Shown here: positions 1 through 41,637 of the stretch, piece by piece
Numbering within the stretch: the stretch's first letter is position 1
Layout of the letters: every line of letters starts with the position of its first letter
DNA from: an uncultured Clostridia bacterium
GTDB taxonomy: Bacteria; Bacillota; Clostridia; Oscillospirales; Acutalibacteraceae
Direction: 5' to 3'
Assembly: GCA_944376655.1 (NCBI GenBank)
Contig: CALWDJ010000018.1
Location: 1-41,637, forward strand
Length of the DNA stretch: 41,637 nucleotides
Translations under genes and position numbers: made by a program
Notes under the pieces: generated by a model
Databases searched by the model: none
The model's input: the letters and a program-made list of their open reading frames with translations, nothing else
What the model was told of the DNA's origin: nothing

Positions 1-50
1 TCCGGCTGTATCGGTTGAGCAAAAGTCAGCGTGGGATTGATGTGGTATCT

Positions 51-185
51 TTATCTAAGTGAACCCCCTTTTTCCCACTTGGAAACAGCTTGACTGGATA
101 TACCAAGTTTTGCACCCAGTTGTTCCTGAGTAAGGGAACGCGCTTTTCTGATTTCGCTTATTTTTTGTGAAATTGGTTTATTCAT
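51..185 (-). pseudogene. Truncated XRE-family (Cro/CI-like) helix-turn-helix regulator
   Basis: Translation from the ATG at 185 starts MNKPISQKISEIRKARSLTQ and continues through EQLGAKLGISSQAVSKWEKG, a textbook XRE helix-turn-helix. It meets TAA at 51-53 after only 44 residues. Family members normally run on after the WEKG motif for at least 20 more residues, so this copy is cut short by a stop or a frameshift. Bases 1-50 give no clear continuation in another frame, and the left window edge prevents a check further on. A good Shine-Dalgarno site (GGAGC) and a consensus promoter precede it. It may still make a short DNA-binding peptide. The fold call is firm; pseudogene status is inferred. Confidence 0.6.
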
Positions 186-215
186 TTAAAGCTCCTTTCT
201 GTTTTGTATTTTTTC

Positions 216-231
216 TATGAAAGCTTTCATA
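216..231. promoter_or_regulatory. Perfect 16-bp palindrome, candidate operator of the XRE regulator
   Basis: TATGAAAGCTTTCATA is a perfect palindrome lying just downstream of the -10 box of the minus-strand promoter, over the expected transcription start. The position fits autorepression by the encoded helix-turn-helix protein. The function is inferred. Confidence 0.5.
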
Positions 232-236
232 TTTAC

Positions 237-265
237 AGTATATACCCCATATTAGTTGATAACAA
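237..265 (-). promoter_or_regulatory. Sigma-A promoter of the XRE regulator
   Basis: On the minus strand the -35 is TTGTTA (260-265) and the -10 is TATACT (237-242), with an exact 17-bp spacer. It points at the truncated XRE gene, leaving a leader of about 45 nt. From here to about 435 no gene or other structure is evident. Confidence 0.75.
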
Positions 266-435
266 TAAAACATTTCTTAAAGATGGTTCAACCATTAGTT
301 GTACATGTTTTACTTTCTATGTTCGTTTATTCATTTTAACAGAATTCAGTCAACCAACAAGGGGGCTTACTCATAGTTTCAACTCTATTTGCGCTTACCT
401 TTAAACTTTTAAAAATTGTCCCTTTAAACGCCGAA

Positions 436-458
436 AAACCCCGATAAAATCGGGGTTT
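436..458 (-). terminator. Intrinsic terminator of tRNA-Ala
   Basis: The arms AAACCCCGAT and ATCGGGGTTT pair over 10 bp around a 3-nt loop. On the minus strand the hairpin is followed by a run of T. It lies about 30 nt past the 3' end of the tRNA. Confidence 0.8.
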
Positions 459-490
459 ATGCGGAACATATCTTTTATATGTTTCTGTTT

Positions 491-566
491 TGGTGGACCC
501 GAAGGGGATCGAACCCTCGACCTCCGCGTTGCGAACGCGGCGCTCTCCCAGCTGAGCCACGAGCCC
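491..566 (-). tRNA. tRNA-Ala (anticodon CGC), CCA encoded
   Basis: The 76-nt minus-strand sequence folds as a complete cloverleaf. The acceptor stem is GGGCTCG with CGGGTCC, the D-loop holds GGCTCAGCTGGGAGAGC, and the T arm carries GGTTCGATCC. The anticodon stem CCGCG/CGCGG encloses the loop TTCGCAA, so the anticodon is CGC and it reads GCG. The third acceptor pair is G-U, the identity signal of alanine tRNAs. The 3' CCA is genomically encoded. It has its own promoter inside the end of comM and its own terminator. Confidence 0.97.
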
Positions 567-621
567 GTATGTACTGTCCGGAAATCAAACCGATCTCCAT
601 CCGGCGAAACCGAACAATACT

Positions 622-650
622 ATTTTACTCATTCCAGTACTTCCTGTCAA
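622..650 (-). promoter_or_regulatory. Promoter of tRNA-Ala, embedded in the comM 3' end
   Basis: On the minus strand a perfect -35 TTGACA (645-650) and -10 TAAAAT (622-627) are separated by 17 bp. The stop codon of comM (625-627) is part of the -10 box. Transcription would start about 50 nt before the tRNA. Confidence 0.85.
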
Positions 651-2151
651 GACTTCTGAACGAAATTGCCGAAAAAATATGCTCTTTTTTTATTTTTTCA
701 CTGCCTGAAAGGTCCGCTACGGTCCTCGCAACCTTCAAAATCCGGTCATATGCCCTTGCCGACATACCGAGACGGTCGAACGAAAGCCGCAGGTATTCCT
801 CAGCGGCGGCGTCCGGAACGCAGTATTTTTTAAGCATCGCCGGCGTAAGTCTGGCGTTGCAGGTCACTCCCGTGCCCCTGTACCGCTCCGCCTGTATTCT
901 TCTCGCGCGGTTGACCCGCTCGCGTATCTCGGCGGAGCTTTCTTCTTTAGACGTTGAATTAAGCTCCCCGTAATTTACCGGAGGCACCTCGATATGAAGG
1001 TCTATCCTGTCAAGCATCGGCCCGGATATTTTTGAAAGATATTTCCGCACCGCCGCCGGAGAGCAGGTGCACTGCTTTGTCGGATGTCCGAAAAATCCGC
1101 AGGGACATGGGTTCATCGCCGCCACAAGCATTACCTCGCTCGGATATGTAAGAGAACCGGCGACCCTCGAAATGGTCACGCAGCCGTCCTCAAGCGGCTG
1201 GCGCATAGCCTCCATTACATCGCGTCGAAATTCCGGCAGCTCATCAAGAAACAAAACGCCGTTATGCGCGAGAGAAATCTCTCCCGGTCTCGGAACCGCT
1301 CCGCCGCCCGCAAGTCCTGCTACCGAAACGGTATGGTGCGGCGACCTGAAGGGGCGCAGGCTGACAAATGGCGACTTCCGGTCGAGAATACCGGCTATCG
1401 AGTGGATTTTCGTGGTCTCAATCGATTCCTCAAAGGTCATTTCGGGCAGAATGGTCGGAAGCCGCTTCGCAAGCATACTTTTTCCCGACCCCGGAGGCCC
1501 TATCATAAGCAGGTTATGTCCCCCCGCAGCGGCGACCTCAAGCGCCTTTTTCGCCGCTAACTGACCCTTTACCTCGCTGAAATCAAGCGATGAGGAATAT
1601 TCTGTTCTGTAAATCTTTGTCCTCGGGGTCCTCCCGATTTCCTGCCCGCCGTTTATATGCTCTATAAGCTGCTTTACGTTATCGACGCCGTAAACCTCTA
1701 TGCCGCCTATGACCGCCGCCTCCGCCGCGTTGCCCTCTGGCACGAAAACCTTTTTTATCCCGTTCTCCAGCGCGGTTATGGCTATAGCGAGTATGCCGCC
1801 CGCCTCTCTAACCCTGCCGTCAAGCGAAAGCTCGCCCGCGAAAACGCAGTCGTCAAGCTCGGCTTTAAGCTGACCAGACGCCTTAAGTATCGCGAGCAGT
1901 ACCGGCAGGTCGTAAACCGAGCCCTCCTTTTTAAGGTCCGCGGGGGCAAGGTTTATCGTTATCTTTCCGAGAGGAAATTTAAAACCCGAATTTTTAAGCG
2001 CCGCGCGCACCCTGTCGCGCGATTCCTTTACCGCCGCGTCGGGCAGTCCCACAATGTCAAACCCCGGAAGACCGGTTGACACGTCCGCCTCGACCTCTAT
2101 CATATACGAATCTATACCGAAAAGCCCCACGCTTTTAAGCCGTGAAAACAT
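625..2151 (-). CDS. comM: ComM/YifB-family Mg-chelatase-like AAA+ ATPase
   Basis: This 508-residue protein has the three-part layout of the ComM/YifB family. An N-terminal ChlI-like S5-fold domain (about residues 1-170, with LPGFDIVGLPD) is followed by a AAA+ core with Walker A GPPGSGKS near 218 and Walker B LFLDE near 300, then a C-terminal Mg-chelatase-type domain. In transforming bacteria ComM is a hexameric helicase that extends heteroduplex during integration of incoming DNA; its role in Clostridia is less clear. The start was set at 2151 because the frame upstream runs through the promoter and AGGAAGGGG lies just ahead. The CPCGFFGHP segment with later cysteines is usual for the family. 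Confidence 0.95.
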   Translation of the reverse strand: MFSRLKSVGLFGIDSYMIEVEADVSTGLPGFDIVGLPDAAVKESRDRVRAALKNSGFKFPLGKITINLAPADLKKEGSVYDLPVLLAILKASGQLKAELDDCVFAGELSLDGRVREAGGILAIAITALENGIKKVFVPEGNAAEAAVIGGIEVYGVDNVKQLIEHINGGQEIGRTPRTKIYRTEYSSSLDFSEVKGQLAAKKALEVAAAGGHNLLMIGPPGSGKSMLAKRLPTILPEMTFEESIETTKIHSIAGILDRKSPFVSLRPFRSPHHTVSVAGLAGGGAVPRPGEISLAHNGVLFLDELPEFRRDVMEAMRQPLEDGCVTISRVAGSLTYPSEVMLVAAMNPCPCGFFGHPTKQCTCSPAAVRKYLSKISGPMLDRIDLHIEVPPVNYGELNSTSKEESSAEIRERVNRARRIQAERYRGTGVTCNARLTPAMLKKYCVPDAAAEEYLRLSFDRLGMSARAYDRILKVARTVADLSGSEKIKKEHIFSAISFRSLDRKYWNE

Positions 2152-2182
2152 AATCCGCCGTCGCCCCTTCCTAAACAGGATT

Positions 2183-2211
2183 ATTATACAATATTTAAAC
2201 TCCCAGTTCAA
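2183..2211 (-). promoter_or_regulatory. Promoter of comM
   Basis: On the minus strand the -35 TTGAAC (2206-2211) and the -10 TATAAT (2183-2188) are 17 bp apart. The predicted start near 2176 leaves a short leader holding the Shine-Dalgarno site, which settles the translation start at 2151. Confidence 0.8.
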
Positions 2212-2234
2212 TATAAATTAAATATAAAATAGTC

Positions 2235-2263
2235 TTGACAATTACATATGAATGAGTTATCAT
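2235..2263 (+). promoter_or_regulatory. Promoter of the metal-efflux operon
   Basis: A perfect -35 TTGACA (2235-2240) and a -10 TATCAT (2258-2263) are spaced by 17 bp. The -10 box overlaps an inverted repeat likely to be a repressor site. Confidence 0.8.
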
Positions 2264-2295
2264 ATGAATGTAAGTTCAAATGAACGATTGTTCAT
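2245..2295. promoter_or_regulatory. Two candidate ArsR/SmtB operators
   Basis: The first site, CATATGA-N8-TCATATG (2245-2266), is a perfect inverted repeat over the -10 box. The second, ATGAAC-N4-GTTCAT (2280-2295), lies just after the expected transcription start and matches the usual ATGAAC..GTTCAT core of SmtB/CzrA operators. Repression by the first gene of the operon, relieved by metal, is inferred from family knowledge. Confidence 0.75.
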
Positions 2296-2313
2296 ATGAT
2301 AGGAGGAAGCGTT

Positions 2314-2682
2314 ATGACAAAAGCCTGTCACGACCATAACGGCATACTTAACGCCGTGCGCAGCGGTCTGCCCGCCGAGGAGCTTCTGTGCGACCTTGCC
2401 GACCTTTTCAAGCTGTTCGGCGACACGACCCGCATGCGGATACTTTTCTCCCTTTTTGAGTCGGAGCTGTGCGTATGCGCGATAGCCGAGCTGCTTTCCA
2501 TGACCCAGTCGGCGATTTCGCACCAGTTAAGCGTGCTTAAAAAAAGCAATCTTATAAACTGCCGCAGAGAGGGAAAAACCGTTTTTTACTTTCTTGCCGA
2601 CGAGCATGTAAGAACTATAATAGGACAGGGCTTTGAGCATCTGACTGAGGAAAGGAAGAACAGAAATGAGAAAAACATTTGA
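2314..2682 (+). CDS. ArsR/SmtB-family metal-sensing repressor (CadC/CzrA-like)
   Basis: This 122-residue winged-helix protein carries LFKLFGDTTRMRILFSL and the recognition helix MTQSAISHQL typical of ArsR/SmtB repressors. Two metal sites appear to be present. ELCVCAI supplies the Cys-X-Cys of the alpha-3 (CadC/ArsR) site, helped by Cys and His near the N-terminus (KACHDH). DEH near the C-terminus with H and E 11 and 14 residues after that His reproduces the alpha-5 pattern D-X-H-X10-H-X2-E of SmtB and CzrA. It probably senses Zn, Cd or Pb. The start at 2314 has AGGAGG seven bases upstream; an earlier ATG at 2296 precedes that site. The gene overlaps the HMA gene by 17 nt. Confidence 0.9.
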   Translation: MTKACHDHNGILNAVRSGLPAEELLCDLADLFKLFGDTTRMRILFSLFESELCVCAIAELLSMTQSAISHQLSVLKKSNLINCRREGKTVFYFLADEHVRTIIGQGFEHLTEERKNRNEKNI

Positions 2683-2884
2683 GCTTTGCGAGCTTGACTG
2701 TGCCGCCTGCGCCGCCAAAATGGAGGACGGTATACGCAAAATAGAGGGCGTAAGCCATGTTCAGGTAAATTTTCTTACCAGGAAGCTGACGCTTGAGGCA
2801 CCCGATGATATATTTGAGGCTGTGCTTAAAAAAGCGGAGGCAGTCTGTCGGAAAACAGAGCCTGACTGCCGGATAAAAAGATAA
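2666..2884 (+). CDS. Free-standing heavy-metal-associated (HMA) domain protein
   Basis: The 72-residue product is one HMA ferredoxin-like domain. LDCAACAAKMED carries the metal-binding CXXC, followed by GVSHVQVNFLTRKLTLE. Such domains normally sit at the N-terminus of the efflux ATPase, and here the next gene encodes an ATPase that lacks one. It may act as a soluble metallochaperone or as a detached regulatory domain. Its start lies inside the end of the repressor gene, so translation is probably coupled. The domain is clear; delivery of metal to the ATPase is inferred. Confidence 0.85.
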   Translation: MRKTFELCELDCAACAAKMEDGIRKIEGVSHVQVNFLTRKLTLEAPDDIFEAVLKKAEAVCRKTEPDCRIKR

Positions 2885-2897
2885 GGGGTGCTTTTAA

Positions 2898-4748
2898 GTG
2901 ACTCGCAGGCAAAAGATACTGCTGATAAGGATAATCGCGGCGGCGGTCACGCTTGCCGCGGCGGCGCTCGTTCCGGCGGACGGGAAAATAAAGCCCTTTC
3001 TTTTCCTTGTTCCCTACATTATAGCCGGATATGACGTAATAAAGCGGGCTGCCGTAAATATAATACACGGTCAGATTTTCGACGAGAAGTTTCTGATGGC
3101 TGCCGCCACTCTGGGAGCATGGGCGCTTTCGGAGTACACAGAGGCGTCCGCCGTTATGATATTTTTCCAGATAGGCGAGCTTTTTGAGAGCATAGCCGTA
3201 GGCAAGAGCCGCAAAAGCATAGCCGGACTTATGGATATAAAGCCCGAAAGCGCGGCGGTGCTGCGTGACGGTAAAGAGGTGAGGGTTTCGCCCGAGGAAG
3301 TGGAAAAGGGCGAGCTTGTCACCGTGCGACCGGGCGAGAAAATACCGCTTGACGGCATTATCGTGCAGGGCAGCACCTCGGTAAACACAGCGGCGCTCAC
3401 AGGGGAAAGCCTGCCGCGCGACGCAGCGGAGGGCGACCGGGTGGTAAGCGGTACGGTGAACCTTACCGGAGCCATAACCGTAAAAACCGAAAGCGTATAC
3501 AAGGACAGCACCGTCGCGAAAATACTTGATATGGTGGAAAATTCCTCCTCCAAAAAGGCGCGCACCGAAAATTTCATAACACGTTTCTCAAAATACTACA
3601 CTCCCTGCGTGGTGGGCGCGGCACTTCTGCTTGCCGTTGTTCCGCCCCTTTTCGCCGGAGAGTGGATAAAATGGATAAACCGCGCGCTTATATTCCTTGT
3701 GGTTTCCTGTCCCTGCGCGCTGGTAATATCGGTGCCGCTCTCGTTTTTCGGCGGAATAGGCGGGGCTTCAAAGCGGGGAATACTAATAAAAGGCTCCAAT
3801 TTCGTTGAGGCTCTCGCCAAGGCGGACACTGTGGTGTTCGACAAGACCGGCACTCTCACCACCGGCACCTTTACGGTTACCGCGGTCCACCCCGAAAAAA
3901 TGAGCGAGAAGGAGCTTTTAAGCGTTGCCGCGGCAGCGGAAAGCCGCTCTAACCACCCTATAGCTGAATCCATTATAGCCGCTCACGGCGCGGATATTGA
4001 CAGCTCACGCATAGGAAAGGTCAACGAATACGCCGGAATGGGTGTTGAGGCTGAGATAGACGGCGAATATATTTACGCGGGAAACCGGAAGCTGATGGAA
4101 AAAGCCGGAGCCCGGTGGCACGGCTGCCACATAGCCGGAACGGTAATACACATAGCAAAAAAAGGCGAATATCTCGGCCATATCGTTATAACCGACCGCT
4201 TAAAGCCCGATGCCGCCGCCGCGCTTGGAGAGCTTAAAAGGCTCGGCATCTCGAAAACGGTCATGCTGACGGGCGACCGCGCCGAAATAGCGTGCAGCAC
4301 CGCCGAGGAGGCGGGAGTAGACGAGGTGCGCGCGGAGCTTCTGCCCGACGGCAAGGTCGAGGCGGTTGAATCTATGCTCCGTCCCGGAAAGCCGGTAGCC
4401 TTTACGGGCGACGGAATAAACGACGCTCCGGTGCTTGCCAGAGCCGATATAGGCATAGCTATGGGCGCCATGGGAAGCGACGCCGCGATAGAAGCGGCGG
4501 ACATTGTGCTTATGGACGACCGTATCTCCGCGATACCCGAAGCCGTGAGAATAGCGAGAAGAACCGTGGCAATAGTATGGCAGAATATAATTTTTGCCCT
4601 TGCGGTAAAAGCGGCGGTACTCGCGGCGGGCGCTTTCGGATACGCCAATATGTGGCTCGCGATCTTTGCCGACGTAGGCGTCGCGGTAATAGTGATAATA
4701 AACGCCATGCGCGCGCTGTCAGCGGGAAAGCGGGCAGATAAAAAATAA
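2898..4748 (+). CDS. cadA: P1B-type heavy-metal efflux ATPase (Zn/Cd/Pb type) without N-terminal HMA
   Basis: This membrane ATPase of 616 residues exports divalent soft metals. All P-type landmarks are present: the TGES actuator motif near 168, the CPC ion-binding motif near 271, the phosphorylated DKTGT near 315, the SNHP motif near 351 and GDGINDAP near 504. The last membrane helix carries FADVG, the DXG element of the P1B-2 (Zn/Cd/Pb) group. Copper ATPases differ there. The start is GTG at 2898, with AAGGGGTG ahead. It begins directly with membrane helices, so the metal-binding domain is encoded by the preceding gene. The exact metal cannot be read from the sequence. Confidence 0.93.
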   Translation: MTRRQKILLIRIIAAAVTLAAAALVPADGKIKPFLFLVPYIIAGYDVIKRAAVNIIHGQIFDEKFLMAAATLGAWALSEYTEASAVMIFFQIGELFESIAVGKSRKSIAGLMDIKPESAAVLRDGKEVRVSPEEVEKGELVTVRPGEKIPLDGIIVQGSTSVNTAALTGESLPRDAAEGDRVVSGTVNLTGAITVKTESVYKDSTVAKILDMVENSSSKKARTENFITRFSKYYTPCVVGAALLLAVVPPLFAGEWIKWINRALIFLVVSCPCALVISVPLSFFGGIGGASKRGILIKGSNFVEALAKADTVVFDKTGTLTTGTFTVTAVHPEKMSEKELLSVAAAAESRSNHPIAESIIAAHGADIDSSRIGKVNEYAGMGVEAEIDGEYIYAGNRKLMEKAGARWHGCHIAGTVIHIAKKGEYLGHIVITDRLKPDAAAALGELKRLGISKTVMLTGDRAEIACSTAEEAGVDEVRAELLPDGKVEAVESMLRPGKPVAFTGDGINDAPVLARADIGIAMGAMGSDAAIEAADIVLMDDRISAIPEAVRIARRTVAIVWQNIIFALAVKAAVLAAGAFGYANMWLAIFADVGVAVIVIINAMRALSAGKRADKK

Positions 4749-4783
4749 ATTAAAAAAAATCAGGCAAGATAAAGGCATAAAAA

Positions 4784-4810
4784 TCCGGAGCAGCTTTTCG
4801 CTGCTCCGGA
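4784..4810. terminator. Bidirectional intrinsic terminator
   Basis: The arms TCCGGAGCAGC and GCTGCTCCGGA form an 11-bp stem with a 5-nt loop. A-rich sequence on the left gives a T-run on the minus strand (for the DUF378 gene), and CTTTT follows on the plus strand (for the ATPase gene). Confidence 0.8.
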
Positions 4811-4846
4811 ACGCTTTTCAGAATATTCGCGCGTCGGAATTTCCGT

Positions 4847-5056
4847 TTAATCGTTTGTGCCGACGGCTCCCCTGTCCCTGAAAAGCAGGGAAATGCACCA
4901 TACGCCGGCAAGAGCTATTACTGTATATATTATACGGCTTACGATAGCGGTAGCTCCCCCGAACGCCCATGCTACGAGGTCGAACTCAAACAGTCCTACG
5001 AGCCCCCAGTTCAAAGCGCCGATGATGACGAGTATGAGACATATCTTATCAAACAT
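4847..5056 (-). CDS. DUF378-family small membrane protein
   Basis: The 69-residue product begins MFDKICLILVIIGALNWGLV, the diagnostic opening of the DUF378 family, and has two hydrophobic segments (residues about 4-24 and 34-58). The function is unknown. The start at 5056 has AAAGGAGT seven bases upstream; the longer in-frame reading has no such site. It follows the spore-protein terminator and ends at the shared terminator, so it is monocistronic. Confidence 0.85.
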   Translation of the reverse strand: MFDKICLILVIIGALNWGLVGLFEFDLVAWAFGGATAIVSRIIYTVIALAGVWCISLLFRDRGAVGTND

Positions 5057-5113
5057 TTTATCACTCCTTTTTCTATTAGTCTTCGCGCAAAAAAGGTAAA
5101 TATTCAAAAAAAA

Positions 5114-5137
5114 AGAAGACCCGTTATCGGGTCTTCT
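5114..5137 (-). terminator. Intrinsic terminator of the spore-protein gene
   Basis: The arms AGAAGACCCG and CGGGTCTTCT pair perfectly around TTAT. On the minus strand a run of nine or more T follows. Confidence 0.9.
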
Positions 5138-5153
5138 CTATTGACACGAAGTC

Positions 5154-5342
5154 TTATTTCATGCTGTTTTCGTAAGACTCGATCATCTTTTTAACCATCT
5201 GTCCGCCGATGCTGCCGGCCTGCTTGGAGGTAAGGTCACCGTTGTAACCCTGCTTGAGATTAACGCCAACCTCGTTGGCAGCCTCCATCTTAAAACGGTT
5301 AAGGGCTTCTTTAGCCTCAGGTACTACATTCTTGTTAGCCAT
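5154..5342 (-). CDS. Alpha/beta-type small acid-soluble spore protein
   Basis: This 62-residue protein has both conserved SASP blocks: EAKEALNRFKMEAANEVGV, which holds the site cut by the GPR protease at germination, and GDLTSKQAGSIGGQMVKKMI. These proteins coat spore DNA and shield it from UV and hydrolysis. The gene is monocistronic with a good Shine-Dalgarno site (AGGAGAG) and a strong terminator. Expression is expected in the forespore under sigma-G, but no convincing sigma-G promoter could be picked by eye. Its presence is the best evidence that the organism forms spores. Confidence 0.97.
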   Translation of the reverse strand: MANKNVVPEAKEALNRFKMEAANEVGVNLKQGYNGDLTSKQAGSIGGQMVKKMIESYENSMK

Positions 5343-5502
5343 GATTTTTTCTCTCCTAAAAAATTTGTTTTTGCGTTTGCATTACTATTGTGTGAAATCA
5401 CGGCATTATTATTAAAGGTAATTTTTGAAATTTCTGTATTTTTAAGGAATAAAAAATTGTTTAAATCAAAAAACTGTGTTAATATATAATGTGCGCCTAA
5501 AA

Positions 5503-5521
5503 CGCGGCTGTATGAACCGCG
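5503..5521 (-). terminator. Weak intrinsic terminator of the radical SAM gene
   Basis: A 5-bp GC stem (CGCGG with CCGCG) is followed on the minus strand by TTTT. It lies just after the stop codon of the radical SAM gene. The stem is short, so confidence is limited. Confidence 0.4.
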
Positions 5522-5528
5522 CAGATTT

Positions 5529-6434
5529 TCAGCCTTTGTATTCCGAGCCCTGAATTATACCGTCGCGCAGAAAGGCGGCGTTCACGGCGTTGAGCACTCT
5601 TTTTTTGTCGGCGCTCCACAGGGGTGCTGCAAGCTCCGCCTTCGCTCCGTCTCCCGTGAGCCGGTGCACCGTCATTTCAGGCGGCAGAACCTTTATACAT
5701 TCCTCGAGTATTTTTATATATTCTTCCGGCGACAGGCAGGAAAATTTGCCCGCCGAATAGTCCTTTTCAAGGTCGGTTCCACTGATTACGTGCAGAAGCT
5801 GTAATTTAATTCCGTCGGCGCCCGATTTTCCGATATAAGCGGCGGTCTGCTTTATCATCTCCGGAGTCTCGCCCGGCAGTCCTATTATCATATGGACTAT
5901 CACCTTTATTCCGGCTTTTTTAAGCTCCGCAACGGCTTTCTCGAAAACCGACAGGTCATACCCCCTGCGGATATACCGCGCGGTAGAGGCGTGCACGGTC
6001 TGAAGTCCGAGCTCGACCCATACCGGCTTTATTTTTAAAAGGCGGCAGAGAAGGTCTGTCACCTCAGGCGGCAGGCAGTCGGGTCTTGTAGCGACCGAGA
6101 GGGCGACAATATCCGGAGCGCTTATCGCCTCGGTAAAAATTTTCTCAAGATACTCCGCCGGAGCGTAGGTATTGGTAAAGCTCTGGAAATAGGCGATGTA
6201 TTTGCAGTTTTTCGCTTTTTTCGCGACAAGCGCCTTTGCTTTTTCGATCTGCTCCGTAATGCTTCCGCAGACCGGCTGCGCGAAATACCCCGAGCCGTTC
6301 TCCGCGCAGAAGATACAGCCGCGCGTACCGATTTTCCCATCCCTGTTCGGGCAGGTCATACCCCCTGAAAGCGCTAATTTGTATACCTTGCAGCCGAATT
6401 CCCTTTTAAGCTCGCTGTTAAGACTTCTGTACAT
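5529..6434 (-). CDS. TIGR01212-family radical SAM protein (YtqA/YhcC-like)
   Basis: The 301-residue protein opens with CPNRDGKIGTRGCIFC, the widely spaced cysteine cluster that binds the 4Fe-4S centre in the TIGR01212 (YhcC/YtqA) family. IIGLPGE and HRLTGDGAKAELAAPLW further on are also typical. The Bacillus relative YtqA has been linked to maturation of the wobble uridine side chain in tRNA; transferring that role here is inference. The start has GAGGCGG upstream. The gene is divergent from the hydrolase gene at 6525. Confidence 0.88.
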   Translation of the reverse strand: MYRSLNSELKREFGCKVYKLALSGGMTCPNRDGKIGTRGCIFCAENGSGYFAQPVCGSITEQIEKAKALVAKKAKNCKYIAYFQSFTNTYAPAEYLEKIFTEAISAPDIVALSVATRPDCLPPEVTDLLCRLLKIKPVWVELGLQTVHASTARYIRRGYDLSVFEKAVAELKKAGIKVIVHMIIGLPGETPEMIKQTAAYIGKSGADGIKLQLLHVISGTDLEKDYSAGKFSCLSPEEYIKILEECIKVLPPEMTVHRLTGDGAKAELAAPLWSADKKRVLNAVNAAFLRDGIIQGSEYKG

Positions 6435-6524
6435 TTTTACCGCCTCAATATATTTTTGAATTATTTTAACATTTTCCGTATAAAAATAAAAGACTCTGCG
6501 GAAATATATTATAGGTGACTGAAA

Positions 6525-7454
6525 ATGAAAATATTACTTATTGTAGCAGCCGCGCTTGTGCTTCTGCTGCTCGCGGCGGCGGCAAAATTCTTCGTTATCG
6601 CGTTTGTACGCAAAAAAGAGCCCGATATAAACGACATTGACGCCGATGTAAACAGCTTCCTTCTTCCCTACCGCTCGGTAATAAAAGAGGGGCTTGACTA
6701 TATCGAGTCGCATCCGAAGCGGCGTGTAAGCACAGTCAGCTTTGACGGGATCACCCTTTCCGCGAGGTACTTCGATACCGGCAGCCGCAATACCGTGATC
6801 CTTTTCCACGGCTACCGCTCCTCAGCCGACCGTGATTTTTCCTGCGCCGTAAAAATGTACTGCGACGCCGGCTTCAACGTTCTGCTGACCGACGAGCGCG
6901 GTCACGGGGAAAGCGGCGGCAGGCTTATAACCTTCGGCGTAAAGGAAAGCCGCGACGTCATAACATGGGTGGATTACTGTATCGGTCTTGTCGGTGAGGA
7001 CTGTGAGATATTTTTGGGCGGTATGTCAATGGGAGCCACAACGGTGCTGCTCGCGGCAGGCAGCGCGCTTCCTCCGAACGTAAAGGGTGTTATCGCCGAC
7101 TGCGGCTTCACCTCACCCGAGGATATAATAAAAAAGGTTGCGCGGCAGGCATTTCATATAAACGCCTCGTGGTTCCTGCCCGTTATGAATCTTTACTGTC
7201 TTATTTTCGGGCATTTCAGCATTCACGGCGTCTCGACCGTGAAGGCGCTTGAAAAAACCCGTCTTCCCGTACTGTTTATCCACGGCAAAAGCGACGATTT
7301 CGTGCCCTTTGAGATGAGCTCGGCGGGTTATGCCAGCGCCGGCGGCGAAAAGGAGTTGCTGCTGATTGACGGCGCCGGTCACGGAATGAGCTATCTGCTC
7401 GATACACCGAAAGTATCCGGAGCGGTAAAAGGGTTCCTTAAAAAATATTCTTAA
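6525..7454 (+). CDS. Membrane-anchored alpha/beta hydrolase
   Basis: This 309-residue protein starts with one hydrophobic helix (residues 3-29) that anchors it or exports it. An alpha/beta hydrolase fold of the S33/YqkD type follows. VILFHGYRSS gives the oxyanion region, GGMSMG the nucleophile elbow with the catalytic Ser, HGKSDDFVP the acid and GAGHG the catalytic His. The substrate is unknown; esterases and peptidases share this signature. The Shine-Dalgarno site (AGGTGA) is modest. Confidence 0.85.
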   Translation: MKILLIVAAALVLLLLAAAAKFFVIAFVRKKEPDINDIDADVNSFLLPYRSVIKEGLDYIESHPKRRVSTVSFDGITLSARYFDTGSRNTVILFHGYRSSADRDFSCAVKMYCDAGFNVLLTDERGHGESGGRLITFGVKESRDVITWVDYCIGLVGEDCEIFLGGMSMGATTVLLAAGSALPPNVKGVIADCGFTSPEDIIKKVARQAFHINASWFLPVMNLYCLIFGHFSIHGVSTVKALEKTRLPVLFIHGKSDDFVPFEMSSAGYASAGGEKELLLIDGAGHGMSYLLDTPKVSGAVKGFLKKYS

Positions 7455-7508
7455 GTCCGATTTAACCGTAATTTAACAAATTCGCACGGTTTTTGAACAA
7501 AAACATGG

Positions 7509-7537
7509 TTGACTTTTCAGCTTTGTAAGAATACAAT
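7509..7537 (+). promoter_or_regulatory. Promoter of the lipoprotein gene at 7573
   Basis: TTGACT (7509-7514) and TACAAT (7532-7537) are exactly 17 bp apart, about 35 nt before the GTG start. Confidence 0.8.
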
Positions 7538-7572
7538 AATAATACAAAGATTTTTTGTCGGGAGGGATAAGC

Positions 7573-8322
7573 GTGAGGTTAAGAAGCGCTGCGGCGGCAA
7601 TGCTCGCAATGCTTGTTTTGGGGGCGGCTTTCTGCGGCTGTGACCCGGTGGATAAAAATTATGCCGTTTCAAGCGACAAAACCGCTACCGTGAAGGACAC
7701 TGCGCCCAAGCCCGTATCCGATGATGTCAAGCGTCCGGATATTATGTCGGACGATATGGTAATGCCGCGATTTGTTGATATAAGCGTTTTTGACGAGGAA
7801 AATTACGCCGATATATACCTCGGCAAAAAATTCAAGTTCAATGTCACCTACGCCGGAGACGAGTTTACCGTGCCGACTAAAATTTCAGACCTTGAGAAAG
7901 CGGGCTGGAAGCTGATTGACGCCGGTTCGTTCAACACCGAATCAACGGTATACGCCCGCGAATCGGTAAACGCGGTTTTCGCAAACGATGAGGGCGCGCA
8001 GATCAAAGCGGTTTTCTTCAATTCGTCAAACAGCTCGGTGAAGCTCGAAAAATGCAATATTGTGAAATTCCGGATTGAAAACAATTTCTACACCTCGCCG
8101 GATAATTACAACGCGTTCAGCGTAAACGGCGTAAACAATATGATGGCTGTAACCGATATAATCGATACGCTTGGCACCCCCTCGCACTTTTACGGGCTGT
8201 CGGAAACCGAGTATTATCTTGATTATTTTATCTCGGAGGACGACCGCAGAAACGGTATCACCGTTTATATAAATCCGGTTGAGGATTCGGTCACGGCGGT
8301 TGAGTTTTCATATTACAAATAA
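7573..8322 (+). CDS. Predicted lipoprotein of unknown function
   Basis: The 249-residue product has a signal peptide with a short basic start (VRLRS), a hydrophobic core and the lipobox-like FCGC, followed by a linker rich in Asp, Lys and Pro. The mature part is predicted soluble and outside the membrane. No family was recognised. The GTG at 7573 is chosen because GGGAGGG lies seven bases upstream; an upstream in-frame TTG would place that site inside the gene. It has its own promoter and terminator, so it is monocistronic. Confidence 0.8.
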   Translation: MRLRSAAAAMLAMLVLGAAFCGCDPVDKNYAVSSDKTATVKDTAPKPVSDDVKRPDIMSDDMVMPRFVDISVFDEENYADIYLGKKFKFNVTYAGDEFTVPTKISDLEKAGWKLIDAGSFNTESTVYARESVNAVFANDEGAQIKAVFFNSSNSSVKLEKCNIVKFRIENNFYTSPDNYNAFSVNGVNNMMAVTDIIDTLGTPSHFYGLSETEYYLDYFISEDDRRNGITVYINPVEDSVTAVEFSYYK

Positions 8323-8341
8323 TTTTAAAAACAGCAGCGCG

Positions 8342-8370
8342 GGCTGTCCTGACGGACAGCCTGATTTTTT
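8342..8370 (+). terminator. Intrinsic terminator after the lipoprotein gene
   Basis: GGCTGTCC and GGACAGCC pair around TGAC, followed by a run of six T. Confidence 0.88.
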
Positions 8371-8393
8371 AAATTTAAAAAAGGGGAAGAAAA

Positions 8394-9593
8394 ATGGAAA
8401 AGAAAATGCTTCTGCCGGCGGATATACTGCTGCCGAGGAAAAATCCCGAAAAATGGGCGGTCATCGCCTGCGACCAGTACACCTCAGAACCTGAATACTG
8501 GGAGGACGTCAGAAAAATTGCCGGAGACTGCCCCTCCGCCTTCAATATAATTCTGCCGGAAGTGTGGCTTTCGGAGGACAACAGCAAGGCAATCGAAAAA
8601 ATAAATCAAACAATGCGAAAATATCTTGACGGCGGCGTTTTCTCAGAGCACAAAAATACTCTTGTCTACATAGAGCGCACTTTGGGTGACGGGCGCGTGC
8701 GCAAAGGCATAGCCGGACTTATAGACCTTAACGATTACAGCTTTGAAAAAGGCAGCGGAACCCTTATACGCGCCACCGAGGCGACGGTTCCCGAAAGAAT
8801 ACCTCCACGCGTTGAAATACGCCGTGACGCGCCGCTTGAAATGCCCCATGTAATGCTGCTGATCGACGACCCCGAAAAAACTGTAATCGAGCCGCTCGGA
8901 GAAAAAAGCAAAGAATTTGAAAGCCTTTACGATTTTACTCTTATGAAAAACGGCGGACATATAAAAGGCTTTTCGGTAAGCGAAAAGGCGGCAGAGCAAG
9001 TGCAGTCGGCGCTCGCGGCGCTGGTGGAAAACAGCGGCGATAAAATGCTTTTCGCCGTGGGCGACGGCAACCACTCCCTCGCCGCGGCAAAGGAATGTTA
9101 CCGGTTAAATCCTAATGAGCGCTCACGCTGCGCGCTGGTCGAGGTTGTGAACATACACGATGAATCGCTGGAATTTGAGCCTATTTACCGCACCGTTACC
9201 GGCATAGACCCCGAAAGCGTGATAAACGGCTTTATTGAGTTTGCCGGGGGCGAGTATACCGGTGAGGACGCGCAGAAGTTTACCTGCGTTTACGGGAAAA
9301 ACGAGCGCAGCTTTTCGGTAAGACCCTCATCAAAGCTGGCGGTCGGAACACTGCAAAGCTATCTTGACAGGCTTACCGCGGAGAATCCCACCGTGTCGGT
9401 CGATTATATACACGGGGAAGGCTCGGTGCGCGCTATTTCCGCAAGCCCCGATACCGCAGGCTTTCTGTTTGACGGGATGAAAAAAGACGAGCTGTTTGAC
9501 GCCGTAAAAAAGGACGGCGCCCTGCCCCGCAAAACCTTTTCAATGGGTCACGCCGACGATAAGCGCTTTTATCTTGAGTGCAGAAGGCTGTGA
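8394..9593 (+). CDS. DUF1015-family protein
   Basis: This 399-residue cytoplasmic protein shows family hallmarks: ATEATVPERIPPRVEIR, VGDGNHSLAAAKE in the middle and FSMGHADDKRFYLE at the end. The conserved GDGNH and the charged blocks suggest an enzyme, but no activity is established that I can rely on. AAGGGGAAG precedes the ATG. It lies between two intrinsic terminators, so it is transcribed alone. Confidence 0.85.
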   Translation: MEKKMLLPADILLPRKNPEKWAVIACDQYTSEPEYWEDVRKIAGDCPSAFNIILPEVWLSEDNSKAIEKINQTMRKYLDGGVFSEHKNTLVYIERTLGDGRVRKGIAGLIDLNDYSFEKGSGTLIRATEATVPERIPPRVEIRRDAPLEMPHVMLLIDDPEKTVIEPLGEKSKEFESLYDFTLMKNGGHIKGFSVSEKAAEQVQSALAALVENSGDKMLFAVGDGNHSLAAAKECYRLNPNERSRCALVEVVNIHDESLEFEPIYRTVTGIDPESVINGFIEFAGGEYTGEDAQKFTCVYGKNERSFSVRPSSKLAVGTLQSYLDRLTAENPTVSVDYIHGEGSVRAISASPDTAGFLFDGMKKDELFDAVKKDGALPRKTFSMGHADDKRFYLECRRL

Positions 9594-9618
9594 CGCTTTA
9601 AACCGACTTAAAAATGCA

Positions 9619-9648
9619 AAATCCCTGCCTGACAGCAGGGATTTTTTT
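9619..9648 (+). terminator. Intrinsic terminator after the DUF1015 gene
   Basis: AAATCCCTGC and GCAGGGATTT pair over 10 bp with a 6-nt loop, ending in a T-run (9642-9648). It lies between convergent genes. Confidence 0.9.
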
Positions 9649-9663
9649 GATACATTTAAAAAA

Positions 9664-10209
9664 TTATTGAGCGCTTATTCTCGCAAGCGGCTTTTTGATA
9701 TAGACCGAAAGCAGCTGCGCCAGTATGACCGATACCGCGTCCTTTATAAGATAAGGCGCCGACACCATAAGGAAGGAGGATATTATTCCGGTTTTGTAGA
9801 CAAACGAGAAATGCACCGTGCCGAGGATATGGCAGGCGGCAAGCCCCGCGAAGCCGCAGAGTATTTTAAGCCATCTGTTTTTTGTGTACTGCGAAAGACC
9901 GCAAAGCACCGCGAGCAGGATAAAGCCGTAAATAAAGCCGCCGCTTGCCGCGAAAAGCGACTGTATTCCGCCCTTGAAGCCGGCGAAAACCGGTACTCCC
10001 ACAGCTCCCAGCAGCACATACGCCGTTATGGAGGCAAAGCCCCATTTCACGCCCAGCACATAGCCGCACAGCGCAATTCCGAAGGTCTGGAGAGTGAGCG
10101 GCACATTGCTCGGCATGGGTATCGCTATCTGCGAGCATACCGTTATTATCGCCGTGAAAAGCGCGGCGGTGACTATTCCAAAAGTATTACGTTTTGCCGT
10201 ATTGTTCAT
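9664..10209 (-). CDS. bioY: BioY biotin transporter substrate-binding subunit
   Basis: This 181-residue membrane protein has about six helices and the BioY signatures IPMPSNVPLTLQTFGIAL and YVLLGAVGVPVFAG. BioY is the biotin-specific S component of ECF transporters. No energising EcfAT genes are adjacent, so it probably uses a shared ECF module. The start at 10209 is preceded by GGGAG; an upstream in-frame ATG would overlap that site. A BirA-type operator covers its promoter, which independently supports biotin as the substrate. Confidence 0.95.
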   Translation of the reverse strand: MNNTAKRNTFGIVTAALFTAIITVCSQIAIPMPSNVPLTLQTFGIALCGYVLGVKWGFASITAYVLLGAVGVPVFAGFKGGIQSLFAASGGFIYGFILLAVLCGLSQYTKNRWLKILCGFAGLAACHILGTVHFSFVYKTGIISSFLMVSAPYLIKDAVSVILAQLLSVYIKKPLARISAQ

Positions 10210-10239
10210 TTTATTATCTCCCAATCAGATTTTTACCCA

Positions 10240-10268
10240 ATTGTACACCAAAAAAAATAAATTGTCAA
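10240..10268 (-). promoter_or_regulatory. Promoter of bioY
   Basis: On the minus strand TTGACA (10263-10268) and TACAAT (10240-10245) are separated by 17 bp. The -35 box lies inside one arm of the BirA operator, so bound repressor would block RNA polymerase. Confidence 0.85.
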
Positions 10269-10298
10269 CCTGAAAATAAATTTTAGGTTGACAATTTA
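10258..10298. promoter_or_regulatory. BirA operator that also forms an intrinsic terminator hairpin
   Basis: TTGTCAACC (10262-10270), a 15-nt spacer and GGTTGACAA (10286-10294) match the BirA biotin-operator pattern. The complementarity extends to 14 bp per arm (10258-10271 with 10285-10298). On the minus strand the hairpin is followed by eight T (10250-10257), so it can also end the asnB transcript arriving from upstream. Confidence 0.88.
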
Positions 10299-10311
10299 GA
10301 TTAAACAGATA

Positions 10312-12147
10312 TTATGCGGCAAAAAACTGTTTGTACCAAACAAGAAAAGTATAAACTGTCCATATTTTGCGGCTGTTGTCCGTCTTGCCCGCTTTGTGGG
10401 CGTCAAGCAGCTTTACAAGCCTTGCGGTATCAAAGAATTTTTCCGCGTTTTCGCCCGTAAATTCCGCTTTTACACGGTTGTAATAGCCGTCCTCTTTAAG
10501 CCATACCCTTATAGGCACCGGGAAACCGAGCTTGTCTTTCTCTGCGGTGAGCTTCGGAAGTGTTTTCTCCGCCGCCTTTCTGAGCGCCAGCTTGGTTGTT
10601 TTGGTACTTACACGGCAGTCAAGCGGTATTGTCTCGGCAAGTTTCAGCACCTCTTTATCAAGGAAAGGTACCCGAAGCTCCAGTGAATTTGCCATACTTG
10701 TTTTGTCGGCTTTCAGCAGTATATCTCCCATAAGCCACATATTTATATCGAGATACTGCATTTTTGTAATATCGTCCTTGCCCTCTACCTCTTTGTAAAA
10801 TTTCGCGCACAGCGCCTGCGGAGATGCGGCGCGCTTTGCCTTTTCACTTTTAAGCAGTGCGTTCCGCTCCTTTACGCTGAATATCGAGGCGTTGCCGATA
10901 AAGCGCTCCTCTATGGTCTTTCCGCGGCGGACAAGATAGTTTATTCCGTGTTTTTGAGGCAGATAAGAGCAGATTTTACCGATTACCCGGCGAACGGGGA
11001 AAGGAATTTTATCGTAAGCCGTCAGTGTTATCGGCTCCTGATAAATGCGGTAGCCGCCGAACAGCTCGTCCGCTCCCTCGCCCGACATTACCACCTTTAC
11101 GTGCTCGCTCGCGAGCTTGCTTACAAAGTAAAGGGCGATAGCCGCAGGGTCGGCTAAAGGCTCGTCCATATGATACTGTATCTTCGGGAATGTATTCCAG
11201 TATTCCTCCGGGGTTATCACCTTTGAGATGTTTTCAACGCCTATCGTGTCGGCAAACCTCTTGGCAAAATGTATTTCGTTGTAACGGTCGCCGTCGGGAC
11301 TCTCAAAGCCTACCGTAAAGGTCTTGTCAACATGCGCCGCCTCGGCGATATAGCTTGAGTCGATACCGCTTGAGAGGAACGAGCCCACCTCAACGTCGGC
11401 TATCTTGTGCGCCTCTACCGACTCACGCACCGCCCTGTCGGTAAGGTCGGCGAAATACTCAAGAACGCCGTCCTTAGCCGAGAAATCGGGGCGGAAATAG
11501 CGGGTTTTCTTCATCTCGCCGTTTTTAAAAGTAAAATAATGGGCGGGCGGCAGCTTGTATACGTTCTTGAAAAAGGTCTCCTCGGTCGGTGAGTACTGGA
11601 AGGACAGGAAATGCGCCAGCGCTTCCTCGTTAAGCTCCTTTTTGAAATCGGGGTGATCAAGGAAGGACTTTATTTCCGAGCCGAAAATAAAGCTCTCTCC
11701 CATAAAGGTGTAGTAAAACGGCTTTATGCCGAACATATCGCGCGCAGCGAAAAGCGAGCGGTCGCGGCGGTCGAATATGACAAAGGCAAACATTCCGCGC
11801 AGCTTCGGCACAAGCTCCTCGCCCCACTCCTCAAAGCCGTGGAGCAGCACCTCGCTGTCCGAATTGTTGGCGAAGGTGTGCCCCGCCTTTAAAAGCTGTT
11901 CCCTAAGCTGCTTAAAGTTATATATTTCTCCGTTAAAAACAAGCACCAGCGACTTGTCCTCATTGAACATAGGCTGTCCGCCCTCGGCTAAATCTATAAT
12001 GCTCAGTCTCCTGAAGCCGAGCGCTATGTCCCCGTCCACAAACTGCCCTGATGAGTCAGGTCCCCTGTGTACGATGCGGTCCATCATTTTGCCGAGCACA
12101 GTGCCGTCGTCCTTTATGAAATTTGTAAAGCCTGTAAAGCCACACAT
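10312..12147 (-). CDS. asnB: Glutamine-hydrolysing asparagine synthetase B
   Basis: This 611-residue enzyme makes asparagine from aspartate, ATP and glutamine. Cys2 right after the initiator Met is the glutaminase nucleophile; HRGPDSSG and FNGEIYNF belong to the N-terminal Ntn domain. The synthetase half carries the PP-loop LSSGIDSS near 258. Length and motif order are normal for the Bacillus/Clostridium AsnB group. AAGGAG lies before the ATG. It has its own promoter. The short 5' UTR starts with a 7-bp hairpin (12175-12193), with no T-box. Confidence 0.95.
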   Translation of the reverse strand: MCGFTGFTNFIKDDGTVLGKMMDRIVHRGPDSSGQFVDGDIALGFRRLSIIDLAEGGQPMFNEDKSLVLVFNGEIYNFKQLREQLLKAGHTFANNSDSEVLLHGFEEWGEELVPKLRGMFAFVIFDRRDRSLFAARDMFGIKPFYYTFMGESFIFGSEIKSFLDHPDFKKELNEEALAHFLSFQYSPTEETFFKNVYKLPPAHYFTFKNGEMKKTRYFRPDFSAKDGVLEYFADLTDRAVRESVEAHKIADVEVGSFLSSGIDSSYIAEAAHVDKTFTVGFESPDGDRYNEIHFAKRFADTIGVENISKVITPEEYWNTFPKIQYHMDEPLADPAAIALYFVSKLASEHVKVVMSGEGADELFGGYRIYQEPITLTAYDKIPFPVRRVIGKICSYLPQKHGINYLVRRGKTIEERFIGNASIFSVKERNALLKSEKAKRAASPQALCAKFYKEVEGKDDITKMQYLDINMWLMGDILLKADKTSMANSLELRVPFLDKEVLKLAETIPLDCRVSTKTTKLALRKAAEKTLPKLTAEKDKLGFPVPIRVWLKEDGYYNRVKAEFTGENAEKFFDTARLVKLLDAHKAGKTDNSRKIWTVYTFLVWYKQFFAA

Positions 12148-12202
12148 AGTAAAAACTCCTTTAAACGGTAGGCTTGCGGCGCAAAACGCCGCATATAGAA
12201 TT

Positions 12203-12231
12203 ATTATACACTAAAAATACCGATTTGTCTT
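12203..12231 (-). promoter_or_regulatory. Promoter of asnB
   Basis: On the minus strand AAGACA (12226-12231) and a perfect -10 TATAAT (12203-12208) are 17 bp apart. It overlaps the last codons of the upstream Gx transporter gene. Confidence 0.65.
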
Positions 12232-12702
12232 TATTTTTTTTACAATGACCGCCGAAAGGGCGCCGATAACCCCTCCGCTTACCAGCGCCGAGACAAGAAG
12301 AAACGGTGTGTAATACCATACCGCGCTTCCGAACACCGCCGATGCCACGCAAAGCTGCAACAGATTGTGCGCCGCCGCTCCCGCTATGCTGAAGCCTATG
12401 ACCGACACCGATTTGCGCCCTGATAAAAGACGCATAACAACCGTCGAGCCTATGCCCGCCGTAAGCGAAAAAAACAGCGTGAACGGTGTGGAAAAAAGCA
12501 GGGCGGACAAAATTATTCTCACCGTATTGACCGCCAGAGCCCCTTTAAAATCACCGCCGCAAAGAAGAAGCAGAACTATGGAGTTGGCAAGCCCCAGCTT
12601 TATTCCGGGGGCTATAAACGAGAGCGGGTAAAGGCTCTCTATATACCCGAAAATCATGGCGAGGGCGGCGAAAAGGGCGTAAAGTGTGATTTTTTTAGCC
12701 AT
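12211..12702 (-). CDS. Gx transporter family membrane protein (EetB-like)
   Basis: This 163-residue protein has five or six membrane helices and the family patterns IAPGIKLGLANSIVLLLL and GAAAHNLLQLCVA. The family is often labelled heptaprenyl diphosphate synthase component I, but it looks like an ECF-type membrane subunit. In Listeria-type extracellular electron transfer loci a relative (EetB) sits beside a NusG-domain-II protein and an ApbE. The same three families are adjacent here. The ATG at 12702 follows GAGGCGGG; an in-frame GTG at 12714 overlaps the preceding stop codon. Probably translationally coupled to its upstream neighbour. Confidence 0.85.
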   Translation of the reverse strand: MAKKITLYALFAALAMIFGYIESLYPLSFIAPGIKLGLANSIVLLLLCGGDFKGALAVNTVRIILSALLFSTPFTLFFSLTAGIGSTVVMRLLSGRKSVSVIGFSIAGAAAHNLLQLCVASAVFGSAVWYYTPFLLVSALVSGGVIGALSAVIVKKIKTNRYF

Positions 12703-12710
12703 TTCCCGCC

Positions 12711-13025
12711 TCACTCTATTTCCACGATAACCTTATTGGGCAGGCATATTATGCTCCCGCCCTTTTTTGTTATCGGACTGTGGTTTACGCATATCTGATT
12801 TTTGCAGTCGGCGTCGGATACGTAAACCGAGCCGTTTTCTATAACAACGGTGTTGCCGTCGAGCTTAACGGTGCGGTCGTAATAAAGAGAGCCGGTATAG
12901 ACCGTTTCGTTATCCGCCTTTACGGTGACGGTTTCGCCCCCGCCGCGCGAAAATGCGAAAGCGGCGGAAAAGACCGCGAGAACAAGCACCGCGGAGATTA
13001 TCACGATGTCGCCTTTTTTGAGCAT
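12711..13025 (-). CDS. NusG domain II-containing membrane-anchored protein (EetA-like)
   Basis: The 104-residue product has one N-terminal hydrophobic helix (residues 6-27) and an outer NusG-domain-II-like beta fold with DADCKNQICVNHSPI and GSIICLPNKVIVEI. The paired cysteines in these two blocks are conserved in the family. GGAGGTG precedes the start. It overlaps the transporter gene region closely, so the two form one operon, divergent from apbE. A role in flavin-based electron transfer or quinone handling is suggested only by family context. Confidence 0.85.
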   Translation of the reverse strand: MLKKGDIVIISAVLVLAVFSAAFAFSRGGGETVTVKADNETVYTGSLYYDRTVKLDGNTVVIENGSVYVSDADCKNQICVNHSPITKKGGSIICLPNKVIVEIE

Positions 13026-13066
13026 TCCGCACCTCCGGCAAATTTGATATTTTATTTTAACACACC

Positions 13067-13095
13067 TTTACAAAAAATAAAAGACATTGTATAAT
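13067..13095 (+). promoter_or_regulatory. Promoter of apbE, predicted leaderless transcript
   Basis: TTTACA (13067-13072) and a perfect TATAAT (13090-13095) are 17 bp apart. The ATG of apbE begins 8 nt after the -10 box, where transcription should start. No Shine-Dalgarno site is visible. Confidence 0.8.
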
Positions 13096-13102
13096 ATTCC
13101 TT

Positions 13103-14059
13103 ATGAAGAAAACAGTCACACTGTCCACACTGCTTGTTCTAATGCTTCTCTGCGGCTGTGACGCGGAAAAGCCGGAAAATTCAGAAACACGCTTTTTAAT
13201 GGACACCGTTGTCACCCTCACCGCCGAATGCGACGGGGAAACGATAGACGGTGCCTTTGCGCTGTGCGAAAATCTCGAAAGCATTTTAAGCCGCACGGTG
13301 AAGGACAGCGATGTTTACAGGCTCAACCACACCGACGGTTTTGTAAAGGTAAGCTCCCACACCCTTAAAAACGTGGAGCGGGCGCTTTATTACGCCGAGC
13401 TGTCGGGCGGCAGGTTCGATATAACGGTATGTCCGGTATCAGAGCTGTGGGACTTTAAAAACCAGATAGTGCCCGACCGCGACGAGATAGCCGAGGCTCT
13501 TAAAAATGTGGACTACAACAGCGTTGAGATAAAGGACGGCGAAATCTCCGCAGGCGGCAGGCAGATAGATTTAGGCGGCATAGCCAAGGGATATATTACC
13601 GACGAGCTGATATCCTATTTTAAGGAGCAGGGCGCCGAAAGCGCCATGATATCGCTCGGCGGGAATATAGGGCTTATAGGAAAGCATACCGTAGGCATAA
13701 AAAAGCCGTTTGACGGCAGTGTTATACTCACGGCGGAGCTTGAGGATATGTGCGTATCGACCTCGGGGATATACGAAAGGTATATCGAGAAAGACGGGAA
13801 AATCTATCACCACATAATCGACCCCGAAACCGGCTACGGAGTGGAAAACGGGCTGGCGTCGGCTACCGTGATATCCGAAAAATCCATCGACTGCGACGCG
13901 CTCTCGACCGTGTGTATGCTTTTGGGAGAGGAAAAAGCGGCGGAGCTTATAGATTCCATTCCCGGCACAGAGGCGGTTTTCATAGACCGTGACGAAAAAA
14001 TAACAATGACCTCGGGACTTTACCGCGAGGCTGAAAAAATATATTTTAAAGAGGTATAA
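13103..14059 (+). CDS. apbE: FAD:protein FMN transferase, lipoprotein
   Basis: This 318-residue ApbE enzyme attaches FMN covalently to Thr or Ser of extracytoplasmic flavoproteins, with Mg2+ and FAD. It has a signal peptide ending in the lipobox LLCGC, so it is membrane-tethered outside the cell. Family motifs are present in order: [48 protein letters not shown] and [11 protein letters not shown], with CDALSTVC near the end. No recognisable flavinylation target is encoded nearby. It is divergent from the NusG-II/Gx genes and ends 2 nt before secA. Confidence 0.93.
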
Positions 14060-14061
14060 AA

Positions 14062-16794
<2,733 letters not shown>

Positions 16795-16798
16795 TTTT

Positions 16799-16830
16799 CT
16801 GAATTTCTGAATTTCTGAATTTCTGAATTT
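16799..16830 (+). repeat. Tandem repeat, four copies of CTGAATTT
   Basis: Four perfect head-to-tail copies of the 8-mer CTGAATTT lie just after the secA stop codon and abut copy A of the multi-hairpin element. No function is evident. Confidence 0.9.
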
Positions 16831-16833
16831 TTA

Positions 16834-17062
16834 CAAATTCAAAAGTTTCGGTCAAACCTTTTTAAAGGTTTGCGGTTTCTAAAGGCAGAGCCTTTAGCCG
16901 CTTTCCGCAGAAAGCGGAAATCTTTTGCCTTGTAAAACGCAGGAAGGGGTAAGAAAAACAGTCCGGTGGACTGTTTTTCAGGGGAAACCCTCGTCGGGGG
17001 TTTCCCCTGAACCTGCTCTGTATTTGTGCAATTTTCCAATTAAAGATGACTTTTTCTACAAG
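16834..17062 (-). repeat. Multi-hairpin repeat element, copy A (inverted)
   Basis: Read on the minus strand, five hairpins follow each other: GGGGAAACCC/GGGTTTCCCC, ACAGTCC/GGACTGT, CCGCTTTC/GAAAGCGG, CTAAAGGC/GCCTTTAG and AAACCTT/AAGGTTT. Long stretches are identical to copies B (21239-21470) and C (33364-33575). The second hairpin is flanked by A and T runs and can end transcription in both directions. Its 5' end, with AAAGTCATCTTTAATTGG, is shared only with copy B and faces the restriction-modification island. Confidence 0.92.
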
Positions 17063-17066
17063 CTAC

Positions 17067-17098
17067 GGCATTCTGAGTGTTCAGAATGCCGGTTTTTT
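17067..17098 (+). terminator. Intrinsic terminator at the left edge of the island
   Basis: GGCATTCTGA and TCAGAATGCC form a perfect 10-bp stem with a GTGT loop, followed by a run of six T. It shields the island from read-through out of secA. Confidence 0.88.
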
Positions 17099-17148
17099 CT
17101 CATATTATACTTTATCACAGAAAAAATATATTTTTTTGCAAAATGATA

Positions 17149-17177
17149 TTGCTATTATTCCAGTTTTAGAATATAAT
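17149..17177 (+). promoter_or_regulatory. Promoter of the restriction-modification genes
   Basis: TTGCTA (17149-17154) and a perfect TATAAT (17172-17177) are 17 bp apart. The palindromic stretch TGATATCA follows closely and could bind the HTH domain of the methylase; that is a guess. Confidence 0.75.
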
Positions 17178-17205
17178 GATATCAATATATTCCGGAGGTG
17201 CGGTT

Positions 17206-18276
17206 ATGGACTATATATCGGCAAGAGAAGCGGCGGATAAGTGGGGCATTTCACAAAGACGCGTTGCCGTGCTTTGCTCCGAAAACAGAATAAAAAACGC
17301 AGCAATGATCGGTAATATGTGGGTTATTCCATCTACCGCCGAAAAACCGGCAGATGCAAGAAGTATCAGATATACCGTAAACAGCGAAAAAAAAGCAAAA
17401 CCATTTCTAAAGTGGGCAGGCGGCAAAGGTCAGCTTATTTCCGAAATTAAAAAATATTATCCTTTTGCAGACGGAAAAATCACTAAATATGCCGAGCCGT
17501 TTGTAGGAGGCGGCGCCGTGCTTTTTGATATATTAAACACATTTGATTTGGATGAGGTTTATATCAGTGATATAAACACAGAACTCATCAACACTTATCA
17601 AATTATTCGGGACGATGCAGATAAGCTCATCTCTACGCTCGAAGTTATGCAGAGTGAATTTGTTTCGCTTAATACTGAAGATCGGAAAATATATTATCTT
17701 GCTAAACGCAGGCAATTCAATGATTTAAAGATAAACGGAAACCAAGGAATCAATATTCAAAAAGCGGCTCTGATGATTTTTTTAAATAAAACCTGCTTCA
17801 ACGGACTGTTCAGAGTAAATAAAAAAGGTTTATTTAATGTCCCTATGGGTTCTTACAAAAATCCGCTTATCTGTGATGAGGAAAATATCCGCGCGGTGTC
17901 TGAAAAATTGCAAAAAGTTATTATTGTATGCGGAGATTACAGAAAATCAGCAGATTTTATCGATGAGAAAACATTTGTGTATTTTGATCCGCCGTACAGA
18001 CCTATCACCGAAACAGCGAGCTTTACTGCATACACTGAAAATACATTCAACGACAAAGAACAGATTGAACTTGCCGGATTTGTCGATGAGATGCACGGAA
18101 AAGGGGCAAAAATCGTAATCAGCAATTCAGATCCGAAAAACTCAAATATGAATGATAATTTTTTTGATAATATATATTCATCACATAAGATCAAGCGAGT
18201 AGAAGCGGCACGGATGATCAACAGCAAAGGTGAAGCAAGAGGAAAAATCAAAGAATTGCTTATCAGTAATTTTTAA
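17206..18276 (+). CDS. HTH-fused Dam-family DNA adenine methylase (DpnM/M.MboI-like)
   Basis: This 356-residue protein joins an N-terminal excisionase-like helix-turn-helix (residues 1-55, SAREAADKWGISQRRV then MIGNMWVIPS) to a D12-class N6-adenine methyltransferase. The SAM site FLKWAGGKGQL is near 69-77 and the catalytic DPPY near 261. D12 enzymes next to DpnII-type endonucleases methylate GATC. The HTH is absent from classic DpnM and may let the enzyme control its own operon. The ATG at 17206 has GGAGGTG eight bases upstream. Codon use is clearly AT-richer than in flanking genes. Confidence 0.92.
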   Translation: MDYISAREAADKWGISQRRVAVLCSENRIKNAAMIGNMWVIPSTAEKPADARSIRYTVNSEKKAKPFLKWAGGKGQLISEIKKYYPFADGKITKYAEPFVGGGAVLFDILNTFDLDEVYISDINTELINTYQIIRDDADKLISTLEVMQSEFVSLNTEDRKIYYLAKRRQFNDLKINGNQGINIQKAALMIFLNKTCFNGLFRVNKKGLFNVPMGSYKNPLICDEENIRAVSEKLQKVIIVCGDYRKSADFIDEKTFVYFDPPYRPITETASFTAYTENTFNDKEQIELAGFVDEMHGKGAKIVISNSDPKNSNMNDNFFDNIYSSHKIKRVEAARMINSKGEARGKIKELLISNF

Positions 18277-18286
18277 GGAGCAAAAA

Positions 18287-19147
18287 ATGAACAGAGATTT
18301 CAATATTTGGCTATCAGGCTTTAGGGATAGTATTGCCGACTACTGTTATTATATAGACTTTGAAAAAGTTCATAGAAATGTGAATGGAATTAAGGTAGAG
18401 TTGAATATACTTAACTCACTTATCGATTCAGATAATATTGAGCATGATTTTGAAAAATTGATTAAAAGATATCCCGAGACTTTAAAATGTATTCCGTTGT
18501 TGTTAGCGGTCAGAGCCAATGAAATTTATGCTATTGACAGTGACGGAGCATTTACTTATAATTTTAAAAATCAAAATTTACCTGTGGAACAGTATAAAAT
18601 ATTTATGAAAAAAACAGGGCTGTTTGATTTAATTCAAAATCATATTATTAATAATCTTGTAGACTATGCAACCGGTGTGGAAACAGGTTTGGATTCAAAC
18701 GGCCGCAAAAACCGCGGCGGGCATTTGATGGAAAATTTAGTTGAGGATTTTATTCAAAAATCAGGTTTTATAAAGAATAAAAACTATTTTAAAGAAATGT
18801 ATATCCATCAGATTACTGATAAGTGGAATATAGATTTATCCGCTATTTCAAATCAAGGTAAAATGGAAAAACGCTTTGATTTTGTAATCAAAACCCCTGA
18901 AATGATTTACGGCATTGAAACTAATTTCTACGGCAGCGGAGGCAGTAAACTCAACGAAACTGCCCGCAGCTACAAGACTCTTGCCCTTGAGACTGACACC
19001 ATTGACGGTTTTACCTTTGTATGGTTCACGGACGGAAAAGGATGGGCAAGCGCCCGCAACAATCTCGAAGAAACATTTGATGTGATGGATCATATATACA
19101 ATATTAAAGATTTGGAAAACGGTGTTATGGCAGAGGTTTTTAAGTAA
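18287..19147 (+). CDS. DpnII/MboI-family type II restriction endonuclease
   Basis: The 286-residue protein carries the DpnII-family blocks GLDSNGRKNRGG (134-145) and, in the catalytic region, RFDFVI followed by GIETNFYGSGGSKLNE (209-224). These fit a PD-(D/E)XK-type core. Relatives cut unmethylated GATC. AAGGAG precedes the ATG at 18287; an overlapping upstream ATG lies inside the methylase gene and lacks such a site. The gene follows the methylase with a 10-nt gap, so protection is made before the nuclease. Confidence 0.93.
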   Translation: MNRDFNIWLSGFRDSIADYCYYIDFEKVHRNVNGIKVELNILNSLIDSDNIEHDFEKLIKRYPETLKCIPLLLAVRANEIYAIDSDGAFTYNFKNQNLPVEQYKIFMKKTGLFDLIQNHIINNLVDYATGVETGLDSNGRKNRGGHLMENLVEDFIQKSGFIKNKNYFKEMYIHQITDKWNIDLSAISNQGKMEKRFDFVIKTPEMIYGIETNFYGSGGSKLNETARSYKTLALETDTIDGFTFVWFTDGKGWASARNNLEETFDVMDHIYNIKDLENGVMAEVFK

Positions 19148-19893
19148 TGGCGAAGAAAATAACTAAATGGGAACCGGATGATTTTGAATTGGAAATGACT
19201 ACACATTGGTCTTTTCCGAAGCGCGGAGACTGGGCAACCCATGATGCGAAATGGCGCGGTAATTGGTCACCTTACATTCCCAGAAACATTATATTGCGAT
19301 ATTCAAAAGAAGGGGATATTGTTTTAGATCAATTTGCCGGCGGAGGAACTACTCTTGTAGAAGCGAAACTTTTGAATCGGGATATAATCGGTGTTGATGT
19401 AAACGACGCGGCACTTGCACGTTGCCGTGAAAAGACAGACTTTGAACATGAGAGAGCCTGCGGAAAGGTTTACATTCATAAGGGCGATGCAAGAAATCTT
19501 GATTTTATTCCGGATGAGAGCATAGACCTTATCTGCACCCACCCGCCTTATGCCGATATTATTAAATATAGCGAAGGTTTGGAAAACGATTTGTCACAGT
19601 TCGGTGTCAAAGAGTTTTTGAAAGAAATTAAAAAAGTAGCTTCAGAGAGTTATCGGGTTTTGAAAAAAGACCGGTTTTGCGCCATACTGATGGGCGATAC
19701 ACGCAAAAAAGGCTGTATGATACCAATGTCCTTTGAAGTTATGAAAATATTTCAGGATGCCGGTTTCAAGCTAAAGGAAATTATTATAAAAGAACAGCAT
19801 AACTGCAAGGCAACAGGATATTGGAAAACAAACAGCGTAAAATATAATTTTTTACTGATTGCGCACGAATATCTGTTTGTATTTAAAAAATAA
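19147..19893 (+). CDS. Second DNA (amino) methyltransferase of the restriction-modification locus
   Basis: This 248-residue enzyme shows motif X/I as IPRNIILRYS followed by VLDQFAGGGTT (59-70), then IIGVDVN, GDARNL and the catalytic THPPY near 131. The SAM-binding motif therefore precedes the catalytic one. In DpnA, the usual second methylase of DpnII systems, the order is reversed. Its target base and site cannot be read from the sequence. It may protect single-stranded or hemimethylated GATC, or another site. Its ATG overlaps the nuclease stop codon as TAATG, so translation is coupled. Confidence 0.88.
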   Translation: MAKKITKWEPDDFELEMTTHWSFPKRGDWATHDAKWRGNWSPYIPRNIILRYSKEGDIVLDQFAGGGTTLVEAKLLNRDIIGVDVNDAALARCREKTDFEHERACGKVYIHKGDARNLDFIPDESIDLICTHPPYADIIKYSEGLENDLSQFGVKEFLKEIKKVASESYRVLKKDRFCAILMGDTRKKGCMIPMSFEVMKIFQDAGFKLKEIIIKEQHNCKATGYWKTNSVKYNFLLIAHEYLFVFKK

Positions 19894-19925
19894 AAATTAC
19901 GGCAGTTAGATTTATCGAATTTAAA

Positions 19926-19965
19926 AAAGGCTTCCGCGTTTTATGTCCGGGCGCCTTTCTTTTTT
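19926..19965. terminator. Bidirectional terminator between convergent genes
   Basis: AAAGGC (19926-19931) and GCCTTT (19953-19958) pair, with an inner CCG/CGG helix, and each strand shows a T-run past the stem. The inner loop makes it imperfect. Confidence 0.55.
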
Positions 19966-19988
19966 GCCTGAAAATCCGTATAATAATT

Positions 19989-20468
19989 TTATTGCGCCAC
20001 GTAAAAGTTTAAAAGTTTTCTCCCCTTTTTAAAGGCGTAATTAAAGGCGATGGCGGTGCCGCTTTTTCCGTGCGGCGGCAGATAATCGGGACTGTAATAT
20101 ACAACGCATATCCGGCTTTTGTCTATCATCTCGCGGTTGCGTTCTATGTAAACATACTTTCCGGCTGATACCGCCCTGTCGGAATAATAGGTGTCCTCGT
20201 AAAAGGACAGAAGATATTTTTTGTATTCGTCGTCTATAAATCTGTATTCCGCCCTCACATAAATCCGTATTATGTGGGGGTATTTTTGTTTTAATACCGT
20301 TACAGTATCGTAGCATAGCCTGTTGAAATTGCTCCTGCTCCCGAACAGGAAAGTATCGATGTTTTCCTCTGTGATAAGTTTTTCAAGCGTCTTATACAGT
20401 CTTGCGCGAAGCTCCTCGCTGTCCTCTATTTTTCTGTGACCGAAAAAGCAACAAGTATTTTCAAACAT
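19989..20468 (-). CDS. SLOG-family (YpsA/DUF1273-like) nucleotide-binding protein
   Basis: The 159-residue product begins CCFFGHRKI, the FGHR signature of DUF1273/YpsA proteins, and ends with SGTAIAFNYAFKKGRKLLN, the GT-A loop of the SLOG Rossmann-like fold. SLOG domains bind nucleotides or nucleotide-derived signals. Several have been proposed to work as sensors in defence systems. Here it sits in the island between the restriction-modification genes and two XRE regulators, on the opposite strand. GAGG precedes the start. Confidence 0.85.
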   Translation of the reverse strand: MFENTCCFFGHRKIEDSEELRARLYKTLEKLITEENIDTFLFGSRSNFNRLCYDTVTVLKQKYPHIIRIYVRAEYRFIDDEYKKYLLSFYEDTYYSDRAVSAGKYVYIERNREMIDKSRICVVYYSPDYLPPHGKSGTAIAFNYAFKKGRKLLNFYVAQ

Positions 20469-20626
20469 TTTTCTAACCTCACATATAAATTTTAAGTCAT
20501 CGCTTTAATTCCAGCATATAACCAATAATATCATTTCTAATCCTATATATCAACACATTTAAAGGAAATGTTCCGTAATTATTAAACGTTTTATAGGATA
20601 CAATGTTATGTGAGGTGGTGACGCAA

Positions 20627-20935
20627 ATGTATGAGGAAGATTTTCCGCTTAGATTAGCACAGTTGAGAAACAAAAAAGGTGTTTCGGCAAGGGATATGAG
20701 TTTATCTATCGGACAAAACGCTGGCTATATCAACAATATTGAGTCCGGCAAGTCGTTACCGTCAATGTCTGCTTTCTTTTATATCTGCGAATATTTAGGA
20801 CTTACACCTGATGAATTTTTTGATTATAAATCTCAAAATCCTGAAAAATTAAGTGCGCTGATTGAAGATTTAAAACATTTGGACGATAAACAGCTTGATA
20901 GTATTTCTTCCATTGTCAAAGGACTGATAAAGTAG
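20627..20935 (+). CDS. XRE-family regulator, 102 residues
   Basis: An XRE helix-turn-helix occupies residues 8-65 (LRLAQLRNKKGVSARDMSLS then YINNIESGKSLPS). A C-terminal helix with many acidic and leucine residues probably serves dimerisation. The ATG at 20627 has AGGTGG eight bases upstream. It is followed by a second XRE gene 57 nt downstream, probably on the same transcript. The target is unknown; control of the island is plausible. Confidence 0.85.
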   Translation: MYEEDFPLRLAQLRNKKGVSARDMSLSIGQNAGYINNIESGKSLPSMSAFFYICEYLGLTPDEFFDYKSQNPEKLSALIEDLKHLDDKQLDSISSIVKGLIK

Positions 20936-20992
20936 TTTAAATACCAGCCGCTCACTTTATATACAGATAATTGTTTTGCGGGAGGCGATAGT

Positions 20993-21223
20993 GTGAAAAC
21001 CGAATTTCCGGAAAGATATATTACAATGGGTTTAAAAATAGCTTATTACAGGAAGAAAGCCGGCTACACACAGGAAGTCTTCGCTGAACTTATAAATAAA
21101 AGTTTAAACTTTGTCGGACAGGTTGAAGGACCGGGCACAGTTTGCGGTATTTCACTTGAAACTCTTTTTAAAATCGCTCAGGTCTTAAATATCCCGCCCT
21201 CAAAACTGCTTGAGGACGATTGA
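20993..21223 (+). CDS. Small XRE-family regulator, 76 residues
   Basis: The product is little more than a helix-turn-helix: LKIAYYRKKAGYTQEVFAEL, then a recognition helix and ISLETLFKIAQVLNIPPSKLL. The usual IERG motif is replaced by VEGPGTV, so the DNA contacts may differ from the norm. The start is GTG at 20993 with GGAGG seven bases ahead. It ends just before copy B of the multi-hairpin element, whose hairpins can act as terminator. Confidence 0.82.
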   Translation: MKTEFPERYITMGLKIAYYRKKAGYTQEVFAELINKSLNFVGQVEGPGTVCGISLETLFKIAQVLNIPPSKLLEDD

Positions 21224-21238
21224 TGATTTTTTCTCGGC

Positions 21239-21470
21239 TTGTAAAAAAGTCATCTTTAATTGGAAAATTGCACAAATAAAGAGCAGGTTAAAGGGAAACC
21301 CCCGACGAGGGTTTCCCACAGGGACAGTCCACCGGACTGTTTTTCTTACCCCTTCCTGCGTTTTATAAGTCAAAAGAGTTCCGCTTTCTGCGGAAAGCGT
21401 CCAAAGGCTCTGCCTTTGGAATCCGCAAACCTCCCTAAAGGTTTGACCGAAACTTTTGCATTTGTATAAC
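21239..21470 (+). repeat. Multi-hairpin repeat element, copy B
   Basis: The five-hairpin order is the same as in copy A. Its fourth stem reads CCAAAGGC/GCCTTTGG where copies A and C have CTAAAGGC/GCCTTTAG. A T-A pair has become C-G on both sides, a compensatory change that supports a selected structure. It points away from the island, opposite to copy A. Confidence 0.92.
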
Positions 21471-21523
21471 TTGCTTTCCGTTTCAAGGTTATCGACAGTC
21501 TGAATTTTTTCTTCCGGTTTGTG

Positions 21524-21552
21524 TTGACTTTATAAACTGCGTGTGGTAAAAT
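21524..21552 (+). promoter_or_regulatory. Promoter of the pyrimidine operon
   Basis: TTGACT (21524-21529) and TAAAAT (21547-21552) are separated by 17 bp. The predicted start near 21559 leaves a leader of about 128 nt before pyrC. Confidence 0.82.
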
Positions 21553-21558
21553 AATAAA

Positions 21559-21665
21559 AACAAATCTTTAAGCAGGGTGCTGTGACGCCGGCAAGATTGT
21601 AAAAAAGGCTGAAAATCAGTCTGTGTCTTTATGCCTGTAACCTGCTTGAAAAGCAGGTTTTTTAT
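21559..21665 (+). ncRNA. Structured leader RNA with intrinsic terminator (candidate riboswitch or attenuator)
   Basis: AAGCAGG (21570-21576) can pair with CCTGCTT (21641-21647), closing a multi-stem domain. Inside are GGCA plus AGA pairing with TCT and TGCC, and the hairpin GGCTG/CAGTC. The same CCTGCTT also pairs with AAGCAGG at 21651-21657 to form a 9-bp terminator followed by a T-rich tract. The two folds exclude each other, so a stabilised closing stem would turn the operon on. I do not see the PyrR recognition loop (core AGAGAGG), and no known riboswitch class was recognised. Confidence 0.7.
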
Positions 21666-21686
21666 TTTGTTACGGGAGAGTAAGCT

Positions 21687-22916
21687 ATGGAACTGCGACT
21701 TAAAAACGCAAACATATATAAAAACGGTTCTTTCATAAAGAAAGATTTTCCGCTTGATTCCTTTATTTCCGCCGGTTCCTTTACCGGCATTTTTTCCGAT
21801 TTTAATAATATTTATGTTTTACCGGCTTTTTGCGATGTACACGTACATTTCAGAGAACCGGGATTTTTTTATAAGGAAACTATAAAGTCGGGCTCTATGG
21901 CGGCGGCAAGGGGCGGATATACCGACGTCTGCACGATGCCGAACTTAAATCCCGTGCCTGACAGCGCCGAGAATTTAAAAACCGAGACCGATATTATAAA
22001 GGAAACCGCCGTTATAAAGGTACACCCCTACGCCGCCATAACAAAGGGCGAAGCCGGAGCGGAGCTTGCCGATTTTGAGAGTATGGCGGAAAACTGCGTT
22101 GCCTTTTCGGACGACGGCAGGGGCGTGCAGAGCGATGATATGATGCGCCGCGCGATGCTTGAGGCAAAGCGGCTCGGGAAGATAATCGCCGCACACTGCG
22201 AGGACAACTCCCTTTTAAACGGCGGATATATACACGACGGAGAGTACGCGAAAGCGCACGGACACAAAGGCATATGCAGTGAGAGCGAATGGCGGCAGAT
22301 AGAGCGTGACCTGCGGCTTGTGAAAGAAACCGGCTGTAAATACCACGTCTGCCATATCTCGACCGCCGAGAGCGTGGAGCTTATAAGAAAAGCGAAGGCC
22401 GAGGGGCTTGACGTGACCTGCGAGACCGCTCCCCACTACCTTGTGCTTGACGACAGCGACTTAAAGGAAGACGGCAGGTTTAAAATGAACCCGCCCCTGC
22501 GCTCGGCAAAGGACAGGCTCGCGCTTATTGAGGGTATAAAGGACGGCACGGTAGATATGATAGCCACCGACCATGCCCCACACTCGGCGGAGGAAAAGTC
22601 GCGCGGGCTTGAAAAAAGCCTTATGGGCGTTGTGGGACTTGAAACCGCCTTTCCGGTGTTGTATACTTTCCTTGTAAAGACCGGAGCAATAACGCTTGAA
22701 AAGCTCACAGAGCTTATGGCAGTTAACCCGAGAAAGCGTTTCGGGATAGAGGACACCGGAGACTTCTGCGTTTATGACCTTGGAGCGGAATATGTGATAG
22801 ATCCGGCGGAATTTCTCTCGATGGGGCGAAGCACCCCGTTTGAGGGCGTAAAGGTTAGCGGCAGAAATCTTATTACAGTATGCGGAGGTAAAACGGTATG
22901 GCAGAGCGAAAGATGA
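21687..22916 (+). CDS. pyrC: Dihydroorotase (type I)
   Basis: This 409-residue zinc amidohydrolase closes carbamoyl-aspartate to dihydroorotate, the third step to UMP. DVHVHFREPG carries the first metal-binding His pair. HPYAAITKG, AAHCEDNS, CHISTAESVELIR and IATDHAPHS hold further metal and catalytic residues, including the Asp of the last. Length and motifs match Gram-positive type I PyrC. GGGAGAG precedes the ATG. It is the first gene of the operon, right after the leader, and overlaps carA by 19 nt. Confidence 0.96.
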   Translation: MELRLKNANIYKNGSFIKKDFPLDSFISAGSFTGIFSDFNNIYVLPAFCDVHVHFREPGFFYKETIKSGSMAAARGGYTDVCTMPNLNPVPDSAENLKTETDIIKETAVIKVHPYAAITKGEAGAELADFESMAENCVAFSDDGRGVQSDDMMRRAMLEAKRLGKIIAAHCEDNSLLNGGYIHDGEYAKAHGHKGICSESEWRQIERDLRLVKETGCKYHVCHISTAESVELIRKAKAEGLDVTCETAPHYLVLDDSDLKEDGRFKMNPPLRSAKDRLALIEGIKDGTVDMIATDHAPHSAEEKSRGLEKSLMGVVGLETAFPVLYTFLVKTGAITLEKLTELMAVNPRKRFGIEDTGDFCVYDLGAEYVIDPAEFLSMGRSTPFEGVKVSGRNLITVCGGKTVWQSER

Positions 22917-23992
22917 AAAAACTTGTAACCGAGGACGGCGCGGTTTACACCGGTTACGGCTTCGGCTTTGACGGCGAGCGTGTGTGCGAGCTGGTTTTCA
23001 ACACATCGGTTGTAGGATATCAGGAAATAATTTCCGACCCGTCATACACCTATCAGGCGGTTGTTATGACTTATCCGCTCATAGGCAACTACGGCATAGC
23101 CGACGAGGACTACGAGACAAAGGTGCCGACAATAGGCGGACTTATCGTAAGGGAGTACAACGACCTGCCCTCAAACTTCCGCTACACAAAAACCCTCTCT
23201 GAGGTTATGGAGGAATACAGGATCCCCGGAATAGAGGGTATAGACACAAGAAAATTAGGAAGAAGCATAAGAGACTTAGGAAGCCGCCGCGGCATTATAA
23301 CCGATATTGACACTCCCGATGAAAAAGCGCTCCAAATAATAAAAGAGACCCCAGTGCCGCACGACGCCGTTTCAAAGGTAAGCTGCAAAAAGCGCTGGTA
23401 TTCAAGAACCGCAAACGCCCGTTTTAATGTGGTCGCTATCGACTGCGGAATAAAGCACAACATTATAAGAAGCCTTAACGCGCGCGGCTGTAACGTGACC
23501 GTAATGCCCTACAACACCTCGGCGGAGGACGTTATTAAATGCAAGCCGGACGGTATTTTCTTATCAAACGGACCGGGAGACCCCGAGGACGTAACGCCGG
23601 TAATTGAGCTTGTAAGACAGCTTAAGGGCAAATACCCGATATTCGGCATATGTCTCGGTCATCAGATGATTTCACTCGCTTTAGGCGCCGAAACCTACAA
23701 GCTGAAATTCGGTCACAGAGGCGGAAACCACCCGGTAAAGAACCTTGAGACCGGAAAGATTGAAATTACCTCGCAGAACCACAGCTACGCGGTAAGAGAG
23801 GAAAGCCTTAAAGGCACCGGACTTACCGTTACGCACAAAAACATACTTGACAACACGGTGGAGGGTGTAAAGGACGAAAAGGATATGATATTCTCCGTTC
23901 AGTACCACCCCGAAAGCGCGCCCGGTCCGCAGGACAGCGCCTATCTGTTCGACCAGTTTATCAGCCTGATGGAGGGGAAAGAAAATGCCTAA
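22898..23992 (+). CDS. carA: Carbamoyl-phosphate synthase, small (glutaminase) subunit
   Basis: The 364-residue subunit releases ammonia from glutamine and passes it to CarB. The N-terminal CarA domain shows [10 protein letters not shown] and [18 protein letters not shown]; the class I amidotransferase domain carries the nucleophile in [16 protein letters not shown], and the His-Glu dyad in [15 protein letters not shown] lies nine bases upstream. It overlaps pyrC by 19 nt and carB by 8 nt, consistent with coupled translation of a two-subunit enzyme. Confidence 0.97.
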
Positions 23993-26900
23993 AAGAACCG
24001 ACCTTAAAAAGATACTTGTAATAGGCTCCGGCCCTATCGTAATAGGTCAGGCGGCGGAGTTTGACTATGCCGGAACGCAGGCGTGCCTTGCGCTTAAAGA
24101 GGAGGGCTACGAGGTAGTGCTCTGCAACTCGAACCCCGCCACGATAATGACCGACACTACTGTTGCGGACAAGGTTTATATGGAGCCTTTAAACCTTGAA
24201 TATCTCGCAAAGGTTATACGCTACGAGCGCCCCGACGCTATTGTGCCCGGAATAGGCGGTCAGACCGGACTCAACCTTGCTATGCAGCTTGAGAAAAAAG
24301 GCGTTCTGCGTGAATGTAATGTGGAGCTGTTAGGTACATCAAGCCGCAGTATAGAGCGCGCCGAGGACAGAGAACTTTTTAAAGAGCTTTGCGAGGAAAT
24401 AGGCGAGCCGGTGCTGCCCTCTATAATCGCCGAGAGCATGGAAGCCGGACTTGACGCCGCCGAAAAAATAGGCTACCCTGTCGTACTGCGCCCTGCATTT
24501 ACTTTAGGCGGCACGGGCGGCGGCTTTGCCGACAACGCCGAGGAATGTGCCGAAATTCTGCGCGGCGCGCTTGAGTTATCCCCTGTTCATCAGGTGCTTG
24601 TGGAAAAAAGCATAAAGGGATACAAGGAAATAGAATACGAGGTAATGCGTGACGCCAACGACACCGCCATTACCATATGCAATATGGAAAACATCGACCC
24701 GGTGGGAATACACACAGGCGACTCGATAGTGGTATGCCCCTCACAGACCCTTACCAACAAGGAATACCATATGCTGCGTGACAGCGCGCTTAAAATAATC
24801 CGCGCCCTTAAAATAGAGGGCGGCTGCAACGTTCAGTTCGCGCTTGACCCGCTTTCCTTTAATTACTATCTCATAGAGGTAAACCCCCGTGTTTCGCGTT
24901 CGTCGGCGTTAGCCTCAAAGGCGAGCGGCTACCCGATAGCGAGGGTATCGGCGAAAATATCGGTCGGCATGCACCTTGACGAGATTATGCTCGCCAACAC
25001 TCCGGCGTCTTTTGAGCCGGCGCTTGACTATGTTGTTTCAAAAATGCCCCGTTTCCCGTTTGACAAGTTTTCATCTGCGAACAACAAGCTCTCCACCCAG
25101 ATGAAAGCGACCGGCGAGGTAATGAGCATAGGCAGAACGATTGAGGAAAGCCTTTTAAAGGCGGCACGCTCGCTTGAAATAGGCATAAACCACCTTTATA
25201 TGAAAAAGTTTGACAGCTTTTCCGAGGAAGAGCTTTTAAGCTACATTGCCGACGGCACCGACGACCGCATATGCGCCGTAACCGAGCTTCTGCGCCGTAA
25301 TACCGATATGGGTCTTATATACGACCGGACAAAAATCGATATGCTTTTCCTTGAAAAGATAAAGAATATCGTGCGTATGGAAAGAAAGCTCGCCGGAAAC
25401 AAGGGCGACACCGAACTTTTGTATCAGGCAAAGAAAATGGGCTTTTCGGACGACTTTATAGGCAAGCTGTGGGGTATGACCGGCAAGGACATTTATAATA
25501 TACGGTGTGAGAAAAATATGTTCCCGGTCTACAAAATGATAGACTCCTGCGCCTCCGAGTTTGAAAGCTATATCCCCTATTTCTACTCAACCTACGAGGA
25601 AGAAAACGAATCGGTGGTATCCGATAAGAAGAAAATAATCGTTTTAGGCTCAGGTCCTATCAGAATAGGTCAGGGTGTGGAGTTTGACTATTCAACGGTA
25701 CACGCCGTAACCACAATCAAAAAATCCGGTTTTGAGGCTATAATCATAAACAACAACCCCGAAACCGTCTCGACCGACTACACCTGCTCTGACAAGCTGT
25801 ATTTCGAGCCGCTCTGCACCGAGGACGTTATGAACATTATCCACCTTGAAAACCCGATAGGTGTAATAGCGTCTTTAGGCGGTCAGACCGCTATCAATCT
25901 TTCAGACAGTCTGCACGACCGCGGCGTTAAGATAATCGGCACCGACTGCGACGCTATCGACCGCGCAGAAAACAGGGATTTATTTGAAAAGGTGCTCAAA
26001 GAGCTTGACATTCCGCAGCCTCGCGGACAGGCGGTAACAAAAATTGAGGACGGCGTCAAAGCGGCGGCGGAAATAGGCTATCCGGTGCTTGTACGCCCGT
26101 CGTTCGTGCTGGGCGGCAGGGCGATGCAGATAGTCGCCGATGAAAAACAGCTCCGCAGGTATCTGCGCACCGCCGTTGAGATAGACGAGGACAAGCCGGT
26201 GCTTGTTGATAAGTACATCTCCGGCAAGGAGGTAGAGGTTGACGCGATATGCGACGGCACCGACGTTTTCGTGCCCGGCATAATGGAGCTTGTTGAGCGC
26301 ACCGGAATACACAGCGGCGACTCAATAAGCGTTTACCCGACCTTCAGCATAAGCGAAAAAACCAAGGAAACCATACTTGACTACACTAAAAAGCTGGGGC
26401 TCGGCATCGGCATTGTGGGACTTTACAACATACAGTTTATAGTCGATAAAGACGAAAACGTATTTATAATCGAGGTAAATCCCCGCTCGTCAAGAACAGT
26501 CCCCTTCCTCTCAAAGGCGACGGGTTACAGTCTTGCCGACATAGCTACCCTTGTAATACTCGGAAAGTCACTTAAGGAGCAGGGCTTTGATAAAATATAT
26601 CCGGCGGAGAAAAAGCGCTGGTATGTAAAGGCTCCGGCGTTCTCGTTCTCAAAGCTTAGAGGACTTGACGCCTACCTCTCGCCCGAAATGAAGTCTACCG
26701 GAGAGGCGATAGGCTACGACGACAGGCTGACAAGGGCGCTTTACAAGGCGCTTAAGGCAAGCGGTATGAATGTTACGAACTACGGCACGGTACTTGCCAC
26801 GATAGCCGACAAGGACAAGGAGGAGGCTCTGCCCCTTATCCGCCGTTTCTACAATATGGGCTTTAACATTCAGGCGACCGAGGGTACGGCTAAATTTTTA

Positions 26901-27164
26901 AAGGAAAACGGTATACGCACCCACGCGGTTAAGAAGATAAGCGACGGCAGCCGTGAAATTCCCGACGCCATAAGGCAGGGCTATGTTACCTATGTTATCA
27001 ACACAAGGGACATAAGCTCGCCCGACGGTATAACCGACGGCCACGAGATACGCCGCTGCGCCGTTGAGAACAACGTCACGATGTTCACATCGCTCGACAC
27101 GGTTGAGGTGCTTTTATCGGTGCTTGAGGAAACCACCCTCGGCATCTCCACCATTGACGCGTAA
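23985..27164 (+). CDS. carB: Carbamoyl-phosphate synthase, large subunit
   Basis: This 1059-residue subunit makes carbamoyl phosphate from bicarbonate, ammonia and two ATP. It has the duplicated ATP-grasp layout: the first half opens with [20 protein letters not shown] and the second repeats it as [20 protein letters not shown] near 555-575. The last 150 residues are the allosteric MGS-like domain. Length is full. The single carAB pair in this operon probably serves pyrimidine synthesis; whether an arginine-specific pair exists elsewhere cannot be seen. Confidence 0.98.
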
Positions 27165-27173
27165 GGTGATAAA

Positions 27174-27917
27174 ATGAAACAGGAAATTTTTAAAATAACA
27201 TCAAACGAAAATATCGCCCCGTCAGTCTATAAAATGGTACTGGCGGGGGACACTTCGGATATTACCGCTCCCGGGCAGTTCGTCAATATAAAGTTAGAGG
27301 GGTTTTATCTGCGCCGTCCTATTTCTATATGCGATTATGACGGCGGCAGTCTTACCCTTATTTACAAAACGGTAGGCGGCGGAACGGAGAATTTAAGCCT
27401 TAAAAAGTCCGGTGAGATGCTCGACCTTTTAATTTCCCTCGGCAACGGGTTTGATACACGGGGAAGCGGAGACAATCCGCTTATAATAGGCGGCGGCGTG
27501 GGTATTCCCCCGCTTTACGCTCTCTGCAAAAAGCTGATAAGCGAGGGCAAAAAGCCTGCCGTTATTTTAGGCTTTAATACAAAGTCGGAAATATTTTTCG
27601 AAAATGAGTTCAAAAATCTTGGCTGCGAGGTATTTGTCACCACCGCCGACGGCAGCCACGGCATAAAGGGATTTGTAACCGCGGCTATGGATAAAACCGA
27701 TTACACCTATATTTATTCCTGCGGACCGCTGCCCATGTTTAAGGCGGTAAACGCGAACGCCAAAACGTCAGGACAGTTCAGCTTTGAGGAGCGAATGGGC
27801 TGCGGCTTCGGCGCCTGTATGGGGTGCAGTTTAATGACCAGAAACGGCGCGAAGCGGGTCTGCAAGGACGGACCGGTATTTGAAAGGGAGGAAATTGAAT
27901 GGGAAGCACTGAAGTAA
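27174..27917 (+). CDS. pyrK: Dihydroorotate dehydrogenase B, electron-transfer subunit
   Basis: The 247-residue flavoprotein passes electrons from dihydroorotate to NAD+. [12 protein letters not shown] binds [15 protein letters not shown] binds the nicotinamide nucleotide, and the C-terminal [12 protein letters not shown] with a later Cys (RVC) holds the 2Fe-2S cluster between the subunits. It is followed by pyrD with a 19-nt overlap. This class 1B enzyme uses NAD+ instead of quinone or fumarate, which suits an anaerobe. Confidence 0.96.
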
Positions 27918-28816
27918 CCCTCTGCGGCGTAAGGCTTGACAATCCCGTAATACCGGCAAGCGGCACTTTCGGCTTTGGCTATGAGTTCGCCGAGCTTTAC
28001 GATATTAACTGCTTAGGCTCGATTTCCTTTAAGGGAACGACGATAGAGCCGCGCTTCGGCAACCCGACACCGAGAATCGCCGAATGTGAGGCGGGAATGC
28101 TCAACTCCGTGGGGCTTCAGAACCCCGGCGCCGAAAAGGTGCTTACAGAGGAGCTGCCGAGGCTTAAAAAGGTATTCAAAAAGCCGCTTATGGCGAATGT
28201 AAGCGGCTTTTCGGTAAAGGATTACACGGCGGCAGTTGAAATTTTAGACCGTGAGGACGCGATAGGCTGGTTTGAGATAAACATTTCCTGCCCTAACGTC
28301 CACGGCGGCGGACTGGCTTTCGGCACAAGCTGCGAAAACGCGGCGGCGGTCACCGCGGCGGTAAAAAAGGTGACAAAAAAGCCGGTGCTGATAAAGCTCT
28401 CCCCGAATGTTACAGATATAACCGAGATAGCCAAAGCCTGCGAGGCCGCCGGAGCGGACGGACTTTCACTTATAAACACCCTGCTCGGTATGAGAATAGA
28501 CCTTAAAACCAAAAAACCGGTGCTTGCCAATAAAGCCGGCGGTTTTTCGGGGCCCGCGATAAAGCCGGTGGCTGTGAGAATGGTATATCAGGTTTATGAG
28601 GCGGTAAAAATCCCGATAGTCGGCATGGGCGGTATTTCCACAGCCGAGGACGTAATTGAAATGATGCTGGCGGGAGCGAGCGCTGTCGAGGTAGGAGCGG
28701 CGAATCTTGCAGAGCCTTTCGCCTGCAAAAATATTATAGAAGACCTGCCGCGTGTAATGCAAAAATACGGTATAGATAATCTTAAAGATATTACAGGAGG
28801 AGCGCACAATGGGTAA
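27899..28816 (+). CDS. pyrD: Dihydroorotate dehydrogenase B, catalytic subunit
   Basis: The 305-residue FMN barrel oxidises dihydroorotate to orotate. [24 protein letters not shown] (with the class 1B active-site Cys) and the FMN-phosphate loops [16 protein letters not shown] and GASAVEVG are all present. GGGAGG precedes the ATG inside the end of pyrK. PyrK and PyrD form a heterotetramer, so the overlap makes equal synthesis likely. Confidence 0.97.
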
Positions 28817-29507
28817 GGACGTTATAATAGCCTGCGATTTCGCCGGCAAAGCTGAATGTATGTCATTTCTCGATAAGTTTACCGGCGTAAAGCCGTTTGT
28901 CAAGATAGGTATGGAGCTTTTTTACGCAGAGGGGCCGCAGATTGTAAGGGACATAAAGGCAAGAGGTCACAAAATATTCCTTGACCTTAAGCTGCACGAT
29001 ATTCCTAATACGGTCAAAAAGTCTATGGCGGTGCTGTCCCGCCTTGATGTCGATATGTGCAACCTGCACGCAGGCGGCACCGTCGCTATGATGGAGGCGG
29101 CTATCGAGGGACTCACCCGTCCCGACGGCACAAGGCCGATACTTATAGCCGTGACCCAGCTTACCTCAACGAGCGAGGAAAGAATGCGTTCTGACCTGCT
29201 TATAGAAAAGCCGATGGAAGAGGTGGTTATGCACTACGCCTTAAACGCCAAAAGAGCGGGACTTGACGGCGTTGTCTGCTCACCGCTTGAAGCGGCAGCG
29301 GTGCACAGCGTCTGCGGAAAGGAATTTTACACCGTCACCCCCGGCATTCGCTTCGCCGACGGTGATAAGGGTGACCAGTCAAGAGTGACAACACCCGAAA
29401 AGGCAAAGGAAATAGGCAGCGATTATATCGTTGTCGGCAGACCGATAACCGCGGCGGCAGACCCTGTAAAGGCATATAACCGCTGTGTTAAGGAATTTGT
29501 AGGATAA
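28809..29507 (+). CDS. pyrF: Orotidine-5'-phosphate decarboxylase
   Basis: The 232-residue barrel enzyme removes CO2 from OMP to give [16 protein letters not shown] contains the catalytic Asp-Lys-Asp array, and VTPGIRF and [10 protein letters not shown] bind the phosphate. The form is the standard group I type of Bacillus and E. coli. The gene overlaps pyrD by 8 nt and AGGAGG lies just ahead of the start. Confidence 0.97.
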
Positions 29508-29519
29508 GGAGCAGAAAAA

Positions 29520-30164
29520 ATGGATACCAAAAGACTTATAGCAAGCGACCTTTTAAAAATAAAGGCGGTTTTCTTCCGCCCCGAGGAGCCTTTTACATGG
29601 GCGAGCGGCATTAAAAGTCCGGTTTACTGCGACAACCGGCTTACCCTTACAGCTCCCGAAGTGAGAAACGACGTTGAGCAAAGCCTTGCCAAAGTGGTAA
29701 AGGAAAATTATCCGGACGCTGAAGTGCTTATGGGCACATCAACCGCCGGAATCGCCCACGCCGCGATAACCGCGCATCTGCTTAATATGCCTATGGGATA
29801 TGTCCGTTCGGGCAACAAGGACCACGGCAGACAGAACCGCATTGAGGGCAAACTCGAAAAGGGTCAGAAAGTAGTTATCATAGAAGACCTTATCTCTACC
29901 GGCGGCAGCGTTATCGAGGTTGCGGAGGCTCTGCGTGATGCAGGCGCCGAGGTTTTGGGAATTGCCTCAATATTCACCTACGGAATGCAGAAGGGGCTTG
30001 ACCGCTTGGCAGCGGCAAACCTTAAAAATATAAGCCTTACCGATTTTGACTGCATAGCCGAGGTAGCGGCGGAGAACGGCTATATAAAGCCGGAGGATAT
30101 AAAGCGGCTTATAGCGTTCAGAAACAACCCGTCAGACGAAAGCTGGATAGGTGCGTCGAAATGA
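29520..30164 (+). CDS. pyrE: Orotate phosphoribosyltransferase
   Basis: The 214-residue enzyme joins orotate to PRPP to form OMP. The PRPP loop appears as [13 protein letters not shown] and the catalytic flexible loop with Lys residues as [31 protein letters not shown] near the N-terminus is typical. It follows pyrF after 12 nt with AAGGAG ahead, and overlaps pyrB by 4 nt. Confidence 0.96.
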
Positions 30165-31072
30165 GAAGCCTTATAGATATTCTTGAGATTAATACAGACG
30201 AGCTTGAACAGCTTATAAAAACCGCCAACGATATTATAGAAAATCCGGCGAAATACAGCGAGAAATGCAAAGGCAAAAAGCTCGCCACCCTGTTTTTCGA
30301 GCCGTCCACAAGAACAAGGCTCAGCTTTGAGGCGGCTATGTATGAGCTTGGCGGAAATGTAATAGGCTTTTCCGAGGCGCAGAGCTCTTCAGCCTCAAAG
30401 GGGGAGAGCGTGGCGGACACCGCTAAAGTAATATCCTGCTATGCCGATATTATAGCCATGCGCCACCCGAAAGAGGGCGCGCCGCTTGTGGCGGCGATGA
30501 ACGCGGGCGTTCCGGTGATAAACGCCGGTGACGGCGGACACAACCACCCCACCCAGACCCTTGCCGACCTGCTTACGATTTACCGTGAGAAGGGCGGCTT
30601 TGAGAACCTGACAGTCGGTCTTTGCGGCGACCTTAAATTCGGCAGAACGGTACATTCGCTTATAGCCGCGCTGTCCCGCTATACGGGTGTAAAATTCGTG
30701 CTTATCTCGCCGCAGGAGTTAAAGCTGCCCGGCTATGTAAAGCAGACGCTTGACGACAAGGGTATCCCCTACACCGAAACGACAAGCCTTGAGGAGCCTA
30801 TGCCGCAGCTTGATATTCTCTATATGACAAGGGTACAGAGAGAGCGTTTCTTCAACGAGGAGGATTATCTCCGGCTCAAAGACAGCTATATATTAACTCC
30901 CGAAAAGCTCAAAAACGCGCGTGCTGATATGTGCGTGCTTCACCCCCTGCCGAGGGTCAACGAAATAAGCGTCGCGGTGGATAATGACCCCCGTGCCTGC
31001 TATTTCAAGCAGGTGCTTTACGGCAAATATATGAGAATGGCGCTTATTTTAATGCTGCTGGAGGTGGAATAA
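30161..31072 (+). CDS. pyrB: Aspartate carbamoyltransferase, catalytic subunit
   Basis: The 303-residue enzyme transfers the carbamoyl group to aspartate. [13 protein letters not shown] binds carbamoyl phosphate, [10 protein letters not shown] and [10 protein letters not shown] bind substrate and aspartate. The chain length and the adjoining pyrI point to the large regulated holoenzyme (catalytic trimers with regulatory dimers), unlike the unregulated Bacillus enzyme. Its ATG overlaps the pyrE stop codon. Confidence 0.97.
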
Positions 31073-31489
31073 ATGAATATTGATTCCATAAAGAACGGAA
31101 TAGTGATAGACCACATTACCGCCGGACAGGGTATGCGGATTTACAATCTTTTGGGGCTTGATTCGCTCGACTGCTCGGTGGCGCTTATAAAAAATGTTTC
31201 CAGCCGCAAAATGGGCAAAAAGGATATTATCAAAATAGATTCAGATTTTGATGTTGATACCGATATTTTAGGCTATGTCGACCCCGATGTGACGGTCAAT
31301 ATCATAAAGGACGGCAAAACGGTCGAGAAAAAGAGTATAGCCCTGCCCGAAAAGCTGACCGGCGTGCTGACCTGTAAAAATCCGCGCTGCATTTCGGCGA
31401 CCGAGCAGGAGCTGCCCCAGATTTTTAAATTAACCGACCGCGCCCGCAGGATCTACCGCTGCATATACTGCGAGACAAAGGCGAAATAG
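31073..31489 (+). CDS. pyrI: Aspartate carbamoyltransferase, regulatory subunit
   Basis: The 138-residue chain has the nucleotide-binding N-terminal domain (GIVIDHITAGQGMRIYNLLG) and a C-terminal zinc domain with four cysteines (TCKNPRCISATEQ and YRCIYCETKAK) that docks to PyrB. It should give allosteric feedback by CTP and stimulation by ATP. The gene starts directly after the pyrB stop codon. It is present in some Clostridia but absent from Bacillus. Confidence 0.96.
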   Translation: MNIDSIKNGIVIDHITAGQGMRIYNLLGLDSLDCSVALIKNVSSRKMGKKDIIKIDSDFDVDTDILGYVDPDVTVNIIKDGKTVEKKSIALPEKLTGVLTCKNPRCISATEQELPQIFKLTDRARRIYRCIYCETKAK

Positions 31490-31526
31490 TATTGCAAGCT
31501 GATTCTGCTCGTCAGGTGGTGAACCG

Positions 31527-32207
31527 ATGATTGTAAAAATAAAGCAAATACATTCAAATGTAAAGCAGCAGTATGATATTGAATCCGATAATTTTTATTT
31601 TAAAGGCGTTCTCGGAAATTTAAGCAGACTGCAGACCATAACAATGTCAGGAGCGGATACCGTTATCAAAGGGACATATAAGATATCTCCGTGGTATAAC
31701 TATATACCGCTGCTGCATCTTTTCGGGATAACCGAAAAAGTAAGGAATTTCCTTTTATACAAAAACGAAAATTTCTGCGGCAGTGTTATGCTGCTTAAAC
31801 AAGGCATATATAAAAGCTGCTACCGCATGGAGCTTTCAGACGGCAAAACTTTCTGTTTCTACTGCCGTTCAAAAGGTTCGTTTAACTATGTATCGGTTTA
31901 TTATGACAATATTCAGATAGCGCTGATAGAAACATATCTTTGCGTAACTGATTTTAAATACACCCACAAGCTCTATATTTGCGACAGCTTTTCCGCTTTT
32001 GCCGATTTTCTTTCGTTTTTTGTGCTTTATTATGCCGGCTTTACCTTTACCAAAAGGTTTCATATGCAGGTCGGTTCAACATACGCAAAATCTTGGAGCG
32101 TTTCAAGGTATAACAGTAAGTATGATGAAAAATGGCGTGAAAAAAATTTCCCTGACGATAATTTTTTCGGAAAAACTTCACTGTCCGTCGATAAAGAAAA
32201 AATATAA
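31527..32207 (+). CDS. Hypothetical protein, 226 residues
   Basis: The product was not recognised. It contains many aromatic and basic residues, a hydrophobic patch near 157-172 (ADFLSFFVLYYAGF) that is short for a membrane helix, and no signal peptide. Its beta-rich look recalls LURP/tubby-like folds, but I would not assign it. AGGTGGTG precedes the ATG. Only 37 nt separate it from pyrI and no terminator lies between, so it may be the tail of the pyrimidine transcript. Confidence 0.7.
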   Translation: MIVKIKQIHSNVKQQYDIESDNFYFKGVLGNLSRLQTITMSGADTVIKGTYKISPWYNYIPLLHLFGITEKVRNFLLYKNENFCGSVMLLKQGIYKSCYRMELSDGKTFCFYCRSKGSFNYVSVYYDNIQIALIETYLCVTDFKYTHKLYICDSFSAFADFLSFFVLYYAGFTFTKRFHMQVGSTYAKSWSVSRYNSKYDEKWREKNFPDDNFFGKTSLSVDKEKI

Positions 32208-32234
32208 GCCATGCTGTTTTCACACTTAAAAAAC

Positions 32235-32272
32235 CGCGTATCCGCACTCAAAAATACGGATACGCGTTTTTT
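32235..32272. terminator. Bidirectional terminator, GCGTATCC hairpin copy 1
   Basis: CGCGTATCCG and CGGATACGCG pair around a 12-nt loop, with a T-run on the plus strand and A-runs on the other side. It separates the convergent hypothetical gene and methyltransferase gene. The same hairpin recurs at 33301-33331 and 33608-33639. Confidence 0.85.
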
Positions 32273-32283
32273 AAAAATTATTT

Positions 32284-33027
32284 TTATTTTTTAATGCCTT
32301 TATAAATATAGTAAGGCTTTGAATATAAATAAGTACCTGACTTATGCGCTTCTGTCAGGTTTTTGATAAATTCATTGTATTCTTCCTTGGAAATTACACC
32401 TATATTTTCATTGGTCAGCCAGCCGATATGCTTGCTGAATTCATATCCGAATTTTCCTTCTGTAAATTCGGTTTCGACCACGCTGTAAATAATTACGCTG
32501 CTCTCGAAAAATCCGGAATTGTGGAAAACTCCGTAGGTCCTTCTGCCCATCCAGCTGTCAATATCGTCCATCCAGCTCTGCTTTGTGACCGCATACGCGT
32601 GTATCATTTTTGTAATAAGGTCTTTGTTTTCGCCGTTGTAAACAGTACTGTCAAAATCGGCGTTTACGCACAAAACCGTTCCGCCAGGTTTTAATATCCT
32701 GTTTATTTCCTTAACAAAATATGACTTATCGGTTATACACTCGAGCATGTCTTTAACCAAAACAAAATCAAAAGTATTATCTTCAAATTTTAGCCGTCCG
32801 GCGCAATTCATTACTTTAAGCTCAACCGGCTGACTGTACGGAATAAGACCGAAATTTTTGTCGGTAACGTCTGCTCCTATCGCTTTTATTACTTTCCCCG
32901 GGAAAGTTTCAATTATACCGTTAAGATAACCTGCGTTTCTGCATCCAAGGTCAGCTATTACGGCATTCTGCGGCAAATCTATCATTTCATAAATTGTCTG
33001 ATTAAGTGATGAGTGTTTCATTTTCAT
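32284..33027 (-). CDS. Class I SAM-dependent methyltransferase under attenuator control
   Basis: The 247-residue protein has a Rossmann methyltransferase core: motif I VIADLGCRNAG near 23-33, FDFVLVKDMLECI near 86-98 and ILKPGGTVLCV near 111. The substrate is unknown. It is not an Erm-type rRNA methylase, since the N-(L/I)-P-(Y/F) motif is missing. The C-terminal half (SWMGRRTYGVF) is not from a family I can name. The ATG at 33027 is chosen because GGAGG lies eight bases upstream, directly after an intrinsic terminator; reading further upstream would run through the attenuator. Confidence 0.85.
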   Translation of the reverse strand: MKMKHSSLNQTIYEMIDLPQNAVIADLGCRNAGYLNGIIETFPGKVIKAIGADVTDKNFGLIPYSQPVELKVMNCAGRLKFEDNTFDFVLVKDMLECITDKSYFVKEINRILKPGGTVLCVNADFDSTVYNGENKDLITKMIHAYAVTKQSWMDDIDSWMGRRTYGVFHNSGFFESSVIIYSVVETEFTEGKFGYEFSKHIGWLTNENIGVISKEEYNEFIKNLTEAHKSGTYLYSKPYYIYKGIKK

Positions 33028-33040
33028 AATAATAACCTCC

Positions 33041-33217
33041 AAAAACAAAAATACTGTCAACAGCCGTGCGCCGTCAACAGTACAATAAAAAGAGGTTATT
33101 CTTTTCATCATTCTTTCAGGCACACAGCGAAACAAGCCTGCACCTGAAAAACAGATACAAGCTTCATCGTCTGCGTCGAATGATGATAAAAAACATACCT
33201 TTCCCTCCGAAAAAATT
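33041..33217 (-). promoter_or_regulatory. Transcription attenuator with leader peptide and competing hairpins
   Basis: On the minus strand, hairpin A (33114-33149, 12 bp with two wobble pairs) is followed by terminator hairpin B (33052-33082, 12 bp with wobble pairs) and TTTTTGTTTTT. The 3' arm of A, GCTGTGTGCC (33119-33128), can instead pair with GGCGCACGGC (33063-33072), which is part of B. This third fold would destroy the terminator. The leader-peptide stop codon lies 15 nt before hairpin A, so a stalled ribosome can mask its 5' arm. Confidence 0.82.
33164..33196 (-). CDS. Leader peptide MFFIIIRRRR
   Basis: The ten-codon reading frame has a very strong Shine-Dalgarno site (GGAGGG, six bases ahead of ATG) and lies about 20 nt after the predicted transcription start. 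It encodes two Phe, three Ile and four Arg. The Arg codons are CGA, CGC, AGA, CGA, so the amino acids, not one codon, seem to be kept. Arg-X-Arg is the known macrolide-dependent stalling motif. The peptide probably controls the attenuator and does not act in trans. Confidence 0.75.
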   Translation of the reverse strand: MFFIIIRRRR

Positions 33218-33223
33218 TCTAAT

Positions 33224-33252
33224 ATCTTATCATACAAATATATTTTTGTCAA
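33224..33252 (-). promoter_or_regulatory. Promoter of the attenuator-methyltransferase unit
   Basis: On the minus strand a perfect TTGACA (33247-33252) and TAAGAT (33224-33229) are 17 bp apart, just ahead of the leader peptide. Confidence 0.85.
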
Positions 33253-33300
33253 TACTCAGAGATTTAATGTTTATGTCAGACACAGCGCATATATAAAACC

Positions 33301-33331
33301 GTGTATCCGTACTCAAAAAATACGGATACGC
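33301..33331. repeat. GCGTATCC hairpin copy 2
   Basis: GTGTATCCGTA and TACGGATACGC form an 11-bp stem with one wobble pair. It is the same hairpin as at 32235 and 33608 but lacks a clear T-run. It lies just upstream of multi-hairpin copy C. Confidence 0.8.
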
Positions 33332-33363
33332 ATTTGAGCGTGTCGAAAAAGCCGGCTCTGATT

Positions 33364-33575
33364 TGAAAATCGTACAAATAAAGAGTCAGTTAAAGGGGAA
33401 ACCCCCGACGAGGGTTTCCCCTCAAAAACAGTCCACCGGACTGTTTTTTCACCCTTTCCTGCGTTTTATGAAGCAAAAGAGTTCCGCTTTCTGCGGAAAG
33501 CGGCTAAAGGCTCTGCCTTTAGAAACCGCAAACCTTTAAAAAGGTTTGACCGAAACTTCTGTATTTTTATAATTT
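33364..33575 (+). repeat. Multi-hairpin repeat element, copy C
   Basis: The five hairpins are at 33395-33421, 33428-33444, 33484-33503, 33504-33522 and 33530-33547. The sequence is nearly the same as copies A and B from ACAAATA to GACCGAAACTT. The second hairpin is followed by TTTTTT. No reading frame is kept between copies. It lies between two copies of the GCGTATCC hairpin, downstream of htpG. Confidence 0.92.
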
Positions 33576-33607
33576 GTTTTTAGTTTAAGTTTGATGACAA
33601 AATGAAA

Positions 33608-33639
33608 CGCGTATCCGCAAGCAAAAATACGGATACGCG
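33608..33639 (-). terminator. Terminator of htpG, GCGTATCC hairpin copy 3
   Basis: CGCGTATCCG and CGGATACGCG pair around a 12-nt loop, followed on the minus strand by TTTCATTTT. It lies 18 nt after the htpG stop codon. Confidence 0.75.
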
Positions 33640-33656
33640 GTTTACTTTTTTAAAAA

Positions 33657-35564
33657 TTATTTTACCATAAGCTCGCAGACAAGAGCGCTGTGCTCCGCCG
33701 GGTCGGGCACCGACCTGCCGCCTATCAGGCAGGCCTCGCCGTAAAGCAGTCTGGCGTACTTGCCGAGCAGCTCCTTATCACTGGCATAAAGCTCTTTGAG
33801 CTTTTCCGCTATCGGGTGGGAGGCGTTTATCTCAAGCACAAGCTGCGCCTTTACCTTGTTGTCGGCAGCTCCGGGCATTGAGTTTAATACCTTTTCCATC
33901 TCAAGGGATATTCCACCCTCGCTTGTAAGGCAGACAGGGTGGTTTTTCAGCTTGTTTGTGAACCTTACGGCGTTTATCTTGTCGCCTATGCTCTCCTTCA
34001 TAGCCTCAAACATATCTTTTGCGGCGGTGTTTTCCTCCTCAAGCGCCTTTTTCTCCTCCTCGCTGTCGAGGTTCAGATTATCGTCGCAGATGTTCATAAA
34101 CTTCTTGCCGTCGTATTCGCCCATCATTTTGAGCGCGAACTCGTCTACGTTCTCGGTAAGGTAAAGTATCTCATAGCCTTTGTCCTTTACCGCGTCGGTC
34201 TGGGGCAGCATTTCTATCTTCTCGTCGGTCTCGCCGCAGGCGTAGTAGATAATGTCCTGTCCTTCTTTCATACGTTCAACATATTCTTTTAATGTGACAT
34301 ACTTCTTTTCATTTGAAGAACGGAACAAAAGCAGATCCTTAAGTGTGTCCTTGTGCATACCGTAGTCGTTGTATACGCCGAATTTAAGCTGTATTCCGAA
34401 GGTCTTGAAAAATTCCTCGTAAGCCTCGCGCTCGTCCTTGAGCATTTTTTCAAGCTCGGACTTTATCTTCTTTTCAACCGTTTTGGCGATGAGCTTTAAC
34501 TGACCGTCGTGCTGGAGAGTCTCACGGGAAATATTGAGCGAGAGGTCCTCGCTGTCCACAAGTCCCTTTACAAAGCTGAAGTAGTCGGGTAGCAGGTCGG
34601 CGCACTTGTCCATTATCAGCACGCCCTTTGAGTAAAGCTGAAGTCCTTTTTCAAAATCCTTTGTGTAGTAATCGAACGGCGCGTGCTTCGGTATAAACAT
34701 CAGCGCCGAATAGGTCGCCTGACCCTCAGTCTTTGAGTGGATAACTCTTGCCGGATCCTCGTAATCGTAAAACTTATCCTTGTAAAAGCTGTTGTATTCC
34801 TCAGGCTTTATCTCGCTTTTCGCCTTTTTCCAGATAGGAATCATACTGTTGAGGGTGCGAAGCTCGGTAACGTCCCTGTACTCGGTTTCCTTGCTTTCCT
34901 CGCCCTCTTTTTTCTCCACCGGCTCTCTTGTGGTGAACTCCATTTTAATCGGGTGGCGGATATAGTCGGAATACTTCTTGACAAGAGCGCTTATGCGGTA
35001 CTGGTCAAGGTATTCATCATAATTCTCGTCGTCGGTTTTATCCTTTATATGGAGCGTAACCGTTGTTCCGACAGTTTCCTTTTCGCAGGGCTCGACAGTA
35101 TAGCCGTCAGCACCGCTTGACTCCCAGCGGAACGCCTCGTCAGAGCCGAACGCGCGGCTCTCGACCGTCACCCTGTCGCTCACCATAAACGCCGAATAAA
35201 AGCCTACGCCGAACTGACCTATTATATCCACGTTTTCCTTTTTCTCGTTTTCCTGCTTGAAAGCAAGCGAGCCGGATTTCGCTATCGTGCCGAGGTTCTT
35301 GTCAAGCTCCTCCTCGGTCATACCGCAGCCGTTGTCGATTATTCTTAAAATCCGGTTGTCCTTGTCTATTTCAATGCGGATTTCAAAATCGTCGGGCGCT
35401 ATCCCTACCGAATTGTCGGTAAGGGAGCGAAAATAGAGCTTGTCAAGCGCGTCACTGGCGTTTGAAATAAGCTCACGCAGGAAAATTTCCTTATGGGTAT
35501 AAATGGAATTTATCATCATATCCATAAGCTTTTTGGATTCTGATTTAAACTGTTTTGTACGCAT
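33657..35564 (-). CDS. htpG: Molecular chaperone HtpG (bacterial Hsp90)
   Basis: The 635-residue ATP-dependent chaperone has the GHKL ATP-binding domain (ELISNASDALDKL, DNGCGMTEEEL, IGQFGVGFYSAFMV) in the first 200 residues, then the middle domain with DSEDLSLNISRETLQ and a C-terminal dimerisation domain. Length is normal. AAGGTGATA precedes the ATG. A CIRCE box 100 nt upstream suggests HrcA control, unlike Bacillus htpG. Confidence 0.97.
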   Translation of the reverse strand: MRTKQFKSESKKLMDMMINSIYTHKEIFLRELISNASDALDKLYFRSLTDNSVGIAPDDFEIRIEIDKDNRILRIIDNGCGMTEEELDKNLGTIAKSGSLAFKQENEKKENVDIIGQFGVGFYSAFMVSDRVTVESRAFGSDEAFRWESSGADGYTVEPCEKETVGTTVTLHIKDKTDDENYDEYLDQYRISALVKKYSDYIRHPIKMEFTTREPVEKKEGEESKETEYRDVTELRTLNSMIPIWKKAKSEIKPEEYNSFYKDKFYDYEDPARVIHSKTEGQATYSALMFIPKHAPFDYYTKDFEKGLQLYSKGVLIMDKCADLLPDYFSFVKGLVDSEDLSLNISRETLQHDGQLKLIAKTVEKKIKSELEKMLKDEREAYEEFFKTFGIQLKFGVYNDYGMHKDTLKDLLLFRSSNEKKYVTLKEYVERMKEGQDIIYYACGETDEKIEMLPQTDAVKDKGYEILYLTENVDEFALKMMGEYDGKKFMNICDDNLNLDSEEEKKALEEENTAAKDMFEAMKESIGDKINAVRFTNKLKNHPVCLTSEGGISLEMEKVLNSMPGAADNKVKAQLVLEINASHPIAEKLKELYASDKELLGKYARLLYGEACLIGGRSVPDPAEHSALVCELMVK

Positions 35565-35663
35565 TTTATATCACCTTTTTTTGAGAGTTTGACTTTAACT
35601 GACATATAGTATAGAGCCTTTTTGAGCTGATTGTGTTAACAAATTATGAATAATATAAGAATT

Positions 35664-35690
35664 TCAGCACTCGCGTTTAAAGAGTGCTAA
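35664..35690. promoter_or_regulatory. CIRCE element (HrcA operator)
   Basis: TCAGCACTC-N9-GAGTGCTAA matches the CIRCE consensus TTAGCACTC-N9-GAGTGCTAA with a single arm change. It is nearer the htpG start (about 100 nt) than the mrp start, and mrp has its own promoter further away, so htpG is the likely target. Confidence 0.92.
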
Positions 35691-35784
35691 ATTACAATTA
35701 AAATATAAGCAGCAAAGCGGATATTGCTTGTATGGCGGCGTAAAGACAAACAAAAATACAGCTGGAATTTTTTGTGTGCGGCGA

Positions 35785-35813
35785 TTGATTTTTCTCCACC
35801 GCAGCGGTATAAT
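35785..35813 (+). promoter_or_regulatory. Promoter of mrp
   Basis: TTGATT (35785-35790) and a perfect TATAAT (35808-35813) are 17 bp apart, about 35 nt before the ATG. Confidence 0.82.
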
Positions 35814-35847
35814 AGCATTATATAACGATTGAAAAGAGGAATTTCTC

Positions 35848-36693
35848 ATGTCAGAGCAAACACATCAGGGCTGTTCGGGCGACTGTTCGTCATGCGGGGA
35901 GAACTGCGCCTCGCGCGATCCGCAGAGCCTTATAGAGCCTACCGGCGAATATAACTATATAAAGCACGTTATCGGCGTGGTAAGCGGCAAGGGCGGCGTC
36001 GGTAAATCCATGACCGCCTCAATGCTCGCCGTACTGCTTAACAGAATGGGCAAAAGCGTAGGTATACTCGACGCGGACATTACCGGCCCGTCAATACCCA
36101 AAACCTTCGGCATAACCTCGCCTGCAATGCAGAACGAGATAGGCATACTTCCCGCCGAGACCGCTTCGGGAATAAAAATAATTTCAATAAATATGATGCT
36201 GCCCGAAAAGGACTCGCCTGTGCTGTGGCGCGGCCCTATTATCGCGGGAGCCGTAAAGCAGTTTTGGCACGACGTGGTGTGGGGCGATCTCGATTATCTT
36301 ATAATCGACTGTCCTCCCGGAACGGGTGATGTTCCGCTGACCGTTTTCCAGACCATACCGCTTGACGGGGTGGTAATAGTGACCTCTCCGCAGGACCTTG
36401 TTTCGCTTATAGTGAAAAAAGCCTACAATATGGCGGCGATGATGGATATTCCGGTGCTCGGCATCGTTGAAAATATGAGCTATGTATTATGTCCGGACTG
36501 CGGAAAGAAAATTGAGCTTTTCGGCTCGGGCAGCGAGACTGTGGCTGAGGAGCTCGGCGTGCCGCTGCTCGCCAAAATGCCGGTTGACCCGTCGCTCTCG
36601 CAGATGGTGGACAACGGCGTTTTTGAGCGCTTTGAGTGCGGTTATCTCGTTTCAGCGGCTGAGGAAATCGATAAAAAGCTGAACGCGGATTGA
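35848..36693 (+). CDS. mrp: Mrp/NBP35-family iron-sulfur carrier ATPase (ApbC)
   Basis: This 281-residue P-loop protein carries and transfers Fe-S clusters. The deviant Walker A GKGGVGKS is near 47-54, and CPDCGKK near 212 gives the bridging CXXC for the cluster shared by a dimer. The N-terminus has four cysteines (9, 13, 16, 20) in the NBP35-type pattern for an extra 4Fe-4S cluster. The N-terminal DUF59 domain of E. coli Mrp is lacking. AAAGAGG lies ahead of the ATG. Confidence 0.93.
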   Translation: MSEQTHQGCSGDCSSCGENCASRDPQSLIEPTGEYNYIKHVIGVVSGKGGVGKSMTASMLAVLLNRMGKSVGILDADITGPSIPKTFGITSPAMQNEIGILPAETASGIKIISINMMLPEKDSPVLWRGPIIAGAVKQFWHDVVWGDLDYLIIDCPPGTGDVPLTVFQTIPLDGVVIVTSPQDLVSLIVKKAYNMAAMMDIPVLGIVENMSYVLCPDCGKKIELFGSGSETVAEELGVPLLAKMPVDPSLSQMVDNGVFERFECGYLVSAAEEIDKKLNAD

Positions 36694-36732
36694 CTTTTCC
36701 GTGCCGCCTCCCGCTTATTTTTATATTGCCTT

Positions 36733-36769
36733 AAAAAAGCGGACACCTGCAAAATACGGGTGTCCGCTT
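36733..36769. terminator. Bidirectional terminator between mrp and the ABC exporter
   Basis: AAGCGGACACC and GGTGTCCGCTT form an 11-bp stem. Six A on the left make a T-run for the minus-strand exporter transcript; the plus-strand tail is weaker. Confidence 0.8.
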
Positions 36770-36815
36770 CGGTTTGCCGGAAAACCGATAATTTTCTCTC
36801 TGCAAAGCCGCGCCT

Positions 36816-38471
36816 TTACCGGCTTATATCGGTAAATTTACCGTTTGACACATGAACTATCGTGTCACACACCTTAAGGCTGGTGTTGCGGTGGGTTATA
36901 AACAGCACGGTTTTGCCGGTCATCTTTTTGATATTGGCGAGAACGGCGGTTTCGGTCTGCTCGTCAAGCGCGCTGGTCGCCTCGTCAAGCAGCAGCACCG
37001 GAGCGTCCACAAGCAGGGCGCGAGCTATCGAAATACGCTGTATCTGTCCCTCCGAAAGACCGGCTCCCCTCTCGGAAAGCACAGTATCGAACCCGTCCGG
37101 CAGAGACATAATGTAATCGTATATCTCCGCCGCTTTTGCCGCTTCTGCCAGACGCTCTTCGCTGACATTCGGGTTGCACAGGGTTATATTGTCCCTCACC
37201 GTTCCCGAAAGCACCATATTTCCCTGGGGCACATATGAGAACAGTCCTCTTACGGAGGCGTCCGCCTTTATATCGCCGTTTATTGTGATACTGCCCTTCT
37301 GCGGCGTATAAAGTCCGAGTATCACCTTGAAAAGCGTGCTTTTTCCGCTGCCGGATTCGCCTGTTATGGCGGTGATGTGCCCTTTAGCCGCGGTAAAGCT
37401 GCAGTCATCAAGTATATCCTCGCCGCCGTAGGAAAAGCTGACGTTTCTGATTTCAAGCTCACGGAAATTTTTCTTAATCCCGTCAAGCCTCGCGGTATCT
37501 TCCGCCGCCTCCTCATCTTCAAGCCTGTCCAGCTCAATAAGCCGCTCTGCCGACGCCAGCGCCGAATAATACTGCGGCATTATGCCCGAAACGTTCTGAA
37601 GCGGCGCACGCAGCTGGGAAATAAGCTGAAGGAAAGCCATAAGCGTGCCGTAGGTCACCGTGCCGGCGGCAAGCCCGCCGGCTCCCCACAGCATTACAGC
37701 GTAGTATCCCAACGTAAAGAAGGAATAGAGGCATATATGCGAGAATACGGTTATGCCTGTTCTTTTCATTTTAATGCGGAAATTTTTATCCATACGCTCG
37801 CCAAGCCTGCCGGTAAAGGGCAGCTCGCTTACGAAGGTCTTTATGACCACAATATTCTCGAAGCACTCCTGCAAAAACGAGCGCACCTCGCCCTCGGTTT
37901 TCTGAACTTCCCTGTGCAGCTTCTTGTATTTTTTGTTTATCAGCCTGCCGACAGCCGGAACAGACACGCCGAGCAGCAGCACCACAGCAGCGAGCAGAGG
38001 GTTGAGCAGCAGCATCGCACCTACGCCGGCGATTATCTTTGTTATTATCGAGACAATTCCGGGCACAACCGAAACGGCGCTTGATACTATAACGTCCGTG
38101 TCGGACGTAAACCTGTTCAAAAGGTCGCCCGAATGGTAGGCGGAAATATCCGAGTACCTTTTTTCGCAGACCCTTTTAAACAGATAATCCCTTATGCTTA
38201 CTGTCAGCTTTCCCGAGGCGTAGGCGTTTAAAAGCGACTGCGCTGCGCTGAGCAGCACCTGAAAGATTATAACCGCGAAAAGCAGCGCGCCGGCCGTAAA
38301 AAGGCTGCCGCCGCCCTCAGAAGTCGCCGCGTCGAACACACGCTTTGTAATGAGCGCGATAAGCACACCCGACACCGCAGAAAGAGCGGTCGTCAGTGAA
38401 ATCAGCAGCACAAGCGGGAAATACCGCCTTATCCTCTGATATATCCATTTAAGCGTTTCCCTGTTTTTCAT
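36816..38471 (-). CDS. ABC exporter, fused permease and ATPase
   Basis: The 551-residue half-transporter has six membrane helices (about residues 1-290) and a C-terminal ATPase. Walker A GESGSGKST is near 371, signature LSEGQ near 472, Walker B VLLLDEATSALD near 492, and the switch His in FITHRN. It should work as a homodimer, exporting a lipid, drug or peptide. No peptidase domain is present. It starts directly after the PqqD-like gene stop codon, so the two form an operon and peptide export is an attractive guess. Confidence 0.9.
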   Translation of the reverse strand: MKNRETLKWIYQRIRRYFPLVLLISLTTALSAVSGVLIALITKRVFDAATSEGGGSLFTAGALLFAVIIFQVLLSAAQSLLNAYASGKLTVSIRDYLFKRVCEKRYSDISAYHSGDLLNRFTSDTDVIVSSAVSVVPGIVSIITKIIAGVGAMLLLNPLLAAVVLLLGVSVPAVGRLINKKYKKLHREVQKTEGEVRSFLQECFENIVVIKTFVSELPFTGRLGERMDKNFRIKMKRTGITVFSHICLYSFFTLGYYAVMLWGAGGLAAGTVTYGTLMAFLQLISQLRAPLQNVSGIMPQYYSALASAERLIELDRLEDEEAAEDTARLDGIKKNFRELEIRNVSFSYGGEDILDDCSFTAAKGHITAITGESGSGKSTLFKVILGLYTPQKGSITINGDIKADASVRGLFSYVPQGNMVLSGTVRDNITLCNPNVSEERLAEAAKAAEIYDYIMSLPDGFDTVLSERGAGLSEGQIQRISIARALLVDAPVLLLDEATSALDEQTETAVLANIKKMTGKTVLFITHRNTSLKVCDTIVHVSNGKFTDISR

Positions 38472-38741
38472 TTATTCCTCTATAAGTCCGTTTTCTCTCA
38501 TAGTCCTTATGAAAACATCGATATCGCTCAGCGCGAGCACTGTCGAAATATCAAAATTATCCAGCAGCGCGTCAAGCATCTGGGGCTTTGAAACATCGCC
38601 GTTTTTAAGCATATTCCAGAGGAAAAGCGACGTATCGGTAAGCACTATGGTGTTCTGAAGCTCCGAGGAATTCGCGGAATCCGCCACCACGGTGTTCTGT
38701 CCCTGAAGATTTACAACGCTGAAACCGTCTTTAATGCGCAA
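38472..38741 (-). CDS. PqqD-family (RRE) peptide-binding protein
   Basis: The 89-residue product has the PqqD winged fold pattern: a short beta N-terminus, NTIVLTDTSLFLWNML, then a helical region ending in IDVFIRTMRENGLIEE. RRE domains of this type bind leader peptides of ribosomally made, modified peptides. The start is TTG at 38741, with GAGGTG six bases ahead; a GTG nine bases upstream sits too close to that site. No precursor peptide or modifying enzyme is seen nearby. Confidence 0.82.
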   Translation of the reverse strand: MRIKDGFSVVNLQGQNTVVADSANSSELQNTIVLTDTSLFLWNMLKNGDVSKPQMLDALLDNFDISTVLALSDIDVFIRTMRENGLIEE

Positions 38742-38776
38742 AATCAGCACCTCACTTGTTAATAAAAGGTAAATTT

Positions 38777-38805
38777 ATTATATACTAAAACAAAATCTAT
38801 TGCAA
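38777..38805 (-). promoter_or_regulatory. Promoter of the PqqD-ABC operon
   Basis: On the minus strand TTGCAA (38800-38805) and TATAAT (38777-38782) are 17 bp apart. The -35 hexamer is its own reverse complement and is shared with the divergent promoter. Confidence 0.75.
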
Positions 38806-38829
38806 GTACAATGAGCTTTGGTGTATAAT
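38800..38829 (+). promoter_or_regulatory. Divergent promoter of the membrane-protein/nnr unit
   Basis: The same palindromic TTGCAA serves as -35, and a perfect TATAAT lies at 38824-38829 after an 18-bp spacer. Confidence 0.7.
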
Positions 38830-38868
38830 GTATATATAATTATATTTGCTTTGTTGAGGGGATATTAC

Positions 38869-39381
38869 ATGGATACATTTTTTGAACAGATAATTTCCAT
38901 AAGAAAAACGGGAAAGGCTATCGCCGCCGTAATCGGTATCTGGTTTCTCGCCTTTGTGCTTTGCTTTCTGCTCTTTATGTTCAGCGGATACCTCGCCGCC
39001 TTCGCCTTCCTGCTCATGGCGGGCGTGATTTTCGGAGCGTACAAGCTGAGCTGCCGCTTCAATATAGAGTATGAGTATATTGTAACCAACGGCACGATGG
39101 ATATAGATAAAATAATAAGCAAAAGCTCCCGCAAGCGCGTGCTTTCGTTCGAGCTTCAGACCGTTTCGAGGATTGATAAATTCAATCCGTCGCAAATAGC
39201 CTCGGTAAACCCAAAGGAGCTTACGGTAGCCTGTAATACAGATGATCCGGATGCTTATCTTATGGTATCGTCGGCCGAGGGAAAGGGAACGATATATCTT
39301 GTTTTTGCACCGGATGAGCGCGTGCGCTCGGCCGTGGTGAAATTTGTACCTAAATTCATAGCGAACAGCGCATTCAAATAA
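38869..39381 (+). CDS. DUF6106-like small membrane protein
   Basis: The 170-residue product begins MDTFFEQIISI and has two adjacent membrane helices (about 20-62) followed by a soluble domain of about 105 residues with the IEYEYIVTNGTMDIDKI pattern. This layout fits the DUF6106 family of Clostridia, whose function is unknown. The ATG at 38869 follows GAGGGG by seven bases; a longer in-frame reading would start upstream of the -10 box. It shares a transcript with nnr. Confidence 0.75.
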   Translation: MDTFFEQIISIRKTGKAIAAVIGIWFLAFVLCFLLFMFSGYLAAFAFLLMAGVIFGAYKLSCRFNIEYEYIVTNGTMDIDKIISKSSRKRVLSFELQTVSRIDKFNPSQIASVNPKELTVACNTDDPDAYLMVSSAEGKGTIYLVFAPDERVRSAVVKFVPKFIANSAFK

Positions 39382-39395
39382 GGGAGGGAGCCGTT

Positions 39396-40844
39396 TTGAA
39401 GGTATTATCCGTGGCTTTGATAAGAGAGTCAGAGGAAAACGCCGTAAAAAGCGGCGCTTTTTCTTTAAGGGAGCTTATGTTCCGCGCCGGCAGCGCCGCG
39501 GCTGAAATAATAATGCGGAAATACGGCTGCGCCGGAAAAAGAACAGCGGTAGTATGCGGCAAAGGCAACAACGGGGGCGACGGCTGCGTTATCGCCGAAA
39601 TACTCGCCCGGCACGGTGCCGACGTAACTGTGGTGACGCCGCTCGGCGAGCCCAAAACCGAAAACGCGGCTTATTATTACGGCAGGCTGTACCTTGCGAA
39701 AAAGGCGGACACGGTACCGGAAAATACAGACATAGTTGTTGACGCGCTTTTCGGCATAGGTCTTGACCGTCCGCTTGAAGGTGCCGCCGCCGAAGCGGTA
39801 AAGGCGATTAACACAGTCACAGGAATTAAAATTGCGGTAGATGTGCCGAGCGGTGTCGGGTCGGACAGCGGAAAAATCCTCGGCACGGCGGTAAAAGCCG
39901 ACCTCACGGTAACATTTATAGCCTTAAAGCCCGGTCTTCTGTTGCCCGAAGGCAGCGATATGTGCGGCGAAATACAGGTGGCGGATATCGGCGCGGAGCC
40001 GGTCTCTTACAGCTATCTCACCACGGAAAAACCTGTCTTTGAAAAACGCCGCCGGAACTCCCACAAGGGCAGCTTCGGCACGGCGGTTATGTTCTGCGGC
40101 AGCTACGGAATGGCGGGCGCGGCGATACTCGCGGCGAAGGCGGCGCTGCGAAGCGGCGCGGGGATACTGAAGGCGGTTCTGTGCGACGGCATATACGCCC
40201 CGTTTACCGCTTCGGTTCCTGAAGCCGTATGCGTTCCATTAAAGCAGACCGATAAAGGCACTCTGCCGCCTGACGGAATAGATTACGAAAAAATACTCTC
40301 CGGCTGCTCCGCGGTGCTTGCCGGCTGCGGTCTCGGCAATAATCGTGATACCGCAGAAATAGTAAAAAACCTCTGCGAAAAATCAAAAGTCCCGCTTGTA
40401 ATCGATGCAGATGGCATAAACGCCCTGTGCGGCAGCATAGATATTATTAAGAAACGCAAAGCTCCTGTCATTCTGACGCCGCACCCCGGCGAAATGGCAA
40501 GACTGTGCTCGCTTACCGTCGCGGATATTGAGGCTGACCGGGTGGGGGCAGCACACAAATTTGCGGCGGAATACGGCTGCGTACTGGTGCTCAAAGGCGC
40601 CAATACCGTCATAGCGACGCCAAAGGGCGAAATATTCTTCAACCTTACAGGCAATCCAGGTATGGCGACGGGCGGCAGCGGCGACCTGCTTTCGGGCATA
40701 ATAGTTTCCCTGCTGGCTCAGGGATTCCCCGCCGACGAGGCGGCAAAGGCCGGGGTGTACCTTCACGGCGAGGCGGGCGACAAGGCCGCCGCCAAACGAG
40801 GCGAGCGCGCGATGCTCCCGTCCGATATGATAAAGGAGCTGTAA
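39396..40844 (+). CDS. nnr: Bifunctional NAD(P)HX epimerase/dehydratase
   Basis: This 482-residue protein repairs hydrated NADH and NADPH. The N-terminal YjeF_N epimerase (about 1-210) shows CGKGNNGGDG and VDALFGIGLDR. The C-terminal ADP-dependent dehydratase of the ribokinase fold shows VIDADGINAL, LTPHPGEMARL and NPGMATGGSGDLLSG. Length matches the fused form. The start is TTG at 39396, with GGGAGGGAG six bases upstream and 14 nt after the preceding gene. Confidence 0.95.
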   Translation: MKVLSVALIRESEENAVKSGAFSLRELMFRAGSAAAEIIMRKYGCAGKRTAVVCGKGNNGGDGCVIAEILARHGADVTVVTPLGEPKTENAAYYYGRLYLAKKADTVPENTDIVVDALFGIGLDRPLEGAAAEAVKAINTVTGIKIAVDVPSGVGSDSGKILGTAVKADLTVTFIALKPGLLLPEGSDMCGEIQVADIGAEPVSYSYLTTEKPVFEKRRRNSHKGSFGTAVMFCGSYGMAGAAILAAKAALRSGAGILKAVLCDGIYAPFTASVPEAVCVPLKQTDKGTLPPDGIDYEKILSGCSAVLAGCGLGNNRDTAEIVKNLCEKSKVPLVIDADGINALCGSIDIIKKRKAPVILTPHPGEMARLCSLTVADIEADRVGAAHKFAAEYGCVLVLKGANTVIATPKGEIFFNLTGNPGMATGGSGDLLSGIIVSLLAQGFPADEAAKAGVYLHGEAGDKAAAKRGERAMLPSDMIKEL

Positions 40845-40860
40845 GAGGGAGTCTTTCAGC

Positions 40861-41367
40861 TTGAAAATAATCACAGCCATTTCAGCAGTTTTGTCCGCGC
40901 TGCTGCTCTGCGCCTGCGGCGCCGCCGCTTCGGATATAACGCCCTATACAACGGGCATAACCTTTACGGCTGATATCACGCTTTACAACGAGTGCTGCTC
41001 CGCTGAGGTCACTGTTTCAAAGGAGGGCAAGGCGAGGTTCGAGCTGGTTTCTCCCGAAAGCGTGGAGGGGCTTGCCCTTATTTTCAGCGGCAGCGAGGTG
41101 CGTGCCGAATTCGGTGAGCTTGAATATGATTACAGCGTTTCCCCTCTTGACGAGAGCGGAATGTGCGGCAGGCTTTACGCGATAATCGCCGATACTTTCG
41201 ACCCCGAAACAAAAGCCACTGCCGAAGCCGATCTCATATATGTTTCCGGCAGGACACAGGACGCGGAATACCGCCTTTACCTCGGAGCGACAGGGCTCCC
41301 CATTTCGGCGGAAAGCGCAAACGGTTCATTTACGGCGGTTTTCAAAAATGTTACGGTCACGCCATAA
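40861..41367 (+). CDS. Predicted lipoprotein, 168 residues
   Basis: The signal peptide ends in the lipobox LLCAC, and the rest is a small beta-rich domain (ITFTADITLYNECCSAEVTVS and later strands) exposed outside the membrane. It was not assigned to a family, although the layout resembles small secreted LolA/LppX-like or YajI-like domains. The start is TTG at 40861 with GAGGGAG upstream, 16 nt after nnr, so it is the last gene of that operon. Confidence 0.78.
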   Translation: MKIITAISAVLSALLLCACGAAASDITPYTTGITFTADITLYNECCSAEVTVSKEGKARFELVSPESVEGLALIFSGSEVRAEFGELEYDYSVSPLDESGMCGRLYAIIADTFDPETKATAEADLIYVSGRTQDAEYRLYLGATGLPISAESANGSFTAVFKNVTVTP

Positions 41368-41412
41368 TATCCGGTAACTTACATATAAAAATCAAATTGC
41401 CGCACCAACGCA

Positions 41413-41436
41413 AAAAGCACCCGAAAGGGTGCTTTT
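41413..41436 (+). terminator. Intrinsic terminator after the nnr operon
   Basis: AAAAGCACCC and GGGTGCTTTT pair around GAAA. The T-run is part of the stem, so strength is moderate. Confidence 0.7.
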
Positions 41437-41612
41437 GAGAGTGTCGAAAAAGTCGACACTCTCCCCCGTGGGAATGCTGTTCGCTCGAAAATCAAAGATT
41501 TTCGGACTGCACTCTATCCCCGCCAATACCACCTCAGTGTTCTTGAAAAGCCGCTTAATAAAAGGGCACTGAAAAAGTCAGATCTATGAAAGTAGGTCTG
41601 GCTTTTTCAGTT
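41437..41612. repeat. Hairpin cluster at the right window edge
   Basis: Three stems follow each other. GAGAGTGTCGA/TCGACACTCTC (41437-41463) and CGAAAATC/GATTTTCG (41486-41504) are perfect. The third is long, with arms ACTGAAAAAGTCAGATCT and AGGTCTGGCTTTTTCAGT and wobble pairs, near 41569-41612. A TATAAT follows at 41622-41627. The last stem plus promoter resembles the start of an insertion sequence that is guarded against read-through, but the element is cut off by the window. Confidence 0.6.
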
Positions 41613-41637
41613 AAAAAATGGTATAATAGAAGCAGAA

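What the first reader, a model, noticed from the sequence alone, without database searches (positions are those of the whole stretch)
33028..33252. Ribosome-mediated attenuator with leader peptide MFFIIIRRRR upstream of a non-Erm methyltransferase
Seen: a consensus promoter, a strong ribosome site, a ten-codon frame ending in four Arg codons, a 12-bp hairpin A, a 12-bp terminator hairpin B with a T-rich tail, and a 10-bp alternative pairing between the 3' arm of A and B. The parts have correct order and spacing for ribosome stalling at the peptide end to open the downstream gene. Known: Arg-X-Arg at the nascent-chain end is the macrolide-dependent arrest motif used by erm leaders. Inference: a macrolide-like drug, or arginine shortage, induces a methyltransferase outside the Erm family, so this may be an undescribed inducible resistance or tailoring system. 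Mixed Arg codons favour drug sensing over starvation for one tRNA.
Basis: partly seen in the sequence, partly recalled or inferred. Interest (0 to 1): 0.85.

Follow-up and report, generated by a model that had tools for sequence, protein, structure and literature searches.

The report
Arginine-codon switch guarding a methyltransferase
A short stretch of RNA in gut bacteria appears to sense when arginine cannot be loaded onto its tRNA and then switches on a gene, a methyltransferase here and a spare arginine-loading enzyme in other bacteria, which hints at an unknown poison of that enzyme.

Summary
On the minus strand a promoter, the leader MFFIIIRRRR, competing hairpins and a terminator precede a class I methyltransferase. 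A core pattern scanned over genome contigs gave 41 places; 40 are this element: 32 before a homologous methyltransferase (31 seen directly), 7 before arginyl-tRNA synthetase (argS), 1 undetermined. All seven argS genomes hold another argS; the element-borne copies are 55-75% identical to each other, 29-45% to the host copies compared, and one (E. porci) is broken. None of the seven matched the methyltransferase profile. 37 of 41 leaders start their run RRRR, with synonymous changes; the first Arg codon is always CGA, about 7% of Arg codons nearby. Four mutually exclusive helices are conserved; covariation is modest. I conclude: a ribosome-mediated, arginyl-tRNA-sensing transcription attenuator. 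The macrolide rival stays alive, because Bacillus tlrB (also non-Erm) has the similar leader MIIQFIRYR, and equilibrium folds of the window show little contrast between ribosome positions. That the outputs relieve ArgRS inhibition, the methyltransferase perhaps by inactivating an arginine antimetabolite, is inference. New variant of a known kind; no bench test.

The parts
33224..33252 (-). sigma-70-type promoter TTGACA-17-TAAGAT with TG before the -10
   Evidence: 10 of 12 consensus matches; sequence
33164..33196 (-). leader ORF MFFIIIRRRR* (Arg codons CGA CGC AGA CGA at 33178-33167), preceded by GGAGG
   Evidence: homologous leaders
33178..33186 (-). leader strand TCATCATTC, can pair with 33113-33105 after S3 (outer helix)
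   Evidence: fold, own partners better than swapped ones on average
33154..33162 (-). S1 (GCTTGTATC): pairs with S2; begins 16-17 nt after the first base of the first Arg codon in all 41 sequences
33136..33144 (-). S2 (GGTGCAGGC): pairs with S1 or with S3
33119..33128 (-). S3 (GCTGTGTGCC): pairs with S2 or with S4 (antiterminator)
33105..33113 (-). GAATGATGA, complement of the leader codons
33063..33072 (-). S4 (GGCGCACGGC), upper part of the terminator hairpin, 10-bp complement of S3
33041..33083 (-). intrinsic terminator: hairpin 33083-33051 and T-rich tail
   Evidence: 96.4% of cells paired, three pairs with changes on both sides
32284..33027 (-). class I SAM-dependent methyltransferase, 247 aa (P0001), SD GGAGG at 33040-33036
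32235..32266 (-). terminator-like palindrome CGCGTATCCG...CGGATACGCG after the methyltransferase gene

Best explanation
It is a ribosome-mediated transcription attenuator that senses shortage of charged arginyl-tRNA. With enough Arg-tRNA, the ribosome runs to the stop codon and covers S1; S2 then pairs with S3, the terminator forms and the gene stays off. With too little, the ribosome waits at the first Arg codons (an uncommon CGA leads the run). S1, which starts 16-17 nt further on, is then free and pairs with S2; S3 is left to pair with S4 and breaks the terminator, so the gene is read. Without a ribosome the outcome is uncertain: the leader codons can pair with the stretch after S3 beside an intact terminator (full fold), but folds cut at S4 favour this off state only in the argS group. 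Shown by computation: the parts, their conservation, modest covariation, and use of the same element before a second argS. Inferred: ribosome positions, signal, and purpose, which is to relieve inhibition of arginyl-tRNA synthetase, by a spare enzyme in some species and by a small-molecule-type methyltransferase here. The confidence is for the arginyl-tRNA-sensing attenuator; for the methyltransferase acting on an ArgRS-directed arginine antimetabolite I would give about 0.3.
For: Of 41 places found by the core pattern in genome contigs, 40 are the element: 7 before argS; 31 before the methyltransferase, seen directly; L049 also, by the contig of the same length in G813; L020 undetermined. All 7 argS genomes hold two argS matches of 250 bits or more. 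Five element-borne ArgRS are 55-75% identical to each other and 29-45% to the four host ArgRS-1 compared. In 61 genus genomes, all 7 strong elements are followed by the methyltransferase. RRRR opens the run in 37 of 41 leaders, with synonymous changes CGC/CGT and AGA/CGA. CGA is codon 1 in 41 of 41 and codon 4 in 39 of 41, yet 154 of 2361 and 27 of 351 Arg codons in mechanically called long ORFs of the two locus groups and 8 of 333 in 15 window ORFs. S3:S4 is 97.6% paired against 93.6% shuffled, 0 of 500 as high; terminator 96.4% against 94.4%, 0 of 500; S1:S2 and S2:S3 100%. In folds cut at S4, S3:S4 is highest with the ribosome at Arg1 or Arg2 in both groups.
Against: No experiment. In the methyltransferase group the cut folds differ weakly between ribosome positions (S3:S4 0.99 at Arg1, 0.88 at Arg4, 0.86 at stop, 0.74 without ribosome), and in the window hardly at all (0.95 without, 0.99-1.00 with): equilibrium alone would not switch it, folding order must. 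Covariation rests on few positions: the number of S3:S4 pairs changed on both sides (1) and of further pair types (8) is not above shuffles (500 and 150 of 500 as high); for the terminator 202 and 204 of 500, and one slid control (-3) has a higher covariation score (0.176 against 0.157). S1:S2 has no compensatory change. Four of 41 leaders lack RRRR at the run's start (RRKP, RRVR, RCLR, RRRQR). CGA could be kept partly by RNA pairing. The E. porci argS copy is broken. The window gene has no evident tie to arginine. The leader resembles the macrolide-sensing tlrB leader.
Confidence: 0.7

Rival explanations
1. Macrolide (or ketolide) sensing: the drug-bound ribosome arrests at R-X-R near the peptide end and induces a resistance methyltransferase, as for tlrB of Bacillus subtilis.
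For: [RK]-X-[RK] is present in 40 of 41 leaders. The tlrB leader MIIQFIRYR has Arg at positions 7 and 9, as MFFIIIRRRR does, and also controls a non-Erm methyltransferase by transcription attenuation (PMC6851288).
Against: Seven copies stand before argS, for which no macrolide role is known to me (recalled). The genes seen next to the element are homologues of P0001 or argS, none of them an erm, tlrB, mef, msr or ABC-F gene. The middle X and the fourth residue are also Arg, the fourth mostly in CGA codons, which an R-X-R arrest does not need. The methyltransferase matches no RlmA or Erm model in the lists shown.
Confidence: 0.15
2. General arginine homeostasis: the same arginyl-tRNA sensor, but for ordinary arginine starvation; methyltransferase and second ArgRS are accessory metabolic genes without any toxin. 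This rivals only the purpose given in the best explanation, not the sensor.
For: Classical leader attenuators sense starvation; a His leader in bacilli controls a second hisS copy and hisZ (PMC2965389, section 10).
Against: Patchy occurrence (7 of 61 genus genomes; 1 of 391 class genomes), a second ArgRS unlike the host's and no widely shared neighbour in the held DNA look more like an accessory protection gene than core metabolism. No arginine synthesis or uptake gene was seen directly behind the element.
Confidence: 0.35
3. Protection against toxins that destroy tRNA-Arg: stalling at CGA reports loss of the tRNA reading CGN codons, and the methyltransferase marks tRNA.
For: The run begins with CGA in 41 of 41 leaders; colicin D-type toxins cut tRNA-Arg (recalled).
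Against: A second ArgRS would not help against tRNA cleavage. The best fold and profile matches are mostly small-molecule or peptide methyltransferases, though class I folds are poor evidence of substrate.
Confidence: 0.05

Closest known systems
Histidine leader-peptide attenuator before hisS* and hisZ in bacilli (PMC2965389, section 10 read, passages)
   Same: Firmicutes leader ORF with a run of one amino acid's codons; one attenuator family shared by a duplicate aminoacyl-tRNA synthetase and another gene.
   Different: Arg instead of His; the other gene here is a methyltransferase without a known link to the amino acid, whereas hisZ is a histidine gene and a hisS paralogue.
tlrB (yxjB) leader MIIQFIRYR of Bacillus subtilis (PMC6851288, abstract and passages)
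   Same: Leader of nearly equal length, hydrophobic then Arg-ending, in a transcription attenuator before a non-Erm methyltransferase.
   Different: TlrB is RlmA(II), an rRNA enzyme; this protein reached no RlmA model. No overlapping antiterminator was identified for tlrB; here one is conserved. Relatives of this element precede argS.
mef/mel and erm leader attenuators (PMC4335068, search listing and abstract start only; leader sequences recalled)
   Same: R-X-R near the end of a short leader; hairpin switch.
   Different: Outputs here are not efflux, Erm or ABC-F; four or five Arg codons.
orf34 arginine-codon leader of Salmonella speF (PMC6386406, search listing and abstract start only; the name orf34 is recalled)
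   Same: Arginine level read through a leader region with arginine codons.
   Different: Controls polyamine synthesis (from the abstract start).

Membership tests
Amino-acid leader-peptide attenuators (his/trp/hisS* kind) | short ORF with an SD and a run of codons for one amino acid | tested here: met
   MFFIIIRRRR*; RRRR at the run's start in 37 of 41 leaders, mean 4.4 Arg
Amino-acid leader-peptide attenuators (his/trp/hisS* kind) | mutually exclusive helices ending in an intrinsic terminator | tested here: met
   S1:S2, S2:S3, S3:S4 and terminator paired in 96-100% of cells of 34 sequences
Amino-acid leader-peptide attenuators (his/trp/hisS* kind) | the controlled gene serves the same amino acid | tested here: inconclusive
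   met in 7 of 39 loci with an assigned gene (argS); the other 32 and the window have a methyltransferase of unknown substrate
Amino-acid leader-peptide attenuators (his/trp/hisS* kind) | ribosome position switches the helices | tested here: inconclusive
   clear contrast in model folds of the argS group, weak in the methyltransferase group, nearly none in the window
Amino-acid leader-peptide attenuators (his/trp/hisS* kind) | read-through rises when the cognate tRNA is uncharged | not testable with these tools
   needs a reporter or term-seq
Macrolide-sensing leaders (erm, mef, tlrB kind) | R/K-X-R/K arrest motif in the leader | tested here: met
   40 of 41 leaders
Macrolide-sensing leaders (erm, mef, tlrB kind) | controls a macrolide or ribosome-drug resistance gene | tested here: not met
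   outputs are argS or this methyltransferase, which reached no RlmA or Erm model; an unknown rRNA methyltransferase is not excluded
Macrolide-sensing leaders (erm, mef, tlrB kind) | drug-dependent ribosome arrest | not testable with these tools
   needs toeprinting
Erm rRNA adenine methyltransferases | match to the rRNA adenine dimethylase (RrnaAD) family | tested here: not met
   the 7 Pfam families at E up to 0.001 are generic (Methyltransf_11, Ubie_methyltran and others)
RlmA(I)/RlmA(II) rRNA guanine methyltransferases | match to an RlmA family model | tested here: not met
T-box or other Rfam RNA family | covariance-model match | tested here: not met
   no match at E up to 1 in 32980-33280; only a tRNA in the whole window at gathering scores

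The most novel reading that the evidence does not exclude
A transferable, inducible defence against inhibition of arginyl-tRNA synthetase: one RNA sensor that detects Arg-tRNA shortage and drives either of two interchangeable effectors, a foreign resistant ArgRS or a methyltransferase that inactivates the inhibitor (an arginine antimetabolite or an unknown antibiotic met in the ruminant gut).
Probability: 0.3. Interest if true: 0.87.

Novelty: new variant of a known kind. Interest (0 to 1): 0.72.

Why it matters
If true, it gives a nearly sequence-invariant RNA signature for finding genes that gut bacteria switch on when arginine charging fails. It would point to a natural ArgRS inhibitor; the passages on ArgRS that I saw in one review name no inhibitor of it (PMC7916415, passages). 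Its sister use before a second ArgRS gives an orphan methyltransferase family a testable function. [quoted passage not shown]

Tried and rejected
Considered and rejected or not counted: (1) Erm, RlmA and T-box membership. (2) Mobile-element carriage: no plasmid record matches the leader; three phage records match 26 bases at E 0.5, taken as chance. One weak plasmid match for the protein, 44% covered. The best ArgRS-2 plasmid match is 39.9% identical (12 of 37 records listed). No protein relative in viral contigs. (3) Conserved neighbour genes: within the held DNA (at most 8 kb, often cut) no other cluster is in more than 6 of 41 loci; an alpha/beta hydrolase, an APH-like kinase and an AraC regulator (named by eye) stand near the gene in a few loci, on either side. 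(4) Weak covariance-model matches L012, L013, L080-L082 and L092-L094, E 2e-4 to 8e-3, are not counted. L012 and L013 were only printed. The other six were looked at: none shows an Arg run before argS or this methyltransferase; L093 is followed by a different methyltransferase-like ORF without a meaningful match to P0001, and L094 has a short ORF with scattered Arg codons; both left open. (5) L033 (Hyphomicrobiales) and L014 (viral contig) match the pattern but lack the leader. (6) Pairing of the Arg codons with S3, seen in the window's minimum-energy fold, is weak and not clearly kept (own -5.3, swapped -4.6 kcal/mol; the methyltransferase leaders do better with S3 of the argS group, -6.8 against -5.6, with the segment error below). 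(7) A fixed-column test of the leader to post-S3 helix was not made, because its register differs between subgroups; I used swapped-partner duplex energies. In one search the leader segment was taken too far downstream in nine rows; one search is the corrected version. (8) In one search the script picked a wrong frame for L057 and L061; these two rows are not used. (9) 'No methyltransferase in argS genomes' (E up to 1e-10) has no positive control inside that call; the same profile rings. (10) Searches of more than 40 genomes with RNA models use stricter filters that lose weak matches, so rarity is of strong matches. (11) Third, weak PF00750 matches (19-26 bits) in G313, G427, G850 and G851 are not counted as argS. 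(12) Structure libraries do not single out a substrate; absence of Erm or RlmA from those lists is not used as evidence. (13) For print status: searches listed no paper that, from its title or the abstract start shown, describes an argS leader-peptide attenuator or an Arg-run leader before such a methyltransferase; (arginyl-tRNA synthetase, attenuator, leader peptide) found no paper. Lists are capped and the library lacks most subscription papers.

Full report
What is there. On the minus strand of the window, 33252 down to 32284, lie a good promoter, a leader ORF MFFIIIRRRR* at 33196-33164, a set of competing hairpins, an intrinsic terminator at 33083-33041 and a 247-aa methyltransferase. The 175-nt leader is far more stable than its shuffles (z -6.95). 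Two further helices were not mentioned: S1:S2, and one between the leader codons and the stretch after S3.

Conservation. Two close homologues in the genus (74 and 72% identical proteins) carry leaders MFSIIIRRVR and MFSIIIRRRRR and the same stems. A covariance model from these three, searched in 394 genomes of the order, gave two further strong matches in another family, both directly upstream of an arginyl-tRNA synthetase gene, and two weak ones not counted. A core DNA pattern scanned once over genome contigs (one genome for each of 84,980 species) returned 41 places. One (L033) has no leader and is chance. The other 40 have the leader. In 7 the next gene is argS (L028, L029, L035, L043, L045, L046, L047). 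In 31 it is seen to be a homologue of the window's methyltransferase: 27 complete ORFs, three cut by the end of the held DNA (L021, L023, L048), one visible only as its start (L026). L049 ends before its gene, but the contig of the same length in G813 has the methyltransferase right behind the element. L020 stays undetermined. Of the 40 record titles, 28 name a goat, sheep, cattle or deer gut sample; nearly all are uncultured Clostridia. One is the isolate Eisenbergiella porci (Lachnospiraceae).

Linkage and patchiness. In 61 genomes of the genus, 7 carry a strong match to the 41-sequence model R2, and 8 match the methyltransferase profile. All seven elements are followed by the gene; in G808 it runs off the contig end. 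The eighth match, in G822, is a C-terminal remnant of about 40 residues, with 550 bases upstream held but no more of the gene. Elsewhere strong matches are rare: only the window's own element in 391 class genomes, only its own gene in 197 order genomes, and 2 elements of 63 genomes in the family of G313, both before argS. No neighbouring gene is widely shared in the held DNA. The gene looks like a stand-alone unit.

The argS copies. All seven genomes with the element before argS hold two argS matches of 250 bits or more; the core pattern occurs at one place in each. Five element-borne ArgRS proteins were compared: they are 55-75% identical to each other and 29-45% to the four host ArgRS-1 compared (the fifth host copy was misread by the script and left out). 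The hosts include a Lachnospiraceae isolate and members of the window's order. An extra ArgRS of its own lineage therefore goes with this element. In six loci a relative aligns in one frame over all or nearly all its length; in E. porci the match falls into three pieces in three frames, with about 80 residues of the N-terminal part unmatched, so that copy is broken. Of 17 genomes with the methyltransferase version, 16 have one argS match, of a divergent type, and one (L052's genome) has an additional partial match at a contig edge. None of the 7 argS genomes matched the methyltransferase profile. The two outputs look like alternatives.

Signal. Over 41 leaders the run starts RRRR in 37, with synonymous changes in the second, third and fifth codons. 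The first Arg codon is CGA in 41 and the fourth codon is CGA in 39; the codon before the run is never Arg. CGA makes up 154 of 2361 Arg codons in mechanically called long ORFs of the methyltransferase loci and 27 of 351 in the argS loci. An uncommon codon opening the run, four or five Arg codons instead of R-X-R, and a second ArgRS as output fit sensing of arginyl-tRNA. S1 begins 16-17 nt after the first base of the first Arg codon in all 41. With a ribosome edge 15-16 nt from the P-site codon (figure from a toeprint passage in PMC6851288), a ribosome waiting for the first Arg-tRNA leaves S1 free, while one at the stop codon covers it. This gives the classical logic: stalled early, S1:S2 and S3:S4 form and the gene is read; finished, S2:S3 and the terminator form.

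Structure support. In 34 sequences (the window plus 33 loci not before argS), S3:S4 is paired in 97.6% of cells against 93.6% in shuffles (0 of 500 as high), with five standard pair types at one position; but only one pair has changes on both sides, no more than in shuffles. The terminator is paired in 96.4% against 94.4%, with three pairs changed on both sides, again not above shuffles (202 of 500), and one slid control has a higher covariation score. S2:S3 is 100% with one such pair. S1:S2 is 100% with none, and shuffles say nothing about it. Slid partners pair far less: at most 64% of cells for S3:S4, the terminator and S1:S2, and 68.5% for S2:S3. For the leader to post-S3 helix, own partners bind better than partners from the other group (-13.3 against -8.6 and -11.8 against -6.9 kcal/mol; over all swaps own is better in 76% and worse in 20%). 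Folds of the transcript cut at S4 give S3:S4 0.98-0.99 with the ribosome at Arg1 in both groups. Without a ribosome the values are 0.74 (methyltransferase) and 0.28 (argS), at Arg4 0.88 and 0.41, at stop 0.86 and 0.78. The direction is as expected, but the contrast is weak in the methyltransferase group and nearly absent in the window (0.95 to 1.00). There the mechanism needs S2:S3, or the leader helix, to form first and persist.

The methyltransferase. Pfam and NCBIfam give only generic class I families, all NCBIfam matches listed far below their cut-offs. Profile search and predicted structure (mean pLDDT 74.9) place it near phosphoethanolamine, small-molecule and peptide methyltransferases such as AtPMT2, LahSB, 3mgg, GtmA, TmtA and JHAMT, with TM-scores normalised by the query of 0.57 or less in the 50 rows listed. 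Class I folds are too alike for this to fix the substrate. The family keeps acidic and aromatic residues (W152, D157, W159, E185, E187), which could hold a guanidinium group; this is speculation.

What it does. The best-supported step is an arginyl-tRNA-sensing attenuator. The purpose is inferred. Shortage of Arg-tRNA calls up either a spare ArgRS or this methyltransferase, which makes sense if the usual cause is a compound that blocks ArgRS. A rumen review names indospicine, a forage-legume amino acid, as a competitive ArgRS inhibitor (PMC7590051, passage), so such exposures exist in ruminants. The macrolide reading deserves a test because the Bacillus subtilis tlrB leader MIIQFIRYR is strikingly similar and controls a non-Erm methyltransferase (PMC6851288). 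It does not explain argS.

Known kind. A His-codon leader shared by a second hisS copy and hisZ in bacilli (PMC2965389, section 10) is the nearest precedent. This is therefore a new variant of a known kind: a new amino acid, a new output, and occurrence in different families together with an extra synthetase. The literature searches listed no description of it (calls under Tried and rejected), within the limits of an open-access library.

Noticed in passing
32235-32266, 33303-33329, 33608-33639: Three copies of a palindromic hairpin GTATCCGTATTTTT...CGGATAC flank the methyltransferase unit on both sides. Only one more exact match exists in the genome (another contig); the control pattern gave none.
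   Followed up: partly
L093 (G332:C24:49528-52689), 1500-2539: Weak model match (E 0.002): a leader-like ORF ...MTANKVHMNMQQVQLVVMRVIYNAGDGLLPCFVRNALYS* and a hairpin with T-run stand right before a 288-aa methyltransferase-like ORF unrelated to P0001; perhaps another attenuator-controlled methyltransferase.
   Followed up: partly
L094 (G152:C6:9329-9492): A weak model match (E 0.004) with a short ORF MFKFCYKNRRGQRRVHIVNSTGLAVCA before a hairpin and a membrane-like ORF; possibly an unrelated leader attenuator.
   Followed up: no
L030, L034, L039, L054, L016: An alpha/beta hydrolase, an aminoglycoside-phosphotransferase-like kinase and an AraC-type regulator (named by eye), two or three together in four of these loci and the hydrolase alone in L016, lie near the methyltransferase on either side.
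   Followed up: no
L052 and its genome G861: Leader MFFIIVRCLR keeps the RNA stems but has lost most of the Arg run, and its genome has an extra partial argS match at a contig edge; perhaps a decaying or retuned copy.
   Followed up: no
L046 (Eisenbergiella porci), 391-1859: The element-borne argS copy is broken: matches to a relative lie in three frames and part of the N-terminal region is unmatched; the distance from element to gene is also longer than in the other loci.
   Followed up: partly
23985-27164, 30161-31489: On the plus strand lie pyrimidine genes: carbamoyl-phosphate synthase large chain, aspartate carbamoyltransferase and its regulatory chain. HtpG is at 33657-35564.
   Followed up: no
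genomes of the methyltransferase carriers (e.g. L062, L063, L064): Their argS matches Pfam PF00750 weakly (52-83 bits in 17 genomes, against 285-309 for the best argS of the 7 argS carriers), i.e. a divergent type of ArgRS.
   Followed up: no
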